From positions 62,001-126,000 of the forward strand of contig JALONG010000006.1 of assembly GCA_025455065.1 (NCBI GenBank): a stretch of 64,000 bases of DNA. Direction: 5' to 3'. The stretch is from Candidatus Kapaibacterium sp. GTDB lineage: Bacteria; Bacteroidota; Ignavibacteria; Kapaibacteriales; UBA4661. The notes beneath the pieces were generated by a model. It ran no database searches. It had not been told where the DNA came from and worked only from the letters and a program-made list of their open reading frames with translations. The position numbers and the translations under genes are program-made. This document shows, piece after piece, positions 1-64,000 of this stretch (within the stretch, counting starts at the first letter, position 1; each line of letters begins with the position of its first letter).

Positions 1-1
1 T

Positions 2-817
2 TTGCAATACACCCGCCTTATCGAATTGCTGGATTTGGAGTTAGCAGGAGAGTTTTTGGTCATGGCTTCCACGCTCATGCAAATTAAAGCGAAACTGCTT
101 CTGCCCGAAGAAAAAAAAGAAGGCGACGAAACGCAGGAAGAAAATGACCCCAGAGCAGAACTTGTACGGCGTTTGCTGGAATACAAGCGCTACAAAGAAG
201 CAGCCGAAGAACTGAATGTGATGTCGGAATCGCAGCGTTACATCTACTATCGCCAGTTTTTCGCTGCCGATGTCAAACATGACCCCAATCCGCTTGACGA
301 ACTCACGCATTTGACCTTGTTTGACTTACTCGCGGCATTTTCGAGGGCGCTGCAAAAAGCCCCGAAAGCCCCTGCGCCGCATACGATTGAGCGCGAACCC
401 GTTACGATTGAAGAGCAGGCAGCGCTGATTATGGCGCTCTTTCAATACCGCGACGAAGTAGCATTTTCCGAACTTGTCGCCAATACTGACCGTTCTACGC
501 TGGTTGTAACCTTCCTTGCGCTTTTGGAAATGATGCGCAATTTTCATATTCGCATTAAGCAACACGAACAGTTTGGTGAAATTTATTTGTTCAAGCCCAA
601 CGATTCACCCGATATTCCCAACGACCAAACACCGCACAACAACGAGGCTTCTGAAGATTCTTCACCGGAAGGAATCAGTACGCTGAAAGAACTCAAACAG
701 CGTGAAAAGCAAGAACGCAAGGGACAGCGCGGCTTGCAGAGTCTCAGCACACAAGGAGGCGGTGCAGAACACCACTTTTCGGCAGCAGAAACGGCGCTGT
801 CGCTGACCTTGAATTGA
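2..817 (+). CDS. scpA: Segregation and condensation protein A, N-terminus cut by window edge
   Basis: Kleisin subunit of the SMC-ScpA-ScpB condensin that organises and segregates the chromosome. The reading frame enters from the left edge, so the first part of the usual N-terminal domain is missing. The visible start matches the ScpA core: LDLELAGEFLVMASTLMQIK, then LLLPEE, is the typical helix that contacts the SMC neck. The C-terminal part has the winged-helix-like stretch ending near residue 200, followed by a Lys/Glu/Gln-rich low-complexity tail of about 70 residues not typical of the family. folC follows within about 20 bases and is probably cotranscribed. ScpB is not in the window. Family assignment is confident; true start unseen. 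Confidence 0.88.
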   Translation: MQYTRLIELLDLELAGEFLVMASTLMQIKAKLLLPEEKKEGDETQEENDPRAELVRRLLEYKRYKEAAEELNVMSESQRYIYYRQFFAADVKHDPNPLDELTHLTLFDLLAAFSRALQKAPKAPAPHTIEREPVTIEEQAALIMALFQYRDEVAFSELVANTDRSTLVVTFLALLEMMRNFHIRIKQHEQFGEIYLFKPNDSPDIPNDQTPHNNEASEDSSPEGISTLKELKQREKQERKGQRGLQSLSTQGGGAEHHFSAAETALSLTLN

Positions 818-836
818 GAATTTGTGCTTTTTTGCA

Positions 837-2171
837 ATGATGCCTGAAACACGCCCAAATATCGCCTCAGAGATTCTTCCTTCCACGCTGCACGAACTGT
901 TGGAGGAGCTTTATACGCTCAGGCGTTTTCACGCCTCCGCAGGTCTGCACCGCATTGAATCTCTGCTCTCGGCACTTGATAATCCGCAAAAGCGCTTCCC
1001 GTCTGTGCATATTGCCGGAACAAACGGTAAAGGTACGGTATCGTCACTCATTGCATCGGTGCTGACAGAAGCAGGGTACAAGGTCGGTTTGTACACCTCA
1101 CCACATATTTTGCGCTTCAACGAGCGCATCCGTATCAATGGCGCAGAAGTGAGTGATGAAGAGCTTTTGGCACTTGTCCGGCGAATTATGCCGCTTGTGA
1201 TGCAAGAAAACGGAACGTTCTTTGAAGCCGCAACAGCGCTTGCTTTTCAGTATTTTGCCGATAACGATGTGGATATTGCTGTGATTGAAACAGGCTTGGG
1301 AGGGCGCTTGGATGCGACAAACGTACTGACGGCAGAAAACGTGCTGCTTACCGCGATTACATCTATTGACTACGACCACATTGAGTATTTGGGCGACACG
1401 CTGCCGCAAATTGCCTCCGAAAAAGCGGGAATTATGAAGCAGGGCGTTCCCTGCATCGTTGCAGAGCCGCGCGGGGAACTTCGTGCTACATTCAACGATC
1501 ATGCAAAGCGCACCAATGCTCGCTTGTCGTTTTTGGATGATGATTGTGCCGTGAAGGTAGAAGAATGTTCGCAAAACTTTACGATGCGTTTGCAAATTAC
1601 AACACCGCAATATGTACGAAATAGCGTAGAATCTCGCTTGTGTGGCACACACCAAGCGCGGAATATCCTCACGGCGGCAGCGTGTTTGGAGAATATACAG
1701 GTACAATTCCCAAGCACGGAAACGGACTTCCTAAGCGGCTTGCAGAACATTCACCGCAACAGTGGTCTTCGCGGACGCATTGAACTTCTGCGCAGTGCGC
1801 CGCCGCTTGTCATGGACGTGGCGCATAATCCCGCAGGAATGGCTATGCTCATTCAAACGCTACAACAGTGCGGGTACGCAGGAGTGCGGTGGAATGTGGT
1901 CTTTGGGGCTATGCAAGACAAACATTTGGAAGCAATGCTCAAAACGCTTGCGCCGATTTGTGCCTGTCTGCACCTTCCAAACCTTGATTTTTCCCGTGCC
2001 AGAACTGCCCAAGACATCGCCCAAGCCGCAGAAAACCTTGGCATTGAAACGCGGGAATACGCCTCTGTTGCGGAAGCGTGTGAAAATGTCACCCCCAAAG
2101 CCGCGCCGATGCTTGTTGCGGGGTCATTTCACTTGGCGGAAGAAGTTTTGCAGTGGTGGAATAAGGGTTGA
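837..2171 (+). CDS. folC: Bifunctional folylpolyglutamate synthase / dihydrofolate synthase
   Basis: Adds glutamate to dihydropteroate or folates, an ATP-dependent Mur-ligase-type reaction in the cytoplasm. The P-loop GTNGKGTVSS lies near residue 60, and the ETGLGGRLDATN motif and the DYDHIEYLG segment follow; all are standard for FolC. Length (about 444 residues) is normal. The frame is open from a TTG at 822, but ATG 837 (or 840) gives the more usual start. It sits directly behind scpA. The last codons (NKG, TGA) lie inside a run of AGGG-type heptamers that continues into the intergenic region. folA (dihydrofolate reductase) is also in this window but 20 kb away. Confidence 0.93.
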   Translation: MMPETRPNIASEILPSTLHELLEELYTLRRFHASAGLHRIESLLSALDNPQKRFPSVHIAGTNGKGTVSSLIASVLTEAGYKVGLYTSPHILRFNERIRINGAEVSDEELLALVRRIMPLVMQENGTFFEAATALAFQYFADNDVDIAVIETGLGGRLDATNVLTAENVLLTAITSIDYDHIEYLGDTLPQIASEKAGIMKQGVPCIVAEPRGELRATFNDHAKRTNARLSFLDDDCAVKVEECSQNFTMRLQITTPQYVRNSVESRLCGTHQARNILTAAACLENIQVQFPSTETDFLSGLQNIHRNSGLRGRIELLRSAPPLVMDVAHNPAGMAMLIQTLQQCGYAGVRWNVVFGAMQDKHLEAMLKTLAPICACLHLPNLDFSRARTAQDIAQAAENLGIETREYASVAEACENVTPKAAPMLVAGSFHLAEEVLQWWNKG

Positions 2172-2212
2172 GGGATAAGGGCGGAGGGATAGGGGCGGAG
2201 GGATAAGGGCAT
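2164..2212 (+). repeat. Heptanucleotide tandem repeat across the folC stop codon
   Basis: Seven consecutive 7-base units of the form AGGGNNN: AGGGTTG, AGGGATA, AGGGCGG, AGGGATA, GGGGCGG, AGGGATA, AGGGCAT. The first unit contains most of the folC TGA codon. The rest of the gap up to tgt (to 2438) holds no gene that I can see; a short stem TGCCC-TTC-GGGCA sits at 2283-2295 without a clear T tract. The same AGGGATA/AGGGC units recur at the 3' end of gatA. Confidence 0.85.
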
Positions 2213-2438
2213 CAAATTAAAAACTCCTTGACCATACTCAATGGCTGATAGAATCTTGCCTCAAAGCCATTTTTTACGAAACTGCCCTTCGGGCATCAAA
2301 ACCCTGTAAGCAAGATGTAGCAAGGGATTCAGGGATTTTTTGCGCAAAGGTGCGTTAAAGTGTTGGTTGAAAAGTGTTTAGGAAAAATACTTCAGCTTTT
2401 CCGTTGTAAAGCAATCTTTCGATTTCATACTTCATACT

Positions 2439-3563
2439 TCAAGCCGTCGGATACGCTTCACTCAAAAACTCCTGTTTCCATGCGGTGTACGTGCCGTTCA
2501 CAATATGCTGCCGTGCTGTTTTGACGAGCCACAAATAAAACGCGATATTGTGCTGTGAAGCGAGTTGCAGAGCCAAAATTTCATCGGCAATAAACAAGTG
2601 CCGGAGATAGGCACGGGAGAAATTTTGGCTGGCGTAATTGTCCAAGCCCTCATCTAACGCGGTTTCGTCGAAGCGGTGCTTGGCATTGCGAAGATTGATG
2701 CGCCCTTTGGTGGTGAACAGCTGTGCGTTGCGGGCGTTGCGTGTCGGCATCACGCAATCGAACATATCTACTCCGCGTTCAATACATTCCAAGATATTTT
2801 GCGGTGTGCCAACTCCCATCAAGTAGCGCGGTTGCTCACGGGGCATATAGTCCGTCGAAAAATCTACGATTTCGTACATAATTTCCGCTTTTTCTCCGAC
2901 TGCCAAACCGCCAATCGCATAGCCGTCGAAGCCAATATCCGTGAGGGTTTCCAGCGATTCTTTGCGTAAATCTTTGTAGGTGCTTCCTTGACCAATCCCA
3001 AAGGCAAACTGCCGTGCGCCGTAGCGCGGAGAAGAGCCTTCCAGAGCCGTTTTACAGCGTTTTGCCCAGCGCATGGAGCGTTGCATGGAGCGCTTTGCTT
3101 CATCGTGCGTGGCGGGAAAGGACGTACATTCGTCCAGCAGCATCATAATATCGGAGCCGATGCAGCGCTGAATTTCCATCACGCGCTCCGGCGAAAAAAA
3201 GTGCTTCGAGCCGTCAATATGCGAGGAAAACGCTGCTCCTTCTTCGGTCAATTTCATCAATTCTTTCAGCGAAAACACCTGAAAACCGCCGCTATCGGTC
3301 AAAATCGGTTTTTGCCAATTCATAAACTTGTGCAAACCGCCCATTGCAGACAAAACTTCTTCGGAAGGGCGCAAATACAGGTGATAGGTGTTGCCAAGAA
3401 TAATTTGAGCGCCTAATTCCAAGAGTTCTCGCTGCTCCACAGCCTTGACGGTGCCTTGTGTTCCGACGGGCATAAAAATTGGTGTTTCGATTGTGCCTCG
3501 GTCGGTGGTGATGATTCCGGCGCGAGCTTTGGAATTGGTGTCTTGAGCAATGAGTTGGAACAT
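2439..3563 (-). CDS. tgt: Queuine/preQ1 tRNA-ribosyltransferase
   Basis: Exchanges guanine 34 for a 7-deazaguanine base in tRNAs with GUN anticodons. The catalytic segment DSGGFQVFSL, the MLLDECTSFPA segment (second catalytic Asp region) and PTRNARNAQLFT are clear. Length is about 374 residues from ATG 3563 (MFQLIAQD), a normal family start; the open frame extends to a TTG at 3626 but those residues do not look like Tgt. Odd point: the C-terminal zinc site, usually three Cys in a CxCxxC arrangement plus a His, is replaced by LDNYASQNFSRAYLRHL, so the Cys ligands are absent. From memory other Bacteroidota Tgt proteins show the same loss, so I read this as lineage variation, not decay. Confidence 0.94.
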   Translation of the reverse strand: MFQLIAQDTNSKARAGIITTDRGTIETPIFMPVGTQGTVKAVEQRELLELGAQIILGNTYHLYLRPSEEVLSAMGGLHKFMNWQKPILTDSGGFQVFSLKELMKLTEEGAAFSSHIDGSKHFFSPERVMEIQRCIGSDIMMLLDECTSFPATHDEAKRSMQRSMRWAKRCKTALEGSSPRYGARQFAFGIGQGSTYKDLRKESLETLTDIGFDGYAIGGLAVGEKAEIMYEIVDFSTDYMPREQPRYLMGVGTPQNILECIERGVDMFDCVMPTRNARNAQLFTTKGRINLRNAKHRFDETALDEGLDNYASQNFSRAYLRHLFIADEILALQLASQHNIAFYLWLVKTARQHIVNGTYTAWKQEFLSEAYPTA

Positions 3564-3631
3564 TGTTTCGGGAATATGGTGATTGTACGGAGCAATGATT
3601 GTGGAGCAGGTCTCAAACTCCGGCAAATACG

Positions 3632-5068
3632 TTATTTCTTTGCTGGTAGCAAAGATTCCAAGCGGCTATTCAACTGGCGAAATTCTAAGCCAATTTGCAA
3701 ACGCAATTGCGCAATTTGAGATTCATCTATACTTTTGATAGGCGCATCGTCATTCGTGTCCGGGGATGTGCTCAACTGCCGGTTTACATCCACAAGGGAA
3801 AGATCTGTCGCAAGGCTCATAATTCTGTTGAGATGATTCTGAACGGTCACATCGGCAATTGTTCCCAGTTCCTGCTGTAATACTTGAGCAAGACAATTAA
3901 TATTTATCATGCTTGAGCGCATCATTTCAAGCCGTTGTAAATTACAATCATACGCAGACATCAGACCGGGTAGCGTTTGCGTTCCCAAACCTCCAAGTGG
4001 CATCCTTCCTTGTGCCAGCGCTGTGTTTTCAACAGCACCCTGAATTCTGCTCAATAGCCGACGCGATGCGACAACTGCTATTTCCTGCGCGGAGCGCTTA
4101 GAACTGACATAGACCGTCGGCATTGTAAAACGACGGAGCGAATCAAGATTGGGTACAAAATCACAATAACGGCTAATGAGCGAGTCGGCAGATGGGTATG
4201 TAAGTTCTTTTGATTGAGCAGCATCTATGCAGCCTTCTTCAGTGCGACCGCTCAACATCTTGGCATAAGCACGCAAATAATATGTTTCGCCGCTTTGGTC
4301 GTTCAGGCGTAATGCGCGGTCAAAATCATTGACTGCTTCTGCAAATTTACGGTTTTGGAGATAGATACTGCCTCTGTAAAAGAGTGCTTCAAAGAGCGCT
4401 TCTCCCACAGCAGAACTTTCAGAGCGTTTAATCACTGCGGTAAAATCGCTCGTTGCTTCAGAAATGCGGCGAAGTTTCATCAAGGAGATTCCGCGTTGCG
4501 TCAGAGCATAGATATTATCGGGTATTCCCACTTGTAAGCATTTCGTAAAATCTTGGTATGCTGCTTCATATTTCTGCTGCGTTTGATAAATAGCGCCTCG
4601 TGAATACCACGCAGCCGGATTGAGAGAATCAAGTAAAACTACTCTACTCCAATCACGGAGCGAGTTTTCGGGGTTATTCAACCGCTCATAATAAATTTGC
4701 GCTCTGCTTTGGAGTGCATAAACATTGTTGGGTTGAAGCATGATGATTTTGCCGTAAGATTGCGCAGCCTCATTGAAATTATAGAGTTGCGTTTGTAGCG
4801 TTGCCTGCACAGTAAGGAGGGTGACGTTGGAAGTATCGCTTGCAAGCATAGATTTTATCTCATTGAGTGCTCCACGTATATCCATTTTACTCAGTTTTGG
4901 TGTTACGCGTTGCTGCAACTCAAGTTCGGTTTTACTTTGTTTCTGCGATGTTGCAGACATTTTGGAACTAGGTTGTTGGGTAGGACGCTTTTGCGCAAAA
5001 CTTTGCGTAACAACTATGTCACCCAGCATTGTTACGATGAAAAGAAAATGAACGAGGTGTTTTCGCAT
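3632..5068 (-). CDS. Secreted tetratricopeptide-repeat protein
   Basis: A 478-residue protein with an N-terminal signal peptide (MRKHLVHFLFIVTMLGDIVV, cleavage probably after QSFAQ) followed by about seven TPR-like helical pairs, for example AAWYSRGAIYQTQQKYEAAY and ALFYRGSIYLQNRKFAEAVN. The last 170 residues lack clear TPRs and look helical. TPR arrays bind peptides or other proteins; here probably in the periplasm. The open frame begins at 5119, but the signal peptide fixes the start at ATG 5068. It lies 68 bases upstream of tgt in the same direction. Specific partner unknown. Confidence 0.8.
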   Translation of the reverse strand: MRKHLVHFLFIVTMLGDIVVTQSFAQKRPTQQPSSKMSATSQKQSKTELELQQRVTPKLSKMDIRGALNEIKSMLASDTSNVTLLTVQATLQTQLYNFNEAAQSYGKIIMLQPNNVYALQSRAQIYYERLNNPENSLRDWSRVVLLDSLNPAAWYSRGAIYQTQQKYEAAYQDFTKCLQVGIPDNIYALTQRGISLMKLRRISEATSDFTAVIKRSESSAVGEALFEALFYRGSIYLQNRKFAEAVNDFDRALRLNDQSGETYYLRAYAKMLSGRTEEGCIDAAQSKELTYPSADSLISRYCDFVPNLDSLRRFTMPTVYVSSKRSAQEIAVVASRRLLSRIQGAVENTALAQGRMPLGGLGTQTLPGLMSAYDCNLQRLEMMRSSMININCLAQVLQQELGTIADVTVQNHLNRIMSLATDLSLVDVNRQLSTSPDTNDDAPIKSIDESQIAQLRLQIGLEFRQLNSRLESLLPAKK

Positions 5069-5203
5069 GGCAATAGATAAAAATGAACAACAATCAGCGA
5101 TTGGAAAATGCTCGTGCAAAAATAGAAAAAGCGCCGTACATCTCCTCAGATGTATTGCGCTTTTCGTGATTTTCTGCCAAAACTTTCAAACTATCGCACT
5201 CGC

Positions 5204-5824
5204 TTACACATCCTTGTCGTATGCAAGTTTCAGCCAATGATGTACTTCGTCATCAACATCGGCAATCGCCGTAAGCGGGATACGGTGCGTGATGCGGTCG
5301 CCTTTTGCCGCGCCGCCTGTTTCTTGAAGTTTGCCTAAAGCAGGCTCCGCGCCGAGCGCCAAACCAAGGTCTATGCGCGTGTTGGTCGTGGGTTTGATGT
5401 GTGCCACGACGTGATTGCGAAACAGCGAAACGTAGGTCTTTGTCGGGCTTGCATTCACATCCTCGCCGATGTTCATGGCAACGGTCAAAACATGGTCATA
5501 CACAGGGCGCAAATGGGCTTTTTTACCTGCGTATTGCACATCAATCCAGCGTTCTGCCGCCTGCAAATATCCCTCGTGCGAGGACATTGCGATAGAATCC
5601 TCGTCTCCAAGCGCCATGTCCGCCAGCCACGATGCTTGAATTGTCCCGAATTTCCACTCGGTTTTGAACCACTGTTGCAGTGCCTTTTTATCGTGAATAT
5701 GCGTACTTTGTGCCAATGCAATCCATTCTTCAAGTGTTTTTCCTGTTTTGACGGGCAGCGCGGCAATCCAATCAATCGTCATTACCGTTGCGGGATGTAC
5801 CTTGTAGGGGCGAATAGGTTTCAT
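5204..5824 (-). CDS. DUF4287/DUF5655-like protein
   Basis: A 206-residue soluble protein. The N-terminal part has the pattern GKTLEEWIALAQ...W found in DUF4287 proteins, and the C-terminal part (VSLFRNHVVAHIKPTTNTRI, then DLGLAL) resembles DUF5655, a small domain often seen as a predicted transport or DNA-binding accessory. No catalytic residues can be assigned. It is the last gene of a minus-strand trio (DUF1761 membrane protein, VOC protein, this gene), spaced 22 to 60 bases, suggesting one transcript. Family naming is from memory of conserved patterns; function unknown. Confidence 0.68.
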   Translation of the reverse strand: MKPIRPYKVHPATVMTIDWIAALPVKTGKTLEEWIALAQSTHIHDKKALQQWFKTEWKFGTIQASWLADMALGDEDSIAMSSHEGYLQAAERWIDVQYAGKKAHLRPVYDHVLTVAMNIGEDVNASPTKTYVSLFRNHVVAHIKPTTNTRIDLGLALGAEPALGKLQETGGAAKGDRITHRIPLTAIADVDDEVHHWLKLAYDKDV

Positions 5825-5846
5825 GCGGTTGTTGAGGATGTTGTTA

Positions 5847-6257
5847 TTAGGATTTCATTGCGTAATCCAGCATCCAGTTGATGCCGAATTTATCGGTAAC
5901 GAGACCAAATTTTGAACCCCAGAACGTTTCTTGAAGCGGCATTGTTACTGTTCCGCCGACAGAGAGTTTTGCAAAAACTCGTTCCTGCTCTGCGGGGTCA
6001 TTAAAATTCAAATTGAGCGTAATGGCATTGCCCGGAGCAATGCTGTAATGCGGTCCGCCGTCGGAAGCCATAAAATAAACATCGCCCGCACGAAAGTCTG
6101 CGTGCATAACGTGGTGTTTGAATTCCGTCGGAACGTCGTCAGGTGATTCTTCAAACGTCCGAAGGCTGAGAATTTCTCCATTCAACGCCTCTTTGTAGAG
6201 TGTGAGCGCTTCTCTACACGTTCCGCCGAAGGTTAGGTAGGGATTTAACTGTGCCAT
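5847..6257 (-). CDS. PhnB-like VOC family protein
   Basis: A 136-residue vicinal-oxygen-chelate fold protein. The opening MAQLNPYLTFGGTCREALTL, the HHVMHADFRAGDVYFMASD segment and the ending FGLVTDKFGINWML match the PhnB/YjdN (3-demethylubiquinone methyltransferase-like) group of the glyoxalase superfamily. Members usually bind small molecules or a metal, but the substrate is generally unknown. It sits between a DUF1761 membrane protein and a DUF4287/5655-like protein on the same strand; small VOC proteins often travel with such stress or detoxification genes. Length is normal for the family. Confidence 0.85.
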   Translation of the reverse strand: MAQLNPYLTFGGTCREALTLYKEALNGEILSLRTFEESPDDVPTEFKHHVMHADFRAGDVYFMASDGGPHYSIAPGNAITLNLNFNDPAEQERVFAKLSVGGTVTMPLQETFWGSKFGLVTDKFGINWMLDYAMKS

Positions 6258-6317
6258 AGTTGCTGTCCTTCAAAAAGTTAAAAGTTGTTGAAAATAATGA
6301 ACAATACCCTTCGTGCA

Positions 6318-6737
6318 TTATGCTTCATATTTCCGCCAAGCGCCTAATACCGCGCCTGCCAGCGAGTAATTGATGAAGTTCACCCCTTCGTTAATCAACG
6401 TCAGCATAATGGGGCGCAAGTGGAATAAATCTTTGGTTGCTGCTTCAAAAAACACAAACGAGCCGTAGAGCGAAATAGCCATTAAAACGCCTTGCAAAGC
6501 GGTTTCCACGCGGATTTTCGTGAAAATCCACGCCATCATGTAACACAGCAACAAGCCATTCACGAGCGAACTCACGTAGGCAAAAGGGCTGGTTGCTGTT
6601 TCCATATTGGCAACGTTTTGTAAGCCCGCAAGTTCTACCCAGCGCTGCCCAACAAGACTGTACCACGCGACGTTGGTTAATTGAAACGCCACAGCCAAGA
6701 TGACAACGGCGACAATGTTGATTTTTAATGCTTTCAT
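6318..6737 (-). CDS. DUF1761 family membrane protein
   Basis: A 139-residue integral membrane protein with about four transmembrane helices. The first helix carries the family pattern INIVAVVILAVAFQLTNVAW followed by YSLVGQRWVELAG, and the last is FINYSLAGAVLGAW. This is the layout of DUF1761 proteins, whose role is unknown. Start set at ATG 6737 because the preceding codon is only a TTG and a GAGGTGA-type ribosome-binding site lies just upstream. It is the first gene of a minus-strand trio and has a TAGATTTG promoter box about 50 bases upstream. Confidence 0.78.
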   Translation of the reverse strand: MKALKINIVAVVILAVAFQLTNVAWYSLVGQRWVELAGLQNVANMETATSPFAYVSSLVNGLLLCYMMAWIFTKIRVETALQGVLMAISLYGSFVFFEAATKDLFHLRPIMLTLINEGVNFINYSLAGAVLGAWRKYEA

Positions 6738-6784
6738 CAAATCACCTCAAAAAAGTAAATGAAAAAAAACTGTTCGTCATAGTG

Positions 6785-6792
6785 CAAATCTA
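6785..6792 (-). promoter_or_regulatory. Bacteroidota-type -7 promoter box
   Basis: Minus-strand TAGATTTG fits the Bacteroidota consensus TAnnTTTG and lies about 48 bases upstream of the DUF1761 start. A TTG at 6807-6809 could serve as a -33 element, though the 14-base spacing is shorter than usual. The rest of the divergent gap 6738-7087 is AT-rich and holds no gene I can support. Confidence 0.5.
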
Positions 6793-6942
6793 CGAGGGCT
6801 TCCTGACAACAGTGTGTCAGGAGAAAATTTTTTTTTTTGAAAAAATTTCGTGAATTTGAACCAATATGTTCACATTCTCAGGTATTGGCGGGGAAAAGTT
6901 CCCAAAATGAAGATAATTTTTCGGCACGAAAGAAAAATTTCA

Positions 6943-6950
6943 TACTTTTG
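6943..6950 (+). promoter_or_regulatory. Bacteroidota-type -7 promoter box
   Basis: TACTTTTG, followed by CGCCACG, matches TAnnTTTG. It points toward the EIIA-like gene whose ATG is at 7088, which would give a leader of roughly 130 bases. No good -33 TTG is visible at the ideal distance, so confidence is moderate. Confidence 0.45.
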
Positions 6951-7087
6951 CGCCACGTTTCGATTGACGATATACTTTGTTCTGTATGCTTTGCTGCGAA
7001 AGAGTTTTCGAGAGTTTACCGCAATCTTACCACAAGCATACTGCGCTTACCAATCAACTGGCGTTCCACCTCGAATTTACCGCCGTT

Positions 7088-7558
7088 ATGCGCATTACCG
7101 ACGTTTTAACCGTTTCGTCTGTGGCTGTCCACCAAGCGTTGCATTCCAAAAGTGATGCACTGCATTTTATGGTTGATATGCTCTCGCAGCGAGGAAATAT
7201 CAGCGACCCGACCAAAGTTGAAGCGCTCATTTTGGAGCGCGAAAATATCATGTCCACCGGTGTCGGAAAAGGTTTTGCCTTTCCCCACGCCAAAACAGAC
7301 GCAGTGATGCAGCCTGTGGGCGCGTTGCTCATGCTGGATGAACCCGTAGAATATCAAGCACTGGACAACAAACCCGTGAATATTATTTTCATGCTTTTGG
7401 GACAAGAAAGTGCCGTAGGAACGCATCTACGCTTGCTTTCAAGGGTTTCCCGGCTGATGAACAGCGATGATTTTCGTGAACGACTGTTGCAGGCAAATTC
7501 TGCTTCGGAAGCGCTTGAAATAATCCGCGAAGAAGAAGCACAGAAATTGGATATTTAA
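7088..7558 (+). CDS. PTS EIIA-type (nitrogen PTS-like) phosphoacceptor protein
   Basis: A 156-residue EIIA domain of the fructose/mannitol/Ntr class. The phosphoacceptor His lies in GVGKGFAFPHAKTDAV, and the LLSRVSRLMNSDDFRERLLQ helix near the end is typical. In bacteria such proteins either receive phosphate for sugar uptake or act as regulators (PtsN-like). No EIIB/EIIC, HPr or EI gene is nearby, which favours a regulatory role. The open frame begins at 6977, but the upstream residues are Cys-rich and unlike the family; ATG 7088 (MRITDVLT) is the natural start. Confidence 0.85.
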   Translation: MRITDVLTVSSVAVHQALHSKSDALHFMVDMLSQRGNISDPTKVEALILERENIMSTGVGKGFAFPHAKTDAVMQPVGALLMLDEPVEYQALDNKPVNIIFMLLGQESAVGTHLRLLSRVSRLMNSDDFRERLLQANSASEALEIIREEEAQKLDI

Positions 7559-7699
7559 CGGGTAAATTGTGTGCATCCCTCAATGCCGCATTAAACCTTG
7601 TTCCAGTAACCTTGTCTCAATCCCGGCAATTGTTCGTTTTTCATTGTTTACACTACATACTTCTGTTTTCCTTCCCTTACGCACTCTCCTTGAACAATT

Positions 7700-8602
7700 A
7701 TGGAATTTCTCCGCGCCCATGCTGCCAAAATCGCTATTGGCATTGTTACGCTGTTTATTGTACTCATTGTGGGCGAACAGCTTATTAGTAACCGTACAAA
7801 TCGCATGAACACAAGCGTTTCCGATACTCCTCCTTCAGAAACCACATCGCGGGAAGCCGCGAGTTCATCCCCTGCAAGCACCCCTGTTTCCGAAGCGCAG
7901 ATACCTGTTTACAGTGTGGAGGTGCTTCGCACGATACCCCACGACACGCAAGCATTTACGCAGGGTTTGGCGTTTGACAACGGCGAACTTTACGAAAGTA
8001 CGGGGCAGTACGGTTCGTCCTCGCTCCGAAAACTCGACCCGCAAACAGGTAAAGTCCTCAAAAAAGCAAGCGTGGATGCGGCGTACTTTGCTGAAGGAAT
8101 GGTTGTTGTGGGCGGCAAGGCATACCAACTCACGTGGCAATCAGGCATCGGGTTTATTTACGACAGCAAGACGTTTCGCCAAGAGCGCACATTCAGCTAT
8201 TTCGGTGAAGGCTGGGGATTAAGCTACGACGGCGAAAGCCTGATAATGAGCGACGGCACCAGCAGTTTGCGCTTTTTGGATGTGGATTCGTTGCTCATTC
8301 GGAAGATGCTTCCTGTGACGGCAAACGGTGTTTTGGTGAAAAATTTGAACGAATTGGAAGTTGTCAAAGGCGAAATTTGGGCGAATATTTGGCAGACCGA
8401 TTCTATCGCCCGCATCAATCCGCAAACGGGCAAGGTTGTCGGGTGGATTGACTGTACAGGCTTGCTTACGCCGGAAGAACGCGCCAATGCTGATGTTTTG
8501 AACGGTATCGCCTATGACGCAAAACGGGATGTGCTGCTGATAACGGGAAAAAATTGGTCAAAAATGTTTGAAGTGCGTGTGAAGCTGAAAGAAAAAATGT
8601 AG
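7700..8602 (+). CDS. Glutaminyl-peptide cyclotransferase (plant/bacterial beta-propeller type)
   Basis: Converts N-terminal glutamine of exported peptides or proteins to pyroglutamate. The protein has an N-terminal membrane anchor (about residues 9-27), a Ser/Thr-rich linker, then a five-bladed propeller with the family signatures HDTQAFTQGLAFDNGELYES, YGSSSLRKLD, AEGMVV, YQLTWQ and NELEVVKGEIWAN. These match the glutamine cyclotransferase family (PF05096). Length (300) includes the anchor. In many FCB genomes exported proteins begin with Gln after signal cleavage, giving this enzyme abundant substrate; several signal peptides in this window end AQ. It precedes lgt. Confidence 0.9.
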   Translation: MEFLRAHAAKIAIGIVTLFIVLIVGEQLISNRTNRMNTSVSDTPPSETTSREAASSSPASTPVSEAQIPVYSVEVLRTIPHDTQAFTQGLAFDNGELYESTGQYGSSSLRKLDPQTGKVLKKASVDAAYFAEGMVVVGGKAYQLTWQSGIGFIYDSKTFRQERTFSYFGEGWGLSYDGESLIMSDGTSSLRFLDVDSLLIRKMLPVTANGVLVKNLNELEVVKGEIWANIWQTDSIARINPQTGKVVGWIDCTGLLTPEERANADVLNGIAYDAKRDVLLITGKNWSKMFEVRVKLKEKM

Positions 8603-8644
8603 TTTTGTGGTGACCTGATATTTTCTCACGACTTCACATTCATC

Positions 8645-9544
8645 ATGCTTTTTTCTCTTTTGAGTTTTTTTCTTCCGATTGCCGCCATTACGTGGGATGT
8701 CAAACCGGAAATGCTCACAATCGGTTCTGTTACTATTCGTTGGTACGGTGTGCTGTTTTCCTCCGGTTTTTTTCTGGGATATATTCTCATGTCAAGAATG
8801 TTTATGCGGGAATACCGCCCAATAACCGATATGGAGCCGCTCACCTTCTACATGATTGGTGGCACAATTATCGGCATGAGACTTGGACACTGCCTTTTTT
8901 ACCAGCCGGATTATTACCTTGCAAACCCGCTTGAAATCTTGCAAATCTGGAAAGGCGGCTATGCAAGTCATGGTGCGGTTGTCGGGATTTCCATAGCGCT
9001 GTGGCTCTATGCACGGAACCGCCCGGCACAGCCGTTTTTGTGGATTATTGACCGCATTGCGATTGTCACGGCGCTTGCAGCCTTTCTGATTCGCACGGGA
9101 AATTTTTTCAACCACGAAATGATTGGTCATCAAACAGATTTGCCTTGGGCTGTGATTTTCACGCAGCGTGATTTGCTGCCGCGCCATCCGTCGCAGTTGT
9201 ACGAGGCATTGTGCTATATTTTCACCTTTATTTTGATGCGCTTCATCTACAACCGTTATGACGCAAAAACGCCGAATGGTCTGCTTTTGGGCGTGTTTTT
9301 TATCTGCATTTTCGGAGCGCGGTTTGTCGTTGAATTTACGAAAGAAAATCAAGTGGCATTTGAAAGTGCTCTGCCGATAAACATGGGACAAATACTGAGT
9401 ATTCCGCTTGTTGCTTTGGGAACATTCTTGGTGATACGAGCGTTGAGAAATCCCGTTATCACGCCTGAAAAGCCAACGACATTCGGTACAAATAAACCCC
9501 GTACTAACGGTGCTTCATCCAAGAAAAAGAACGTCGCTCGGTAA
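8645..9544 (+). CDS. lgt: Prolipoprotein diacylglyceryl transferase
   Basis: Integral inner-membrane enzyme that transfers diacylglycerol from phosphatidylglycerol to the lipobox Cys of prolipoproteins, the first step of lipoprotein maturation. Seven hydrophobic segments are visible. Family motifs: IRWYGVLFSSGFFLGY, GGYASHGAVVGI (with the essential His region), LIRTGNFFNHEMIG (the Lgt signature) and RHPSQLYEAL. The last 30 residues are a basic Lys/Asn/Ser tail in the cytoplasm. Length is normal. It follows the cyclotransferase by 42 bases, so an envelope-maturation operon is likely. Confidence 0.96.
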   Translation: MLFSLLSFFLPIAAITWDVKPEMLTIGSVTIRWYGVLFSSGFFLGYILMSRMFMREYRPITDMEPLTFYMIGGTIIGMRLGHCLFYQPDYYLANPLEILQIWKGGYASHGAVVGISIALWLYARNRPAQPFLWIIDRIAIVTALAAFLIRTGNFFNHEMIGHQTDLPWAVIFTQRDLLPRHPSQLYEALCYIFTFILMRFIYNRYDAKTPNGLLLGVFFICIFGARFVVEFTKENQVAFESALPINMGQILSIPLVALGTFLVIRALRNPVITPEKPTTFGTNKPRTNGASSKKKNVAR

Positions 9545-9552
9545 TTTTTCTT

Positions 9553-9596
9553 GCGAGGCTCTCAATTCCCGCTCCTTCGCGGGTTGAAGGTCTCGC
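9553..9596. terminator. Imperfect hairpin after lgt
   Basis: Nested inverted repeat: GCGAG...CTCGC outside, CAA...TTG in the middle and CCCGC-TCCTTC-GCGGG at the tip. It lies 8 bases past the lgt stop. There is no clean T tract, so it may be a terminator-like or repeat-derived hairpin. Confidence 0.4.
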
Positions 9597-9642
9597 TCAT
9601 TTGGCAATTCCTCACTACTGAATTTTTTACATTTCCCTAACA

Positions 9643-10098
9643 ATGGAAAACCCCAATACATCCATGCCGCAAGAGACTACGAAAGAAACGCCTATTTCTG
9701 CGGCACAGCAGCAAAAACTTGAGCAGGAACTTTTCGCCCGTGCGCAGCGTGTTACCCGCGAGGATGAAAAAGTCGTCGTGGAGGAACTGCCCGAAAAAGT
9801 CGCTAAAGTGCTTGATTCCGTGAACCAGCGTCTGCCTGTGGTCAAAAATCTGCTCGGCAAAGTAAAAACGCTCTACTCGATGCTCCGCGACAAAGAGTTT
9901 GCTATGGCGTGGTCAAGCAAAACGATGATTATTGCGGGTTTGCTCTATTTTATCTCGCCGATTGACCTCCTGCCTGATTACATACCTGTTCTGGGCTATA
10001 TTGACGATGCGTTTGTGATTAGTATCGTGATGAACGCAATCGCCTCAGAAATTGAGCGTTTTCAAGAGCATAAAGCCGAAACACAAGCACATTCTTGA
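9643..10098 (+). CDS. DUF1232 (YkvA-type) membrane protein
   Basis: A 151-residue protein with an N-terminal charged region rich in Glu, Lys and Gln and a C-terminal DUF1232 domain: AGLLYFISPIDLLPDYIP followed by VLGYIDDAFVI is the family signature. Proteins of this group are small membrane-associated proteins with no assigned biochemical role. It stands alone between lgt and a large inverted repeat. Start ATG 9643 is preceded only by a weak purine stretch. Confidence 0.82.
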   Translation: MENPNTSMPQETTKETPISAAQQQKLEQELFARAQRVTREDEKVVVEELPEKVAKVLDSVNQRLPVVKNLLGKVKTLYSMLRDKEFAMAWSSKTMIIAGLLYFISPIDLLPDYIPVLGYIDDAFVISIVMNAIASEIERFQEHKAETQAHS

Positions 10099-10127
10099 GG
10101 AAGGGTAACATTTCAGGGTAAGTAAAA

Positions 10128-10246
10128 CAAGAACGCGGATTTTGAGGATGAAGAAGATGAAGAGGATTGTTTTACCGAACAATTGAGCCCTTTATTGCTC
10201 TGAAATCTTCCAAATCCTCTAAATCCTCATAATCCGCGTTCCCTTG
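10128..10246. repeat. Long imperfect inverted repeat in intergenic region
   Basis: Left arm 10128-10168 and right arm 10204-10246 are imperfect reverse complements: both carry GAACGCGGATT, a TGAGGAT unit and AGAGGAT units, around a loop of about 35 bases. The arms are made of repeated GAGGAT / ATCCTC words. It resembles the mobile or satellite-like intergenic repeats common in FCB genomes. The remainder of the gap 10099-10414 holds only a promoter near 10352-10378. Confidence 0.7.
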
Positions 10247-10351
10247 CACGAACTGCTCTGTCCTACCGCTTCGCCATGCCTTCGGAGCGACGGAAGAACG
10301 GGTTTGCCACAAAAAGTTGCCACAGAAAAGGTTACAAAAAAAATTAAGCGG

Positions 10352-10378
10352 TTGTTGTGGAAAAAAATCGTACTTTTG
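10352..10378 (+). promoter_or_regulatory. Promoter of the trans-sulfuration enzyme gene
   Basis: A -33 TTG at 10352-10354 and a -7 TACTTTTG at 10371-10378, separated by 16 bases, match the Bacteroidota layout. The ATG at 10415 follows 36 bases later, which argues against the longer open frame that begins at 10244. Confidence 0.6.
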
Positions 10379-10414
10379 CGTTCTTTATTTTTCTTTTCCA
10401 CTCTTTATACTGCT

Positions 10415-11569
10415 ATGCAATACAAAGGCTTTGCAACGACGGCAATTCACGTGGGGCAAGAACCTGACCCGCTTACAGGCGCGGTAACAGTACCGCTTTA
10501 CCAGACTTCTACCTACGCGCAAGAGGGAATCGGGCAGCACAAGGGCTTTGAATACGCACGAACGCACAATTTGACGCGCTTTAAGTGGGAGCAAAACCTC
10601 GCCGCGCTCGAAGCCGGAAACGACCAAGAAGCGTGGGGATTCGCCTTTGCAAGCGGTCTTGCAGCGATTGATACCATTATGAAATTGCTTTCGAGTGGCG
10701 ACCACGTTATTGCAGCAGAAGATATGTACGGCGGCACATTTCGCCTTTTTGACAAGATTTTACGCCGTTTTGGGATTGAATTTACCTACGTGGACATGAC
10801 CAATCCCGATGCCGTCCGCAAAGCACTCACACCGAAAACCAAAATGGTTTATACCGAATCGCCCACTAATCCGATGATGATGCTCACGGATTTGGTAGCT
10901 GTGGCGGCGATTGCTAAAGAAGCAGGTGCGATGACGGTTGTAGATAACACCTTCGCAAGCCCATATGTGCAGCAACCGCTTCGTTTGGGCGCGGATATAG
11001 TCATTCACTCCGCAACGAAGTATCTGGGCGGTCATTCCGACCTTGTAAGCGGCATTGTGGCGACAAATCGCAAAGACATTGCCGACCAATTAAAATTCCT
11101 CCAAAACGCCGCCGGTGCTGTGCCGGGACCCTTTGAATGTTGGTTGTGCCTTCGTTCTATAAAAACCTTGGCTGTGCGCATGAAACAGCATCAAGAAAAT
11201 GCCGAAAAAATCGCAGAATTTTGTGCAAAGCACCCCGCCATTCAAAAAGTCTATTATCCCGGATTGGCTTCGCATCCGCAGCATGATTTGGCACAAAAGC
11301 AAATGCGCGGTTTTGGGGCGATGATTTCTATTGAACTTGGCTCACTCGAAAAAGCAAAACAATTTGCAAGTTCTGTGCGCGTCTTTACTTTAGCCGAATC
11401 GTTGGGCGGAGTCGAATCGCTCGTGTGTCATCCGGTCAGCATGACGCACGGAAGTGTTCCAAAAGAAACCCGCGACAGGCTTGGTGTAACCGATGGTTTG
11501 GTGCGCTTGTCTGTTGGTATTGAGGATATTGAAGATTTACTTTTGGATATTGAACAAGCGTTGAAGTAA
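10415..11569 (+). CDS. Cystathionine gamma-synthase/lyase family PLP enzyme
   Basis: A 384-residue fold-type I PLP enzyme of the Cys/Met metabolism family, which makes or cleaves cystathionine in methionine and cysteine interconversion. The PLP lysine lies in HSATKYLGGHSDLVSG; other signatures are FASGLAAI, YGGTFRLFDK, VVDNTFASPYVQQPL and ESLGGVESLVCHP. It cannot be decided from sequence whether it is a gamma-synthase (metB) or gamma-lyase (mccB/mgl); the ESLGGVESL segment is shared. Start set at ATG 10415 (MQYKGFATTAIHVG), downstream of a good promoter. No other sulfur genes are adjacent. Confidence 0.9.
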   Translation: MQYKGFATTAIHVGQEPDPLTGAVTVPLYQTSTYAQEGIGQHKGFEYARTHNLTRFKWEQNLAALEAGNDQEAWGFAFASGLAAIDTIMKLLSSGDHVIAAEDMYGGTFRLFDKILRRFGIEFTYVDMTNPDAVRKALTPKTKMVYTESPTNPMMMLTDLVAVAAIAKEAGAMTVVDNTFASPYVQQPLRLGADIVIHSATKYLGGHSDLVSGIVATNRKDIADQLKFLQNAAGAVPGPFECWLCLRSIKTLAVRMKQHQENAEKIAEFCAKHPAIQKVYYPGLASHPQHDLAQKQMRGFGAMISIELGSLEKAKQFASSVRVFTLAESLGGVESLVCHPVSMTHGSVPKETRDRLGVTDGLVRLSVGIEDIEDLLLDIEQALK

Positions 11570-11628
11570 TCGGTCGTCAAATATAATTCACCATATATCG
11601 TTTATTTTCATTTACTTGGGCGTTTGCC

Positions 11629-13653
11629 ATGAATCAACAAGGCTACACAAACGGGGTTCACCCAAACGGACAAACCGCCAATGGCGTAAGTCATAACACA
11701 AGCAACGGTGCGGCTCACGAGCCATATCACTACAAATATCTTCCTGACATCAACTACCCCGCAGACCTGCGCAAACTCCCGCCCGAAGCGCTTACGGACG
11801 TTGCCAACGAAGTCCGCGAATACATGGTGGACACTATCACCAAAGTCGGTGGACACTTCGGTGCCGGGCTTGGAACGGTAGAATTGACCGTTGCTTTGCA
11901 TTATGTGTTCAACACGCCCAAAGACAAAATTGTCATTGACACAGGACACCAAGGCTACCCGCATAAAATCTTGACCGGACGGAAAAATGAACTTCATACC
12001 ATTCGTCAAAAAGGTGGACTTTCGGGCTTTTTGAAACGCACCGAAAGTGAGTACGATGCTTTTGGCGCAGGACACGCCAGCACGAGCATTTCTGCGGCGT
12101 TGGGCATGGCAACAGCGCGTGATGTAAAAGGTGAAGATTTTAACGTTATTGCGGTCATCGGCGATGGCGCAATGACGGGTGGTCTTGCATATGAGGCGAT
12201 GAATAATTGCGGTGTGCAAAAGCGCAAAATTTTGGTGATTTTGAACGACAACAATATGTCCATTGCGCCTAATGTCTGGTCTATCTCGAATTATTTTACC
12301 AACGTTTTCACGTCGCCGACCTTGCAAAAACTACGTGGTTCGATTGCCGATATGACCGACAAAATGGACGATTTCGGCGACCGCATCCGCAAAGTAGCGC
12401 ATAAAATCGAAGGTGGCATCAAAGCTGTTCTCACACCCGGAATGCTCTTCGAGGCGCTTGGATTCAAGTATTTCGGTCCCGTGAACGGACACAATATGCC
12501 ACAACTCGTGAAAATTCTTCAGTCGGTCAAAGATATTGACGGACCGGTGCTGCTGCACATTTCCACGCAAAAAGGCAAAGGGTACGCTCCGGCAGAGGGC
12601 GACAAACAGTTTTTACACGCTATCGGAAAAATTGACAAAATTACCGGAAAATCGCTGGCGAAAAAGCCCGATGTGCCGCTTCCACCCTTGTACCAGAACG
12701 TTTTTGGTCAAGCGATGATTGAACTCTGCCAAAAAGACCCGCATATTGTCGGCATCACCGCCGCAATGCCCGACGGAACAGGATTAAACCTGCTCCATGA
12801 CAAAATGCCGGAACGGGTGATTGATACAGGCATTGCCGAAGGGCACGCCGTTACAGCCGCCGCAGGTATGGCGTGTGAGGGCATTGTCCCGGTGGTGGCG
12901 ATTTATTCCACCTTCCTCCAACGCGCATTCGACCACATTGCGCATGATTGCGCTTTACAGCATCTTCACGTTGTTTTTGCGCTCGACAGAGGCGGTCTTG
13001 CGGGAGCAGACGGACCGACGCATCATGGTTTGCTGGACTTCGCGTATTTACGCTGTATTCAGGGTATGGTGGTGATGGCTCCGAAAGATGAGCAGGAATT
13101 GCGTAATATGCTCTATTCGGCGGTGTATCATTACAAAGCGGGTCCTGTGTCTATGCGCTATCCGCGTGGGAATAGCATCGGTGTTCCGACAGGTCCGATG
13201 CAGGCGCTTCCGCTTGGCAAAGGCGAGATATTGCGCTCGGGGCGTGATGTGGCGATTGTCGCCATTGGAAACATGGTGCATAAATCGCTTGAAGCCGCAG
13301 AATTGCTGTGGCAAGAGGGAATTTCGGCGGAAGTTGTCAATGCGCGGTTTGTCAAGCCGCTTGATACGGCGCTGATGGATGATTTATGCAGCCGTTTTGA
13401 CAAAATCATCACAGTCGAAGATGGTCAAAAGCAAGGTGGATTCGGCAGTGCTGTCTTGGAATACATCGGTACACATCACAACCGCACAACGGACGTGCAT
13501 ATTCACGGCATTGACGATGTGTTTATTGACCACGGCACACAAGAAGAACTCTGGCACGATTTGGGCTTGGACGGGGAAGGTATTGCCAACGTGGTAAAAG
13601 AATTTATCGGGTTCCCGAAACATCTTGACACAATGGAACTTGTCGGGCGCTAA
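11629..13653 (+). CDS. dxs: 1-deoxy-D-xylulose-5-phosphate synthase
   Basis: Thiamine-diphosphate enzyme joining pyruvate and glyceraldehyde 3-phosphate, first step of the MEP isoprenoid pathway. Signatures: GHQGYPHKILTGR, FGAGHASTSISAALGMA, the ThDP motif VIGDGAMTGGLAYEAMNN followed by ILNDNNMSI, and in the pyrimidine-binding domain RVIDTGIAEGHAVTAAAGMA with its catalytic Glu. The family usually starts near LLDKINYPADLRKLP; here about 35 extra residues precede it, rich in Asn, Gly and His (repeated NG words), a low-complexity tail unlikely to be part of the fold. Followed by a strong bidirectional terminator. Confidence 0.97.
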   Translation: MNQQGYTNGVHPNGQTANGVSHNTSNGAAHEPYHYKYLPDINYPADLRKLPPEALTDVANEVREYMVDTITKVGGHFGAGLGTVELTVALHYVFNTPKDKIVIDTGHQGYPHKILTGRKNELHTIRQKGGLSGFLKRTESEYDAFGAGHASTSISAALGMATARDVKGEDFNVIAVIGDGAMTGGLAYEAMNNCGVQKRKILVILNDNNMSIAPNVWSISNYFTNVFTSPTLQKLRGSIADMTDKMDDFGDRIRKVAHKIEGGIKAVLTPGMLFEALGFKYFGPVNGHNMPQLVKILQSVKDIDGPVLLHISTQKGKGYAPAEGDKQFLHAIGKIDKITGKSLAKKPDVPLPPLYQNVFGQAMIELCQKDPHIVGITAAMPDGTGLNLLHDKMPERVIDTGIAEGHAVTAAAGMACEGIVPVVAIYSTFLQRAFDHIAHDCALQHLHVVFALDRGGLAGADGPTHHGLLDFAYLRCIQGMVVMAPKDEQELRNMLYSAVYHYKAGPVSMRYPRGNSIGVPTGPMQALPLGKGEILRSGRDVAIVAIGNMVHKSLEAAELLWQEGISAEVVNARFVKPLDTALMDDLCSRFDKIITVEDGQKQGGFGSAVLEYIGTHHNRTTDVHIHGIDDVFIDHGTQEELWHDLGLDGEGIANVVKEFIGFPKHLDTMELVGR

Positions 13654-13680
13654 CAAACGGCGCGTGTGCGTGTGAATAAG

Positions 13681-13720
13681 CAAAAGCCTCATTTCTTCGG
13701 TTGGAGAAATGAGGCTTTTG
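13681..13720. terminator. Strong bidirectional terminator after dxs
   Basis: Perfect 16-base-pair stem (CAAAAGCCTCATTTCT against AGAAATGAGGCTTTTG) with an 8-base loop. A-rich on one side and T-rich on the other, so it can end transcription of dxs (+) and of the VapC-type toxin gene (-). Confidence 0.85.
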
Positions 13721-13780
13721 AATATTGCGGACAAATAGAAACGAGAAACATAATGCAAAGATTGTTCGTATCGGTATGAT

Positions 13781-14161
13781 TCAGCGTTTGTATGGTTGCA
13801 CAAGTTGAAGATTTGGGATGATTTTGTAATGCTTGTGATTAAAGGTGTAGAGTGGTAGCGCCTCTTGTACGGCTGTTTGACCAATAAAAACGTCAATTAT
13901 ACCAATGTTGTTTTTGAGATGATGCGTTTCAAAAATTTCTTGAGCAATTTCGGCGTGTGTTGCTCTAAGCCAGATGGTATGAACGTTCCGCAGGGTCTTT
14001 TGTACTGCATTGAGTTCACGCTTGGTGCGGCAGCCGGATAAAAGTTCCATCACAACAAATCTGGAAAGTAGGATTTCATCGTGATTGCTGCTAAACCAAA
14101 CCATTGCTTGTGGCAATCCTCGAAAAAGGTCTATCATCACATCCGTATCCACCATTATCAT
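13781..14161 (-). CDS. VapC-type PIN-domain ribonuclease toxin
   Basis: A 126-residue PIN domain. The acidic Mg-binding residues are visible: VDTDVMIDLF near the start, the Glu of VMELLSG at about residue 39, and IIDVFIGQTA around residue 92. The end, LYTFNHKHYKIIPNL, fits the usual T-x-N-x-K-H-F pattern. VapC toxins cleave tRNA or rRNA when their antitoxin is degraded. Its ATG overlaps the stop of the upstream antitoxin gene by 4 bases (ATGA), the classic toxin-antitoxin arrangement. Located between dxs and a 23S rRNA methyltransferase gene; no mobility genes accompany it. Confidence 0.92.
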   Translation of the reverse strand: MIMVDTDVMIDLFRGLPQAMVWFSSNHDEILLSRFVVMELLSGCRTKRELNAVQKTLRNVHTIWLRATHAEIAQEIFETHHLKNNIGIIDVFIGQTAVQEALPLYTFNHKHYKIIPNLQLVQPYKR

Positions 14162-14376
14162 CGCTGTAAGCCTCGCTGCTCTTCCTTATGGCGCATTTGC
14201 CGCACATATTCAGTGCTATCCCCAATATCCGTGCGGTCTTTCCAAATACCGACAATTGGACTTTTGGCAAGGTCGCTACCGCTCATTCTCATTGACTGCA
14301 GCGAATGTGTCTTCGCCTCAAGTTGGTTCTTTTTGCTTGTTTTGGGCAAATGTTTTTTTGCTGCTACTGTTGCCAT
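14158..14376 (-). CDS. Antitoxin of the VapC-type pair
   Basis: A 72-residue protein that starts at ATG 14376 (MATVAAKKHLPK) and ends in GIWKDRTDIGDSTEYVRQMR, a C-terminal pattern often seen in antitoxins paired with PIN toxins, where it wraps the toxin active site. The N-terminal half is short and basic and may bind operator DNA, though no clear fold can be read. The open frame is longer upstream (to 14499), but the first 41 residues look like untranslated leader. Translationally coupled to the toxin by a 4-base overlap. Probably autoregulated as a complex with the toxin. Confidence 0.82.
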   Translation of the reverse strand: MATVAAKKHLPKTSKKNQLEAKTHSLQSMRMSGSDLAKSPIVGIWKDRTDIGDSTEYVRQMRHKEEQRGLQR

Positions 14377-14510
14377 GCTGCAACCCTGAAAATCATGATA
14401 CAATGCTGAATTATGAAGAGAATAAACGTGCAGGTGCTGTTTTGTTCTTGGTAAAAAATACTCATTTTTCCTACTGTTTCCAAAGAAAAGGAATCCCATG
14501 CGATTGCGGA

Positions 14511-15701
14511 CTACACATCCGTCCGCCGCGTCCCCGCGTACAACTCATATTCAAGCAAACGACACTCCACATCGGCATTGTAGAACTCCACGCGGCGTTT
14601 TGCTTTTAAGCCGATTTTTTTTGCAAGGTCTAAATTTCCCGTAAACACATATCCCATATATCCTGCACAGCACTGTTTGAAAAAATCGCCAATAGCCTTG
14701 TACGTGGCTTCCAAAGCCGTTTCATCACCCAAACGCAAGCCGTATTCGGGATTGAGCATGACGGCGGGCTGCGTGTTTGCAAGGGCTTCCGGCACAGTTG
14801 TTTGTGCAAAATCACACACCTCAAACCTCAAAAACCGCTCCACACCTGCTTTTTCGGCATTGTGTCGTGCTGCGGTAACGGCTTCTTCGCTCATGTCTGA
14901 GGCAATAATCGCAAAGGGTAATTCTGTTAGCATAGCCTCACGAGCCTTGTTTTGAAGCACCTTCCAAACCTTTCGTGCATCGTGGTTGTAACCCAAAACG
15001 TGCATAAAACCGAAGTTCTCTCGCGTGAGACCGGGTGCTTGATTGAGGGCAATTTGCGCCGCTTCAATAGCAAGTGTGCCGCTTCCGCACATGGGATTCA
15101 CAAAAGGCGAGATTTTATCCCACTTCGTAGCCATTATCACCGCCGAAGCAAGACTTTCCCGCATGGGCGCTTTCCAAGGCATGGTGCGGTAGCCGCGCTG
15201 CGACAGCGATTCTCCCGATGTGTCCAGATAAATGAAACATTCGCTGTCTTTCCAGTACAGAAAAACTACTGCGCGGCTTGTGTCTGGGCCCGAATCGGGG
15301 CGAGTACCGCGTTTCTTACGGATTCTGTCCACGATTGCGTCTTTGCATTTCACATTGGCAAACTGCGTGTTGGTAATGCTCTCGGTTTCGACCGATGAAA
15401 TCACGCTCAAATAGCCGTCCGCAGGAATGATATTTTCCCAATCAATCGTCGAAACGCTCTTAAAAAGGTCGTCGGGGGAGCGCAAAAAAAAGCGCCCAAG
15501 TTGAAACAACACACGATGCCCCGTGCGAATGTGAAGGTTCAAACGCATTGCATCGGTAAACGTGCCTTCGGTGAGGATTCCTGCGGGTGCTTCCTGCAAA
15601 ACCGCATAACCAAGCGCTTCCGCCTCCATGCGAAGGTATGTGGTCATACGCTTGGGGCAGGTAATGAGGATGCGGGTTTTGGTGAGAAAACGGTTTTGCA
15701 T
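14511..15701 (-). CDS. THUMP-domain class I SAM-dependent RNA methyltransferase, RlmL-like
   Basis: A 396-residue protein with an N-terminal THUMP-like region (LHIRTGHRVLFQLGRFF) and a C-terminal Rossmann methyltransferase. Motif I is FVNPMCGSGTLAIEAAQIAL, about residue 208; the catalytic motif IV is AVMLNPEYGLRLGDE. This layout matches the N-terminal half of E. coli RlmKL, which makes N2-methylguanosine 2445 in 23S rRNA. Motif IV reads NPEYG instead of the more usual NPPYG. The RlmK half is not fused here. Next downstream is the VapBC-type pair, upstream a PHP phosphoesterase gene 16 bases away. Confidence 0.88.
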   Translation of the reverse strand: MQNRFLTKTRILITCPKRMTTYLRMEAEALGYAVLQEAPAGILTEGTFTDAMRLNLHIRTGHRVLFQLGRFFLRSPDDLFKSVSTIDWENIIPADGYLSVISSVETESITNTQFANVKCKDAIVDRIRKKRGTRPDSGPDTSRAVVFLYWKDSECFIYLDTSGESLSQRGYRTMPWKAPMRESLASAVIMATKWDKISPFVNPMCGSGTLAIEAAQIALNQAPGLTRENFGFMHVLGYNHDARKVWKVLQNKAREAMLTELPFAIIASDMSEEAVTAARHNAEKAGVERFLRFEVCDFAQTTVPEALANTQPAVMLNPEYGLRLGDETALEATYKAIGDFFKQCCAGYMGYVFTGNLDLAKKIGLKAKRRVEFYNADVECRLLEYELYAGTRRTDV

Positions 15702-15716
15702 GATGGAGGAAAAAAA

Positions 15717-16634
15717 TTACGATGCGAAAAATCGTGTTAAGCCAGATACCAAGCGTTGTGCGTGCTTCTGCATAGGCTTTTGCGGTGCTGAAGAGCGCCC
15801 GGCAAGCGCTTCGGCAAAGGGTAGAAAATCTTCCTGCATCAAGCCGTAGCGCCCTGTGTTTGAGCCGTCGCGCTTGTTGCCCCCGTGAAAATCTGAACCG
15901 CCGGTAGTCAGTAAATCATGCTCTTTAGCAAGAATCGAATACAGTTGGCAAACATCGGTGTCGTGCGAGGGATGATGCAGTTCAACGCCGTCTAAACCTG
16001 CTGCCAAGAGCGCATCGAACTGTTCGCCGCTAATCACGCGAGCGGGGTGCGCCAAAATTGCCACGCCTAAAGCCGCATGAATAAGGGCTATTGCGGCTTG
16101 TATGGGAAATTCACGCTGCGCGGCTTCGGGAAGCAGTTCGTCTGCCAAATATTTATCAAATGCTTCGCGTACCGACTTCACTAAACCCTTGTTCCACATT
16201 GCTTTGGCGATATGCTGCCGTCCAATAACTCCTTCACCCGAAACTTCCCGAACATCGCGTATCGAAAATTTTTTGATGCCGCGCTCTTGCAGCGCAGCAA
16301 TGATGCTCTCTGCGCGGTTATCGCGGTAGGCACGGGTTTCACGGGCATAGTCTAAGAGCGCTTTATTACCGGTGTCCACGCCGTAGCCCAATATGTGAAT
16401 TTCCCGTCCTTCCAGCGTAGCGCTGATTTCGATACCGCTTGTGAACCACATTCCACGTGCTTTCGCGGCTTCCCGTGCTTCTTCCACTCCGGCAACCGTA
16501 TCGTGGTCGGTAATGGCAATAGCTTTTACGCCGCGCTCAAAGGCACGTTGCACAACCTCCGTTGGCGTAAATGCACCGTCGGAAGCCGTTGTGTGATTGT
16601 GTAAATCGGCGTAAATCGTGCCACGTTGCGGCAT
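15717..16634 (-). CDS. PHP-domain phosphoesterase (YciV / RNase AM-like)
   Basis: A PHP metal-dependent phosphoesterase of 305 residues. It starts MPQRGTIYADLHNHTTASDG, with the HxH metal ligands, then AIAITDHDTVAGVEEA, GIEISATLEGREIHILGYG, VAILAHPARV, and TGGSDFHG near the end; these are the ordered ligands of the family that includes YciV, which hydrolyses 3',5'-bisphosphate nucleosides and trims RNA 5' ends. The open frame reaches 16682, but those extra codons overlap the terminator of the upstream permease gene, so ATG 16634 is chosen. Confidence 0.9.
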   Translation of the reverse strand: MPQRGTIYADLHNHTTASDGAFTPTEVVQRAFERGVKAIAITDHDTVAGVEEAREAAKARGMWFTSGIEISATLEGREIHILGYGVDTGNKALLDYARETRAYRDNRAESIIAALQERGIKKFSIRDVREVSGEGVIGRQHIAKAMWNKGLVKSVREAFDKYLADELLPEAAQREFPIQAAIALIHAALGVAILAHPARVISGEQFDALLAAGLDGVELHHPSHDTDVCQLYSILAKEHDLLTTGGSDFHGGNKRDGSNTGRYGLMQEDFLPFAEALAGRSSAPQKPMQKHAQRLVSGLTRFFAS

Positions 16635-16660
16635 AGAGGAAGTTCTGTGAGGTGAGAAAG

Positions 16661-16701
16661 AAAAAACTGCCGGAAGGCGCACTATTGCTCACTTCCGGCA
16701 G
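16661..16701 (-). terminator. Rho-independent terminator of the permease gene
   Basis: On the minus strand, a 10-base-pair stem CTGCCGGAAG / CTTCCGGCAG with a 15-base loop is followed by six T residues (A tract 16661-16666 on the plus strand). It lies between the permease stop and the PHP gene start. Confidence 0.85.
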
Positions 16702-16737
16702 AAACAGTTTTAACGAATTGTGCGGTCTTGTAACGAG

Positions 16738-18228
16738 TTATTTTGCCTGTTGCTGAACTTTGCTGTGTTTTGCGCCGTAGAAGAAGTAAACGGTGATGCC
16801 TATGATCATCCATATTCCTAAGAGTTGCCACGCAAAGACATTCACAAATGCCATGCACCCTAAGCAAGCAATGATGCCTGCAATCGGGACAATAGGTGTG
16901 AATGGCGTTCTAAATGGGCGCTCCATTGTCGCGTGTGTGCGGCGCAAAATCAATACCGCCAAACAAACCATAGCAAATGCGAGCAGTGTTCCCAACGAAA
17001 CGAGTTTTGACAAAATTCCAATAGGAAATACTGCTGCAAGCAGCATTGCTACTGCTCCGGTGATAATTGTCGAGATATACGGCGTTTTGAATTTGGGGTG
17101 AACTTTGGAAAAAGCAGGAGGAAGCAAACCGTCATTTGCCATAGAGAAGAAAATACGCGGCTGACCAAGGAGCATCACCAAAATAACCGAACTAAGACCG
17201 GCAATAGCGCCAAGTTTAATAATCGGCGAAAGCCATGTTAAGCCCGTAGCATCAATACCAACGGCTATCGGGTCGGGAACGGCAAGTTTCGGATAGGGAA
17301 CTAAACCCGTAAGCACAAGCCCCACAGCGATATAGAGGATGGTGCAGGCAACCAATGAGCCTAAAATACCAATCGGTAAATCGCGCTGTGGATTTTTTGC
17401 TTCTTGCGCAGCCGTAGAAACAGCATCAAAACCGATGTACGCAAAGAAAATCACCGCCGCCCCTCGAAATACGCCCGTCCAGCCGAAATGACCGAAATCA
17501 TTGGAAGTTAAAAAAGACCAAAGACCATTATCTAATGTACCTTTATTCTCAGGAATAAATGGAACCCAGTTTCCGGTGTTGATATATGAAACTCCAGCAA
17601 TCAAGAACATCAGAATAACGGTTGTTTTAATAGCAACAATCACGTTATTAAACCGTGCTGATTCTTGAACACCGATAACCAGAATCACCGTAACAACGGC
17701 AATAATGAACACCGCCGGTAGATTGATAATCGCACCCGTTGTATGAAAACTCAGCACATCATCATATGCAAACGGTGCGCTTGTTAATGCGGGTGGAATA
17801 ACAATCCCGATATTTTTCAGGAAACTGACGATATACCCCGACCAGCCCACCGACACGGTTGAAGCAGCAAAGAGGTATTCAATAATCAAATCCCAACCGA
17901 TAATCCATGCAAAAAACTCACCTACGGTTGCATAAGAATACGTGTAAACACTACCTGCTACGGGAATCATTGACGCGAGTTCCGCGTAGCATAACCCCGC
18001 ACAAGCACAGGCAAAAGCTGCAATAATAAACGAGATGGTAATAGCAGGACCTGCATATTGCGATGCTACTTCTCCCGTTAAAACAAAGATACCTGCACCG
18101 ATAATTGCCCCAACACCAAGCATAATCAAATTGATTGCACCCAGCGAACGCTTCAAACCGCCTTCATGGGAAGCGTTGGCGCTTTTAATCAGTTCCGTTA
18201 AATTTTTTCGAGCGGTAAGGTTTGCCAT
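16738..18228 (-). CDS. APC-superfamily amino acid permease
   Basis: A 496-residue inner-membrane transporter with about twelve to fourteen transmembrane helices. GVGAIIGAGIFVLTGEVASQ in helix 1 is the substrate-binding unwound segment of the cationic amino acid transporter (CAT/YfnA) group, and FFAYIGFDAVSTAAQEAKNP in helix 6 is also diagnostic. The likely cargo is a neutral or basic amino acid moved with protons; the exact substrate cannot be read. Monocistronic by context, with a strong terminator at its 3' end. Confidence 0.93.
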   Translation of the reverse strand: MANLTARKNLTELIKSANASHEGGLKRSLGAINLIMLGVGAIIGAGIFVLTGEVASQYAGPAITISFIIAAFACACAGLCYAELASMIPVAGSVYTYSYATVGEFFAWIIGWDLIIEYLFAASTVSVGWSGYIVSFLKNIGIVIPPALTSAPFAYDDVLSFHTTGAIINLPAVFIIAVVTVILVIGVQESARFNNVIVAIKTTVILMFLIAGVSYINTGNWVPFIPENKGTLDNGLWSFLTSNDFGHFGWTGVFRGAAVIFFAYIGFDAVSTAAQEAKNPQRDLPIGILGSLVACTILYIAVGLVLTGLVPYPKLAVPDPIAVGIDATGLTWLSPIIKLGAIAGLSSVILVMLLGQPRIFFSMANDGLLPPAFSKVHPKFKTPYISTIITGAVAMLLAAVFPIGILSKLVSLGTLLAFAMVCLAVLILRRTHATMERPFRTPFTPIVPIAGIIACLGCMAFVNVFAWQLLGIWMIIGITVYFFYGAKHSKVQQQAK

Positions 18229-18303
18229 TACCTGTCTCCTCTCTGAATAATGAAAAGTAAAAAATGATTGAACACACAGTTTTGAATGCAGTGTTGAGGG
18301 CTA

Positions 18304-18352
18304 AGTTTTGAGTGTTGAATGACGACAAATGTAATTCTCAACACTCAAAACT
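18304..18352. repeat. Perfect 15-bp inverted repeat
   Basis: Arms AGTTTTGAGTGTTGA (18304-18318) and its exact reverse complement (18338-18352) with a 19-base loop, just past the 3' end of the Ser/Gly/Arg-rich gene. A partial third copy of the word (CAGTGTTGAGGGCTAAG) lies just upstream at about 18289-18305. No T tract, so terminator function is uncertain. Confidence 0.6.
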
Positions 18353-18361
18353 GAGAATGAC

Positions 18362-19375
18362 TTAGCTGAAACTGCCTCCGCCGTAGCCGCTTTCACGCTG
18401 CTGTTTACGACGACGCAAGAACCACCACGTTCCCGCACCGCCACCGATAAGGACAAACCAGAGCCAGCCGCTTCCACCGGATTTTTTCTCGCGCTCTTCT
18501 TTGAGGCGTTCTTCGCGCTCAAGGCGCTCTGCTTCTGCTTTAACGCGGGCTTCTTCGGGGTCATCTTTTACGCCGAGCGCTTCATTGCTGAGTACGACGC
18601 TGGAATCTACTCCTTGAGGCATATAGGTCGTGTCGCGTACCCCACCTTTTTCTTTTTCGAGTTGTGCTACTTTGGCTTCGAGTTCTTTCAGGCGCTGTGC
18701 GGCTTCTGCGTCTTTTTGCGCGGCTACTTGCAAATCTTGACGGTATGCCATCATGCTGGGCGTGTTCCAATGGTTATAATAGAACATCGCGTTGTGTTGT
18801 GCTTGCAAATTGGAAAGTGCCGAAAGCATAAACAGTGTGCTGAACATCCCATAGCTAGGGCTTGTGTAGCCGATGTACGAGGGCGCAACGTAACCCATAC
18901 CGGAATAGTAGCTGTTGCGCGTTGTGTAAACGTTGTTGTAGCTGTAAGAGCGGCGCGGAATCATAGCGCTGGAGCGATTGTAACCGACGCTTCCCGAAGA
19001 ACCTTTGTAGGAATAGGTTTGTCCGCCGTAGCTTTCTTTGCGCGGAATGCCGTAGCTGCGCGGCGCGGAGCTACCCGATGAGCGGCTTACCGCCGTCGAG
19101 CGCGAACCGCCGAAGCCTCCGCCCGATGAAGGCGTAGAATACGAGCGGGAAGGCGCAGAAGGCGACGAATACGAATTACTCCGCGAGCCGCCAAAACTTG
19201 AACCGCTTGAACGCGAACCGCCAAAACTTGATGAGGGACGCGACGACGGGGAAGGCGAGGAAAAAGAACGCGATGACGAGCGCGAACCGCCGAAACTGCC
19301 GCCTCGGCGTTGAGCCAAGAGTTCATCGGCAACGAAAAAACACACGATAAGCGCAAGGCAAGTGATGAAACGCAT
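18362..19375 (-). CDS. Ser/Gly/Arg-rich exported protein with C-terminal membrane anchor
   Basis: A 337-residue protein of unknown function. After a signal peptide (MRFITCLALIVCFFVADELL, cleavage near LLAQ) comes a 110-residue segment of repeated FGGSRSS / SSPS words, very rich in Ser, Gly and Arg. Then a Tyr/Ser/Pro stretch, a hydrophobic patch (MFSTLFMLSALSNL), a Lys/Glu coiled coil (AAQRLKELEAKVAQLEKEKG), another charged coil, and a final transmembrane helix (GWLWFVLIGGGAGTWWFL) followed by a basic RRRKQQ stop-transfer and GGGSFS tail. The N-terminal low-complexity part would be periplasmic. Related proteins with RGGSFGGSR repeats and a tail anchor occur in other bacteria as poorly described membrane proteins. 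Confidence 0.75.
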   Translation of the reverse strand: MRFITCLALIVCFFVADELLAQRRGGSFGGSRSSSRSFSSPSPSSRPSSSFGGSRSSGSSFGGSRSNSYSSPSAPSRSYSTPSSGGGFGGSRSTAVSRSSGSSAPRSYGIPRKESYGGQTYSYKGSSGSVGYNRSSAMIPRRSYSYNNVYTTRNSYYSGMGYVAPSYIGYTSPSYGMFSTLFMLSALSNLQAQHNAMFYYNHWNTPSMMAYRQDLQVAAQKDAEAAQRLKELEAKVAQLEKEKGGVRDTTYMPQGVDSSVVLSNEALGVKDDPEEARVKAEAERLEREERLKEEREKKSGGSGWLWFVLIGGGAGTWWFLRRRKQQRESGYGGGSFS

Positions 19376-19457
19376 GATAAGCCTCCTGTGATGAAAAATT
19401 ATGTGGCTAATGCAAATGAAAATTCGGTCAATAAAGACATTTATACCAATAAACTAA

Positions 19458-20477
19458 CTACACCTCAGATTCTCGTGCAATTTGACCACTGAGTTGTTTT
19501 TTCAGCAAGTCAATATCGGCATCTACCATAATCCGCACGAGGTCTTTGAACGTGGTTTGGGGCTGCCAACCAAATGCTTTGCGGGCTTTGGAAGCATCGC
19601 CAATGAGCAAATCAACTTCGGCAGGGCGGAAATAGCGCGGGTCAATTTTGACGTAGCGTTCCCAATCCAAGCCGACGTGCGAAAAGGCTTCCACGAGAAA
19701 TTCCCGTACTGAATGGGTTTCGCCTGTGGCAATCACGTAATCATCGGCTTCGGGCTGCTGAAGCATCATCCACATTGCTTCAACGTACTCTTTTGCGTAG
19801 CCCCAATCGCGCTGCGCGTCGAGATTGCCGAGATAGAGCGAATCTTGCAAACCGGCTTTGATGCGGGCAATGGCGCGAGTAATTTTGCGGGTTACAAAGG
19901 TTTCGCCGCGCCTTGGAGATTCGTGATTGAACAAAATACCATTGCAAGCAAACATATTGTAGGATTCGCGGTAATTCACCGTCAGCCAATACGCATAGAC
20001 CTTCGCGGCAGCGTAGGGGCTACGCGGGTAAAACGGCGTTGTTTCGCTCTGCGGAACTGCTTGCACCAAACCATACATCTCGCTGGACGAAGCCTGATAA
20101 AACTTTGCAGAAATGCCCGTTTCGCGCATTGCCTCCAAGATACGGAGCGTTCCGATACCCGTAACGTCGCCTGTGTATTCCGGCGTGTCGAAGCTAACGC
20201 GAACATGGCTTTGAGCGCCGAGATGATAGATTTCGTCGGGTTCGATAGTGCGAATCAAACGGCTTAAATTCGAGGAATCTGCAAGGTCGCCGTAATGCAG
20301 AAACAGGCGTATTCCTGCGGTGTGCGGGTCGTTGTAGATGTGGTCAATGCGTGAAGTGTTAAAGGTCGAAGCGCGACGGATGATTCCATGCACTTCGTAG
20401 CCTTTTTCCAAAAGAAATTCTGCTAAGTATGAGCCGTCTTGTCCGGTGATTCCGGTGATAAGTGCTTTTTTTGCCAT
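19458..20477 (-). CDS. gmd: GDP-mannose 4,6-dehydratase
   Basis: Short-chain dehydrogenase family enzyme turning GDP-mannose into GDP-4-keto-6-deoxymannose, precursor of fucose, rhamnose and colitose-type sugars for surface glycans. The NADP-binding motif [35 protein letters not shown], the active-site Tyr in [15 protein letters not shown] and [19 protein letters not shown] are diagnostic. Start at ATG 20477 (MAKKALITG); the frame is open 31 codons further but that stretch is unlike Gmd. No GDP-fucose synthase or other sugar gene is adjacent; two glycosyltransferases occur elsewhere in the window. Confidence 0.96.
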
Positions 20478-20635
20478 TGAAGATAATGCCGAATTGGTTG
20501 TCGAATGGGATGATGCGTCGGTTAGAAGTGTGCTGTTCTTGTAGCCTCGCAATATAGCAAATAAATCCAATTTTTACCCCTTTTTCATCGTCTTTCCATG
20601 AGTGGGAAAGAAAATGTTGCAGTTGTAAAAATGTG

Positions 20636-20666
20636 TTGCGCCACACATTTTTTTGTGGTAATTTTG
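20636..20666 (+). promoter_or_regulatory. Promoter of the MarR-family gene
   Basis: TTG at 20636-20638, 20-base spacer, then TAATTTTG at 20659-20666: a close match to the Bacteroidota -33/-7 pattern, 47 bases before the ATG at 20714. It overlaps a TGTTGCGCCACACA region that could be an operator, though no clean palindrome was found. Confidence 0.6.
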
Positions 20667-20713
20667 CTCTTGATGCAGACAGTTTCTCTTTCTTGGAAAA
20701 AAGCACGTTGGCT

Positions 20714-21163
20714 ATGGAAAATATTACAGCAGAGGCAGTGATGAGCCTCTTTGTTGCGGCAGACACGGTGCGGCAGCGTTTTGACAAAGTATGTGCGGAA
20801 TATGGCATTACGCACACACAGTACAACATTTTACGGATTTTGAAAAGCGCCTATCCGAGTGGCTACCCGCGCTGCGAAATTATGGTACGGATGATTGAAC
20901 GCGCACCGGACACAACGCGGCTTTTAGACCGTTTGGAACAGCAAGACCTCGTAGAGCGCGTACGCTCTGCCGAAGATAAACGGCTTTCTATTGCCCGCAT
21001 TACGCAAAAAGGGCTGGTGCTGCTCGACGAGGCTACACCCAGATTTCATGCGGTTTGGGATGATATTTCCTGCAAAATGAGCCGCGCTGAAAGTATGATG
21101 CTGACCGAGATTTGTTCAAAACTTTCTGCGGGAAATTGCAAAGAAATACGGATTGATATGTAA
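20714..21163 (+). CDS. MarR-family transcriptional regulator
   Basis: A 149-residue winged-helix regulator. The core GITHTQYNILRILKS, the recognition helix region APDTTRLLDRLEQQDLVER and the wing VRSAEDKRLSIARITQKG follow the MarR layout. MarR proteins usually repress their own gene and a neighbour until a phenolic or oxidant ligand binds. The next gene, a small dimeric-barrel protein 102 bases downstream, is a plausible target. The wing lies after RSAEDKR, where DNA backbone contacts occur. Start at ATG 20714 follows from the promoter position; the longer frame from 20633 overlaps it. Confidence 0.9.
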   Translation: MENITAEAVMSLFVAADTVRQRFDKVCAEYGITHTQYNILRILKSAYPSGYPRCEIMVRMIERAPDTTRLLDRLEQQDLVERVRSAEDKRLSIARITQKGLVLLDEATPRFHAVWDDISCKMSRAESMMLTEICSKLSAGNCKEIRIDM

Positions 21164-21265
21164 ACGGAATGTTTGTGTTGCAACATATTTTTTAGAAAAC
21201 CGTCTTTATCCAAACAGCACAATTCTCAAGACTTTTCTCATTTTCAATTTCAGAAGGAAACTACA

Positions 21266-21574
21266 ATGAAATCCTACATGGTCAATATTGCGCTCGGCGA
21301 TTTTACCGAAGAATTTATGCGTTTGATACCGCTCCAACGGGCGCAAGTGAATATCCTCATGCAAAGCAATCGCCTCGCAAGTTACGCTGTTTCGATGGAC
21401 AGACAAGCACTCTGGATGGTGATGAATGCCGAAAACGAGCAGGAAATTGAAAGCCTCGTAACGGCAATGCCGCTTCATAAGTATATGCATATCGAAGAAA
21501 TTCGTGAACTCATGTTTCATGAGCGGGCGGTGCCGCAGCATAGCCTAGCGATGCCGGCATTTTCGCTGAATTGA
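21266..21574 (+). CDS. Small YCII / muconolactone-isomerase-like dimeric alpha-beta barrel protein
   Basis: A 102-residue protein starting MKSYMVNIALGDFTEEFMRL, preceded by an AGGAAA ribosome-binding site at about 21255. The alternation of strands and helices (YMVNIAL, FMRLIPLQRAQVNILMQS, LWMVMNAENEQEIESLVTAM) and the spacing suggest a dimeric ferredoxin-like barrel of the YCII or muconolactone delta-isomerase type. No catalytic residues can be assigned. It follows the MarR gene in the same direction, a common pairing for stress-responsive small enzymes. Fold inference only. Confidence 0.6.
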   Translation: MKSYMVNIALGDFTEEFMRLIPLQRAQVNILMQSNRLASYAVSMDRQALWMVMNAENEQEIESLVTAMPLHKYMHIEEIRELMFHERAVPQHSLAMPAFSLN

Positions 21575-21597
21575 CGGCGGTTTTGCTCTTAAAGTTC

Positions 21598-21642
21598 AGT
21601 ATAGTTCAAATCAGTATGGTGCAAATCAGTATGATTCAAAAG
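21598..21642. repeat. Three tandem 15-bp repeats
   Basis: Copies at 21598-21612, 21613-21627 and 21628-21642, pattern AGTATRRTKCAAAWS. They lie between the small barrel protein stop and the terminator that follows. Confidence 0.75.
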
Positions 21643-21668
21643 TGCAGACTGCCAGTTTGCACTTTTTT
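21638..21668 (+). terminator. Rho-independent terminator
   Basis: Stem AAAAGTGCA with inner ACT/AGT pairs and a tight GCC loop, closing with TGCACTTTTTT. It ends the MarR / small barrel transcript and separates it from the CDGSH gene. Confidence 0.8.
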
Positions 21669-21755
21669 GTTTCGTACTCCGCTTGCAAGAACAATTTCTT
21701 GAATCATTCTTTCGTCTCATTACAAAACCAAATTTTTTCACCATTCGATTGTATC

Positions 21756-21962
21756 ATGGCTACAACTATCACCGTTAAAAACAACGGCTCTATCCGTGTT
21801 GAGGGCGATTTCCAACTTCTCGACGGCGCAGGAAATGCGTTTGATTTGCAGGGCAAAACAGCGATTTCGCTGTGTCGCTGCGGCGAAAGCGCAAACAAGC
21901 CTTTTTGCGACGGCGCACACAAAAACTGCGGCTTTACTTCTGAAGTCTCCGCAACCGCATAG
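21756..21962 (+). CDS. CDGSH-type iron-sulfur protein
   Basis: A 68-residue protein with one CDGSH domain: LCRCGESANKPFCDGAHKNC supplies the three Cys and one His that hold a 2Fe-2S cluster, as in mitoNEET. The family consensus CDGSH reads CDGAH here, a frequent variant. Such small stand-alone proteins are thought to transfer clusters or electrons. The N-terminal beta strands (ITVKNNGSIRVEGDFQLLD) match bacterial single-domain forms. Start at ATG 21756; the open frame begins earlier but includes a terminator hairpin. folA follows 52 bases on. Confidence 0.93.
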   Translation: MATTITVKNNGSIRVEGDFQLLDGAGNAFDLQGKTAISLCRCGESANKPFCDGAHKNCGFTSEVSATA

Positions 21963-22014
21963 AATCTTGCATACAAGACCTCTAACCCAGAGCCTGTAAC
22001 CAGCCCGTTCTTCA

Positions 22015-22506
22015 ATGATTATTTCAATGATAGCCGCCGTTGCACGTAATTACGTCATTGGAAACGGTAATACGCTACCATGGGAGATGCCCGCCGATAT
22101 GCGCTATTTTATGGCGACAACGCGCGGGCATCATGTTATCATGGGGCGAAAGTCATTTGAAGATATTGGTAAACCGCTTGGAGACCGCACAAACATTATC
22201 ATTACGCGGCAAGCGGGATATAGCGTCGAAGGGGCGTTTGTGGTCAATAGCTTGGAAAGCGCTTTGCAGATTGCTTCGGAGCGAGGGGAGGCTGAAGCGT
22301 TTATTATCGGCGGAGAGCAAATATTTACTGAAGGACTTGGAAAGGCTCATAGAATCTACATTACATGGATAGGTACTGAAGCCGACGGCGATACTCATTT
22401 CCCGCAATGGAATCCTCACGAGTGGCGTGAAGCCAAGCGCGAAGACCATTCGCCGGATGCTGAAAATCCCTTCTCGTATTCGTTTACTGTTCTGGAACGT
22501 GCTTAA
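22015..22506 (+). CDS. folA: Dihydrofolate reductase
   Basis: NADPH-dependent reduction of dihydrofolate to tetrahydrofolate. MIISMIAAVARNYVIGNGNT is the standard start; LPWEMPADMRYFMATTRGHH follows, with the active-site acidic residue (Asp in PADMRYF). VIMGRKSFEDIG, and FIIGGEQIFTEGL near the nucleotide site, complete the set. Length 163 is normal. thyA is not next to it as it often is. The downstream HtrA-like protease starts 83 bases later in the same direction. Confidence 0.96.
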   Translation: MIISMIAAVARNYVIGNGNTLPWEMPADMRYFMATTRGHHVIMGRKSFEDIGKPLGDRTNIIITRQAGYSVEGAFVVNSLESALQIASERGEAEAFIIGGEQIFTEGLGKAHRIYITWIGTEADGDTHFPQWNPHEWREAKREDHSPDAENPFSYSFTVLERA

Positions 22507-22589
22507 ATTCTTGCGTTGTTGAACATGGGCTTGCACATCAATAAAAATTATCCGCGTCAAATGTTCCACCTACTTTTTCCGCCAACACT

Positions 22590-23618
22590 ATGGATATGTA
22601 TTCACAAATCATCACCTCAGCGCTGGAAAGCGCTTCAAAGGGCGTTGTCAAAATTGACGTGCTGGCGCAGCAAGGCACAAAGCAGGTTCAGAACGGAACA
22701 GGCTCAGGCTTTATCTTTTCTTCCGATGGCTATGTTTTGACCAACAGTCATGTTGTACAGCGAGCCGCAAAGATTCTCCTCACCTTACACGACGGAGCGG
22801 AAGAGGAAGCAACAATTATCGGGGACGACCCTGACACCGATTTGGCGCTGCTCAAAACCTACTCGCAAGGGTACACGCCTGTTGCGTTGGGGGATTCGGA
22901 TGCACTTAAAATTGGTCAGTTGGCTATTGCTATTGGTAATCCTCTGGGATTTCAATATACCGTTACTTCGGGCATTATTTCGTCGCTGGGGCGCAGTATG
23001 AGGGCTTACACAGGGCGTTTGATTGATAATGTGATTCAAACCGACGCAGCCTTGAATCCGGGGAATTCGGGCGGACCGATGATTGACAGCACGGGGGCTG
23101 TAATTGGGGTAAATACGGCAATTATCCAAGGCGCACAAAATCTATCGTTTGCGGTAAGCATCAACACGGCGAAGAGCGTGATTCCTCAACTTATCAAACA
23201 TGGGAAGGTACGTCGTTCGTATCTCGGTATTGGAACACAGCAAGTGGAACTACACAAACGGCTTATTCAATTTCATCGTTTGCCGAATCACCGTGCGTTG
23301 TATGTGTTGAATGTGGAGGCACATAGTCCGGCTGCGGAGGCAGGTTTGAAGCAGGGAGACATCATAATTGCATTTAACAGCCACCCGATTGAAAGTATTG
23401 ACGACCTTTTTGCGCGCTTGACTGCGGCAACAATAGATAGTGTGCAGTTTATGGCAATTCTGCGGGACAAAGAACGGAAAGTCGTGGAAATTTACCCCGC
23501 AGAAGTGCTGCAAACAAGCGGTATGCAGAAAGCGATTCGCAAATCATCCGTGCCAACACCGCGCAGCCGTACTACATCGCAACGTTTCCGAACAACGGTG
23601 TTGGGCATTACCGAATGA
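22590..23618 (+). CDS. HtrA/DegP-like serine protease with one PDZ domain, no signal peptide
   Basis: A 342-residue trypsin-like protease. Catalytic triad: His54 in TNSHVV, Asp in the DPDTDLALLK segment, Ser160 in NPGNSGGPMID. A PDZ domain follows (about residues 215-305, SYLGIG...VEAHSPAAEAGLKQGDIIIAF). There is no N-terminal signal peptide or membrane anchor, unlike DegP/DegS, so it should act in the cytoplasm. The C-terminus is short and basic (Ser/Arg-rich). Its stop overlaps the end of the convergent T9SS cargo gene by 11 bases. Confidence 0.92.
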   Translation: MDMYSQIITSALESASKGVVKIDVLAQQGTKQVQNGTGSGFIFSSDGYVLTNSHVVQRAAKILLTLHDGAEEEATIIGDDPDTDLALLKTYSQGYTPVALGDSDALKIGQLAIAIGNPLGFQYTVTSGIISSLGRSMRAYTGRLIDNVIQTDAALNPGNSGGPMIDSTGAVIGVNTAIIQGAQNLSFAVSINTAKSVIPQLIKHGKVRRSYLGIGTQQVELHKRLIQFHRLPNHRALYVLNVEAHSPAAEAGLKQGDIIIAFNSHPIESIDDLFARLTAATIDSVQFMAILRDKERKVVEIYPAEVLQTSGMQKAIRKSSVPTPRSRTTSQRFRTTVLGITE

Positions 23619-26600
23619 CCGACAAACGAACCGTTGCTACATTCCGTGTGCCTGATGAGCCTTCGCTGCTGCTTTGGATGCGGCAGATATACATTCCTGT
23701 CGGTAACTCTTCAACATTAAAATCTACGCGTTGTTCACCGGACGACTGATAGCCGCTGGCAGGAGTGCTGATGCGCTGTCCAAGCATATTCCATATTTCG
23801 ACGTTCACCATGCCCGCGCTTGGAAGCATATAGGAAATAAGTGCTTTACCTGAAGCAACAGGATTGGGCGTAACCGAAGCACCGAGAGTTTGTCCGTCGC
23901 TGTGCGCCGACATTACAACGTTTTGTACAGATTGGCAAGGGTCATCCTGACCTTCCACGAGGATATTTGTTGCAATCGCTTGGTCAATGGGCCAAAGTCC
24001 GGGTGGAACGTTATAGAGGTACATTGCCCTTGTTCTGCGGGAACGGCGCTCAATGTTATCAACAAAGCGGATATGAATCGGCTCGGAAAATTTCATGCCG
24101 GGCACTTCGCTCTCTTCATCCTCACCCCAAACTGGCAACACAGCACTATTACCAGCATTCCAAACAATAGAGCCTACACATTCACATTTGCTGTTAAATG
24201 CACCCAATTCACCGCTCAGAGAAGTAAGCGATGCTGTACCTTTTTCCGATGGCATCGGTGGTAAGCCTGCGGCAGCCAACACAGCTTGCGGGTCAATAAC
24301 AATAGCCGCGTTGATATTCGTATTAACATTTCCTCTGGGGCGAACAAAAATTCTCGGCGTGGAAAAAGGGCGACTGACAAACACGCGGAATGAAGCTGTG
24401 GTTGTGCCACCGCGATTATCATTCGCAATCACGCTCACCATTGTATTGCCCTCAGACAAGCCGTCCAGCATGAGCATATTTGTGCGAATTCTTGTGCGCA
24501 ATAAAGTTGGATCTTCTACCGTTGTTGTAATGGACAAAGAATCGTTATTTGCATCCACAAAAACTGATGTCAAGGGAATCTGTGTCGTTGCAGCAGCAAT
24601 AATCGGAATGTCGTTAATTGGCGTTTGGATAAACGGAGGAAGGTTGCTTGTGTCTGTACGCAACCGTGAAACGAAATTTTGATTCTGCGTTGTATTGCCT
24701 CCAAGAATACTTGCTTGAAGTGTGTTTGGTGTGAAAACATAACCGTCTAAGACGGGTGTCAGGTTGTAAGAGCCGTTGGGGATGTTGCGTAGTGTGTAAT
24801 TCCCGTTCACATCGCTTGTAGCAGTACGTGTCCCGTCGCTAATCAAAACGCCTCCAAGACCTCGTTCACGCCCGTCGTTGCTAAAAACAGTGATTTTTCC
24901 ATTGATTGTAGAAAGCGGCAATGTGTTTGTCGTGGATGTTGCGCGGAAATCCATTGCTCCCAACGCCGGCTGAACCAGGCTGGACACAACAAGGCGGTTT
25001 GGTGGATAGAAGGTAGAGCCTTGCTGTGTGGGGAATACAAACCAACGACTTCCGGGGTATTGACCGCTTACTTGCAACGAATAGCGTCCAAGCGCATCCG
25101 TTGTTGTTGGAGGAGTATTGGGCGAGCCGTTCACACGCATTTGGACACCGAAAACAGGTTCACCAAGAATGGTTTGAATTTGACCATTAATAGTAATGGG
25201 CGACATAGTCGCTTCAAAATTAAATTCCGCACCTACATCACGTGGCATCACGATGTCAAACTGTGATGGGCTGAATACAAGATTTTGTGCGCGAAGTGAA
25301 ATTCTAAACACGCCCGAAGTTACGCCGGATATAGTGTATCTGCCGTCAGCGGAAACTGTCAGCGGAATTTCTCGTGTTGTGAGTTGGACGCTGTTTGCAT
25401 TGGTAACAATAGCAATAATCGGCACTTGGACAGGTTGCCGATTAGGATACAGAACGCTGCCACTAACGGGAAACTGCCTGTCGGGAATCCGAATGGCATT
25501 GATGTCGCCCATCTGTAAATCATCGCGCAAGCCATCAAGTGCAAGAACATTATCAAATGCTACTCCGTTATTGGTAAACGTAAAACCGTTCAGTGTAATA
25601 AACAAGCGTAAGGGAACACCCGTAAAACGAGAAGCATCAACGAGCAGCGTAAAATTGCCGTTGGCATCGGTTACCGCGTTTCCAATGCTTTGATTCGTAC
25701 CGAATTGTTCAATACGTATCGGAATTTGTGCCAAAGGTATCACTAATGCACCGTTGGTGGTAATAACGCGCCCACGAATTTGATAGCGACGATTCGTAAT
25801 CGTGATTGTTCCCATATTTACATTCGCATCGGTTACGCCGATGATTTGCGGATTCGGAGTGATGGTGACAGGCGATAACGAACCGTAGCTCACCGTTACG
25901 CGATAAGTACCGTTTGTCACGGACATCACAAATTCACCACCCGAAACGCTGACGATTGCTGTGGTTGCCAAGGTATTGACCGCAGTGCCGTTTGGTCCGA
26001 GTTCTTCGATGCGGATTGCTGTGTTCCCCGAAATTCCTTCACCCGCAAGTGTGCGCACAAGCCCTTGCAAACGGTATTGCGGCAAAAATGCGAGAAATGT
26101 TGGTAAACCTTGAACAGTACCGTTTGCATCCACTTGTGATGATGCAACGCGGGGGGTAATGGCAAATGCCGCACGAAGACTTGATGTTGTCGGAGTAACA
26201 GTGTATGTACCTGCGGTGGAGACGGGAATGTTGAATCTGCCAAGCGCATCAACACTTGCCGTAAACCGTGTGCCGCCACCAATAACGTTCACAAGGGCAA
26301 AAGGAAAAGGCAACGCCGTCGTTGCACCGATAACTTGCCCCGTAATGCGCGGCAACGGTGGCACGAAATCAAACGAAACTTGGGCAATGTCCGATGTCGT
26401 AATCGTTACTGTTGTGCTTACGGGGAAAAATATTGCACCGTCTTGAACAGGGGTAAGCGTGTATGTTCCAGCGGTGACGTTAGACAAGGAAAACACGCCG
26501 TTAGGATTAGTCAGCGTTGTGCTGACACTTGCGTCGGTTGTGCTGACAAAGCGCATTTGTACTCCGCCCAACATTCCGGTCAGTGTGGATGCTGTCGAAA

Positions 26601-26745
26601 CAAGGCGTAGTGAGCCTGTGAGACTGCCTCGCTCTTGTGCGGAGGCAATCGTCAAAGACAGCACAAACTGTATCAGGGCAATGACAAATACAGTGTTTTT
26701 GCGCAGTTGTGGTGCTGAGAACGAAAAAAAAGAAAAGCGTTTCAT
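23608..26745 (-). CDS. Large secreted carboxypeptidase-regulatory-like repeat protein with T9SS sorting domain
   Basis: A 1045-residue exported protein. The signal peptide (KNTVFVIALIQFVLSLTIAS, then AQ) is followed by about eight to ten repeated beta-sandwich domains of the carboxypeptidase-regulatory type, each with a G-x-Y-T-L or G-x-F-x-L turn (VSGGEFVMSVTNGTYRVTV, DANGNFTLLVDASRF, DVNGNYTLRNIPNGSYNLTP). The C-terminal 85 residues (VTPNPVASGKALISYMLPSA, then a VEIWNMLGQ strand and LPTGMYICRI) form a type-A Por secretion signal, so it should cross the outer membrane by the type IX system and be anchored on the surface. Start ATG 26745 from the signal peptide. Function beyond adhesion or scaffold unknown. 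Confidence 0.88.
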   Translation of the reverse strand: MKRFSFFSFSAPQLRKNTVFVIALIQFVLSLTIASAQERGSLTGSLRLVSTASTLTGMLGGVQMRFVSTTDASVSTTLTNPNGVFSLSNVTAGTYTLTPVQDGAIFFPVSTTVTITTSDIAQVSFDFVPPLPRITGQVIGATTALPFPFALVNVIGGGTRFTASVDALGRFNIPVSTAGTYTVTPTTSSLRAAFAITPRVASSQVDANGTVQGLPTFLAFLPQYRLQGLVRTLAGEGISGNTAIRIEELGPNGTAVNTLATTAIVSVSGGEFVMSVTNGTYRVTVSYGSLSPVTITPNPQIIGVTDANVNMGTITITNRRYQIRGRVITTNGALVIPLAQIPIRIEQFGTNQSIGNAVTDANGNFTLLVDASRFTGVPLRLFITLNGFTFTNNGVAFDNVLALDGLRDDLQMGDINAIRIPDRQFPVSGSVLYPNRQPVQVPIIAIVTNANSVQLTTREIPLTVSADGRYTISGVTSGVFRISLRAQNLVFSPSQFDIVMPRDVGAEFNFEATMSPITINGQIQTILGEPVFGVQMRVNGSPNTPPTTTDALGRYSLQVSGQYPGSRWFVFPTQQGSTFYPPNRLVVSSLVQPALGAMDFRATSTTNTLPLSTINGKITVFSNDGRERGLGGVLISDGTRTATSDVNGNYTLRNIPNGSYNLTPVLDGYVFTPNTLQASILGGNTTQNQNFVSRLRTDTSNLPPFIQTPINDIPIIAAATTQIPLTSVFVDANNDSLSITTTVEDPTLLRTRIRTNMLMLDGLSEGNTMVSVIANDNRGGTTTASFRVFVSRPFSTPRIFVRPRGNVNTNINAAIVIDPQAVLAAAGLPPMPSEKGTASLTSLSGELGAFNSKCECVGSIVWNAGNSAVLPVWGEDEESEVPGMKFSEPIHIRFVDNIERRSRRTRAMYLYNVPPGLWPIDQAIATNILVEGQDDPCQSVQNVVMSAHSDGQTLGASVTPNPVASGKALISYMLPSAGMVNVEIWNMLGQRISTPASGYQSSGEQRVDFNVEELPTGMYICRIQSSSEGSSGTRNVATVRLSVIR

Positions 26746-26987
26746 AGTGCGTGATTCCTGCAAGTTACTCGTAAGAACAAAATCCATACTTGACCCAATA
26801 TACGGCTTTTGAAGTCTAAATTATTGATAAATAAGCGTGTGGAGCTAATGTTGAGGCGTTTTGCAAATGATTGGACAAGGCTTCTGCCTACGACATTTGC
26901 TGTGGCGAATTTCGGAAAAAAAATCGAATGAAAAAAGTACCGAAAAGTATGATTCTTTTATGACCAAAAGTCATAGTGTCGGTGGTT

Positions 26988-28253
26988 TCACCGTGAAGTG
27001 TTCTGCGTGAAGTGTTCTGTAAGTTCTTCCGCAAGTTCTTCCGTCGTGTCGTGTCCATCCGTTAAACCGACTTCCTGTTTTTGCCAAATATTGCCCGAAA
27101 AGCGCTCCAGTGCTGTGATTGCCTCCAGCGTCAGTGCATCACAAACGGCATACCCTTCAGGCGATAACGACAAGCGCTCAGGTGTATTAACAAGTAGAGC
27201 ATCTTTGGTGAACTCTTGAATCATCCCTCGCAAAGCCGCATCAATCGAAATCCCAAAATCGCGCATAAATTCACGCTTGCGGATGCCTTGTGAGCGCAAT
27301 TCCAAAAACGTCCGCTCAAACATTCGGTCGGTATCGCTGAGAAACTCACTATTGGTCAAAGGCAGCAAACCCGCATGAACGCTATCGGTGTAACGCTTCA
27401 AACTCCGCACGTTCCAATAGCGCATGAAACCTTGCTCACCGGAAATATACCCGTGCGCCGACGGTCCGAAACTCACGTATTCATCGCCCTGCCAATAGAT
27501 GCAGTTATGACGGCAAAACTTCCCATCGGTTGCAAAATTTGACACTTCGTATTGCTTGTAACCGTGCTGCGCCAGTGTCTGAATCGCCCACGCATACATT
27601 TCGGCATCGTGTTCTTCGTGCTGAGGCTGCACTTCGCCGCGTTCACGCATGGCATTAAGCGGCGTTCCGGGTTCAAAAATCAGGCTGTATGCCGAGATAT
27701 GGTCGGTCTTGAGGGCGATAGCTGTTTCCAAATTGCGCTGCCAATGACGGAATGATTGATTCGGCAATGCAAACATCAAATCCAAATTCACATTCTCAAA
27801 ACCCGCATCACGACTAAGGTTGATAGCTTGAACGGCTTCGTCTTTGGAGTGGATTCTGCTCAAAAAGCGCAAGTCTTCTTCAAAAAACGATTGTACACCG
27901 TAACTGATGCGGTTGATTCCCAAGCGGCGATAGTGCTGAAGCGACTCGCGGGTGATTGTGCCGGGGTTGCACTCCATTGTCCATTCCGCATCGTCAGCAA
28001 AGGTAAAATGCTCATGCAAACAAACAATGATACGCTTCATCTGTTCAGGACTCAGCAATGACGGCGTTCCGCCACCAAAAAACACGGTGTCAAAATGGTG
28101 TTTGCTTTGGGGAAGCAATGCTGCACGAAGCCTGATTTCTTGCTGCAATGTCTCCACAAACCCCGCAATCAAATGCGTTGTTTCCAGCGAGTAAAAATCA
28201 CAGTAAATGCACTTTTTCTCGCAAAAGGGAATATGGAGGTATAGTCCGAGCAT
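26988..28253 (-). CDS. hemW: HemW-type radical SAM protein (heme chaperone)
   Basis: A 421-residue radical SAM protein. The cluster motif is PFCEKKCIYCDFYS (Cx3CxxC near residue 11), followed by FFGGGTPSLLSPEQM, GINRISYGVQSF and DLMFALPNQ, the set that marks HemW (formerly annotated oxygen-independent coproporphyrinogen oxidase-like). HemW carries heme to its targets and lacks the extra Cys used by true HemN, and here the residue after CDF is Tyr. C-terminal HemN-type wing present. Sits between the T9SS cargo gene and the first tandem-OmpA gene on the same strand; an imperfect hairpin TATGAC...GTCATA lies just past its stop. Confidence 0.93.
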   Translation of the reverse strand: MLGLYLHIPFCEKKCIYCDFYSLETTHLIAGFVETLQQEIRLRAALLPQSKHHFDTVFFGGGTPSLLSPEQMKRIIVCLHEHFTFADDAEWTMECNPGTITRESLQHYRRLGINRISYGVQSFFEEDLRFLSRIHSKDEAVQAINLSRDAGFENVNLDLMFALPNQSFRHWQRNLETAIALKTDHISAYSLIFEPGTPLNAMRERGEVQPQHEEHDAEMYAWAIQTLAQHGYKQYEVSNFATDGKFCRHNCIYWQGDEYVSFGPSAHGYISGEQGFMRYWNVRSLKRYTDSVHAGLLPLTNSEFLSDTDRMFERTFLELRSQGIRKREFMRDFGISIDAALRGMIQEFTKDALLVNTPERLSLSPEGYAVCDALTLEAITALERFSGNIWQKQEVGLTDGHDTTEELAEELTEHFTQNTSR

Positions 28254-28310
28254 AGTTTAAGATTGACAAGTGTGCTTTTCCGAAGTGTTCCGGCTTGAAT
28301 TCAAGCGTTT

Positions 28311-30725
28311 TTAACTTCCAATCGTCTCCACCGACACATTCACCGTGCGGCAGTAAAAGCGCCCTTCGGGTGTGGTGTTGTCGTAGAGCAGCGTATCTTC
28401 GCCGTAGCCTTGCGCCTTCGAGAGCGGTTGGTCAATGATGCGGGCGAGTTCCGTTGCGCGTTGGCGCGACAGTGTGCGGTTGTAGGCGTTGTCGCCTGTG
28501 CGGTCGGTGTAACCCGCGATGCTGACTTTCGATTTTGGCGTGATGACTTCGTTGATAAATTTGATGATACGCTGATTTTGCTCGCTAATTTCGGACTTGT
28601 TAAAACCAAACAATACCAAGCTAAATTGTTCGATTTTTCTATCCGGTAAAATCACGCGCTCGACGGGCAAGAACCCGTGCGCAAAGCCGCTTTTCCCCGC
28701 TTCGTCTTTTGCCGACAGCGTAAATTCAAGCGGCGCTCCGGTGAGTTTCAGGCTTTTTTCGCCTTGTTTCGGCGGAGTCCAATCAATTTTCATCGGTAAT
28801 TGTGTCGGTTCTGCCGCGCCAGCCATGACGGTATTTTCGACGTTTGCGCTGTCTTCCGATGTAAACTGTTTTACATCTTGCCCTTGATTAAATGCCACGA
28901 GCGCCCATTCTTTCACCTTTTCATCGGTTTTTACAAAAGGGCGGAAGCGGATGGTGGGCGGATTGGAAACGCGCATGGTATCGCTCAAAAGCACGGGGTC
29001 TAAGACTTCTCGCACCGACGAACTAATCTCCACACGGCGATTTTCCTCGATTTTGTCCGGCTCTGTTTTCGGCACGGAGGCTTGTTCCGAAAGATTCCGC
29101 GATTTCACGATAACCCTGTTTGCGCCGATATTCCATGCGTCCAGCAAATACTTCCTCACTGCTTCCGCACGTGCCGCCGAAAGCGCGATATTCCCGTCTT
29201 CCGCACCCACACCCGCATTGCAGCCCGTGAGCGTAATGACGGCATCGGGATATTGGCGCATCCGCTTTCCGATGATGTTCAGCATGGTGCGGTAAATTTC
29301 CAGTGTGTTGGATTGATAGAGCTTATCCACATCGAACAGCGCCGATTGTTCCGATGTCAGTCGCGTGTAGCGTTCATGCAGTGTGGAAGATTGGTCGTCG
29401 AAAAAAATATAGTTCAAAAGTGGCACATAACGCTGCACGACAAATTCCTCCAAGCGCAACTGCACAATTTTTTTCTCCTCACCTTTGTCATTCACCCCGA
29501 CGGCGCTTATTTCCACATCCATTCGCGGTGGAGGCGTTGAATAGAGCGTATCGGTGCGCCGCAGCGTCTCGGTAATGGAGCGAACCCGCTTTCCTGCTTC
29601 TGCGGTGAGCAATGTATCACGCGAAAACGAGGAAATTCCCACCATAAAGGGGATGCGCACTCGCTTTTGATAGACTATCACTGTATCAATTTGCCGACGC
29701 TCTTCGTACTGCTGAATAACTTCTTCCTGACGATAAAAGAGTGAAATTCCTGCGCGAAATTGATGGATTGTCCATTGTAAATTCTCCACGACCGAGTTCA
29801 AACCCCACATTCCAAAGGCTTCCGGCTGCACCGAAAGTCGCCCCAAACCTTCTGCCAGATTCAATCCGGGAATCGGAATTTCATAACCGATGCCGCCCAT
29901 GATGGAAAGCGGTATTTCGTTCAAGCGAGGAATCGTGCCGCTTGGCGAGTTATGTTCAATAGGGTTTTGCGGAAAAACTACGCCGCGAAATTCATCTGGT
30001 AAGACCGTGCGCTGGTCAAAACTGCGTGAAAGCATAAAACCTACGCGCCCACCAATGTACAATTTCAAACTTTCGGGATTGCCCAGAGGCGTTATAATTG
30101 CTGCGGGTTCAAGAGCAACCGACGAAAGATTCGCGTTCAAAAAATGGTTCAGCGTGGCATCAATAAAATTGAAATCGCGTGTCGGCAAAAAAACCTGCTC
30201 AACCGCAGAAAGGCTTGTGTTGTGTGCTGCAAAGGAAAATCGCGCAGAAATACCGAAGTAGGGCGAAAGCGCCGATTCAAACGCCACACCAAAACTCGGT
30301 ACAATGCTCTGCGCACCGCCAAAGCGGATGGTATCTAGTTCATCGTTGCGTTTGTTGAGTTTTGCTATGCCCGGAAGCTCAACAAAATCCGCATTGTGCC
30401 AATTCAAATGCCCTGCTCCGAACAGCCCCACCCGTATTTGCGGGTATGCAGGAGGGAAATTCGCCCATGTTTGCGCGTCAATCTGTTGTGAAGATTGCGC
30501 CGCCGCGGAACTGGATTTCACAACGACGGATTTTGTCGCCGTAGGTTTTGAGGGGCTTGGTCTGGTGTTGCTTTGAGCGAATAGAGCATAGTTCGCTGAC
30601 AACGCACAAAGGAGAGCGCACAGCGTAAAGTAAACACAACGGGAAAAATTATTGCGCCACAAACGCGCCAAATGGAGACTGCGTATGCTAGGACAAGGAA
30701 AGGAAGTAGGCTGTTGTAAAGTCAT
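28311..30725 (-). CDS. Envelope protein with beta-barrel-like N-terminus and two OmpA-like domains (paralog 1)
   Basis: An 804-residue exported protein. After a long basic leader the hydrophobic CVYFTLCALLCALSANYALF acts as signal peptide. Residues 60-330 look like an outer-membrane barrel or porin-type domain (GLFGAGHLNWHN, GVAFESALSPYFGISARFSF). An OmpA-like peptidoglycan-binding module follows at about 430-560 (VITLTGCNAGVGAEDGNIAL, ending EENRRVEI), then an Ig-like linker, then a second OmpA-like module at the C-terminus (VSIAGYTDRTGDNAYNRTLS). It would tie the outer membrane to peptidoglycan. Paralogs lie at 31780 and 43537. Divergent from xerD. Start uncertain by 13 codons. Confidence 0.83.
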   Translation of the reverse strand: MTLQQPTSFPCPSIRSLHLARLWRNNFSRCVYFTLCALLCALSANYALFAQSNTRPSPSKPTATKSVVVKSSSAAAQSSQQIDAQTWANFPPAYPQIRVGLFGAGHLNWHNADFVELPGIAKLNKRNDELDTIRFGGAQSIVPSFGVAFESALSPYFGISARFSFAAHNTSLSAVEQVFLPTRDFNFIDATLNHFLNANLSSVALEPAAIITPLGNPESLKLYIGGRVGFMLSRSFDQRTVLPDEFRGVVFPQNPIEHNSPSGTIPRLNEIPLSIMGGIGYEIPIPGLNLAEGLGRLSVQPEAFGMWGLNSVVENLQWTIHQFRAGISLFYRQEEVIQQYEERRQIDTVIVYQKRVRIPFMVGISSFSRDTLLTAEAGKRVRSITETLRRTDTLYSTPPPRMDVEISAVGVNDKGEEKKIVQLRLEEFVVQRYVPLLNYIFFDDQSSTLHERYTRLTSEQSALFDVDKLYQSNTLEIYRTMLNIIGKRMRQYPDAVITLTGCNAGVGAEDGNIALSAARAEAVRKYLLDAWNIGANRVIVKSRNLSEQASVPKTEPDKIEENRRVEISSSVREVLDPVLLSDTMRVSNPPTIRFRPFVKTDEKVKEWALVAFNQGQDVKQFTSEDSANVENTVMAGAAEPTQLPMKIDWTPPKQGEKSLKLTGAPLEFTLSAKDEAGKSGFAHGFLPVERVILPDRKIEQFSLVLFGFNKSEISEQNQRIIKFINEVITPKSKVSIAGYTDRTGDNAYNRTLSRQRATELARIIDQPLSKAQGYGEDTLLYDNTTPEGRFYCRTVNVSVETIGS

Positions 30726-30806
30726 TGGGTAAACAAAAAACAGTAGTTCTGCATCAAAAAGCAAAATACAAAAAACTCGGCAGACGGAAAAATGGTTACA
30801 AAAGCG

Positions 30807-30814
30807 TATTTTTG
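30807..30814 (+). promoter_or_regulatory. Promoter -7 box of xerD
   Basis: TATTTTTG matches TAnnTTTG and lies 33 bases before the xerD ATG at 30848. It falls inside the longer open frame from 30725, which therefore is unlikely to be translated from its first codon. Confidence 0.5.
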
Positions 30815-30847
30815 TGGTTCAAGCAACAAACTTTTTTCGACCATGCT

Positions 30848-31783
30848 ATGACAACAAGTGTTCAAGAGCGCCAAACCGTCGCACCTGCTTTGATGCACCG
30901 TGAACTGAAACAGTTTACTCATCATATCGCCTTGGAGCGGGGTTTGGCAGAAAATACCGTTAGTTCGTACACGATAGATTTGACGCGCTTTATTGAGTTT
31001 TTGCAGGAGCGCAATGTCAAATCTTTTTCGGAAGTTATCTCGCGGCATATCACCGATTTTTTGGCGATGCTTGCCGATATTGGCTTGGGAACAAGTTCGC
31101 GGACGCGGTATTTGTACTCAATTCGGTCTTTGTACCGATTTTTGTGTAACAATCAATTATCAGAACACAACCCGTCGGAACTCGTGGATTTGCCGAAGAC
31201 GCAGCGTCTTCTGCCCGAAGTCCTGTCCTATCCGCAAATCACAAAAATCCTTGAACAGCCCGACACATCACGCCCCGACGGATTGCGCAACCGCGCACTC
31301 TTGGAAATGCTCTACGCCTGCGGTTTACGTGCTTCCGAAGCCTGTAATTTGCAGCAGCGCGATATTCTCTGGGAAAACGAGGTTATCCGCGTTTTTGGTA
31401 AAGGCTCGAAAGAGCGCATCGTTCCTATCGGTAAGACGGCAATGGAATGGGTAAGCCAATACAAACGCCTCGCCCGTCCGCTTTGGATAAAAGACAACAG
31501 CGACACCGCCGATACGCTTTTTTTGAACCAACGCGGGAAGCCGCTTTCGCGGATGTCGGTGTGGAATATCGTTCACGATTCGGCGGTGGCAGCGGGAATT
31601 GACGAAGTGCATCCGCACCTTTTTCGTCATTCGTTTGCGACGCATTTGCTGGAAGGCGGGGCGAATTTACGCGCTGTTCAAGAAATGCTCGGTCATGCGG
31701 ATATTGCAACAACGCAGATTTATACGCATATTGACCGCGAATACATCAAAGAAGTTCATACATCTTTTCATCCTCGCGCATGA
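30848..31783 (+). CDS. xerD: Tyrosine recombinase XerC/XerD type
   Basis: A 311-residue site-specific recombinase that resolves chromosome dimers at dif. Catalytic residues visible: Arg in YACGLRASEACNL, Lys in VFGKGSKERIVPI, the HLFRHSFATHLLEGGA motif (His and Arg), His in MLGHADIATTQIYTH, and a final Tyr nucleophile in that motif. The N-terminal SAM-like domain (VSSYTIDLTRFIEFLQ) is present and length is typical of XerC/D. It is not next to an integron or phage gene. Its stop overlaps the start of the second OmpA-like gene (ATGA), so the two may be coupled. Confidence 0.94.
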   Translation: MTTSVQERQTVAPALMHRELKQFTHHIALERGLAENTVSSYTIDLTRFIEFLQERNVKSFSEVISRHITDFLAMLADIGLGTSSRTRYLYSIRSLYRFLCNNQLSEHNPSELVDLPKTQRLLPEVLSYPQITKILEQPDTSRPDGLRNRALLEMLYACGLRASEACNLQQRDILWENEVIRVFGKGSKERIVPIGKTAMEWVSQYKRLARPLWIKDNSDTADTLFLNQRGKPLSRMSVWNIVHDSAVAAGIDEVHPHLFRHSFATHLLEGGANLRAVQEMLGHADIATTQIYTHIDREYIKEVHTSFHPRA

Positions 31784-34236
31784 AATCACGCTTTTGGTCT
31801 CTTTTTTTCTTTCGGAAAAAGTTTCTGCAAAAATCACTGCATTATAGCGCTGCACATATCATTCCGGTCGTTACGCCTTTCGGCGTTAAGGGCACAGACA
31901 AGAATGTCTATGCTACGGAAGTCAGATTTGAAGCCCGATTTGAAGCCCGAATAAACGCCATTCGCAGCGTCTTGTGTACAGCAACAGCCGTTTTTGCTCT
32001 GTTTCTTTGCTGCACGTCAGAAAGCCTTGCGCAGATTCCCGCCGACAAAAAGCCCACGCGTAGCGATACGGCGAACATTCTCATCTCCGGCAAACGTGAA
32101 AGTATCGTTACAACGCGCCCAAAACGGGAACTTCCGGGTTACCAATGGCTTCTGGGCTTTTACGGAACGGGCGCTTTACAGCAACACACGGGTAATTTCG
32201 GCTATTTGGCGGGGATGACACCAACAGTTGCCGCAGATTCAAGTTTTGGTGCGGCTTCGGCGCTTGCGGGCGGCTTGGGCGCTGTTGTTGATTACCGTTT
32301 GTCGTCGGCATTTCAAGTGCAGATGCGCTTGGGTGCAAGCATCAGTGCGCCGGAGTTCTTTTTGAAAGAGCGCTTGGGCTTTGCCGGAGCGGATTACGAC
32401 ACAATTTTCGCTGCGCACCGCCTCCGAACATCACTTATCAACCTTCATTTTGCGCCATCGCTGGGCTTCAGGGTTCTGGAACAGCTTTTTCTGAACATAG
32501 GCGCAGAAGCGACATATACGCTTGTTTCGCAGTATTCCTACACCGATTCGCTGTTTCCCGCTTACGCCGGACCCTACAAAGACCGCTCCTATCCTCAATC
32601 CGGCAGTATTCAACCAAGTTTGGCGCTTTCGGCATTTGCAGGGCTGGATTGGTTTATTCCTATTTCAAGAAACACCTTTTTAACGCCCTTTGTGCGGTAT
32701 CATTTTCCACTTACAAGTATCGCCGAAACACGCTTTGGCGGCAGAACGCTCTTGCGCTTTTCCGACACGCTCCGCACCCCAATTTCACAAGGTTCGTGGA
32801 CGTTTGGTTCACTGCAAGCCGGTGTGTCGTTTCAGTGGGGCGAAGGCTCAACCAATCCCGTTATCCGCGAAACCGTGTATGAGCGCGATACGTCGTCGGT
32901 GATTGTGGAAGGCGGTCAAGAGCGCTTACGCTTGCGCTCGACGGAAAGCGGCTTGGTGACAAGCGAAGAGAACGGTTTAGTGGTGGAGCGCACGGTCATT
33001 CACGAATCCTACATCCGCGAAGTACCGAAACAAGTGGCTTTGAAGGCGGATGTTCGTGTAACGGGCATTGATTGGGATGGCAAACGCCAACAATCGCCGA
33101 CGGTGATTGTCGAAGAATTTGAAACTGAAACCTATCACCCGCTTTTGCCGCATATTTTCTTCCAAAATGGCGGTGCAGACCTTTTGCAAACGCGCCAAAC
33201 CTTGCTGACAACAACCAAAGCCGCAGACGCTTGGAAAGAAGCTACGTTGCCGAATGGTGCGCTGAATGTTCATGCAAATATGCTGAACGTGATTGGCGCT
33301 CGGATGAAAGCCAATCAGCAAGCGCGTTTGACTGTTACAGGCTGCGTGAGCGATGTCGGCGCGGAAAAAGACAACACCGAACTCGCCATGCGTCGCGCAA
33401 AGGCTGTTCAAACCTACCTTGCAACGATTTGGCGCATCAAAGCTGACCGTATCCGCGTTCAAGCCCGAACACTACCGGAAAAGGCTTCCAGCAGCGAAGT
33501 AGAAGAAGGAATCGCGGAAAATCGCCGCGTGGAACTAAGCGCGAGTGAGCCGACAATCCTTGCGCCCGTTGTAAACCGCTCCATTACGCGCTCAGTGAAT
33601 CCTCCGTCGCTGGAATTGCAGCCGCTTATTGACGCTCCGGCGGGTTTGCGCTCGTGGACAATGGCGGTGAAGCGCAATAATTCCACACTGCAACAGTGGA
33701 CGGGTGAATCGGTAACGGGCGAAGCCCCACCGCCCCAGCAATGGCGGCTTTCCGAGCAGCTTTTGGGTGAGAGCGAAATTCCTCTGAAAGCGACCATCCA
33801 AGCCACAGACCTCGAAGGGCGCGAAAGCACGAAGGAGCAGAGCATTACGGTTCGGCAGGTAACGGTCAAGAAAAAGCGCGTAGAACAAGTACAGGACAAA
33901 CGTTTGGAGCGATTTTCGCTTATGCTGTTCGATTTTGACCGTGCAGAAATCAGTGCGGAAAATTTACCGCTGTTGGGTTTTATCAAACAGCGCATACAGC
34001 CTTCTTCGCAAGTAACAGTCATCGGTTACGGCGACCGCGTTGGTTCACGGGAATACAATCGTGATTTGGCATTCCGCCGCTCAAGCGAAGTGAAAAATTT
34101 CCTGCAACTGCCCGATGACCGCATCAAAATTATTCCCATTGGCAGCGATATTCTGCTGCACGACAATTCCACACCGGAAGGGCGCTCGTACTGCCGCATT
34201 GTGCAGATACTTGTTGCTACGCCGATGGAGAAGTAA
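31780..34236 (+). CDS. Envelope protein with beta-barrel-like N-terminus and two OmpA-like domains (paralog 2)
   Basis: An 818-residue exported protein whose start overlaps the xerD stop by 4 bases. The signal-like hydrophobic stretch (SVLCTATAVFALFLCCTSES, then LAQ) comes after about 60 residues, so the true start may be further in; no internal ATG is obvious. Two direct 12-base units (GATTTGAAGCCC) encode RFEARFEA. A barrel-like domain follows, then an OmpA module (RLTVTGCVSDVGAEKDNTEL, ending ENRRVELSA at about residue 585), an Ig-like linker and a second OmpA module (VTVIGYGDRVGSREYNRDLA). The same order as in paralog 1, with the shared ending TPEGRSYCRIV. Peptidoglycan anchoring inferred. 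Confidence 0.82.
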   Translation: MKSRFWSLFFFRKKFLQKSLHYSAAHIIPVVTPFGVKGTDKNVYATEVRFEARFEARINAIRSVLCTATAVFALFLCCTSESLAQIPADKKPTRSDTANILISGKRESIVTTRPKRELPGYQWLLGFYGTGALQQHTGNFGYLAGMTPTVAADSSFGAASALAGGLGAVVDYRLSSAFQVQMRLGASISAPEFFLKERLGFAGADYDTIFAAHRLRTSLINLHFAPSLGFRVLEQLFLNIGAEATYTLVSQYSYTDSLFPAYAGPYKDRSYPQSGSIQPSLALSAFAGLDWFIPISRNTFLTPFVRYHFPLTSIAETRFGGRTLLRFSDTLRTPISQGSWTFGSLQAGVSFQWGEGSTNPVIRETVYERDTSSVIVEGGQERLRLRSTESGLVTSEENGLVVERTVIHESYIREVPKQVALKADVRVTGIDWDGKRQQSPTVIVEEFETETYHPLLPHIFFQNGGADLLQTRQTLLTTTKAADAWKEATLPNGALNVHANMLNVIGARMKANQQARLTVTGCVSDVGAEKDNTELAMRRAKAVQTYLATIWRIKADRIRVQARTLPEKASSSEVEEGIAENRRVELSASEPTILAPVVNRSITRSVNPPSLELQPLIDAPAGLRSWTMAVKRNNSTLQQWTGESVTGEAPPPQQWRLSEQLLGESEIPLKATIQATDLEGRESTKEQSITVRQVTVKKKRVEQVQDKRLERFSLMLFDFDRAEISAENLPLLGFIKQRIQPSSQVTVIGYGDRVGSREYNRDLAFRRSSEVKNFLQLPDDRIKIIPIGSDILLHDNSTPEGRSYCRIVQILVATPMEK

Positions 34237-34303
34237 GCAATGGCGGGGTGTTTGCTCAATTCTGTTGTTGGTACAAGTTTTCCAAAATTCTCACATTTTC
34301 TTG

Positions 34304-35431
34304 ATGAACATTCTCGTTTTGAATTGGCAAGACCGCATGAATCCCTCTGCCGGAGGCGCAGAAACGCATTTACACGAGATTTTTTCACGTGTTGCTGCCA
34401 AAGGACACGCTGTAACGCTGTATTGTTCGGGGTTTGAGGGCGCACCCAAAGAGGAAATGCTGGACGGGATGACGGTTATCCGCGAAGGTGCGCGGAATAC
34501 GTTTAATTTTTTTGTTCCATGCCGCTACAAACGGGACTTTCGCTATCGAAATTTTGATATTGTCATTGACGACATCAACAAAATTCCCTTTTACACCCCT
34601 CTGTATGTGCGAAAGCCGCTTCTGGCAATAGCGCATCACCTTTTTGGCTACAGTATTTTCACCGAGGCAGGAATACTTGCGGGAACGTATGTGTATGGTG
34701 CGGAAATGCTGCTCCCGCGCATATACAAAAACGTGCGGTTTGCGGCGGTTTCGGAAAGCACAAAAGCGGAACTTGTCGGCAAAGGGCTGCAAGTGGGGAA
34801 TATCACGGTGATTCCGAATTGCATCAATCAAGCACAATTCCCTTTTTCCGTTATGGAGAAGCCTGCCGACGTGCCGATTATCACGTATTTTGGTCGTTTG
34901 AAGCGCTACAAAAGTGTGCATCATCTTTTGGAAGCGTTTGCGCTTGTGCAGGATGAATTTCCGCAGGCGAGGTTGCGCATTATGGGCAAAGGCGATGCGG
35001 AAGCGGAACTGCGGGAATTATCACAAACATTGGGCTTGAAAGGGAATACCGTAGAATTCCTCGGCTTCGTGCCGGAAGAGCGTAAAGCAGCACTTTTGAG
35101 CGAGTCTGCGTGTGTGGTGAATCCGTCTATGAAAGAAGGTTGGGGAATTATCAATATCGAAGCCAATGCGTGTGGCGTTCCGGTGATTGCGGCAGATGTC
35201 CCCGGTCTGCGTGACGCGGTGAAGCATAATCACAGTGGCTTGCTGTATGAATACGGTAATGTCGGTGCATTGGCAAATGCTTTACGGCATATTCTCGCCG
35301 ATGCACCTTTGCGTGAGCGCCTGCAAGAAGGCGCAATAACCTTTGCACGGCAGTTCGATTGGGACAATTCAGCAGAAGCAATGATACGCGAAATGGAACG
35401 ATGTATCTCGCTTTTAAACTCTCATAGTTGA
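34304..35431 (+). CDS. Family 4-like glycosyltransferase
   Basis: A 375-residue GT-B fold glycosyltransferase. The N-terminal domain opens MNILVLNWQDRMNPSAGGAE; the C-terminal domain has YFGRLKRYKSVHHLLEAFAL and the EX7E-type pair in EGWGIINIEANACGVPVI, which binds the sugar-nucleotide phosphate. Likely adds a hexose to a lipid-linked or surface glycan. The open frame starts at 34115 inside the preceding gene; ATG 34304 matches the usual MNIL start. Follows the second OmpA-like gene by 67 bases. A possible partner is the gmd product, but that gene is 14 kb away. Confidence 0.9.
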   Translation: MNILVLNWQDRMNPSAGGAETHLHEIFSRVAAKGHAVTLYCSGFEGAPKEEMLDGMTVIREGARNTFNFFVPCRYKRDFRYRNFDIVIDDINKIPFYTPLYVRKPLLAIAHHLFGYSIFTEAGILAGTYVYGAEMLLPRIYKNVRFAAVSESTKAELVGKGLQVGNITVIPNCINQAQFPFSVMEKPADVPIITYFGRLKRYKSVHHLLEAFALVQDEFPQARLRIMGKGDAEAELRELSQTLGLKGNTVEFLGFVPEERKAALLSESACVVNPSMKEGWGIINIEANACGVPVIAADVPGLRDAVKHNHSGLLYEYGNVGALANALRHILADAPLRERLQEGAITFARQFDWDNSAEAMIREMERCISLLNSHS

Positions 35432-35668
35432 GAGGTGAAAATCTCATGTGCGCAAAAAATCCTCTCATTTGTGATTTCGGTTTGGGTAGTCAGAAAAGAA
35501 AAATTGACGTTTTTTTGCAAAAAAAGGCAACAACGCTTTCAAAAAGAATTTGGCACGAAATTTTAGACATTTTCTTTACAACTTTGCATCACTACCACTT
35601 ACGAAATAAGCAAAGTAAATTTGGTTGAACAACGTGTGAACTCCTTATCATAGGCACTCCCAAAGGAA

Positions 35669-35718
35669 GGGGAACAGCAGGCGGTACTGGCACGGTGCCG
35701 CCTTTACTGTTTTTATAC
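35669..35718 (+). other. Isolated GC-rich hairpin in a 388-base gap
   Basis: Between the glycosyltransferase stop (35431) and the HAD gene (35820) there is no gene I can support. The gap is AT-rich in its first half and holds a stem AGGCGGTACT / GGTGCCGCCT (two G-T pairs, 5-base loop) followed by TTACTGTTTTT, terminator-like but 240 bases past the glycosyltransferase. It could end a short unannotated RNA or a long 3' UTR. Confidence 0.4.
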
Positions 35719-35819
35719 CCTCCGATGGGCTTTTGTCGTTTCAAATAGGACGTATTGTTTAGCCGCCTTTCCTGTGCAACAAGACTTTTACCGACACCTC
35801 CATTTTTCTTGACAGCCCC

Positions 35820-36563
35820 ATGCCCATTCAAGCTATCACCATTGATTTTTGGAACACGTTGTACGATTCACGCGGTGGCGAAGGACGCGACAAAGACCGC
35901 TTCACGACCATTATGACCAATGCCGAGCGGCTTGGGCACAGTATTGACGCTGCACAACTCAAAGCCGCGCAAAAAGCCGCATGGGAACATTTTAACGTTG
36001 TTTGGCGTGAGGAAAAGCGTACTCCTTCAACGCGCTCAATGGTGCAGTTTCTGTGGGAAAATCTTGCTATTGCGGCAGATGCAAAAGCGCTTGATGAAGT
36101 AACTACGTCGTTTGAGGAGGGTATTTTGCAGCATCCGCCGTCGTTATTGCCCGGCGCACGAGAAACGGTGATGCTTTTGGCGGAATCGCACTATATCGCG
36201 CTCATTTCCGATACGGCATTTTCTCCCGGACGAGTGTTAAAGCGGATTATGGAGCGTGACGGCATTGCACAGTATTTTTCGGCATTTAGCTTTAGCGACG
36301 AAACAGGTGTCTCGAAACCCCATGAAATCGCATATTCCACAGCGCTCAAGGGTGCTTCCTGTGCGCCTGAATCGGCAGTACACATTGGCGACATTGAGCG
36401 CACCGATATTGAGGGTGCAAAAAATTATGGGATGAAGGCTATTCTTTTTGCCGGAGATCCCAATGCACGAATGAATGACGAACACAAAGACCTGCCAACC
36501 CGCGCTGATGCTCGTGCCGAAGCATGGGCAGACATTCCGCGACTTGTGCAAATATTCCAATAA
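35820..36563 (+). CDS. HAD-superfamily hydrolase with altered nucleophile motif
   Basis: A 247-residue haloacid-dehalogenase-like protein. Motif I reads ITIDFWNTLYD: the first Asp nucleophile is kept, but the second Asp (general acid/base of phosphatases) is Trp. Motif II is ALISDTAFSP, motif III falls in GVSKPHEIAY, and motif IV is VHIGDIERTDIEGAKNYG. Loss of the second Asp is the pattern in haloacid dehalogenases and other non-phosphatase members, so this protein may not be a phosphatase. Convergent with gatA, 17 bases away. Substrate unknown. Confidence 0.85.
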   Translation: MPIQAITIDFWNTLYDSRGGEGRDKDRFTTIMTNAERLGHSIDAAQLKAAQKAAWEHFNVVWREEKRTPSTRSMVQFLWENLAIAADAKALDEVTTSFEEGILQHPPSLLPGARETVMLLAESHYIALISDTAFSPGRVLKRIMERDGIAQYFSAFSFSDETGVSKPHEIAYSTALKGASCAPESAVHIGDIERTDIEGAKNYGMKAILFAGDPNARMNDEHKDLPTRADARAEAWADIPRLVQIFQ

Positions 36564-36567
36564 TACT

Positions 36568-36595
36568 TCCCCCTTTGCCCTTATCCCTTTGCCCT
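36568..36595 (-). repeat. Heptanucleotide tandem repeat across the gatA stop codon
   Basis: Read on the minus strand, four units of AGGGNNN: AGGGCAA, AGGGATA, AGGGCAA, AGGGGGA. The gatA TAA lies inside the second and third units (GGGATAAGGG). The same unit family follows folC at 2164-2212. Confidence 0.8.
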
Positions 36596-37996
36596 TTCAA
36601 GGTGGTACGCCACATTCAGGAGTTTTTCTTCGGCAAAGTGGTTTGCCTGTAATTGCATTCCAATCGGAAGCCCGCTAGAACTTTTTCCGGCAGGGATGCT
36701 AATGCCCGGAACACCGCCGAGGTTTGCCGATACGGTAAAAATATCCTCAAGATACATTGCAAGTGGGTCTGAAGTCTTTTCGCCGATTTTGAAGGGAGGC
36801 GTAGGAGCATTCGGCGTTAAGAAAATATCCGCCTTTTGGAACATTTCTTTGTAGTCATTGTAAATAAGGCGGCGTACTTTCAATGCCTTCGTGTAATAAG
36901 CATCGTAATAGCCTGATGAAAGCACGTAATTTCCAATCATAATTCGCCGTTTGACCTCTGCACCGAAGCCTTCGGAGCGGGTTGCGGTGGTAACTTCGCC
37001 GTCAGCGCCGATTTTACGCGCTCCATAGCGCACACCGTCGTAACGGGAAAGATTGGAAGAGGCTTCTGCCGTTGCAACGATATAGTAGGTGGGAATAACT
37101 GCCGACATATACTGCATTGCATGAGTAATCACCTGTGCGCCAAGAGATTTCAAGCGCTCCAGTGTTTGGTGATACACGCGCAATACTTCTGCGTCGCAGC
37201 CTGCAAGTTGCTCTTCCGGCAGCACGGCAACGGTCAGGGGTGATAGCGGTTCTTTCAAACTCGTGAGTGTGTGCTGCTGGGCGTGATGAGAACTCGTTGC
37301 ATCGCGCTCATCGAAGCCATTAACAGCATCGTACAAGAGTGCCGCATCTTCAACCGTAGAGCCGAATTGCCCGATTTGGTCAAGTGATGAACCGTATGCT
37401 ACTAAGCCGTACCGCGAAACACGTCCGTAGGTAGGTTTTAAGCCCACAACGCCACAAAACGAAGCCGGAAGCCTCACCGAGCCGCCTGTATCGCTGCCGA
37501 GCGCCGTGTGGCACATTTCCGCCGCAACCGCAGCCGCAGAGCCACCTGAAGAGCCGCCCGGGACGTAATCAGTGTTTACGGGGTTACGCACTGCACCAAA
37601 CGCGGAATTTTCATTGGATGAACCCATAGCAAACTCATCTAAATTTGCTTTGCCGACAATGACTGCACCGTTAGCTTTTAAGCGCTCTACAACGGTTGCG
37701 TCGTAAATCGGTACAAAATTTTCGAGGATTTTCGATGCACAGGTCGTGCGCTGCCCTTTGGTGGAGATATTGTCTTTCACAGCGACAACCATGCCTTCTA
37801 ATGGACGCGCAGAGCCGTCTGCAAAGCGTTTGTCGCTTTCTGCGGCTTGTTTGCGAGCTTCGTCGTTATTCACGCTTATCATGGCGTTAATAGTGGGGTT
37901 TTTGCTTTCAATCGTTGAAAGAAAATGCTCTAACGTTGCGGAACAGCTTGTTTCGTTGGCAATGCGGGCGGTGCGAAATGCGGAGTAAGATTTCAT
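36581..37996 (-). CDS. gatA: Asp-tRNA(Asn)/Glu-tRNA(Gln) amidotransferase subunit A
   Basis: Amidase subunit of GatCAB, which makes Gln-tRNA or Asn-tRNA from misacylated precursors. The Ser-cisSer-Lys catalytic set is seen in VAVKDNISTKG (Lys), YVPGGSSGGSAAAVAAEMC (cis-Ser) and LGSDTGGSVRLPASFCGVVG (Ser nucleophile). PTYGRVSRYGLVAYGSSLDQ is the amidase-signature end. Length 471 is normal. gatB and gatC are not adjacent, so the complex is encoded at several loci. It is the last gene of a minus-strand train behind the tat genes. The 3' end lies in a heptamer repeat. Confidence 0.96.
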   Translation of the reverse strand: MKSYSAFRTARIANETSCSATLEHFLSTIESKNPTINAMISVNNDEARKQAAESDKRFADGSARPLEGMVVAVKDNISTKGQRTTCASKILENFVPIYDATVVERLKANGAVIVGKANLDEFAMGSSNENSAFGAVRNPVNTDYVPGGSSGGSAAAVAAEMCHTALGSDTGGSVRLPASFCGVVGLKPTYGRVSRYGLVAYGSSLDQIGQFGSTVEDAALLYDAVNGFDERDATSSHHAQQHTLTSLKEPLSPLTVAVLPEEQLAGCDAEVLRVYHQTLERLKSLGAQVITHAMQYMSAVIPTYYIVATAEASSNLSRYDGVRYGARKIGADGEVTTATRSEGFGAEVKRRIMIGNYVLSSGYYDAYYTKALKVRRLIYNDYKEMFQKADIFLTPNAPTPPFKIGEKTSDPLAMYLEDIFTVSANLGGVPGISIPAGKSSSGLPIGMQLQANHFAEEKLLNVAYHLERAKG

Positions 37997-38055
37997 GCGG
38001 GAATTAAATGTTTTTTTTTTGCGGGGTATCGGTCAAAGTGTTGAATGGGTCTTGA

Positions 38056-38541
38056 TTATGCGCCATTTGTCGAGATGTCATTTTTTGAAATTTCGTTTGT
38101 CGAGATGTCGTTTGTCGAAATCCTGTTTTCGGCGGGGCGAATAACCATTTTGGGAGCAGAATCGCTTAGTGATGTGCTACTTCCTGCGTTTGACGGTGTT
38201 GGTACATTACTTGGCGTATTTTCGGTAGAGGTTGCTGTCTGTGACTCTGTATGCGCTTCAAACGGCGTTTGCGCGGTGTCTTGCGGAAACGAATCCATGT
38301 AGCGCTCAAACTTGGGAAGTTCATTTGTTGAGGTATCAGCGTTTTCGGGCTGCTTTTGGACGATTTCATCAACTTCGTCCGCCATTGCGTTCAAATTTCG
38401 CTGAAACTCCGTCTGGACGTTGCGTAAATGCGACATCCCTTTGCCAAATGACCGTGCTAATTCGGGCAGTTTTTCCGGTCCGAAAAGCAGTAAAATGGCA
38501 ATTACTACGAGCAAAAGTTCTCCGCCGCCAACGTCAAACAT
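38056..38541 (-). CDS. tatB: TatA/TatB-family twin-arginine translocase subunit
   Basis: A 161-residue protein: MFDVGGGELLLVVIAILLLF is the short transmembrane helix, GPEKLPELARSFGKGMSHLR the FGP hinge and amphipathic helix. An acidic linker and a Ser/Thr/Asn-rich tail of about 90 residues follow, longer than in TatA and more like TatB. The extreme C-terminus is four near-perfect 15-base repeats (ISTND, ISTNE, ISKND, ISTNG at 38062-38121). It is part of a run of three small membrane genes (tatA, a Tat-like gene, this one). Inner-membrane component that receives folded substrates with twin-Arg signals; TatC is not in the window. A/B assignment is inference. Confidence 0.85.
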   Translation of the reverse strand: MFDVGGGELLLVVIAILLLFGPEKLPELARSFGKGMSHLRNVQTEFQRNLNAMADEVDEIVQKQPENADTSTNELPKFERYMDSFPQDTAQTPFEAHTESQTATSTENTPSNVPTPSNAGSSTSLSDSAPKMVIRPAENRISTNDISTNEISKNDISTNGA

Positions 38542-38598
38542 TGTATTTTAGTCTTGAGTGTAACATACTGAGTTTTTGTGCTTACAAGCGCAAATTCA

Positions 38599-38778
38599 TT
38601 ATTTCTGAGAATCCTTGCGAAGTCGCTCTACTTCTTGCTCCAAGTTCGTAACTGCTTCGGTAAGGGTTTTGAGACGGCGATAGAATATAATAGCAAGAAC
38701 AAAGGGCGTTGCTTGCCACAACAAGGAGAGTATTGCAATAGATCCAAATGCCAATTCGCCACCACCAACATTAAACAT
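38599..38778 (-). CDS. Tat-like small membrane protein with coiled-coil tail
   Basis: A 59-residue open frame not covered by any longer frame of its strand. It begins MFNVGGGELAFGSIAILSLL, nearly the same first nine residues as the neighbouring TatB-like protein, then WQATPFVLAIIFYRRL. The FG hinge of Tat proteins is absent, and in place of the amphipathic helix there is a short coiled coil (TEAVTNLEQEVERL). One transmembrane helix, possibly two short ones. It sits 39 bases after tatA and 57 before tatB, same strand. Either a diverged Tat subunit or an accessory. Coding potential rests on the N-terminal similarity, the spacing and the complete frame. Confidence 0.62.
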   Translation of the reverse strand: MFNVGGGELAFGSIAILSLLWQATPFVLAIIFYRRLKTLTEAVTNLEQEVERLRKDSQK

Positions 38779-38817
38779 AACGGTATCTCAAAAAAATGAA
38801 TAAAAAGACAGCTTTTC

Positions 38818-38982
38818 TTACGCTTGTTTTTTCTCTTTTTCGTCATCGTTGTTTGCTGCTTTCTTAAATTCCTTGATTCCGGTGCCAAGACCTTTCATTA
38901 ATTCAGGAATTTTATTGTAGCCAAAAAGAAGGATAACCAAAAAGGCAATCACGAGGATTTCGGGTGTTCCAAAGCCAAACAT
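38818..38982 (-). CDS. tatA: Sec-independent translocase subunit TatA
   Basis: A 54-residue protein: [20 protein letters not shown] is the transmembrane helix, [20 protein letters not shown] the hinge and amphipathic helix with the G-x(2)K-x-PEL pattern, ending in an acidic/basic [11 protein letters not shown] tail. This is textbook TatA, which forms the transport pore for folded proteins. It is too short for long-frame searches. It opens a run tatA, Tat-like, tatB, gatA on the minus strand, preceded by a toxin-antitoxin pair and recA. Confidence 0.93.
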
Positions 38983-39045
38983 AGTGGTAGGGGATGAAAG
39001 TGAAAAAAGATGGTTCCGAAGAAAAACAGAAGACTGGCGAGAAAG

Positions 39046-39330
39046 TTACGACCATTTTCTTGGGCGACGGCGAACATGACCTATGGACAAAATGATGATA
39101 ATGTCAGTATCTATGCGGTAGAAAAGTGCAAATGGAAAGTTTTTTATGAGGAATCGCCTTGTTTTAGCTTTTCCAACCAGTACGCCCGATTTGGGCAACA
39201 TTTCAATTTGCGACAGGGCTGCTGAAACTTCAACCATAAATGTTGATGCTAAATCTGAAGTCAGTGCCTTGTAAAATTCAAACGCTTCTTCCAGCTCTTT
39301 CTCTGCAATAGGTAGAAACTCAATTCGCAT
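39046..39330 (-). CDS. RelE/ParE-family toxin
   Basis: A 94-residue RelE/ParE-fold protein: the start MRIEFLPIAEKELEEAFEFY, the middle FMVEVSAALSQIEMLPKSGV and the end FALFYRIDTDIIIILSIGHV plus RRRP are the family layout. RelE members cut mRNA on the ribosome and ParE members poison gyrase; which applies here cannot be told. Its antitoxin gene is 19 bases upstream on the same strand. The pair lies between recA and tatA. Confidence 0.9.
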   Translation of the reverse strand: MRIEFLPIAEKELEEAFEFYKALTSDLASTFMVEVSAALSQIEMLPKSGVLVGKAKTRRFLIKNFPFALFYRIDTDIIIILSIGHVRRRPRKWS

Positions 39331-39349
39331 TGTCTTCTTGTGTCAGGTT

Positions 39350-39574
39350 TTAACTTTCAAGGCGTTGTGCAAGTTTGTACAATACTTCCGAAGCAGGAAT
39401 AGAGCGCTTATCCTTGAGGTACTGCTCATAACGCTCCTCAGAAAGAGAAGCCCAGAGAGCGCTTGTATCATCGCTCTCCGAGCTGTCCATTGATGCCAAT
39501 AACTCCATGACCAACGCCGCACGGTCGCGGATTGGTAATCGCATTGCGGAATCTCGCAGTTCTTGGTGTGTCAT
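39350..39574 (-). CDS. Addiction-module antitoxin of the RelE/ParE-type pair
   Basis: A 74-residue protein (MTHQELRDSAMRLPIRDRAA, then LVMELLASMD) with the helical pattern of the addiction-module component family (PF09720-type), which pairs with RelE/ParE toxins. The mid region ALWASLSEERYEQYLKDKRS is typical. The start is set at ATG 39574; the open frame extends upstream into the recA end. It lies 31 bases behind recA and may be read through from it. Confidence 0.83.
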   Translation of the reverse strand: MTHQELRDSAMRLPIRDRAALVMELLASMDSSESDDTSALWASLSEERYEQYLKDKRSIPASEVLYKLAQRLES

Positions 39575-39605
39575 GGCAAAAAAATATGCAAAGGTTATTA
39601 CTAAT

Positions 39606-40742
39606 CTACTCTTCCACACTTGCTGCTGCGCCGCTTCCGGCAGGCTGATTCGCAAGTTGCGTGAGTTTTTGTTTTACGTCTTCTTCTAAGTGTGCAAGCA
39701 ATTTCGGATTTTCTTTGAGGATAATCCGCATAGAATCTCGTCCTTGAGCGCGTTCATCGCGGTAGCTGAACCACGAACCGCTTTTGGCAATAATTTTGTG
39801 TTCAAGCGCAAGGTCAATCATGTCACCGAGTTTGGAGATGCCTTCGTTGTACATGATGTCGAACTCAACTTCTTTGAAGGGCGGCGCAACCTTGTTTTTC
39901 ACAACTTTGATGCGCACACGATTACCAACGGTTTGGTCGCCTTCTTTAATCATGTCTTTGCGGCGAATATCCATGCGCACAGACGCATAAAACTTGAGCG
40001 CGTTACCGCCTGTTGTCGTTTCGGGATTACCGTACATTACGCCGATTTTCGAGCGTAATTGATTGGTAAACATAACGGTTGTTTTCGATAAGCCGATAGC
40101 TGCATTGAGTTTGCGCATTGCTTGGGACATAAGCCGTGCGTGGGAACCCATTTGTGCATCGCCCATGTCGCCTTCGATTTCCACACGCGGCGTGAGTGCT
40201 GCAACGGAGTCAATGATGATAACATCAATCGCATTGGAGCGGACAAGCGTTTCGACGATTTCCAGCGCCTGCTCGCCAAATTCGGGCTGCGCAAGCAGCA
40301 AATTGCTCAAATCAACGCCTAAACGCTTTGCATACTGAACATCCAATGCGTGTTCGGTATCAACAAACGCGGCAACACCGCCATTCTTCTGTGCTTCAGC
40401 GATAACGTGCAAACAAATTGTGGTTTTTCCCGACGATTCCGGTCCGTAAATTTCAATAATCCTTCCGCGCGGCACACCGCCAATACCGATAGCATTATCC
40501 AGCGAAATACATCCTGTTGAAATTGCATCTATCGGCACAACCGCCTTTTCGCTCAGGCGCATAATGGAGCCTTTGCCGTGGTCTTTCTCTATTTGCTCTA
40601 TTGCTGCTTGGAGGGCTTTTTTGCGAGCATCACTCGCGCTTACTGTTTCGCCTTTTTCTTTTTCTGCTTTGCCCTCGGCTTTGCTATCGGCTTTGCCGTC
40701 TGCTTTTGCAGATTTTACACTTTCTTCTTTCTCTTTCGCCAT
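39606..40742 (-). CDS. recA: Recombinase RecA with charged N-terminal extension
   Basis: DNA strand exchange and SOS coprotease. Walker A is [13 protein letters not shown], the Walker B region [20 protein letters not shown], the L2 loop [20 protein letters not shown] plus [13 protein letters not shown]. The family core begins at [20 protein letters not shown]; before it are about 36 extra residues made of repeated K-A-[DE]-[GS] words ([16 protein letters not shown]), unusual for RecA. The C-terminus is also low-complexity. Followed on the same strand by a toxin-antitoxin pair and the tat genes. A promoter with TTG and TAATTTAG lies about 95 bases upstream. No LexA box was recognised. Confidence 0.97.
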
Positions 40743-40835
40743 GGTGATTCCTCACTTTGCAAGATTTTGCCATAGTGCAGCATTACAAGACAATGCTGTT
40801 ACTACGGCTTGTTAAAAAAAAACATGAACATGGGG

Positions 40836-40866
40836 CTAAATTACCACAAGTTTCGTTTTCCGACAA
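40836..40866 (-). promoter_or_regulatory. Probable recA promoter
   Basis: On the minus strand, TTG (40864-40866), a 20-base spacer and TAATTTAG (40836-40843), one base off the TAnnTTTG consensus. The ATG lies about 93 bases downstream. The rest of the gap 40743-41039 holds a palindrome near 40985 and no gene. Confidence 0.45.
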
Positions 40867-40984
40867 GTTTTTCGCAATTTTGCTCTCAGGCGCATTAGTG
40901 CTGTCCTCGAATGATAGTAATGAGTGTTTTTGAGCGGAAGTAAAAGCAGCAGATTAGGTTTTTTCGATAAAAAAATGTACTTTA

Positions 40985-40998
40985 GTTGATATATCAAC
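40985..40998. promoter_or_regulatory. Perfect 14-bp palindrome, candidate operator
   Basis: GTTGATATATCAAC, identical on both strands. It begins at the last base of a TACTTTAG box (40978-40985), which resembles the Bacteroidota -7 element for the MauE/DoxX gene (ATG 41040). Two direct copies of ACTATTGTTGA follow at about 40997 and 41011. The geometry suggests a regulator site covering the promoter. Confidence 0.5.
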
Positions 40999-41039
40999 TA
41001 TTGTTGAGTAACTATTGTTGAATTTTCGAGGAATAGTTT

Positions 41040-41528
41040 ATGCAAACGATACTTTTTCATCCTGTCATTATCCTTGCAGCTCGCTTGGTGCTTGGTTCGG
41101 TGTTTGTGATTGCCGGTGTCGAAAAAATTGTCAATCCCAATGCCTTCGCCAAAGCAATCAATAATTATCAAATGCTCCCTTACGGCGCATTAAACCTCAT
41201 GGCGCTGGTGCTTCCTTGGTTGGAAGTGCTGGCGGGCGTGTTTTTGATTTTTGGTGTGCGTCTTCGCGCAAGTTCGGCTGTGGTCGCAGCAATGCTCGTT
41301 GTATTTCTCATTGCTATCGGTTCTGCAATGGCGAGGGGTTTGAGCATCGAATGTGGTTGTTATTCGCAAGGCGGCGGGGAAAAAGTCGGTTGGAAAAAAG
41401 TTTTTGAAGATGTCGCTTTGCTCATTCTTGCCGTGCAGATATTTGCTGCTGCGACAGTGCGAGATATTCTGCCCTTTTCGTTTGAAGCAATCCGGCAGCC
41501 GGAGAGTGCTACGGCACAACATTCGTAA
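41040..41528 (+). CDS. MauE/DoxX family membrane protein
   Basis: A 162-residue inner-membrane protein with four transmembrane helices. LVLGSVFVIAGVEKIVNPNA and FAKAINNYQMLPYGALNL near the start and VLPWLEVLAGVFLIFGVRLR in helix 2 are the DoxX/MauE pattern; IECGCYSQGG between helices 3 and 4 holds two Cys that may be redox active. MauE-type proteins help form disulfides in methylamine dehydrogenase or act in quinone-linked redox. No mau genes are nearby. Preceded by a palindrome likely to be a control site and followed by a terminator. Confidence 0.87.
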   Translation: MQTILFHPVIILAARLVLGSVFVIAGVEKIVNPNAFAKAINNYQMLPYGALNLMALVLPWLEVLAGVFLIFGVRLRASSAVVAAMLVVFLIAIGSAMARGLSIECGCYSQGGGEKVGWKKVFEDVALLILAVQIFAAATVRDILPFSFEAIRQPESATAQHS

Positions 41529-41552
41529 TCATATCTGATACTTTATTCGCGC

Positions 41553-41592
41553 AAAAGGCTTGTAGAAAAAGGTTCTGCAAGCCTTTTCTTGT
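41553..41592 (+). terminator. Rho-independent-type terminator
   Basis: Stem AAAAGGCTTG (41553-41562) and CAAGCCTTTT (41578-41587), 15-base loop, followed by CTTGTTT. Lies 25 bases past the MauE/DoxX stop. Confidence 0.7.
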
Positions 41593-41650
41593 TTACAACT
41601 ATTTTTCCGATGACAACAATTTTACCACTCAAATAACCCAACGAACTCCG

Positions 41651-41658
41651 TATCTTTG
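41651..41658 (+). promoter_or_regulatory. Promoter -7 box of the histidine kinase
   Basis: TATCTTTG matches TAnnTTTG, 50 bases before the kinase ATG (41709). The -33 element is not clear. Confidence 0.5.
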
Positions 41659-41708
41659 TAAATTGTTGTCTTTTTCTTTTTCACAGGTAGTTTTCAGCAC
41701 ACAGCGCA

Positions 41709-43370
41709 ATGACACAAATTGAACATCAAGCATTCAACGCACTTGCCGTAGGGGTCTTTGCCTTAGACAAATACTACACCGTACGGGCGTGGAACAGTCG
41801 CTTGTCCGAATGGACGGGGCTGGAAGCGGGCGCACTTGTGGGGACGGATATTCGTTTGTGGTTTGCGCATTGGCGGGCAAATGATTTTCGGGATGCGCTT
41901 AGTGCAATTTGGCAAACAAAAGAACTGGTGAATTTAGAAAGCCTACCAAGCGTGATTCCATCCTATTTTCAAGGAAGTACGCAGCGCACAAAACTTGCTT
42001 CAGCTCGGCTGTACACGGCTGCGGACGGCGAAACGGTTGCGCTTTTCACGTTGCAAGACATCACACCGCAAGCGCAAGAAATTGAGCATTTCAAAACATC
42101 TATGGTGGAAATTGAGGAAGCATGGCGCAATGACGAGGAAATACGCATTTTGAACGAAGAGTTGGAAAAGCGTGTAGAAGAGCGTACCGAAGAATTGGCG
42201 CGTTTGAACAACGCCTTAACCAAAGAAATTACCGTCCGCAAGCAAGTTGAAGAGGCGTTTCGGCATAGCGAGCATCTACTTTCGCTCATTTTTGAAAATG
42301 CTGCTGTTGGTTTGGCGTTATTGCACCAAAACGGTCGCTATATCCGATTAAATCAGATGTTTTGCCGCATCTTTGGTTTTAGCGTGGAAGAACTGTTGGG
42401 TAAACATTTTGCGTACCTGTATGCAGAAGAAGAGCGTACCGCAGCTATTGAACGTTGGGAGCAGATAATTCACGGAGAAACTACGACGTTAAGCGGCGAC
42501 CGTCATTTCAAACTTCGTAATGGAAACGAAATAGATATTTATTTTACCACTGTCCGTTTTACGACTGCCGACGGTGAAGTTCGCGTCATTACTACAGGAA
42601 CGGATATTACTGAAATCAAACGTGCAGAAGAGGAAATGCGGCTTGCGCTGGAGCGTGAGCAGGAGTTGAATAAGCTGAAAGCGAACTTTGTAACGGCTGT
42701 TTCGCATGAGTTTAGAACGCCGCTGACGGTGATTTTTTCTTCCTCAGAAATTTTGCAAGCCCAGCCGAATATGGTGCAAGAAAAGCGCGAAAAAATGCAC
42801 TTTCAAATTGAGCGCAGTGTCAAGCGGATGACCGAATTGCTGGATGAAGTCGTGTTTATTGAACGCAGTATGCGAGAGCGCACCATTGCTTTCCCCAGAC
42901 CGAATAATATCTACAAAATTGTTGCCGATGTTATTGCCGAATTGGAGGTTTTCGACCGTCAGCAACATTCAATCAGCGTACAATACATCGGCTTTGAGGG
43001 CGAACCGGGTAATAATAATCCGGCGTTTGTTTTGCCACTTGATGCAGGTTTGGTGCGCCCTGTGGTTAGTCATCTGCTGAGTAACGCCTTGAAGTTTTCT
43101 CCTCCCGAAACGCCTGTGAAAATGATTCTGGAGCGCACACAAAAAGATTTGCGAATCACTGTGAAAGACAAAGGAATTGGCATCCCAGAGCATGAGCAGT
43201 CCTATATTTACGACCTCTTTTTCCGTGCAAGCAATGTTGGTATAACGCAAGGTACAGGTATGGGACTGACTATCGTCAAACGCTGTGTGGATGCGCATGG
43301 CGGCGTTGTGATGTGCGATAGTCACCTAACGACCGGAACGGTGTTTCGGGTGCAGATACCGTTACAATAG
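41709..43370 (+). CDS. Cytoplasmic PAS-domain sensor histidine kinase
   Basis: A 553-residue kinase with no transmembrane helix. PAS-like domain 1 occupies residues 1-120 (FALDKYYTVRAWNSRLSEWT), a coiled-coil linker with EELEKRVEERTEELARLNNA follows, then PAS 2 at about 190-310 with a PAC end (ITTGTDITEIKRAEEEM). The dimerisation/phosphoacceptor motif is AVSHEFRTPLTVIFS (His near 332), the ATPase has SHLLSNALKFSPPE (N box), VKDKGIGIPEHE (G1) and TGMGLTIVKRCVDAHGG (G2). It would autophosphorylate and pass phosphate to a response regulator, none of which is nearby: an orphan kinase. The last 18 bases, including the TAG stop, are the first unit of a tandem repeat. Confidence 0.95.
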   Translation: MTQIEHQAFNALAVGVFALDKYYTVRAWNSRLSEWTGLEAGALVGTDIRLWFAHWRANDFRDALSAIWQTKELVNLESLPSVIPSYFQGSTQRTKLASARLYTAADGETVALFTLQDITPQAQEIEHFKTSMVEIEEAWRNDEEIRILNEELEKRVEERTEELARLNNALTKEITVRKQVEEAFRHSEHLLSLIFENAAVGLALLHQNGRYIRLNQMFCRIFGFSVEELLGKHFAYLYAEEERTAAIERWEQIIHGETTTLSGDRHFKLRNGNEIDIYFTTVRFTTADGEVRVITTGTDITEIKRAEEEMRLALEREQELNKLKANFVTAVSHEFRTPLTVIFSSSEILQAQPNMVQEKREKMHFQIERSVKRMTELLDEVVFIERSMRERTIAFPRPNNIYKIVADVIAELEVFDRQQHSISVQYIGFEGEPGNNNPAFVLPLDAGLVRPVVSHLLSNALKFSPPETPVKMILERTQKDLRITVKDKGIGIPEHEQSYIYDLFFRASNVGITQGTGMGLTIVKRCVDAHGGVVMCDSHLTTGTVFRVQIPLQ

Positions 43371-43463
43371 CAGATACCGTTACAATAGCAGATACCGTTA
43401 CAATAGCAGATACCGTTACAATAGCAGATACCGTTACAATAGCAGATACCACCGTTACAATAA
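43353..43463 (+). repeat. 18-bp tandem repeat that starts with the kinase stop codon
   Basis: Five exact copies of CAGATACCGTTACAATAG (43353-43442) plus one 21-base variant with ACC inserted (43443-43463). The first copy is the end of the histidine kinase gene (Q-I-P-L-Q-stop), so each later copy repeats the stop in frame. On the other strand the unit gives an open repeat (SAIVTV), which I consider non-coding. No gene before the next ATG at 43537. Confidence 0.9.
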
Positions 43464-43536
43464 ATGAACCCGTTTCCTTTGTTGCTGCTACGTTTTTTTC
43501 TGCCAAGATTTGTTGAATACCATACAAGCCCTTATT

Positions 43537-45639
43537 ATGTCTCGTTTTCAAGCATTCATTACCATTCTATTCTTTGCGCTACTTTCTCCCGCTGTTGCTC
43601 AAACTTACCGTGTAGAGCGCTTTCAAGATGGTCGTCCGCTCAGGCAGGGAAAGTTTTTGATTTCCGCAGGGTGGTCATTTTTAGGTATGGGCTATTCCGT
43701 GAATCCGCTTGGGGTAGCTCAAAACCCGCCCACAGAACCGATTCCTGAAGATCCTTCATCGGGTGTTGCGGGTATAAGCGGTAGTTTTGGGGTTGCTCCG
43801 TTTATGGACATTGGGTTGGAAATTGGTGGAGGGTTTGGCGGTCCATCGTTTGCGGGGTGGCTCAAAAGTTCATTGTTGCCCTACTCCTCGCCATTTCAAG
43901 TAGCCTTGCACACCACATTCGGCAATTCGTGGGCGGAGTTACGAGTTCCGGTGGATGACCCTGTTCGTACTTCTCGTCTTATTCGGTCAAGTTTGTTTGT
44001 GAGTAATTTTTCTGTGCCAATAAGCTATGACCTTGATAGCAGTTGGACGCTTATGGTGTCGCCGCACTTGGCATTTGCGGGGTATCGTGCGGGCGTGGGC
44101 TTTGATTCAATAGCGCCTAATGGTTTGAACGTCTCAACATTAGCAGAAACACAGGCTTCCGGTTGGTTTTACGGGTTTAGCATCGGTGCAAAAGTTGTTC
44201 GCCCTTCGCCCGAATGGTGGCAGTATCTTCTTCCAGTGCCGTTTTGGGCAAGCGGTTCGATGATGCTCTCGTTTATGTGGAATCAAGGCACGCTTAGAAG
44301 CGTTTCGTTGGGGTATCAGCATCTTTTTCCGTCGTTTGGAACATTGCTGACGACGGTAACGCAGGATGAAATGGATAATATCGAACACGAGCGTCGGCAA
44401 AAAGATAGTTTGGTAGCGCTTCAAAAGCAGCAGTTGGAACTTGAGCGCAGTCGCACGGGGCGCGCGCTTTCAGCAGAAATTTTGACGATAAAAGGTGTGT
44501 ATGAAAATGGAAAGGAAGAGCTGAACCCAACGCTGAATATTGAGGAAACGTCTGTCCGCGAAAGCCGACCGTTACTGGCTTCGGTCTATTTCGAGCATAA
44601 TTCGTTTGTCATTCCCACGCGCTACAAGCGCTTACGTTCTGCCGACCGTATGAGTTTTTCGATTGAAAATGTTGCGCATTTGCGGCTTGTGGAGGTGTAT
44701 CGGAATATCCTCAATATCGTCGGAAAGCGCATGAATGATAAGCCGGAGGCGCGTTTGGTACTGACTGGTTTTACTTCGGGTATTGGCGAAGAAGCAAATA
44801 ACCGTGCGCTTGCAGAACGCCGCGCTACTGCGATTTTGGACTATTTGGCGGATGTTTGGAAAATTTCGACTTCGCGCATTACTATCACCCTCGGCGAAGC
44901 ACAAACTTTTGGTCGAAATACCGATACCGCCTCATTTCGTCGGGTAGATTTGCGCTCCGATGATGCGGATATTTTAGGTAACATTGACCTCGCACAAACG
45001 CAGCGTACAATCACGCCGACAATCATTGATTTTGGCTTGGATATAGCTTCGGGGATAGGTGTTAAGCAGTGGACAATGGAATTAAGCCAAGTGGAAGGCA
45101 ATGAAGTGCGCACCTTGAAAATGGATAACGGAACGCGCTCTAATACCGCGCAATACCGTTGGAATATCACGGAGAACCCATCATCTGTGCCAAGTTCGGC
45201 GGAAAATATTGTTGCCCGTTTGGAAGTAACCGATATTACCAATCGCACGGCGGAATCATCGCTGGCGTTGATTCCCGTGCAGTATATGTCATTAGCGGCA
45301 AAACGCAGTAAGGGTAAGCCTGACGAGCGAATTGATGTGCAGTATCGTTGGCTTTTTGGGCAGGACGCAGAGCGCGGAATTGAGAGTAATCAACTACCCG
45401 TTCTCCCCTCTGTGCCAAGTGATAACGCCAAGTTTGTCATCATAACGCCTGCAACAGCTACAAATGCACAAATACAAGCCCTCAACGACGCTCTCAAGGA
45501 ACAGTTTAAGGAACAATCCTTGCGTACAGCAAGTGTTCGCAACGCGCCGCAGCAAAAAAATATCATTACCACGCCCGAAGAGCGCATTTACGGGAATTTG
45601 TACAAATTTGAGTATTATGTTCCGTTTGCAGTAAAGTAA
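43537..45639 (+). CDS. Envelope protein with one intact OmpA-like domain and degenerate second half (paralog 3)
   Basis: A 700-residue exported protein; signal peptide MSRFQAFITILFFALLSPAV ending AQ. Residues 35-270 look like a small barrel or surface domain (GVAPFMDIGLEIGGGFGGPS). Then comes a PLLASVYFEHNSFVIP lead-in and an OmpA-like module (RLVLTGFTSGIGEEANNRAL) near residue 410, as in paralogs 1 and 2. The final part (from about residue 600) keeps the linker and a TTPEERIYGNLYKFEY ending that resembles the TPEGRxYCR ending of the paralogs, but the second OmpA core is gone. Start ATG 43537 from the signal peptide. Follows the kinase and its tandem repeat. Confidence 0.78.
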   Translation: MSRFQAFITILFFALLSPAVAQTYRVERFQDGRPLRQGKFLISAGWSFLGMGYSVNPLGVAQNPPTEPIPEDPSSGVAGISGSFGVAPFMDIGLEIGGGFGGPSFAGWLKSSLLPYSSPFQVALHTTFGNSWAELRVPVDDPVRTSRLIRSSLFVSNFSVPISYDLDSSWTLMVSPHLAFAGYRAGVGFDSIAPNGLNVSTLAETQASGWFYGFSIGAKVVRPSPEWWQYLLPVPFWASGSMMLSFMWNQGTLRSVSLGYQHLFPSFGTLLTTVTQDEMDNIEHERRQKDSLVALQKQQLELERSRTGRALSAEILTIKGVYENGKEELNPTLNIEETSVRESRPLLASVYFEHNSFVIPTRYKRLRSADRMSFSIENVAHLRLVEVYRNILNIVGKRMNDKPEARLVLTGFTSGIGEEANNRALAERRATAILDYLADVWKISTSRITITLGEAQTFGRNTDTASFRRVDLRSDDADILGNIDLAQTQRTITPTIIDFGLDIASGIGVKQWTMELSQVEGNEVRTLKMDNGTRSNTAQYRWNITENPSSVPSSAENIVARLEVTDITNRTAESSLALIPVQYMSLAAKRSKGKPDERIDVQYRWLFGQDAERGIESNQLPVLPSVPSDNAKFVIITPATATNAQIQALNDALKEQFKEQSLRTASVRNAPQQKNIITTPEERIYGNLYKFEYYVPFAVK

Positions 45640-45838
45640 GTGAAGGTAATGAAGTCGGGGGATGCCGTTTTATGGGGATGTTGAATTTTCATCGTGCCAA
45701 ATACCAAAAAAAATTTGGAATTGTCAAAAAAGTCCCCTAAATTTGTCGGCTCTTGTATTTTGGACAATTCGCACGAAACGTTCTTTTGCAACAGCACTGC
45801 TGTTTTTGCTTCCAAAAGCGCATAACAACACAGCAAAC

Positions 45839-45924
45839 GGGTAGGTACCAGAGTGGCCAAATGGGGCAGACTGTAAATCTGCTGGCTTACGCCTTCGGAG
45901 GTTCGAATCCTTCCCTACCCACCA
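45839..45924 (+). tRNA. tRNA-Tyr (GTA), CCA encoded
   Basis: Acceptor stem GGGTAGG / CCTACCC, long variable arm of class II type, anticodon GTA in CTGTAAATC, T loop GGTTCGAATCC. The 3' ACCA is encoded in the DNA. First of five tRNAs before secE. The gap 45640-45838 before it holds nothing I can assign. Confidence 0.95.
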
Positions 45925-45951
45925 AAGTTTTACGCAAAGCATCGGTATCAT

Positions 45952-46024
45952 GCGGGAGTAACTCAGTTGGTAGAGTCACAGCCTTCCAAGCTGTTGGTCG
46001 CGGGTTCGAGTCCCGTCTCCCGCT
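45952..46024 (+). tRNA. tRNA-Gly (TCC)
   Basis: Acceptor GCGGGAG / CTCCCGC, anticodon stem ACAGC / GCTGT with loop CTTCCAA (anticodon TCC). CCA not encoded (discriminator T, then CAA). Confidence 0.95.
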
Positions 46025-46104
46025 CAATCGCTGAACAAGACCACAGAAAAACAGTGTTCTTCTCTGCCCAAAGCGTCCCCAAATGATACTTCACGAGGCA
46101 TCAT

Positions 46105-46177
46105 GCGGGAGTAACTCAGTTGGTAGAGTCGCAGCTTCCCAAGCTGAAGGTCGCGGGTTCGAGTCCCGTTTCCCGCT
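46105..46177 (+). tRNA. tRNA-Gly (CCC)
   Basis: Nearly identical to the preceding tRNA-Gly, including several upstream bases (ATCATGCGGGAG). The anticodon loop is TTCCCAA, anticodon CCC. The anticodon stem has a G-A mismatch at its outer pair and the acceptor has a G-T pair at position 7, so it looks like a duplicate that changed specificity. CCA not encoded. Confidence 0.88.
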
Positions 46178-46223
46178 CACGACGGTTTCTCGGTTTTGGA
46201 ATAGTCGGACAGATTTTGTGTAT

Positions 46224-46296
46224 GCTGATGTAGCTCAGATGGTAGAGCACGTCCTTGGTAAGGACGAGGTCGGCAGTTCAATCCTGCTCATCAGCT
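46224..46296 (+). tRNA. tRNA-Thr (GGT)
   Basis: Acceptor GCTGATG / CATCAGC, anticodon stem CGTCC / GGACG with loop TTGGTAA (anticodon GGT), T loop GCAGTTCAATCCTGC. In many bacteria tuf follows this tRNA; here tRNA-Trp follows. Confidence 0.95.
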
Positions 46297-46414
46297 CTAG
46301 GATTTTCTTCTTTTAAGCACAGGCAAGTGAGCGGACTGCTCGGTCTGTGCTGCTTTGTCATTAGGACGGAAGAACGTTCTTGTCGGGATTACCAACACAG
46401 TAACCATGCACAAT

Positions 46415-46487
<73 letters not shown>

Positions 46488-46525
46488 CAAACAATTTTAA
46501 CCATTTCGTTTGATTTCAACGCACT

Positions 46526-46708
46526 ATGATTGAAAGCATCAAAAAATTTGTCGAAGATGTTCGTAAAGAAATGAACAAAGTCGCTTGGCCCACACGCGAA
46601 CAACTTCGTGAAGCTACAACGATTGTGATTGTTACTTGCCTTGTTGTTGCTCTTTGCGTATATGTGATTGATACAGGTATGACGCTTGTAATGAAAAGCC
46701 TGTTTTAA
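46526..46708 (+). CDS. secE: Preprotein translocase subunit SecE
   Basis: A 60-residue single-span SecE: MIESIKKFVEDVRKEMNKVA, then WPTREQLREATTIV with the conserved amphipathic helix and WPTR motif, one C-terminal transmembrane helix. Holds SecY in the Sec translocon. Follows tRNA-Trp and precedes nusG, the classic gene order. Confidence 0.95.
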   Translation: MIESIKKFVEDVRKEMNKVAWPTREQLREATTIVIVTCLVVALCVYVIDTGMTLVMKSLF

Positions 46709-46809
46709 TCGTTGTTGCAAGATATTGACAACCTTGCAACAAAGTATTCCGGCGGGTAAACGTAGTTCCTATTCACAATTGTTCCAACTTTCAAAGCGCA
46801 GTAGCACCA

Positions 46810-47349
46810 ATGAGCAACGAACTGAAATGGTACGCCCTCCGCACGTTCTCAGGACATGAAGAACGTGTTCGTAAAGCGCTTTTGTCGGAAATTAACCGCC
46901 TCCAAATCCAAGACCGTTTCGCAGAAGTTCTTGTGCCACAAGAATCTATCTACGAAATTCGGAACGGCAAAAAATACAAGCGCACACGCAATTTTCTCCC
47001 CGGCTATATTATCATCAAAGCAGCACTGGACAATCGTGTGAAGGATGTTATCTCCAACACGCCGTCAATGCTTGGCTTTCTTGGTACAAAACCGGAACCG
47101 GATCCGCTTCGTGATGACGAAGTTGATAGAATTTTGGGGCGTGTAGAAGAACGTAAAAACATCGCTGTTGTGGAAACGCACTTCGCGGAAGGCGACCCTG
47201 TGAAAGTTATTGACGGTCCATTTACCGGTTTTTCCGGCACGGTCAAAGAAGTCAATTACGAAAAACAAAAACTTAAAGTTGAAGTTGGTATTTTGGGGCG
47301 CAAAACGCCTGTTGAACTTGATTTCAGCCAAATTGAAATTGAAGCATAA
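46810..47349 (+). CDS. nusG: Transcription antitermination/processivity factor NusG
   Basis: A 179-residue protein with the N-terminal NGN domain (KWYALRTFSGHEERVRKALL, FLPGYIIIKAALDN, GFLGTKPEPDPL) and the C-terminal KOW domain (GDPVKVIDGPFTGFSGTVKE). Binds RNA polymerase and couples it to ribosomes or Rho. Normal length. Lies between secE and rplK in one transcription unit, about 100 bases behind secE. Confidence 0.97.
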   Translation: MSNELKWYALRTFSGHEERVRKALLSEINRLQIQDRFAEVLVPQESIYEIRNGKKYKRTRNFLPGYIIIKAALDNRVKDVISNTPSMLGFLGTKPEPDPLRDDEVDRILGRVEERKNIAVVETHFAEGDPVKVIDGPFTGFSGTVKEVNYEKQKLKVEVGILGRKTPVELDFSQIEIEA

Positions 47350-47427
47350 CTACAGCGATGAAGCAAATTTCCCAAGCATAACAAGCATAATAACATCTCA
47401 GATTTCACTTTTTTCTAGGTATCAGCA

Positions 47428-47853
47428 ATGGCAAAAAAAGTAGCAGGCGCGTTCAAACTGCAACTTCCGGGCGGTCAGGCAACAATGGCTCCGCCGGTAG
47501 GTCCCGCCTTCGGTCAGCGTGGTTTGAGCGGTATGGAATTCGTAAAGCAATTCAACGCAAAAACCCAAAAAAATGCCGGTCAGATTATTCCGGCTGTTAT
47601 CACATTTTACAGTGATAAAACTTTCACCTTTGAACTTCGTCAGCCACCTGCTGCAGAACTTATCAAAGCAGCCGCAAAAATTCCGAAAGGTTCTGCTGAA
47701 GCGAATCGTACCAAAGTAGGTAAACTTACGCAAAAGCAAGTTGAAGAAATTGCGAAAGTCAAAATGGTGGATATGAACTGTGATTCCGTTGAAGCAGCTA
47801 TGGCTATGATTGTCGGCACAGCAAACAGCCTTGGAGTTGCAATCGAAGGGTAA
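47428..47853 (+). CDS. rplK: 50S ribosomal protein L11
   Basis: A 141-residue L11: the start [20 protein letters not shown] followed by [12 protein letters not shown] is the N-terminal domain, and [20 protein letters not shown] the rRNA-binding C-terminal domain. Part of the GTPase-associated stalk base with L10 and L7/L12. First of the rplK-rplA-rplJ-rplL set. Confidence 0.97.
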
Positions 47854-47987
47854 TTGAGCAAGTTTCTTGATGTTGTAGTGCGATAATCTATTACACCACA
47901 ACATTTACGACGACATAAAACAAGCGGCAGGGTACTCAGAACGCCCGTTACGACCGCAATTTCATCACGTGTTTCTGAAATTTCTCC

Positions 47988-48692
47988 ATGAAACGCCACA
48001 GTAAGCGCTTTAATGCTGCGCTCAAAAGCATTACCCCCAATAAAGAATACTCCATTGCAGATGCAATTTCTTTGGTGAAGAAAAACGCAACGGCAAAGTT
48101 TGACGAGTCCGTTGATATTGCAATGCAGTTGGGCGTTGATCCCCGCAAAGCCGACCAAGTTGTGCGCGGCACCGTTGCTCTTCCGCACGGTACAGGGAAA
48201 ACCGTTCGCGTTCTGGTTATCGCTAAATCCCCGCTTGACAAAGAAGCAATCGCCGCAGGTGCAGACCACGCCGGATTTGAAGATTATATCGAAAAAATCC
48301 AAGGCGGTTGGACTGATATTGATGTTATTATTGCAACACCCGATGTGATGGGGCAACTCGGTCGTTTGGGTAAAGTCCTCGGTCCGCGTGGTCTTATGCC
48401 GAATCCGAAAAGCGGTACTGTTACCACTGACGTAGCGAAAGCTGTTCGTGAAGTGAAAGCCGGTAAAATCGAATTCCGTGTTGATAAAGCCGGAAACGTT
48501 CTTGCAGGCATTGGTAAAGCATCGTTTGACCCCGCGAAATTGGAAGAAAACTTCCGCACGTTCTACGCAAGTATCCTCCGTGCTAAACCCGCAACGGCAA
48601 AGGGCAAATACGTGAAAAGCGTTCACTTGTCTTCGACGATGGGACCTGGTGTTCCTGTTTCTGAGACAGAACTTCTGCTTATCCAAGGATAA
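47988..48692 (+). CDS. rplA: 50S ribosomal protein L1
   Basis: A 234-residue L1. Conserved parts: [60 protein letters not shown] and [14 protein letters not shown]. Normal length. L1 binds 23S rRNA at the E-site stalk and in E. coli represses its own mRNA. Followed by a 282-base gap that carries a palindromic element, then rplJ. Confidence 0.97.
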
Positions 48693-48699
48693 CAAGTTT

Positions 48700-48831
48700 A
48701 GGACTTTCGCAAAATGACTAGGATTTTCGCAAACACAAGTCGCAAGGGGCTAAAGCCCCTTGTTAAACAATGACTTACGCAACAAGGGGTTTCAACCCCT
48801 TGCCACAAAAGCATGGATTTGCGAAAGTCCT
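48700..48831. repeat. Composite palindromic element inside the ribosomal operon
   Basis: Outer arms AGGACTTTCGCAAA (48700-48713) and TTTGCGAAAGTCCT (48818-48831) are exact reverse complements. Inside are two perfect-type hairpins, CAAGGGGC-TAAA-GCCCCTTG (48743-48762) and CAAGGGGTT...AACCCCTTG (48783-48802), plus an imperfect second copy of the outer word just after the left arm. The layout is that of a miniature mobile or REP/ERIC-like element between rplA and rplJ. The rest of the gap (to 48974) could be the rplJ leader. Confidence 0.75.
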
Positions 48832-48974
48832 AAAGATTCTGCTTGAAACTCAGCGTAGAACCCTGTTTTTCCGCATTATTTATTTTGAATTACGCACTCG
48901 CAGCAAGCGGCTGTAACCATTTGCTGCAACCCTTATCTCATATTTCAACCACGCCTTTTTAACCCATATTCAGC

Positions 48975-49499
48975 ATGGTTACCAAAGAGAAAAAACGCGA
49001 GATTGTAGCCGGACTTGTCCGTAAACTCGAAAACACAAAGTCAATGTACCTTGTGGATGCGGGCGGCATGACCGTAGCGCAATCCGGCGAACTCCGTCGG
49101 GAATTCCGTAAAGTTAATGCTGAAATGAAATTGGCAAAAAATACGCTTATCCGTCTTGCTTTGAAAGAAGACGGAAAATTTACTGTGAGCGATGCTGTCC
49201 TCAAGGGCAACACTGCTCTCGTATTCGCGTATGATGACCCGATTGCTCCGGCAAAAGTCATTCGCAAATACTTTGAGAAAGACAAAAAACCGGCGCTGAA
49301 ACTTGCTATCGTAGAAGGTCAAGCCTTCGATGGTTCGCAACTCAAAGTGGTTTCTGAACTTCCGACACGTGAAGACATGATTGCCGCTATTCTCGGCAGC
49401 TTGCAAGCACCTGTTTCAGGTATCGTTGGTGCGATTAACGCTGTTATGCGTGATGTTGCATCGTTGGTTGAGGAAGTCGCTAAAAAGCAAGGGAAATAA
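48975..49499 (+). CDS. rplJ: 50S ribosomal protein L10
   Basis: A 174-residue L10. VTKEKKREIVAGLVRKLENT, VDAGGMTVAQSGELRREFRK and LAKNTLIRLALKEDGKFT are the N-terminal rRNA-binding region; the C-terminal helix near SLVEEVAKKQGK carries the L7/L12 dimers. In other bacteria an L10 leader regulates rplJL; the intergenic element upstream may disturb this. Confidence 0.95.
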   Translation: MVTKEKKREIVAGLVRKLENTKSMYLVDAGGMTVAQSGELRREFRKVNAEMKLAKNTLIRLALKEDGKFTVSDAVLKGNTALVFAYDDPIAPAKVIRKYFEKDKKPALKLAIVEGQAFDGSQLKVVSELPTREDMIAAILGSLQAPVSGIVGAINAVMRDVASLVEEVAKKQGK

Positions 49500-49665
49500 T
49501 CCTGCAAGCCTTTACTGGCTTGTGCGGTATTGGTTTTTTGCTTAACAATTTCGTTTCATATTGACGTGCGGCTTAAACCCGCTTTATTTCTATATTTTGT
49601 CGCCGTTTGGCGGCAAAAATACATTCCACGAAACACATATTTTTTATTTTTTGGAGTTAATTACA

Positions 49666-50049
49666 ATGTCTGATAAAGTAGCAAAACTCGTTGAAGATAT
49701 TAGCGCTCTTACGCTTGTAGAAGCGTCTGACCTCAAAAAAGCACTCGAAGACAAATTCGGTGTAACGGCTGCTGCTCCCGTGATGATGGGTGCTATGCCG
49801 GCTGCCGGCGGCGGCGCTGCTGCGGCTGCTGAAGAAAAAACTGAGTTCGACGTAGAGCTCACCGACGCTGGCGCGAACAAACTTAACGTTATCAAAGTTG
49901 TTCGTGAACTCACTGGTCTTGGCTTGAAAGAAGCAAAAGACATGGTTGATGGCGCACCGAAAGTTCTCAAAGAAGCTGCAACCAAAGATGAAGCAGACAG
50001 CATGAAGAAAAAACTTGAAGAAGCTGGCGCAAAAGTTACTCTCAAGTAA
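49666..50049 (+). CDS. rplL: 50S ribosomal protein L7/L12
   Basis: A 127-residue L7/L12: N-terminal dimerisation helix [20 protein letters not shown], an Ala/Gly hinge ([15 protein letters not shown]), and the globular domain [20 protein letters not shown] followed by [16 protein letters not shown]. Start at ATG 49666 with GGAG about 10 bases upstream; the open frame from 49561 is leader. Followed by a strong terminator and not by rpoB, so the usual rplJL-rpoBC operon is split here. Confidence 0.97.
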
Positions 50050-50094
50050 TTTTCCCGCTTTTTCAAGTGCCTTCAGGCATAAAGCACAAACAAG

Positions 50095-50136
50095 AAACGG
50101 CAGTCGTTACAATGACGACTGCCGTTTGTTTTTTTG
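50095..50136 (+). terminator. Strong Rho-independent terminator after rplL
   Basis: Stem AAACGGCAGTCGT / ACGACTGCCGTTT (13 pairs), 7-base loop, then GTTTTTTTTG. Ends the rplKAJL unit and rules out a downstream rpoB in the same transcript. Confidence 0.92.
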
Positions 50137-50167
50137 AAGCAAGTAATTTGTGCTGTACCGTAACAAC

Positions 50168-50204
50168 AAAGCCGCTTTGACGCAAGACTTGTCAAAGCGG
50201 CTTT
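50168..50204 (-). terminator. Hairpin at the 3' end of rnpB
   Basis: Perfect 14-pair stem AAAGCCGCTTTGAC / GTCAAAGCGGCTTT with a 9-base loop, 13 bases beyond the mapped 3' end of the RNase P RNA on the minus strand; its 3' arm ends GGCTTTGTTGTT. Could serve both directions. Confidence 0.7.
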
Positions 50205-50216
50205 CTGTTGAAGATT

Positions 50217-50709
50217 CGTGAAAATGCTGTAAGCCGAATTCTGTCTTTTGTGCGCCCATTGGAAATAACAGTCCGCACAAGAGGCGATTATTTATCTGGG
50301 AAGCGCATTGCTACGCTTCTCGTGCAGCCTACCCGAATGAAGCGGAGCGCCTTGCGGCGTTTTCTGTTACGCGAGCAACGTAATAATGCCGTTTTGAGAC
50401 GGCATCTCTTCATCCATACTTGGCTTTGCTCCTTGCGGGGCTTGCCGTGCCATTCGATGTTACCATGAATGCGGTAAGCTCTTACCTCACCGTTTCACCC
50501 TTACCGCACAAGCACCGAAGTGCATTTGCGGCGGTTTGTTTTCTGTGGCGCTTTCCATCGGCTTGCTCCAAAAGCGCACAATTTCTTGTGATTTCCCGCC
50601 TTTGGGCTTGCCGTCCGGTCATTATCCGGCGCAATGCTCTGTGGAGTTCGGACTTTCCTCAGAAACCGCATGAAATCATACGTTTCCCGCAATCACCGAC
50701 ATTTCCACG
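50217..50709 (-). ncRNA. rnpB: RNase P RNA, bacterial type A
   Basis: Catalytic RNA that trims tRNA 5' leaders. On the minus strand the universal core is visible: GAGGAAAGTCCG near the 5' end, CCACAGAAAACAAACCGCC, GGTAAGGGTGAAACGGTG followed by AGGTAAGAGC, and ACAGAATTCGGCTTA near the 3' end. The P1 helix pairs CGTGGAAATGT with GCATTTTCACG, which sets the ends. It lies 18 bases after the zinc-ribbon protein gene stop, likely cotranscribed, and is longer than many (about 490 bases) because of the P12 and distal stems. Small frames overlying it are not coding. Confidence 0.93.
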
Positions 50710-50727
50710 ATGATAGTATTCTCAACA

Positions 50728-51450
50728 TTAGCCCTGAATATGCTGCATTTCTTCAGGGTACAGCAACCGCCCACAACTTTCACACGTGAAAATGGTTTTG
50801 TACGTGCGCATTTCCACAATGCGTTGTGGTGGAACAGCATTAAAACAGCCTGCGCAGCAGCTCTTCCGTACAGCAACGGTTGTGTCGGTGTGATATTCTC
50901 GGATGTGTTCGTATTGCACAACAAGCGTTTTGGGCAATTTTGCCAGTAAATCTGCTCTGCGCGAAAGCAAGTCATTGATTTCGTCATTGTGTTCGCTTGA
51001 GAGGTCATTGAGCTCATGCTCGCGCTCTGTGAGGCGGTCGCGCACGTCCTCCATATCGGCAAACTGCGCATCATAGACACGACGAAGATTTTCTTCGGTC
51101 ATCATTGTTGAGCCGATAGTTTTCTCGACTTCGCGTAGTTCCACTTTGAGCATCTCTACTTCTTTAGTAATCGCGTCGAATTCACGATTATTGCGTACTT
51201 GAAATTGCTGTGCAGAGAGTTTTTTCTCTTTGTCCTGAATTTCCTGAGCGCGAATCTTCGCATTGGAGCGGGTTTGAAGGATGTCGTCAATGTGCTTTTG
51301 CGTTGTATCAACGGCTTGCTGACGAGAACGAACCTCTTTCTCCAGCGCTTTTACCTCATGCGGCAAATCGCCAAGTTCCTCTTGCAAATCCGCAAGTTCG
51401 TTGTCTATGCGCGTAATCGCTGCTAATAATTGGAGTTGTTCGAGAACCAT
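50728..51450 (-). CDS. C4-type zinc-ribbon, coiled-coil protein (DUF164)
   Basis: A 240-residue protein: about 180 residues of long helices forming a coiled coil (ALEKEVRSRQQAVDTTQKHI, KEVEMLKVELREVEKTI), then a zinc ribbon with CCAGCFNAVPPQ and IFTCESCGRLLYPEE, two Cys pairs. Members are thought to bind RNA or ribosomes; none has a fixed role. Positioned between the nif3-like gene and rnpB, a gene neighbourhood seen in several other phyla. The zinc ribbon could contact RNA. Confidence 0.9.
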   Translation of the reverse strand: MVLEQLQLLAAITRIDNELADLQEELGDLPHEVKALEKEVRSRQQAVDTTQKHIDDILQTRSNAKIRAQEIQDKEKKLSAQQFQVRNNREFDAITKEVEMLKVELREVEKTIGSTMMTEENLRRVYDAQFADMEDVRDRLTEREHELNDLSSEHNDEINDLLSRRADLLAKLPKTLVVQYEHIREYHTDTTVAVRKSCCAGCFNAVPPQRIVEMRTYKTIFTCESCGRLLYPEEMQHIQG

Positions 51451-51522
51451 AGTGCATTTACCTCATTTACCGATAAAAATTGTGCAGAAAGTGATGACAA
51501 TAGGCGTAAAACCAAATCATTG

Positions 51523-52362
51523 TTAAGAAAGTATGCGCTCTTGTCTCAAGCGATAATCCTCAGTTTGCGGGAAGTATGCTATCGGATTAGGAACAATGGC
51601 AGAACGTGTGATTTTGAGCGGCTGCCCGCGTTCTTCGGCAATTTCTTTGACAAGCGCCGCTAAACCAAGCGGAACGAACTGCTCCATCTCGTAATGTCCG
51701 GCATCAATCAAGGTTAATTCCCCGCGAACACGGTGAAAATCATGGTATTTGATGTCCGCCGTGATGAACGCATCCACCTTTGCGGCAAGTGCATCGCCGA
51801 TAAAGGATGCGCCGCTTCCGCCGACAATCGCAATGCGTTGAAGCATCGAAGTCCTTCCAAGCGTGTACCGAAGCGGGGCAGAGGTTAGAGCATGAAGTTT
51901 TGCCGCAAACGATTCGATGCTTTCGGGAGCATCAAGTAAACCAACAATTCCCATGCCAAAACCCACATTTTGTGCATCCGCCACAAGCGGCTTTTCAACC
52001 CGAATCCCCAAGCGCTCTGCGAGTAGCGTACTTGTGCCTTTGGGGAAGGCATCAAAATTTGTGTGTGCCACAACCAGCGCAATACCGCTTGTGATGAGCG
52101 TTGTGCAAATTCGCCCGACGCGCTCTGCATCCGTGATTGCGGTCATCGGCGCGAAAATAAGCGGGTGAAACGCAAGTACACAGTCCGCGCCCTTGTCTGC
52201 GGCTTCGGCGGCAATTTCTTCGGTGAGTTCCATTGTCACAAACACCGATGAAATTTCCGTGCGTCCGCTTTGCAGTTGTAAACCGATTCTGTCGCCTTTC
52301 ATTGCGGCGCTGGGTGGCAAGCGGTGTTCAAGGCTTTGAACGAAAGTGTGAAGATTCATCAT
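51523..52362 (-). CDS. Nif3-like dinuclear metal-centre protein
   Basis: A 279-residue Nif3/YbgI-family protein with a usually hexameric ring and a two-metal site. Ligand segments: CVLAFHPLIF (the first His of the common HHP pair is Phe here), VVAHTNFDAF, and TLIDAGHYEMEQF near the C-terminus. Role in the cell is unresolved; some members act on GTP derivatives. It lies 72 bases upstream of the zinc-ribbon gene, a common pairing, on the same strand. Length is the short (non-fused) form. Confidence 0.9.
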   Translation of the reverse strand: MMNLHTFVQSLEHRLPPSAAMKGDRIGLQLQSGRTEISSVFVTMELTEEIAAEAADKGADCVLAFHPLIFAPMTAITDAERVGRICTTLITSGIALVVAHTNFDAFPKGTSTLLAERLGIRVEKPLVADAQNVGFGMGIVGLLDAPESIESFAAKLHALTSAPLRYTLGRTSMLQRIAIVGGSGASFIGDALAAKVDAFITADIKYHDFHRVRGELTLIDAGHYEMEQFVPLGLAALVKEIAEERGQPLKITRSAIVPNPIAYFPQTEDYRLRQERILS

Positions 52363-52452
52363 GGTGCAAATGTAAGAAACTTTCGTTTCATTTTACAAAA
52401 TGCAGGAAAAGATTATCCGAATTGTGACGCAACGTATCGTGAAAAGCGCAGT

Positions 52453-53562
52453 TTAACACGCGCAGAGCCAATACAGACCGAAAAATTTTCTGCTGTCCGT
52501 CCACGTCGCGGTTAAGGAAAAATCTGCCAATGCTGCCATATTCCGAATCATCTCTTCACTGAATTTATGCGAAAACTCCGTGTGGATACGCTCTCCGGCA
52601 GCAATCGGAATAGTACAATCGTCAATAGTGATGCTGTGATAGCGTGTACTTTCGACGAATAATTCCACACGCGATTCCCCCGCATTGTAGTAGGCGCAAT
52701 GCTTGTAGGCATCAAGCGGAATATCGGCACAAAGTTCGCGGTTAATCCGATGCAAAATATTGAGGTTAAACGCCGCCGTGATGCCGTCTGCGTCGTTGTA
52801 TGCCTCATGCAGGATGTGTAGGTTTTTGCCGCTTGTGTGATTCATGTCCGCAGCAAGCAAAAAAGCGTCATTCGGTTGTAGCAAAGAGCGCAGACGCAGC
52901 ACAAATGCTGATGCTTCTTCGCGTGTCAGATTGCCAATAGTCGAGCCGGGAAAGTAGATGAGCAGTTGCGCAGAGGGCTGTTCCTGATTGCGCCGCTCAA
53001 CGATATATTCCACTCCTTGCAGAAATTCCGCACACACAGGCTGCATCGGGATTGTGGGGAAATCGCGCTGCAAAGCAAGTGAAGATTCATAGAGAAATTC
53101 TTCCGAAATATCTATTGGCATATAGCGAATATGAGGCTTTACAGAGATTTCACCGTTGTAATTGACCGTTCGCTCTTGTATTGTTTGGAGCAAACGGCGC
53201 GTTTTTTTACCACTTCCCGCACCAAGTTCAATGAGCCAAAATTCTGCTTCGGCGTGCCGTATAATCTCGCTCGCGTGGTTGTCTAAAATTTCCTGTTCGG
53301 CGCGTGTGAGATAATACTCCGGCAGCACCGTGATTTCTTCAAAGAGTTCCGAACCGCGCTGGTCGTAAAGGTATTTTGGCAGAAGATATTTTTGTTCATG
53401 CAAAAGACCGCGCAAAACATCGGTTTGCAAGCTGTCATGTTCATCGCCACGAATGTTTACAAGTGATAGCGGCGGTCCGAAATTTGCCCCGATATTCAGG
53501 ATTGGTGAGGGTTTGAACGATATTTCAACGAGTGGCTGAATTGATTGGGTTGTTGGTGTCAT
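52453..53562 (-). CDS. egtD: L-histidine N-alpha-methyltransferase (EgtD-type)
   Basis: SAM-dependent enzyme that trimethylates histidine to hercynine, first step of ergothioneine synthesis. KYLLPKYLYDQRGSELFEEI, the VLPEYYLTRAEQEIL stretch, ELGAGSGKKTRRLL (SAM site) and YFPGSTIGNLTREEA are family marks; FAESTRYHS-like and TEFSHKFS are near the end. Length 369 includes about 40 extra N-terminal residues. The sulfoxide synthase EgtB usually found beside it is not in the window. It may make hercynine only or rely on a distant egtB. Upstream neighbour is a deacetylase-like gene. Confidence 0.9.
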   Translation of the reverse strand: MTPTTQSIQPLVEISFKPSPILNIGANFGPPLSLVNIRGDEHDSLQTDVLRGLLHEQKYLLPKYLYDQRGSELFEEITVLPEYYLTRAEQEILDNHASEIIRHAEAEFWLIELGAGSGKKTRRLLQTIQERTVNYNGEISVKPHIRYMPIDISEEFLYESSLALQRDFPTIPMQPVCAEFLQGVEYIVERRNQEQPSAQLLIYFPGSTIGNLTREEASAFVLRLRSLLQPNDAFLLAADMNHTSGKNLHILHEAYNDADGITAAFNLNILHRINRELCADIPLDAYKHCAYYNAGESRVELFVESTRYHSITIDDCTIPIAAGERIHTEFSHKFSEEMIRNMAALADFSLTATWTDSRKFFGLYWLCAC

Positions 53563-53666
53563 TGTGCTGTGGTGAAAGCAAAAAAAAGAGTTGGGTAGCT
53601 GAAAAAGAAACGCACAAATACGAGGATTATTGTGTGGTCGTGGGTGAAAACATATTCCGTTGGTGG

Positions 53667-54569
53667 TTACTGTGAGCCATAAACCTCCCTGAGAACACGA
53701 TATGTCTGGATATGCGCTTCCACCGTGAGTTCCACAGGTTTTGCATAACCGCCGCCCATAGCGATTGAAAGCGGAATCCCCTTGCTTTTGCAGGCTTCAA
53801 AAACCTTTCTGTCGCGCTCTGCAAGCCCACGCATCGAAAGCGAAAGCCGTCCCAGCGTGTCTTCTTTAAGCGGGTCCACGCCAGCTTGATAGAGGATAAT
53901 ATCGGGCTTCCACGCAATGACCTTCGCTAATTCCCGCTCCACTATTGCAAGATATTCCGCATCTTCGGTGTTATCCGGCACATCCACATCCACAGTGGAA
54001 GGCACTTTGCGGTGCGGGTAATTTTTCGCGCCGTGTACACTGAGCAAATATACGTCTTCGCGCCCTCCAAGAATAGCTGCCGTGCCGTTTCCTTGATGTA
54101 CGTCCAAATCCACAATCGCCACACGCCGCACCAAACCTTGTGCAAAAAGGTATTGCACAACCACAGCCAAATCATTGAACACACAAAAGCCTTCGCCTGC
54201 ATCCCGCAAGGCATGGTGCGTTCCTCCGGCAAGATTCCCCGCAACGCCTGATTCCAACGCTTCTTCAGCCGATGCAATCGCTCCGCCCACAATCGTAAAG
54301 GAGCGCACAACAAGCTCCCGCGTCCAAGGAAAACCGATGCGACGCATAATCATTGTGCCCACCGTACCGTCTATGATGCTATCCACATAATGCGGCGCGT
54401 GAGCAAGTTTCACAATGTCGGGTTCAACAGGCTCCGACAGATAGAATTCATGCGGCTTGATGATACCTTCGGCGGCGAGACCGTTGCGCACACGGCGGTA
54501 TTTGGTGATGGGAAATTTATGACCTTCGGGCAGGGGCAGCACATAAACATCGGAGTAAAAAACGAGCAT
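53667..54569 (-). CDS. Histone deacetylase-family (acetoin utilisation-like) hydrolase
   Basis: A 300-residue zinc-dependent deacetylase of the class II / AcuC group. Signatures: AGNLAGGTHHALRDAGEGFC (the active-site His pair), VDLDVHQGNGTAAIL (zinc ligands Asp and His), YQAGVDPLKEDTLG (the third ligand Asp) and SIAMGGGYAKP. Bacterial members deacetylate small polyamines or proteins; the substrate is not known here. ATG 54569 (MLVFYSDVYVLPLPEG) is the natural start; the open frame continues upstream into unrelated residues. Confidence 0.9.
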   Translation of the reverse strand: MLVFYSDVYVLPLPEGHKFPITKYRRVRNGLAAEGIIKPHEFYLSEPVEPDIVKLAHAPHYVDSIIDGTVGTMIMRRIGFPWTRELVVRSFTIVGGAIASAEEALESGVAGNLAGGTHHALRDAGEGFCVFNDLAVVVQYLFAQGLVRRVAIVDLDVHQGNGTAAILGGREDVYLLSVHGAKNYPHRKVPSTVDVDVPDNTEDAEYLAIVERELAKVIAWKPDIILYQAGVDPLKEDTLGRLSLSMRGLAERDRKVFEACKSKGIPLSIAMGGGYAKPVELTVEAHIQTYRVLREVYGSQ

Positions 54570-54603
54570 TGGAGCGCGGGAGAAAAGTGTCGTGAAGAAG
54601 AAA

Positions 54604-55923
54604 TTATCCTTGAAGCAAAGCTGCCAAGCGCTTTGTAGCATTTTTACGTTCATACTGTGCAATGGCATCATACTTCGGAGCAAAGGTTTTATGCGCTTTC
54701 CATGCTGCAAAATATTCCCCGATAACACGCGCAATGCCTTCAACGTCGGATTGATGCGCTGTTTGTCCTGATGCGGTTTCTTGGAGTAAATCGTGAATAG
54801 CGCCGTGTGTGGGTGCAACGGCAATAATCGGTCGAAATGCGCCTATGTATTCATACACCTTGCCCGGCACGATTTCTTCGCTTTCTTTTGCTTCATCAAC
54901 AATCAGCAAAAGCGCGTCGGAACGCAGTAAATACCGAATACTTTCTTCATGTGCCATATAACCCAAAATTTCCAACGAGGGTTTGTGCGGAAATTCCTCG
55001 AACATCTGATGTACTTCCGCGCCAAAACGTCCGATAAAGCGCACAGAGAATTCTTCCGGCGTAATGACACCACGCTGCATAAGCAACGCCAACGCCGCAA
55101 GGAAACTCGCGGGATTACGCCTGCCGTACATCGAACCGGTATAAGTAATCGTGAAACGGCGTTGTAAAGAAGTTTCGGGAAGTGCTGTGCTGTCGAGTGT
55201 GGGATAATCGCTGGAATCGAAGCCGTTGGGGATATGATGCAGTTTTGATAGCGGAATATCAGGGAATTTCCCTGCAATATCTTTCACAATGCCTTCCCAC
55301 GCACATTCGACGGCATCTGCTTCGCGGAAAACCGAGTGTTCAAGTCGTTTGTCAATCCACGCCGGAAGAAACCAGCGTTTGGGCGTGGTGAGAAACCCTG
55401 TCCAAGGGTCGCGGAAGCCCGTTACCCAGCGCAGACCGCTTCGTCGCTTGAGTTGTCGGGCGATGAGTGATGTTGTATAAGGCGGAGAAGAATTGTAAAT
55501 CGCTGTGATATTGTGTTCCCGAATAAGCCGAAAACCCGCATCCACAGCCGTGATGAGCCATCCGACACGCGCATCGGGGATAAAAACAGTCGCACGAATA
55601 AATTCCGCAATACTTTCCGAAAAAGAGCGCTCTTGCGAATCTTTTTTGATGACATTCACATCAATCGGCGTATTAGCGGGCTTTCCCGTGAGTTTGCGGT
55701 AAAGCGTGTAAGGCTCGTAAATCTCCGTACGCTCGACGTGAATCCCGCTTGGAATCTTGGCTAAAAGGGATTCGTCCCGCGCCGGAAAATCGCCGTTGGA
55801 AACGGTCAGAACAATCGGATTCCAGCCAAATTCCGGCAAATACTGAATATGCTTCAAAACACGCTGCACGCCCGGTCCGCCGGAAGGAGGGAAATAATAC
55901 GCAATCACTAAGACGTTATTCAT
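54604..55923 (-). CDS. GT4-family glycosyltransferase
   Basis: A 439-residue GT-B type enzyme of the family of lipid-linked or exopolysaccharide glycosyltransferases. AYYFPPSGGPGVQRVLKHIQ is the N-terminal nucleotide-sugar or acceptor loop; VTGFRDPWTGFL and HHIPNGFDSSDY lie in the middle; ITYTGSMYGRRNPASFLAAL and EEIVPGKVYEYIGAFRP in the C-terminal half bind the sugar nucleotide. Length normal. It follows a small membrane protein gene on the same strand by 22 bases and lies 34 bases before the deacetylase start. Substrate not predictable. Confidence 0.9.
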   Translation of the reverse strand: MNNVLVIAYYFPPSGGPGVQRVLKHIQYLPEFGWNPIVLTVSNGDFPARDESLLAKIPSGIHVERTEIYEPYTLYRKLTGKPANTPIDVNVIKKDSQERSFSESIAEFIRATVFIPDARVGWLITAVDAGFRLIREHNITAIYNSSPPYTTSLIARQLKRRSGLRWVTGFRDPWTGFLTTPKRWFLPAWIDKRLEHSVFREADAVECAWEGIVKDIAGKFPDIPLSKLHHIPNGFDSSDYPTLDSTALPETSLQRRFTITYTGSMYGRRNPASFLAALALLMQRGVITPEEFSVRFIGRFGAEVHQMFEEFPHKPSLEILGYMAHEESIRYLLRSDALLLIVDEAKESEEIVPGKVYEYIGAFRPIIAVAPTHGAIHDLLQETASGQTAHQSDVEGIARVIGEYFAAWKAHKTFAPKYDAIAQYERKNATKRLAALLQG

Positions 55924-55944
55924 AGAAAGCAGGTTTTATGCGGG

Positions 55945-56241
55945 TTACGAAGGTGATTGTGTTTTGGGTGCGGTGCGCAGAAAAAAGAGGCGAAACAAGA
56001 AAATTTCCGGCACAACAAGCAGCACCAGCGACATTGTATCGGCTGTAAACCATGTCGTGAAGCCTCCTTGAGGGGTGATGAGTTTGGCGATACTCCCTGT
56101 AATCGCCCAACCAATCGTAAAGACCAAGCCGATAAGCCCCAGAGCAAGGATACTTTCTTTGATATTGGCTTCCTGCCAGCGTTTCGTGAAGGCATAGAGC
56201 GCTGCCACGACGTGCAGATGAAAAATGAGAACTTCAATCAT
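55945..56241 (-). CDS. Small four-helix membrane protein, function unknown
   Basis: A 98-residue protein starting MIEVLIFHLHVVAALYAFTK. Hydrophobic runs (IFHLHVVAALYAF, ILALGLIGLVFTIGWAI, MSLVLLVVPEIFLFRLFF) give three membrane helices. I do not recognise the family; the HLHVVAALYAFTKRW opening is reminiscent of small inner-membrane proteins in other Bacteroidota genomes. Directly before the glycosyltransferase gene on the same strand. The open frame starts at 56307, but ATG 56241 gives the compact protein. Confidence 0.6.
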   Translation of the reverse strand: MIEVLIFHLHVVAALYAFTKRWQEANIKESILALGLIGLVFTIGWAITGSIAKLITPQGGFTTWFTADTMSLVLLVVPEIFLFRLFFLRTAPKTQSPS

Positions 56242-56578
56242 AGCAAAATATGGATGCGTAAAATGCAGATGTGCAGAATCGGCGCTGCGGGAATTACACA
56301 AGAACAAGCGCGAAGATACTGCTTTCGCGCCATTTGTGCAAGTTAAAGGAGGTGGGAAATTATACTGCCTGAATAGCTTCTTATCGTGGCGCGGACATTC
56401 TTGTCTGCGTCCTTAACGCCGTGAGGCGTGATTATCGAGAGCAGCGTAAATACTGCCTTTGAAGATTATTTGCTTTACTCATTTTAGACACAGATAAGAA
56501 TGCCTTAGCCACTAAAGCCTTATTGTAAGCCCTAGAACAGGCGTTTTCGCCTGTGTAAAAAATAATCTGAACAGTTGT
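56242..56578. other. Intergenic region with small hairpins
   Basis: No gene visible. It holds three short stem-loops: CGCGGACA-TTCT-TGTCTGCG (one G-T pair) near 56390-56409, ACGCC-GTGA-GGCGT at 56416-56429, and ACAGGCG-TTTT-CGCCTGT at 56537-56554. Rather REP-like, or terminators of the wrbA-side transcript. Confidence 0.5.
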
Positions 56579-57223
56579 TCAATTCACAGCCACTTTATGA
56601 ACACCGTTGCTATGCGTACCGTTACTTGCTTTCCCATCAGCAAGTGCCTTCGTTCCTGTTTTGAAGCGTTGTGTGAGTTCTGCAACGCGCCGCCCCAGAT
56701 AGTATGCGGTGTCCAAGTCTCCTTTTGGTGGCGTTACTTCGGGGCTGTCGCTTGTCGAGCGAGCCATCGCACCCAGATAGCTTCCTAAGCGGTTCATAAC
56801 ATGAGTATTTGCGCCGTCTTCCGGTGAATCACCGGGCTTCAGCCCAAGGCTAATCCAAATCATCCCGTGTTGCGCTGCAAAGCCTGCTAGTTGCTGCAAA
56901 ACAGCGAGTTTGTCACCGCTATAACTGCCCGATGTGGTGAAGCCTGCAGCAATTTTATCTTTCCATTTCTGGTCAAGCCAAAGTTTCCCGCTTTTGTCCA
57001 TAAAATCTTTGAACCCCGCAGAAACAGCACCCATGTAGGTCGGTGCGCCGAAAATTATCGCATCGGCGCTATTCAGCACCTGCCATGCCGCAGCGTCAAT
57101 GTCGTCGGTTGAAAAGCAGTAGGCAGTCGTTCCGGCAAGGCTCTCTGCCCCTTTGGTGGCTGCTTCGGCGAGTTTTGTGGTGTGTCCGAATCCGCTATGA
57201 TAAACGATGGCTACGGTAAGCAT
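56579..57223 (-). CDS. WrbA-like NAD(P)H:quinone oxidoreductase (flavodoxin fold)
   Basis: A 214-residue flavodoxin-fold protein. AIVYHSGFGHTTKLAEAATK holds the FMN phosphate loop; IFGAPTYMGAVSAGFKDFMD is the WrbA-type FMN loop; GFTTSGSYSGDKLAVLQQLA follows the second loop. Such enzymes reduce quinones with two electrons and lower oxidative stress. A C-terminal tail of about 25 residues (KASNGTHSNGVHKVAVN) is extra and low-complexity, resembling the N-terminal tail of Dxs. Stand-alone gene. Confidence 0.9.
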   Translation of the reverse strand: MLTVAIVYHSGFGHTTKLAEAATKGAESLAGTTAYCFSTDDIDAAAWQVLNSADAIIFGAPTYMGAVSAGFKDFMDKSGKLWLDQKWKDKIAAGFTTSGSYSGDKLAVLQQLAGFAAQHGMIWISLGLKPGDSPEDGANTHVMNRLGSYLGAMARSTSDSPEVTPPKGDLDTAYYLGRRVAELTQRFKTGTKALADGKASNGTHSNGVHKVAVN

Positions 57224-57531
57224 AAATACAGCAAGAAATGGGGAAAATGGCGTGTTTGCAAGCCTTGTGGGAATCCTGTGTTGGGAAGTGCTTGCCTTTG
57301 ATAAAACGAAAGTGTGAGGGATTTATTGTAGGAAATTTGCGGGAAAATACCTTCAAGAGCGCTATACTACGTGCTTTTTAGCACTATGAAGTTTTCTGAC
57401 TGTTAGCGTAGTGCGATACCAAGTATGGAAGGGACAAAAGAAAAATCTGGTAAAACGCTCCAGCAATGCGTATTTTACACACTTTAGTATTTTCCTTCTC
57501 CATCACCAATTTTACTTTGTAGGGAATCGTT
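57224..57531. other. Divergent intergenic region
   Basis: 308 bases between wrbA (-) and the amidohydrolase gene (+). No gene. A GTGCT-TTTT-AGCAC hairpin at 57371-57384 and an AGGGA ribosome-binding site at about 57522 before ATG 57532. No clean TAnnTTTG promoter was found in the proper place. Confidence 0.5.
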
Positions 57532-60500
57532 ATGAAGCGCATCACTACCCACTTTGCGGCATTACTGCTTACCACTGTTTTGAGCCTTCCCGTACTTGCT
57601 CAAGAGTCCTTCCCATCTGCTTTCGGGGAAGTAGCAAATAAAAAATCGGAATGTTACGCACTGACCAATGTGCGCGTTGTTGTCAGCCCCACAAGCACGA
57701 TAGAATCAGGGACGGTGGTGATTCGAGAAGGAATCATCGAAAGTGTCGGCGTGAAAATTACCATTCCCCAAGATGCTGTTGTGTATGACCTTAAAGGCAA
57801 AACCGTGTATCCGTCCTTTATTGAAATGGACAGCGATTACGGAATGCCCGTCCCACCGCCTGTTGCGCCGCCAAACCGCTTTACACAATCCCCGCCGCAA
57901 TACGAATCCAAAACGCAAGGCGCGTACTCATGGAACGAAGCCCTGAAGCCTGAAAAACAGGCACATACGATGTTTGTCGTCAATCCTAAAGCAGCCGATG
58001 AAATGCGCCGATTGGGTTTTGGTGCGGCTTTGACGTTTAATCACGACGGCATTGCGCGTGGTTCTGCGGCATTGGTGAGTTTTGGTGAAGGCAAAGAAAA
58101 TACGCTCATGCTCAGAGACCGTGCTGCTGCGCAGTTGTCACTGAATCGCGGTTCGTCGCGTCAGGAATATCCGAGTTCGCTTATGGGCGTTATTGCCCTG
58201 TTGCGTCAGACATATCTGGACGGCGCTTGGTACAAACAGGCTCGTGCTGCCGATGCGCTCAAAACCGAAACGAATATCGCGCTTGAGGCTTGGAACACCC
58301 TTCAAACCTTGCCGCAAATTATGGATGTAAGCGGAAACCGCTTGAATACGTTCCGCGCCGACCGTATCGGCGATGAAGCAGGTGTGCAGTACGTTTTGCG
58401 CACCTACGGCGATGAGTATGCGTATATCGAAGACGTGAAAAAAACACAAGCGGCGATTATCACAACACTCAATTTTCCGCTTGCCTACAACCTCGACGAC
58501 CCGCTTGATGCCTTGAATGTAACACTTTTGGAAATGAAAAATTGGGAACTTGCACCCACAAATCCAGCCGCACTCGAAAAAGCAGGAATCTCCTTTGCAC
58601 TCACAACGGCTGGGCTTCGTGCAAAAGCAGAGTTTTTGCCGAATCTCCGCACAGCGCTGAAATATGGGCTTTCCAAAGCACAAGCGCTTGCTGCACTGAC
58701 AACTGTTCCGGCACAAATACTGAAAATGTCGGACAAAATCGGCACGATTGAAAAAGGCAAAGTAGCGAATTTGCTGGTTGCGTCGGGCGATATTTTTGAA
58801 GCCGAAACGGTCATTTATCATAATTGGATTCAAGGGAAACTGTACGAACTCTACAATCCTGCAAACGGTGATGTGCGAGGCTCTTTCGGGCTGTCGCTCA
58901 CGGGAATCGGTGAGTATAATTTGACGATAAAAGGCGCTCCACAAGCTCCGCAATACGAACTTGTGCAGCAAAACGACACCGTAAAAATTCCTTTTGCAAT
59001 GGAGCGCTCGGCAGGTGGAAACCTCGTAACGATGCGCTTTGCAAAAAAATCTGGCACAAAAGCGGAAATGGCGCTTTCCGGCTGGATTGACACGAAAACA
59101 AGCGGTGATGCGTGGTCTGGCAAAGGTCAGGATGAAACAGGCTCGTGGTTCGCATGGTCAGCAAAACGCACAAAAGCCTTTGAAGCACCTGCGCCGAAGC
59201 CCGATACCAGCAATCCTCTCGCCAATATCGGTAAACGCACCTTCCCTGCCGTTGAATATGGTTCGGCGCTGCCTCCCAAGCAAGAAACGGTGCTGATTAA
59301 AAACGCAACGCTCTGGACGGCGGAAAAAGAAGGAATCATGCAAAACGCCGATATTATGCTGAAAAACGGCAAGATTGCTGCTATTGGAAAAAATCTCACC
59401 GAAGCAGGGGCGAAAATTATTGATGCCGCAGGCAAGCACGTTTCGCCCGGAATCATTGATGAACACTCGCATATCGCCGCGCAAGGAATTAACGAGGGTG
59501 GGCAGACAATTACGTGCGAAGTGCGTATCGGTGACATTCTTAATCCCGAAGATGTGAACATTTATCGGCAGTTGGCGGGCGGCGTTACCAGTTCGCACAT
59601 TCTGCACGGTTCGGCAAATTCGATTGGCGGACAAACACAACTTATCAAACTACGCTGGGGCGCAAACGCCGACCAACTCAAGTTTGAAGGCGCTCCGGGC
59701 TTTGTGAAATTTGCGCTTGGTGAAAACGTAAAACAAGCAAATTGGGGCGACCTTTATAACCAACGCTTCCCACAAACCCGCATGGGTGTTGAGCAGGTGA
59801 TGGTAGATGCCTTCAACCGCGCCCGTGAATACGAAGCAGAATGGAAAACATTCTCCAATGCTGCGAAAGGCAAAGAAACACAAGGTGTAGCGCCGCGCCG
59901 CGACCTTGAACTTGATGCGTTGGTGGAAATTCTGAACAGCAAACGCTTTATTACCTGTCACTCTTACGTGCAGTCCGAAATCACAATGCTCATGCGGGTT
60001 GCGGAGCAGTTCGGCTTCAAAGTGAACACTTTTACGCACATCTTGGAAGGCTACAAAGTTGCCGATAAAATGAAAGCGCACGGCGCAAATGCGTCATCGT
60101 TCTCGGATTGGTGGGCGTACAAAATGGAAGTTGTTGATGCGATTCCCTACAACGGTGCGATTTTACACGCTATGGGCATCAATGTCGCTTTTAATTCCGA
60201 CGATGCAGAAATGGCGCGTCGTTTGAACCAAGAAGCCGCAAAAGCCGTGAAATACGGCGGTGTGCCGGAAGAAGAGGCAATGAAGTTTGTAACGCTCAAT
60301 CCTGCAAAAATGATGCGTGTGGATAATCGTGTGGGAAGCCTCAAAGTCGGGAAAGATGCTGATGTGGTGATTTGGTCGGACAACCCGCTTTCTATCTATG
60401 CTCGTGCTGAAAAAACGTTTGTTGATGGTGTGCTGTATTATGACCGCACTCGCGACAGCGAACTCCGCGAAGAAATCCGTAAAGAACGCGCTCGTATCAC

Positions 60501-60609
60501 GCAGGCGATGATTCAGGCGAAAAAAGGTGGAGCGCCCACACAAGCCGTTCCGCCGCGCCGCAACAATGAAAAAATTCACTGCAATACGATGGAAGAAACA
60601 GGGTGGTAA
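57532..60609 (+). CDS. Secreted double amidohydrolase (degenerate plus intact domain)
   Basis: A 1025-residue exported protein; signal peptide MKRITTHFAALLLTTVLSLP ending LAQ. The first half (about 45-440) is amidohydrolase-like but its entry motif reads VYPSFIEMDSDYG instead of the PGxIDxHxH metal motif, so it should be inactive. The second half (about 590-1025) is intact: KHVSPGIIDEHSHIAAQGIN (HxH near 640), FITCHSYVQSEITML, VNTFTHILEGYKVADKMKAH and NVAFNSDDAEMARRL supply the His and Asp metal ligands. Such fused pairs, found in several Bacteroidota, are annotated as amidohydrolases of unknown substrate. Likely periplasmic hydrolysis of cyclic amides or peptides. Followed by a strong terminator. 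Confidence 0.9.
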   Translation: MKRITTHFAALLLTTVLSLPVLAQESFPSAFGEVANKKSECYALTNVRVVVSPTSTIESGTVVIREGIIESVGVKITIPQDAVVYDLKGKTVYPSFIEMDSDYGMPVPPPVAPPNRFTQSPPQYESKTQGAYSWNEALKPEKQAHTMFVVNPKAADEMRRLGFGAALTFNHDGIARGSAALVSFGEGKENTLMLRDRAAAQLSLNRGSSRQEYPSSLMGVIALLRQTYLDGAWYKQARAADALKTETNIALEAWNTLQTLPQIMDVSGNRLNTFRADRIGDEAGVQYVLRTYGDEYAYIEDVKKTQAAIITTLNFPLAYNLDDPLDALNVTLLEMKNWELAPTNPAALEKAGISFALTTAGLRAKAEFLPNLRTALKYGLSKAQALAALTTVPAQILKMSDKIGTIEKGKVANLLVASGDIFEAETVIYHNWIQGKLYELYNPANGDVRGSFGLSLTGIGEYNLTIKGAPQAPQYELVQQNDTVKIPFAMERSAGGNLVTMRFAKKSGTKAEMALSGWIDTKTSGDAWSGKGQDETGSWFAWSAKRTKAFEAPAPKPDTSNPLANIGKRTFPAVEYGSALPPKQETVLIKNATLWTAEKEGIMQNADIMLKNGKIAAIGKNLTEAGAKIIDAAGKHVSPGIIDEHSHIAAQGINEGGQTITCEVRIGDILNPEDVNIYRQLAGGVTSSHILHGSANSIGGQTQLIKLRWGANADQLKFEGAPGFVKFALGENVKQANWGDLYNQRFPQTRMGVEQVMVDAFNRAREYEAEWKTFSNAAKGKETQGVAPRRDLELDALVEILNSKRFITCHSYVQSEITMLMRVAEQFGFKVNTFTHILEGYKVADKMKAHGANASSFSDWWAYKMEVVDAIPYNGAILHAMGINVAFNSDDAEMARRLNQEAAKAVKYGGVPEEEAMKFVTLNPAKMMRVDNRVGSLKVGKDADVVIWSDNPLSIYARAEKTFVDGVLYYDRTRDSELREEIRKERARITQAMIQAKKGGAPTQAVPPRRNNEKIHCNTMEETGW

Positions 60610-60634
60610 ACTTCCATAAAAGCAAGGTCTTATC

Positions 60635-60687
60635 ACGCAAAACCCGTTCAATCCTCGTTTGCATTGAACGGGTTTTGCGTTTCTTTT
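60635..60687 (+). terminator. Strong terminator after the amidohydrolase
   Basis: Perfect 18-pair stem ACGCAAAACCCGTTCAAT / ATTGAACGGGTTTTGCGT (60635-60652, 60663-60680), 10-base loop, followed by TTCTTTT. Ends the amidohydrolase transcript. Confidence 0.9.
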
Positions 60688-60716
60688 GCTGCAACCAATC
60701 TTTATGCGTATTTTTG
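60685..60716 (+). promoter_or_regulatory. Promoter for the small protein / PEPCK-like genes
   Basis: TTTG at 60685-60688, 20-base spacer, TATTTTTG at 60709-60716: fits the Bacteroidota pattern. It drives the small protein at 60760 and probably the PEPCK-like gene after it, starting right behind a terminator. Confidence 0.6.
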
Positions 60717-60759
60717 CTCTCTTGTCATTGTTTTGTTTCATGTCCAGCGAGGAAACCCG

Positions 60760-61086
60760 TTGAAACTCAAACCCGAAAAACTTCTTGACGAACTTAAATC
60801 TCTTGCCGAATCTCTCGGCGTACAGGTTATCATTGATAAAGGTAATTTTTCCGGTGGACATTGTTTGGTGTACGAAGAGCGGAAAATAGTGCTGAATAAA
60901 CTTTTACCGACCGAAGTAAAAGCTGCAAAACTTGCACAAAGCCTGACGACATTTCCGCTTGATAACGTAGAACTCAAGCCGGTGTTACGCCAATACCTCG
61001 AAACCGAGAAACAACGCCTTGCTTCGCGTACTAATGCCCTTGTGAGCAGTGAAACACAAGAAATCGTGCGTGAAGTCCTTGCTTAA
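60760..61086 (+). CDS. Small conserved-looking protein of unknown function, TTG start
   Basis: A 108-residue protein beginning at TTG 60760 (LKLKPEKLLDELKSLAESLG) with GAGG at 60749-60752, seven bases ahead; the only in-frame ATG upstream lies in the terminator and promoter. Predicted as two helices around a beta segment (VQVIIDKGNFSGGHCLVYEE), then helices (AAKLAQSLTTFPL, LRQYLETEKQRLASRT). The Cys in GGHCLVYEE is the only one. I do not recognise the family; the composition is normal. It precedes the PEPCK-like gene by 50 bases and shares its promoter, so a functional link is possible. Confidence 0.65.
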   Translation: MKLKPEKLLDELKSLAESLGVQVIIDKGNFSGGHCLVYEERKIVLNKLLPTEVKAAKLAQSLTTFPLDNVELKPVLRQYLETEKQRLASRTNALVSSETQEIVREVLA

Positions 61087-61136
61087 ATTCCCTATTCCCG
61101 AACCCTAAAAAGTTGCTCTTTTCCCCGTACAATCAC

Positions 61137-63842
61137 ATGGCACGTAAACCACCCGCCCGCACATCTAAGAAAAAATCGCCGCAAATCGCCGATACCGCAT
61201 CGGTAGCTGACTCGGTAGCCGCATCAGCAGCAGATGTTCGTCTTGAACAGCCATTGCAACAAGACGTACAACACGATGTTGAGACATTTGCCGGCAATAA
61301 TGCTCCGGCAAAGGAAATGCCGCCCCAAAAGGCTTCTGCAAAGGGCGTACCCAAAGTTGTACAACACCAGAAAGCAAGCGGTAAACAAGCCAATGCGAAA
61401 AAAGTCGCAAAACAGGTCGCTACGCAAGAATCTGAGCCGCAAATCGCCCCCGTTGCAAGCGACACCGCTCCTAATCCTCAACAAGCACCTAAGCAGTCAA
61501 ACACCCAAGCACCCAAGCAACATAGCGCTCCCGCACCCAAGCAACCAAGCGCTCCAGCGCCCAAGCAACCAAGTAACCAAGCAACCGCGATACTCCCGCT
61601 TCCGCAGTTTTTGGCGCAAAAGCATGGATTCCACAATCTTGGGCAAATTTTCCATAATCTTTCCGTGCCGGAACTGTACGAGCATATTCTTTTCCTTCGT
61701 GAAGGTGTGATGTCTGCGGACGGTGCTGTGATGGTCGAAACCACGCCAAACACAAAGTTGGCTGTGCGGGATAAATTCATTGTGGAAGAAAGCGTGAATA
61801 AGGACAATATCGCGTGGGGTGAGGCAAATCGTGCTATTGACCAAGCAAAATTTAACGGGCTGAGAGCGCGTATTGGTGCGTACTTGCAGCGCCGGAATGT
61901 TTATGTGCAGGATTGTTTTGTCGGCTCAGACACGCGCCTCAGAGTGCCGTTCCGCATCGTTACCGAACAGGCATGGCAGAGCCTTTTTGTGCGCAACACC
62001 TTTGCACAAGCGCTGCCTGCGGAACTCCGTCAATTTGAGCCGCGTATGACGATTGTTGTTGTGCCGAATTTTAAGGCAATTCCTGAGATTGACGGCACAC
62101 GTGCAGAAACCTTTGTCCTGTACGATTTTTCACAGCGTCTTGCCATTATCGGCGGTACGCGCCATGCGGAGGAAATCAAAAAAGCCGTCTTTACGGTGAT
62201 GAGCTACGCAATGCCGCTTCGCCGTGTCCTTCCGATGCGCTGCGCTGCGACAGTTGGCGCAAACGGCGATACGGTGCTGCTTATGGGAACAAACGGCGCA
62301 GGCAAAACAGCGCTTTCCGCAGACCCCGCACGAATGCTTGTGGGCGACGATGCGCATGGATGGAGCGATGACGGCATTTTTGCTTTTGAACAAGGAAGTT
62401 ACGCAAAAACATTGAACATCACAGCAGAAACCGATGCAAGTGTTTATGCGGCTTCTAAGCGTTTTGGCACAGTCTTGGAAAACGTGAAATTTGACCCTGC
62501 AACGCGCCAACCGCTTTTTGCTGACACAAGCATCACCGACAATGCGCGTATTTCCTTTGTGAACGATGCAGTAAGCCACGTGCAGCCGATAGCCCCGAAA
62601 TTACGCGGTGCGCACCCGAAAACAGCAATTATTTTGGTCAATGATGCTTTTGGTGTGCTGCCGCCCGTAGCGCGTTTGACGCATGAACAAGCCGTGTTTT
62701 TCTATCTTTCCGGTTATGCCGCGAAAAATCCCGTCGGTATGGAAACCAGAGAAGGGAAAAATGATGCGAAGTTTGAGCCGCGAGCAGTGTTCAGCGCTGC
62801 TTTGGGCGAAACCTTCATGGTGCAAGACCCGCTTGTGTATGCGAACCTCTTCCGAGAGCGCCTGCGCCGCAATAACACACGGGTTTGGCTGGTCAATACC
62901 GGTTGGCAATCCGGCACACAAGCAAGCGGAAGCCGCATTAAACGGGACTTCAGCCGCGCTATCATTAGCGCAATCAGTTCCGGTGCGCTGGATTCGGTGC
63001 AGATGAACACCGACCCGATATTTCACATAAACGTTCCGGCTTCCTGTCCCAACGTCACCGCAGCAATGCTTAATCCGCGCAATGCATGGTCTGACAAAGC
63101 CGCGTACGACAAGACCGCGCAAAAATTGCTCTCGCTTTTGACCGACAATTTCAAAAAGTACGCAGGGCGTGTCGATAAAGCCATTCAAGAGGCTTTAAAC
63201 GGGAAAAATCAGGTAGCGGCAAGCGGCAAACAAGCGCCCACTCCGCAGAACGCAGCCAAACACGCAGGCGCAAAGCAGGTTACAGCCTCGCAGACTTCAA
63301 CTTCGCAGACAACAGCCGTTGCAATGAAAGCCCCAAAGCAGGAGGAAATACCTTCGGAAGAACCGAATGAAGTCCCTGAAGCCGCATCAAATCTTGCTTC
63401 CGAACTGGTCGCGGAAACACCTGCACCACTTGAAACCAACGGCAAAAAGAGCAAGAAAAAAGCTAAACCGCAAAAAAAAGGGCGCACGAAAGAAGTTCTT
63501 CCCGATGAGGATGAGGCAGAGGTTGGGGATACAGGAGCCTTGTTTGACGCGGCTTCGGCGAAAGATTCACAAGAATCCCGCAGTGCTGACGAAGGATTTT
63601 CGGATGCACGAGAAGATGATATTTACATCCCTCCGGGACTTTTTGCCAGTGAACAAGGCGAATTTCGCCCTGACGATGACGAAATGCCGATAGTATCGGA
63701 GTTCAATGACGAGGACGAAAGCGACGAAGCGGCAGAAGAAAACGCTGAAAATGGAGGCGACGGAGATGATACCGTCCAAGGACAATCGCAGTACAGAGGT
63801 CGCCGCAGACGTGGCGGTCGTGGTCGCCGTCGTCCAAGGTAA
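61137..63842 (+). CDS. ATP-type PEP carboxykinase-like protein with long disordered tails
   Basis: A 901-residue protein from ATG 61137 (MARKPPARTSKKK); the open frame begins at TTG 61113. Residues 1-150 are Lys/Ala/Gln/Pro-rich with repeated APKQ words. Residues about 155-685 align by eye with ATP-dependent PEP carboxykinase: P-loop GTNGAGKTALSADP (384-397), GDDAHGWSDDGIF, DAFGVLPPVARLT, YLSGYAAK, LVNTGWQSG. But canonical TGRSPKDKF reads TKLAVRDKF (Leu at 208), MHCSANVG reads MRCAATVG (Arg at 368) and GLSGTGKTT reads GTNGAGKTA, so an active-site Arg and the metal-binding His are lost. The last 215 residues are low-complexity: basic, then acidic, ending RGRRRRGGRGRRRPR. A normal enzyme has about 530 residues. 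Likely a nucleotide-binding pseudoenzyme. Confidence 0.85.
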   Translation: MARKPPARTSKKKSPQIADTASVADSVAASAADVRLEQPLQQDVQHDVETFAGNNAPAKEMPPQKASAKGVPKVVQHQKASGKQANAKKVAKQVATQESEPQIAPVASDTAPNPQQAPKQSNTQAPKQHSAPAPKQPSAPAPKQPSNQATAILPLPQFLAQKHGFHNLGQIFHNLSVPELYEHILFLREGVMSADGAVMVETTPNTKLAVRDKFIVEESVNKDNIAWGEANRAIDQAKFNGLRARIGAYLQRRNVYVQDCFVGSDTRLRVPFRIVTEQAWQSLFVRNTFAQALPAELRQFEPRMTIVVVPNFKAIPEIDGTRAETFVLYDFSQRLAIIGGTRHAEEIKKAVFTVMSYAMPLRRVLPMRCAATVGANGDTVLLMGTNGAGKTALSADPARMLVGDDAHGWSDDGIFAFEQGSYAKTLNITAETDASVYAASKRFGTVLENVKFDPATRQPLFADTSITDNARISFVNDAVSHVQPIAPKLRGAHPKTAIILVNDAFGVLPPVARLTHEQAVFFYLSGYAAKNPVGMETREGKNDAKFEPRAVFSAALGETFMVQDPLVYANLFRERLRRNNTRVWLVNTGWQSGTQASGSRIKRDFSRAIISAISSGALDSVQMNTDPIFHINVPASCPNVTAAMLNPRNAWSDKAAYDKTAQKLLSLLTDNFKKYAGRVDKAIQEALNGKNQVAASGKQAPTPQNAAKHAGAKQVTASQTSTSQTTAVAMKAPKQEEIPSEEPNEVPEAASNLASELVAETPAPLETNGKKSKKKAKPQKKGRTKEVLPDEDEAEVGDTGALFDAASAKDSQESRSADEGFSDAREDDIYIPPGLFASEQGEFRPDDDEMPIVSEFNDEDESDEAAEENAENGGDGDDTVQGQSQYRGRRRRGGRGRRRPR

Positions 63843-63879
63843 TTTGTAGCATCACGCACAACCGTTATTTCAAGCAACT

Positions 63880-64000
63880 ATGCCTTCTAAACGCCGTATT
63901 ATCGTGCTTGCAGGAGTATTGCTTTGTGGAATGGTGTTGGCGCTCTTTTTCATTCCGCATCGTTTCGGTTTGGGTACGACACGTGTGGGAAATACTGCCG
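63880..64000 (+). CDS. Start of a membrane or exported protein, cut by window edge
   Basis: The frame opens at ATG 63880: MPSKRRIIVLAGVLLCGMVL followed by ALFFIPHRFGLG. A basic start and a hydrophobic run make a signal peptide or single membrane anchor. It lies 37 bases after the PEPCK-like gene on the same strand and runs off the right edge. Family unknown. Confidence 0.55.
   Translation, partial: MPSKRRIIVLAGVLLCGMVLALFFIPHRFGLGTTRVGNTA

Follow-up and report, generated by a model that had tools for sequence, protein, structure and literature searches.

A small gene of 59 codons, located between tatA and tatB, encodes a protein that starts like TatB and departs from it thereafter. Our best reading is that of a TatB-derived, lineage-specific membrane protein that possibly docks on TatC and tunes the translocase. 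The coding status and the TatB origin of the gene are well supported, and the proposed function is inferred. The window referred to below is the whole stretch of 64,000 nucleotides that was analysed, and belongs to a genome of 5.6 Mb in 131 contigs. Its TatB finds its matches, among named public genomes, in metagenome assemblies of Candidatus Kapaibacterium / Ignavibacteria.

Location and coding character of the small gene

The small frame runs on the minus strand from an ATG at 38778 to a stop at 38599 and encodes the protein MFNVGGGELAFGSIAILSLLWQATPFVLAIIFYRRLKTLTEAVTNLEQEVERLRKDSQK. Read on the plus strand, positions 38599–38778 give a different translation. An earlier note on this DNA had placed a frame at these coordinates, tightly spaced from tatA and tatB; both statements hold, and the strand can now be given as minus. 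On the same strand, tatA (38818–38982, 54 aa; 56.8 bits with Pfam TatA_B_E, and above the cut-off of NCBIfam tatAE) precedes the small gene by 39 nt (38779–38817), and tatB (38056–38541, 161 aa; 47.5 bits with TatA_B_E, cut-off 21) follows it after 57 nt (38542–38598), so the small gene is encoded with tat genes on either side. The order on the minus strand is recA (39606–40742), an antitoxin-like gene of the Unstab_antitox type (Pfam; about 39350–39571), a ParE-toxin-like gene (Pfam; about 39046–39330), tatA, the small gene, tatB and a gatA-like gene (36581–37996), where recA and gatA are labels presumed from the sequences. In the genus relatives for which the upstream stretch was read, tatA stands closely behind a recA-like 3' end, the place taken by the toxin-antitoxin pair in the window. 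The sole promoter-like site on the minus strand of 37900–39700 is found at 39275–39246, inside the toxin-like gene, and promoter-like sites are no more frequent in this interval than in shuffles. An RNA element was ruled out, as 38000–39700 holds no Rfam match at E ≤ 1.

All long frames of the window except tatB were used to train codon log-odds, by which the small frame scores 0.183 per codon, compared with a mean of 0.189 (sd 0.130) in 279 gene windows and −0.192 (sd 0.139) in 199 shadow frames of 50–75 aa. Three of the shadow frames reach the score of the small frame, namely tatA, a frame at 46526–46708 that we take to be SecE-like, and a frame at 19310–19492; since tatA and the SecE-like frame are among them, real genes are present in the controls. 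Codons 21–59 alone score 0.149, which is equalled by 6 of 199 shadow tails, and the five other frames over the stretch all score below zero. Furthermore, the chance of an ATG frame of at least 59 codons on the same strand of the 276-nt gap is 0.022 (20,000 first-order simulations). We regard the small frame as likely to be a real gene.

A TatB-like start followed by features unlike those of TatB

The protein keeps a TatB start (MFNVGGGE; 38755–38778, minus strand), which is the second copy in this genome of the motif ATGTTYRAYRTNGGNGGNGGNGAR, searched for as degenerate DNA encoding MF(D/N)(V/I)GGGE. Among 123 genomes of the order, 79 contain the motif, 78 of them once and this genome alone twice, and it is absent from the remaining 44; the reversed motif, used as a control, was found in none of the 123. 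Position 3 is Asn in the small frame only, and Asp in the 79 other copies found in the order. In a phylum set of 395 genomes, which overlaps the 123, the motif is present in 24 and again occurs twice in this genome only.

An ungapped comparison with the TatB of the window gives 18 identical residues out of 59, of which 13 fall within the first 20. Different codons are used for 12 of the 18, and the third base is the same in 12 of 50 codons, which means that the amino acids are alike and the silent sites randomised; the same two counts do not support the idea that the tatB of the window was duplicated recently. A TatB profile made from 54 distinct sequences, including the TatB of the window, assigns 22.4 bits to the small frame, a value reached by none of 3000 plain shuffles (maximum 6.6) and none of 3000 shuffles that keep the hydrophobicity (maximum 14.8). 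This score is carried by the N-terminus: residues 10–59 alone obtain 4.7 bits and residues 21–59 alone 5.4 bits, values matched by 120 and 84, respectively, of 3000 hydrophobicity-keeping shuffles. The PF02416 model is not matched, and a search at E ≤ 10 returned neither Pfam TatA/B/E nor any other Pfam or NCBIfam family for the small protein. The alignment to the home-built profile spans residues 1–58 free of gaps. When the small frame was used as query against the 123 order genomes (E ≤ 0.2), 15 of 20 non-self places were a TatB gene aligned from residue 1, and the other five were not TatB. The TatB-like start pointed out in the earlier note is thus confirmed both by the motif statistics in 123 genomes and by a profile score above that of all shuffles, and we consider it very likely that the first ~20 residues derive from TatB. 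As judged by the profile scores, significant likeness to TatB is confined to about 20 N-terminal residues; the part beyond residue ~20 may be either far-diverged TatB or another segment.

In an alignment of 17 TatB sequences that includes the window's own, the invariant positions are M1, F2, D3, G5, G6, G7, E8, L19, F20, G21, P22, P26, G35 and Q43. Seven of these 14 are retained in the small protein (M1, F2, G5, G6, G7, E8 and L19), and D3, F20, G21, P22, P26, G35 and Q43 are absent. The N-terminal MF.xGGGE and the polar position 8 are accordingly present, with Asp3 exchanged for Asn, and the L19-F20-G21-P22 hinge is missing, L19 being followed by L20, W21 and Q22. In place of a short hydrophobic helix of about 12 residues there is a stretch of 25 residues without D, E, K or R (residues 9–33), which would suffice for a membrane helix of full length. 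The hydrophobic moment over residues 21–34 is 0.13, compared with 0.63 in TatB and 0.47 in TatA, so the amphipathic helix is missing as well. The putative coiled coil (residues ~34–58) has six consecutive heptad a/d positions, L36, L39, V43, L46, V50 and L53, a run equalled by 16 of 200,000 shuffles of residues 34–58. Single-sequence AF2 models, which are weak evidence for helices, have one helix over residues 7–58 in the small protein (mean pLDDT 87), and helices 6–20 and 22–62 with a break at residue 21 in the TatB of the window (mean pLDDT 65). The lack of an FG hinge and of an amphipathic helix had been noticed before and is upheld here, as is the C-terminal coiled coil in the sense of a pattern. 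Judged by location, start, hinge, helix length, amphipathicity and the PF02416 model, the small protein is not filed as TatB.

These results also bear on the view that the frame is a chance opening, without a protein, that happens to begin with a coincidental start motif. Further frames, 45 to 139 codons long, do overlap the stretch on both strands, and an orthologue was not found, both of which would suit a chance frame, but the start-motif statistics in 123 and 395 genomes, the codon score and the heptad all speak against it. On start motif, codons and heptad it was rejected, and we regard it as highly improbable and strongly disfavoured.

Distribution and origin

Eight of the nine other genomes of the family have a tatA–tatB gap without the small frame, and in the ninth (G008) the gap is cut by a contig end; protein searches of these nine genomes yielded no orthologue either. 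The gap measures 52–79 nt in G001, G002, G003, G004, G007 and G009, 177 nt in G005, again without such a frame, and 524 nt in G006. Throughout 70 TatB rows (L043–L050 left out), a redundant set in which some genomes are repeated and two rows are from this genome, the sole hinge-less frame with a TatB start is the small frame described here. RecA of six genus members is 83–88% identical to that of the window, with about half of the fourfold sites changed, and the family genomes are therefore not close relatives; because of this long branch, a duplication could have reached silent-site saturation unseen. The earlier note had proposed a search for the same frame in related genomes, and had taken absence from close relatives as an argument against the gene. 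The absence is borne out, but the closeness of the relatives is not. The distribution excludes a subunit conserved in the genus, and is compatible with a functional gene of the species.

Searches of 61, 395 and 123 genomes, in overlapping sets, returned no orthologue, and the matches at E 0.001–1 were TatB or unrelated-looking frames. At E ≤ 0.1 the phylum search (395 genomes) gave 11 non-self places, two of which are TatB and nine of which match inner stretches only; the best non-TatB match, in G121 (E 0.00115), aligns residues 15–48 inside a 361-aa frame. An orthologue was found neither in the genome contigs collection nor in viral contigs (tblastn, E ≤ 1e-3), nor in phages (E ≤ 1) or PDB sequences (E ≤ 10), and plasmids gave none, with two partial matches at E 0.3 and 0.7. 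A phage protein was rejected, as PHROGs matches are weak (best E 0.033). Titles and the first parts of abstracts from papers outside subscription mention no comparable protein. Since the sets searched hold no orthologue, conservation lends no support to a function.

Several rows show further peculiarities between tatA and tatB. In G006 (loci L033 and L064), another species of the genus, the gap is occupied by two frames that are presumably toxin-antitoxin-like and a different pair from that of the window, which suggests that insertions into the tat row may recur. The gap in L071 is 519 nt and has a 152-aa frame, which we take to be DinB-like, between tatA (805–981) and tatB (1501), and the corresponding gaps of L008 and L017 measure 524 and 535 nt. 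An inverted-repeat-like stretch, GGCACAGACATTCTTGTCTGTG ... CAGACAAGAATATCTGTGCCAC, was noted by eye in the tatA–tatB gap of L032 (G005). In the window itself, the C-terminus of TatB (38056–38130, minus strand) ends in the near-repeat ISTNDISTNEISKNDISTNGA, not seen in the 16 other aligned TatB sequences, and a frame at 43276–43551 (minus strand) has repeated SAIVTV units, apparently derived from a short tandem DNA repeat.

As for the origin, a second tat locus was rejected as a source, because no protein of the genome other than TatA and TatB exceeds the PF02416 cut-off, as was a mobile repeat, because the 301-nt stretch occurs once in the genome and otherwise gives only short matches of ~15–40 nt at E 0.06 or worse. 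Our tentative preference is for a lineage-specific small gene that would descend from a duplicate of tatB, or at least of its 5' part, and have been remodelled, to yield a non-productive placeholder that tunes the translocase. Weighing against this preference are the failure to find an orthologue in the sets searched, the unconvincing TatB likeness of residues 10–59 taken alone, the missing Pfam TatA_B_E match, the position of the sole minus-strand promoter-like site inside the toxin-like gene, and a TatC that looks ordinary by eye. Loss of half of the TatB invariants might instead point to a decaying tatB duplicate, whose frame has not yet closed and whose codon usage is inherited, but which has no function. 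Such a duplicate would be consistent with the seven of 14 invariants kept, with the loss of D3 and of six positions after L19, with the single known copy, and with the absence of the frame from the readable tatA–tatB gaps of relatives. However, a gain of six heptad steps (16 of 200,000 shuffles) is unexpected in a freely decaying copy, 59 codons have stayed open where chance allows this in 2.2%, the codons are gene-like past residue 20 too, and residues identical to TatB are retained though 12 of 18 have codons different from those of the window's tatB. We consider decay unlikely.

A chimera in which a tatB copy supplied the 5' end and some other membrane/coiled-coil segment the rest, with a role outside Tat, is in our judgement doubtful as well. 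It would explain why significant TatB likeness ends near residue 20 and why the tail, with its coiled coil and a membrane stretch of ordinary length, is unlike TatB. The tat row does accept insertions in this family, as seen from the frames in G006 and the Pfam-supported pair between recA and tatA in the window, and nine of the 11 non-self phylum places (E ≤ 0.1) are inner, non-TatB stretches, with a best E of 0.00115. On the other hand, a source of the tail was not convincingly found in the genome, phages, plasmids, solved structures or viral contigs, and the TatB profile aligns over residues 1–58 without any gap.

A possible role at TatC

Each of 10 family genomes encodes two proteins above the TatA_B_E cut-off and one TatC, so the ordinary Tat set is complete in this genome, and a comparison by eye of its TatC with those of nine relatives revealed no obvious special change. 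In Escherichia coli, TatA and TatB contact a polar cluster on TM5 of TatC through their polar residue 8, TatA and TatB can each occupy both TatC sites, and overproduction of TatB inactivates the Tat system (PMC5577447). A 2026 review describes the hydrophobic helix of TatA as ~12 residues long, with a polar residue setting its limit, and ties this 12-residue stretch to membrane weakening (PMC13186574).

For a remodelled duplicate of tatB, the reading that we favour, the small gene would be translated together with tatA and tatB, and its product would adopt the N-out/C-in topology of TatA and TatB, with Arg34, Arg35 and Lys37 on the inner side. The coiled-coil tail is predicted to form a dimer or higher oligomer, and the N-terminal half may still be able to bind the TatA/TatB sites on TatC through the polar contact at position 8. 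Without the short helix and the amphipathic helix, the protein should be unable to do the work of TatB or TatA. If docking is kept while these helices are gone, it could hold these sites as a placeholder that does not transport, and so lower or tune the assembly of the translocase. A role as Tat modulator is plausible only, somewhere between doubtful and tentative. The more specific picture of a third TatA/B-derived subunit, in which a TatB docking end, a full-length helix and a dimerising coiled coil would together act as a brake or placeholder on TatC, is one that we hold to be rather improbable. Of the earlier suggestion of a remodelled Tat protein acting as a third subunit or regulator, the origin stands, given the TatB-derived start, the lost hinge and amphipathic helix and the coiled-coil pattern; the role as subunit or regulator is one that we infer. 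Should the small protein bind TatC, it would represent a natural separation-of-function TatB, a docking end that has neither the membrane-thinning nor the amphipathic part. Docking, switching and transport could then be assigned directly, by experiment, to parts of TatA/TatB, and the gene would exemplify how a small lineage-specific subunit arises within a conserved gene row. Otherwise, the small gene would be an ordinary young duplicate.

Compared with TatB (PF02416), the small protein has the same MF.VGGGEL start with Glu8, a single N-terminal membrane helix, a place in the tat gene row and, presumably, the N-out topology. Unlike TatB, it lacks the FG(P) hinge, the short helix, the amphipathic helix and the long polar tail, has 59 residues instead of 161, and falls below Pfam detection. 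PspB-type proteins have the same layout, with an N-terminal membrane helix and a short cytoplasmic coiled coil, but the small protein differs from them in its TatB-like start and tat location, and has no Pfam match (E ≤ 10). TatE and second TatA paralogues, which typically retain the hinge and the amphipathic helix, are similar in being extra TatA-family-derived proteins within one genome, whereas the small protein has neither of these elements and is TatB-like rather than TatA-like. Two TatA proteins are reported for Campylobacter jejuni (PMC4148689).
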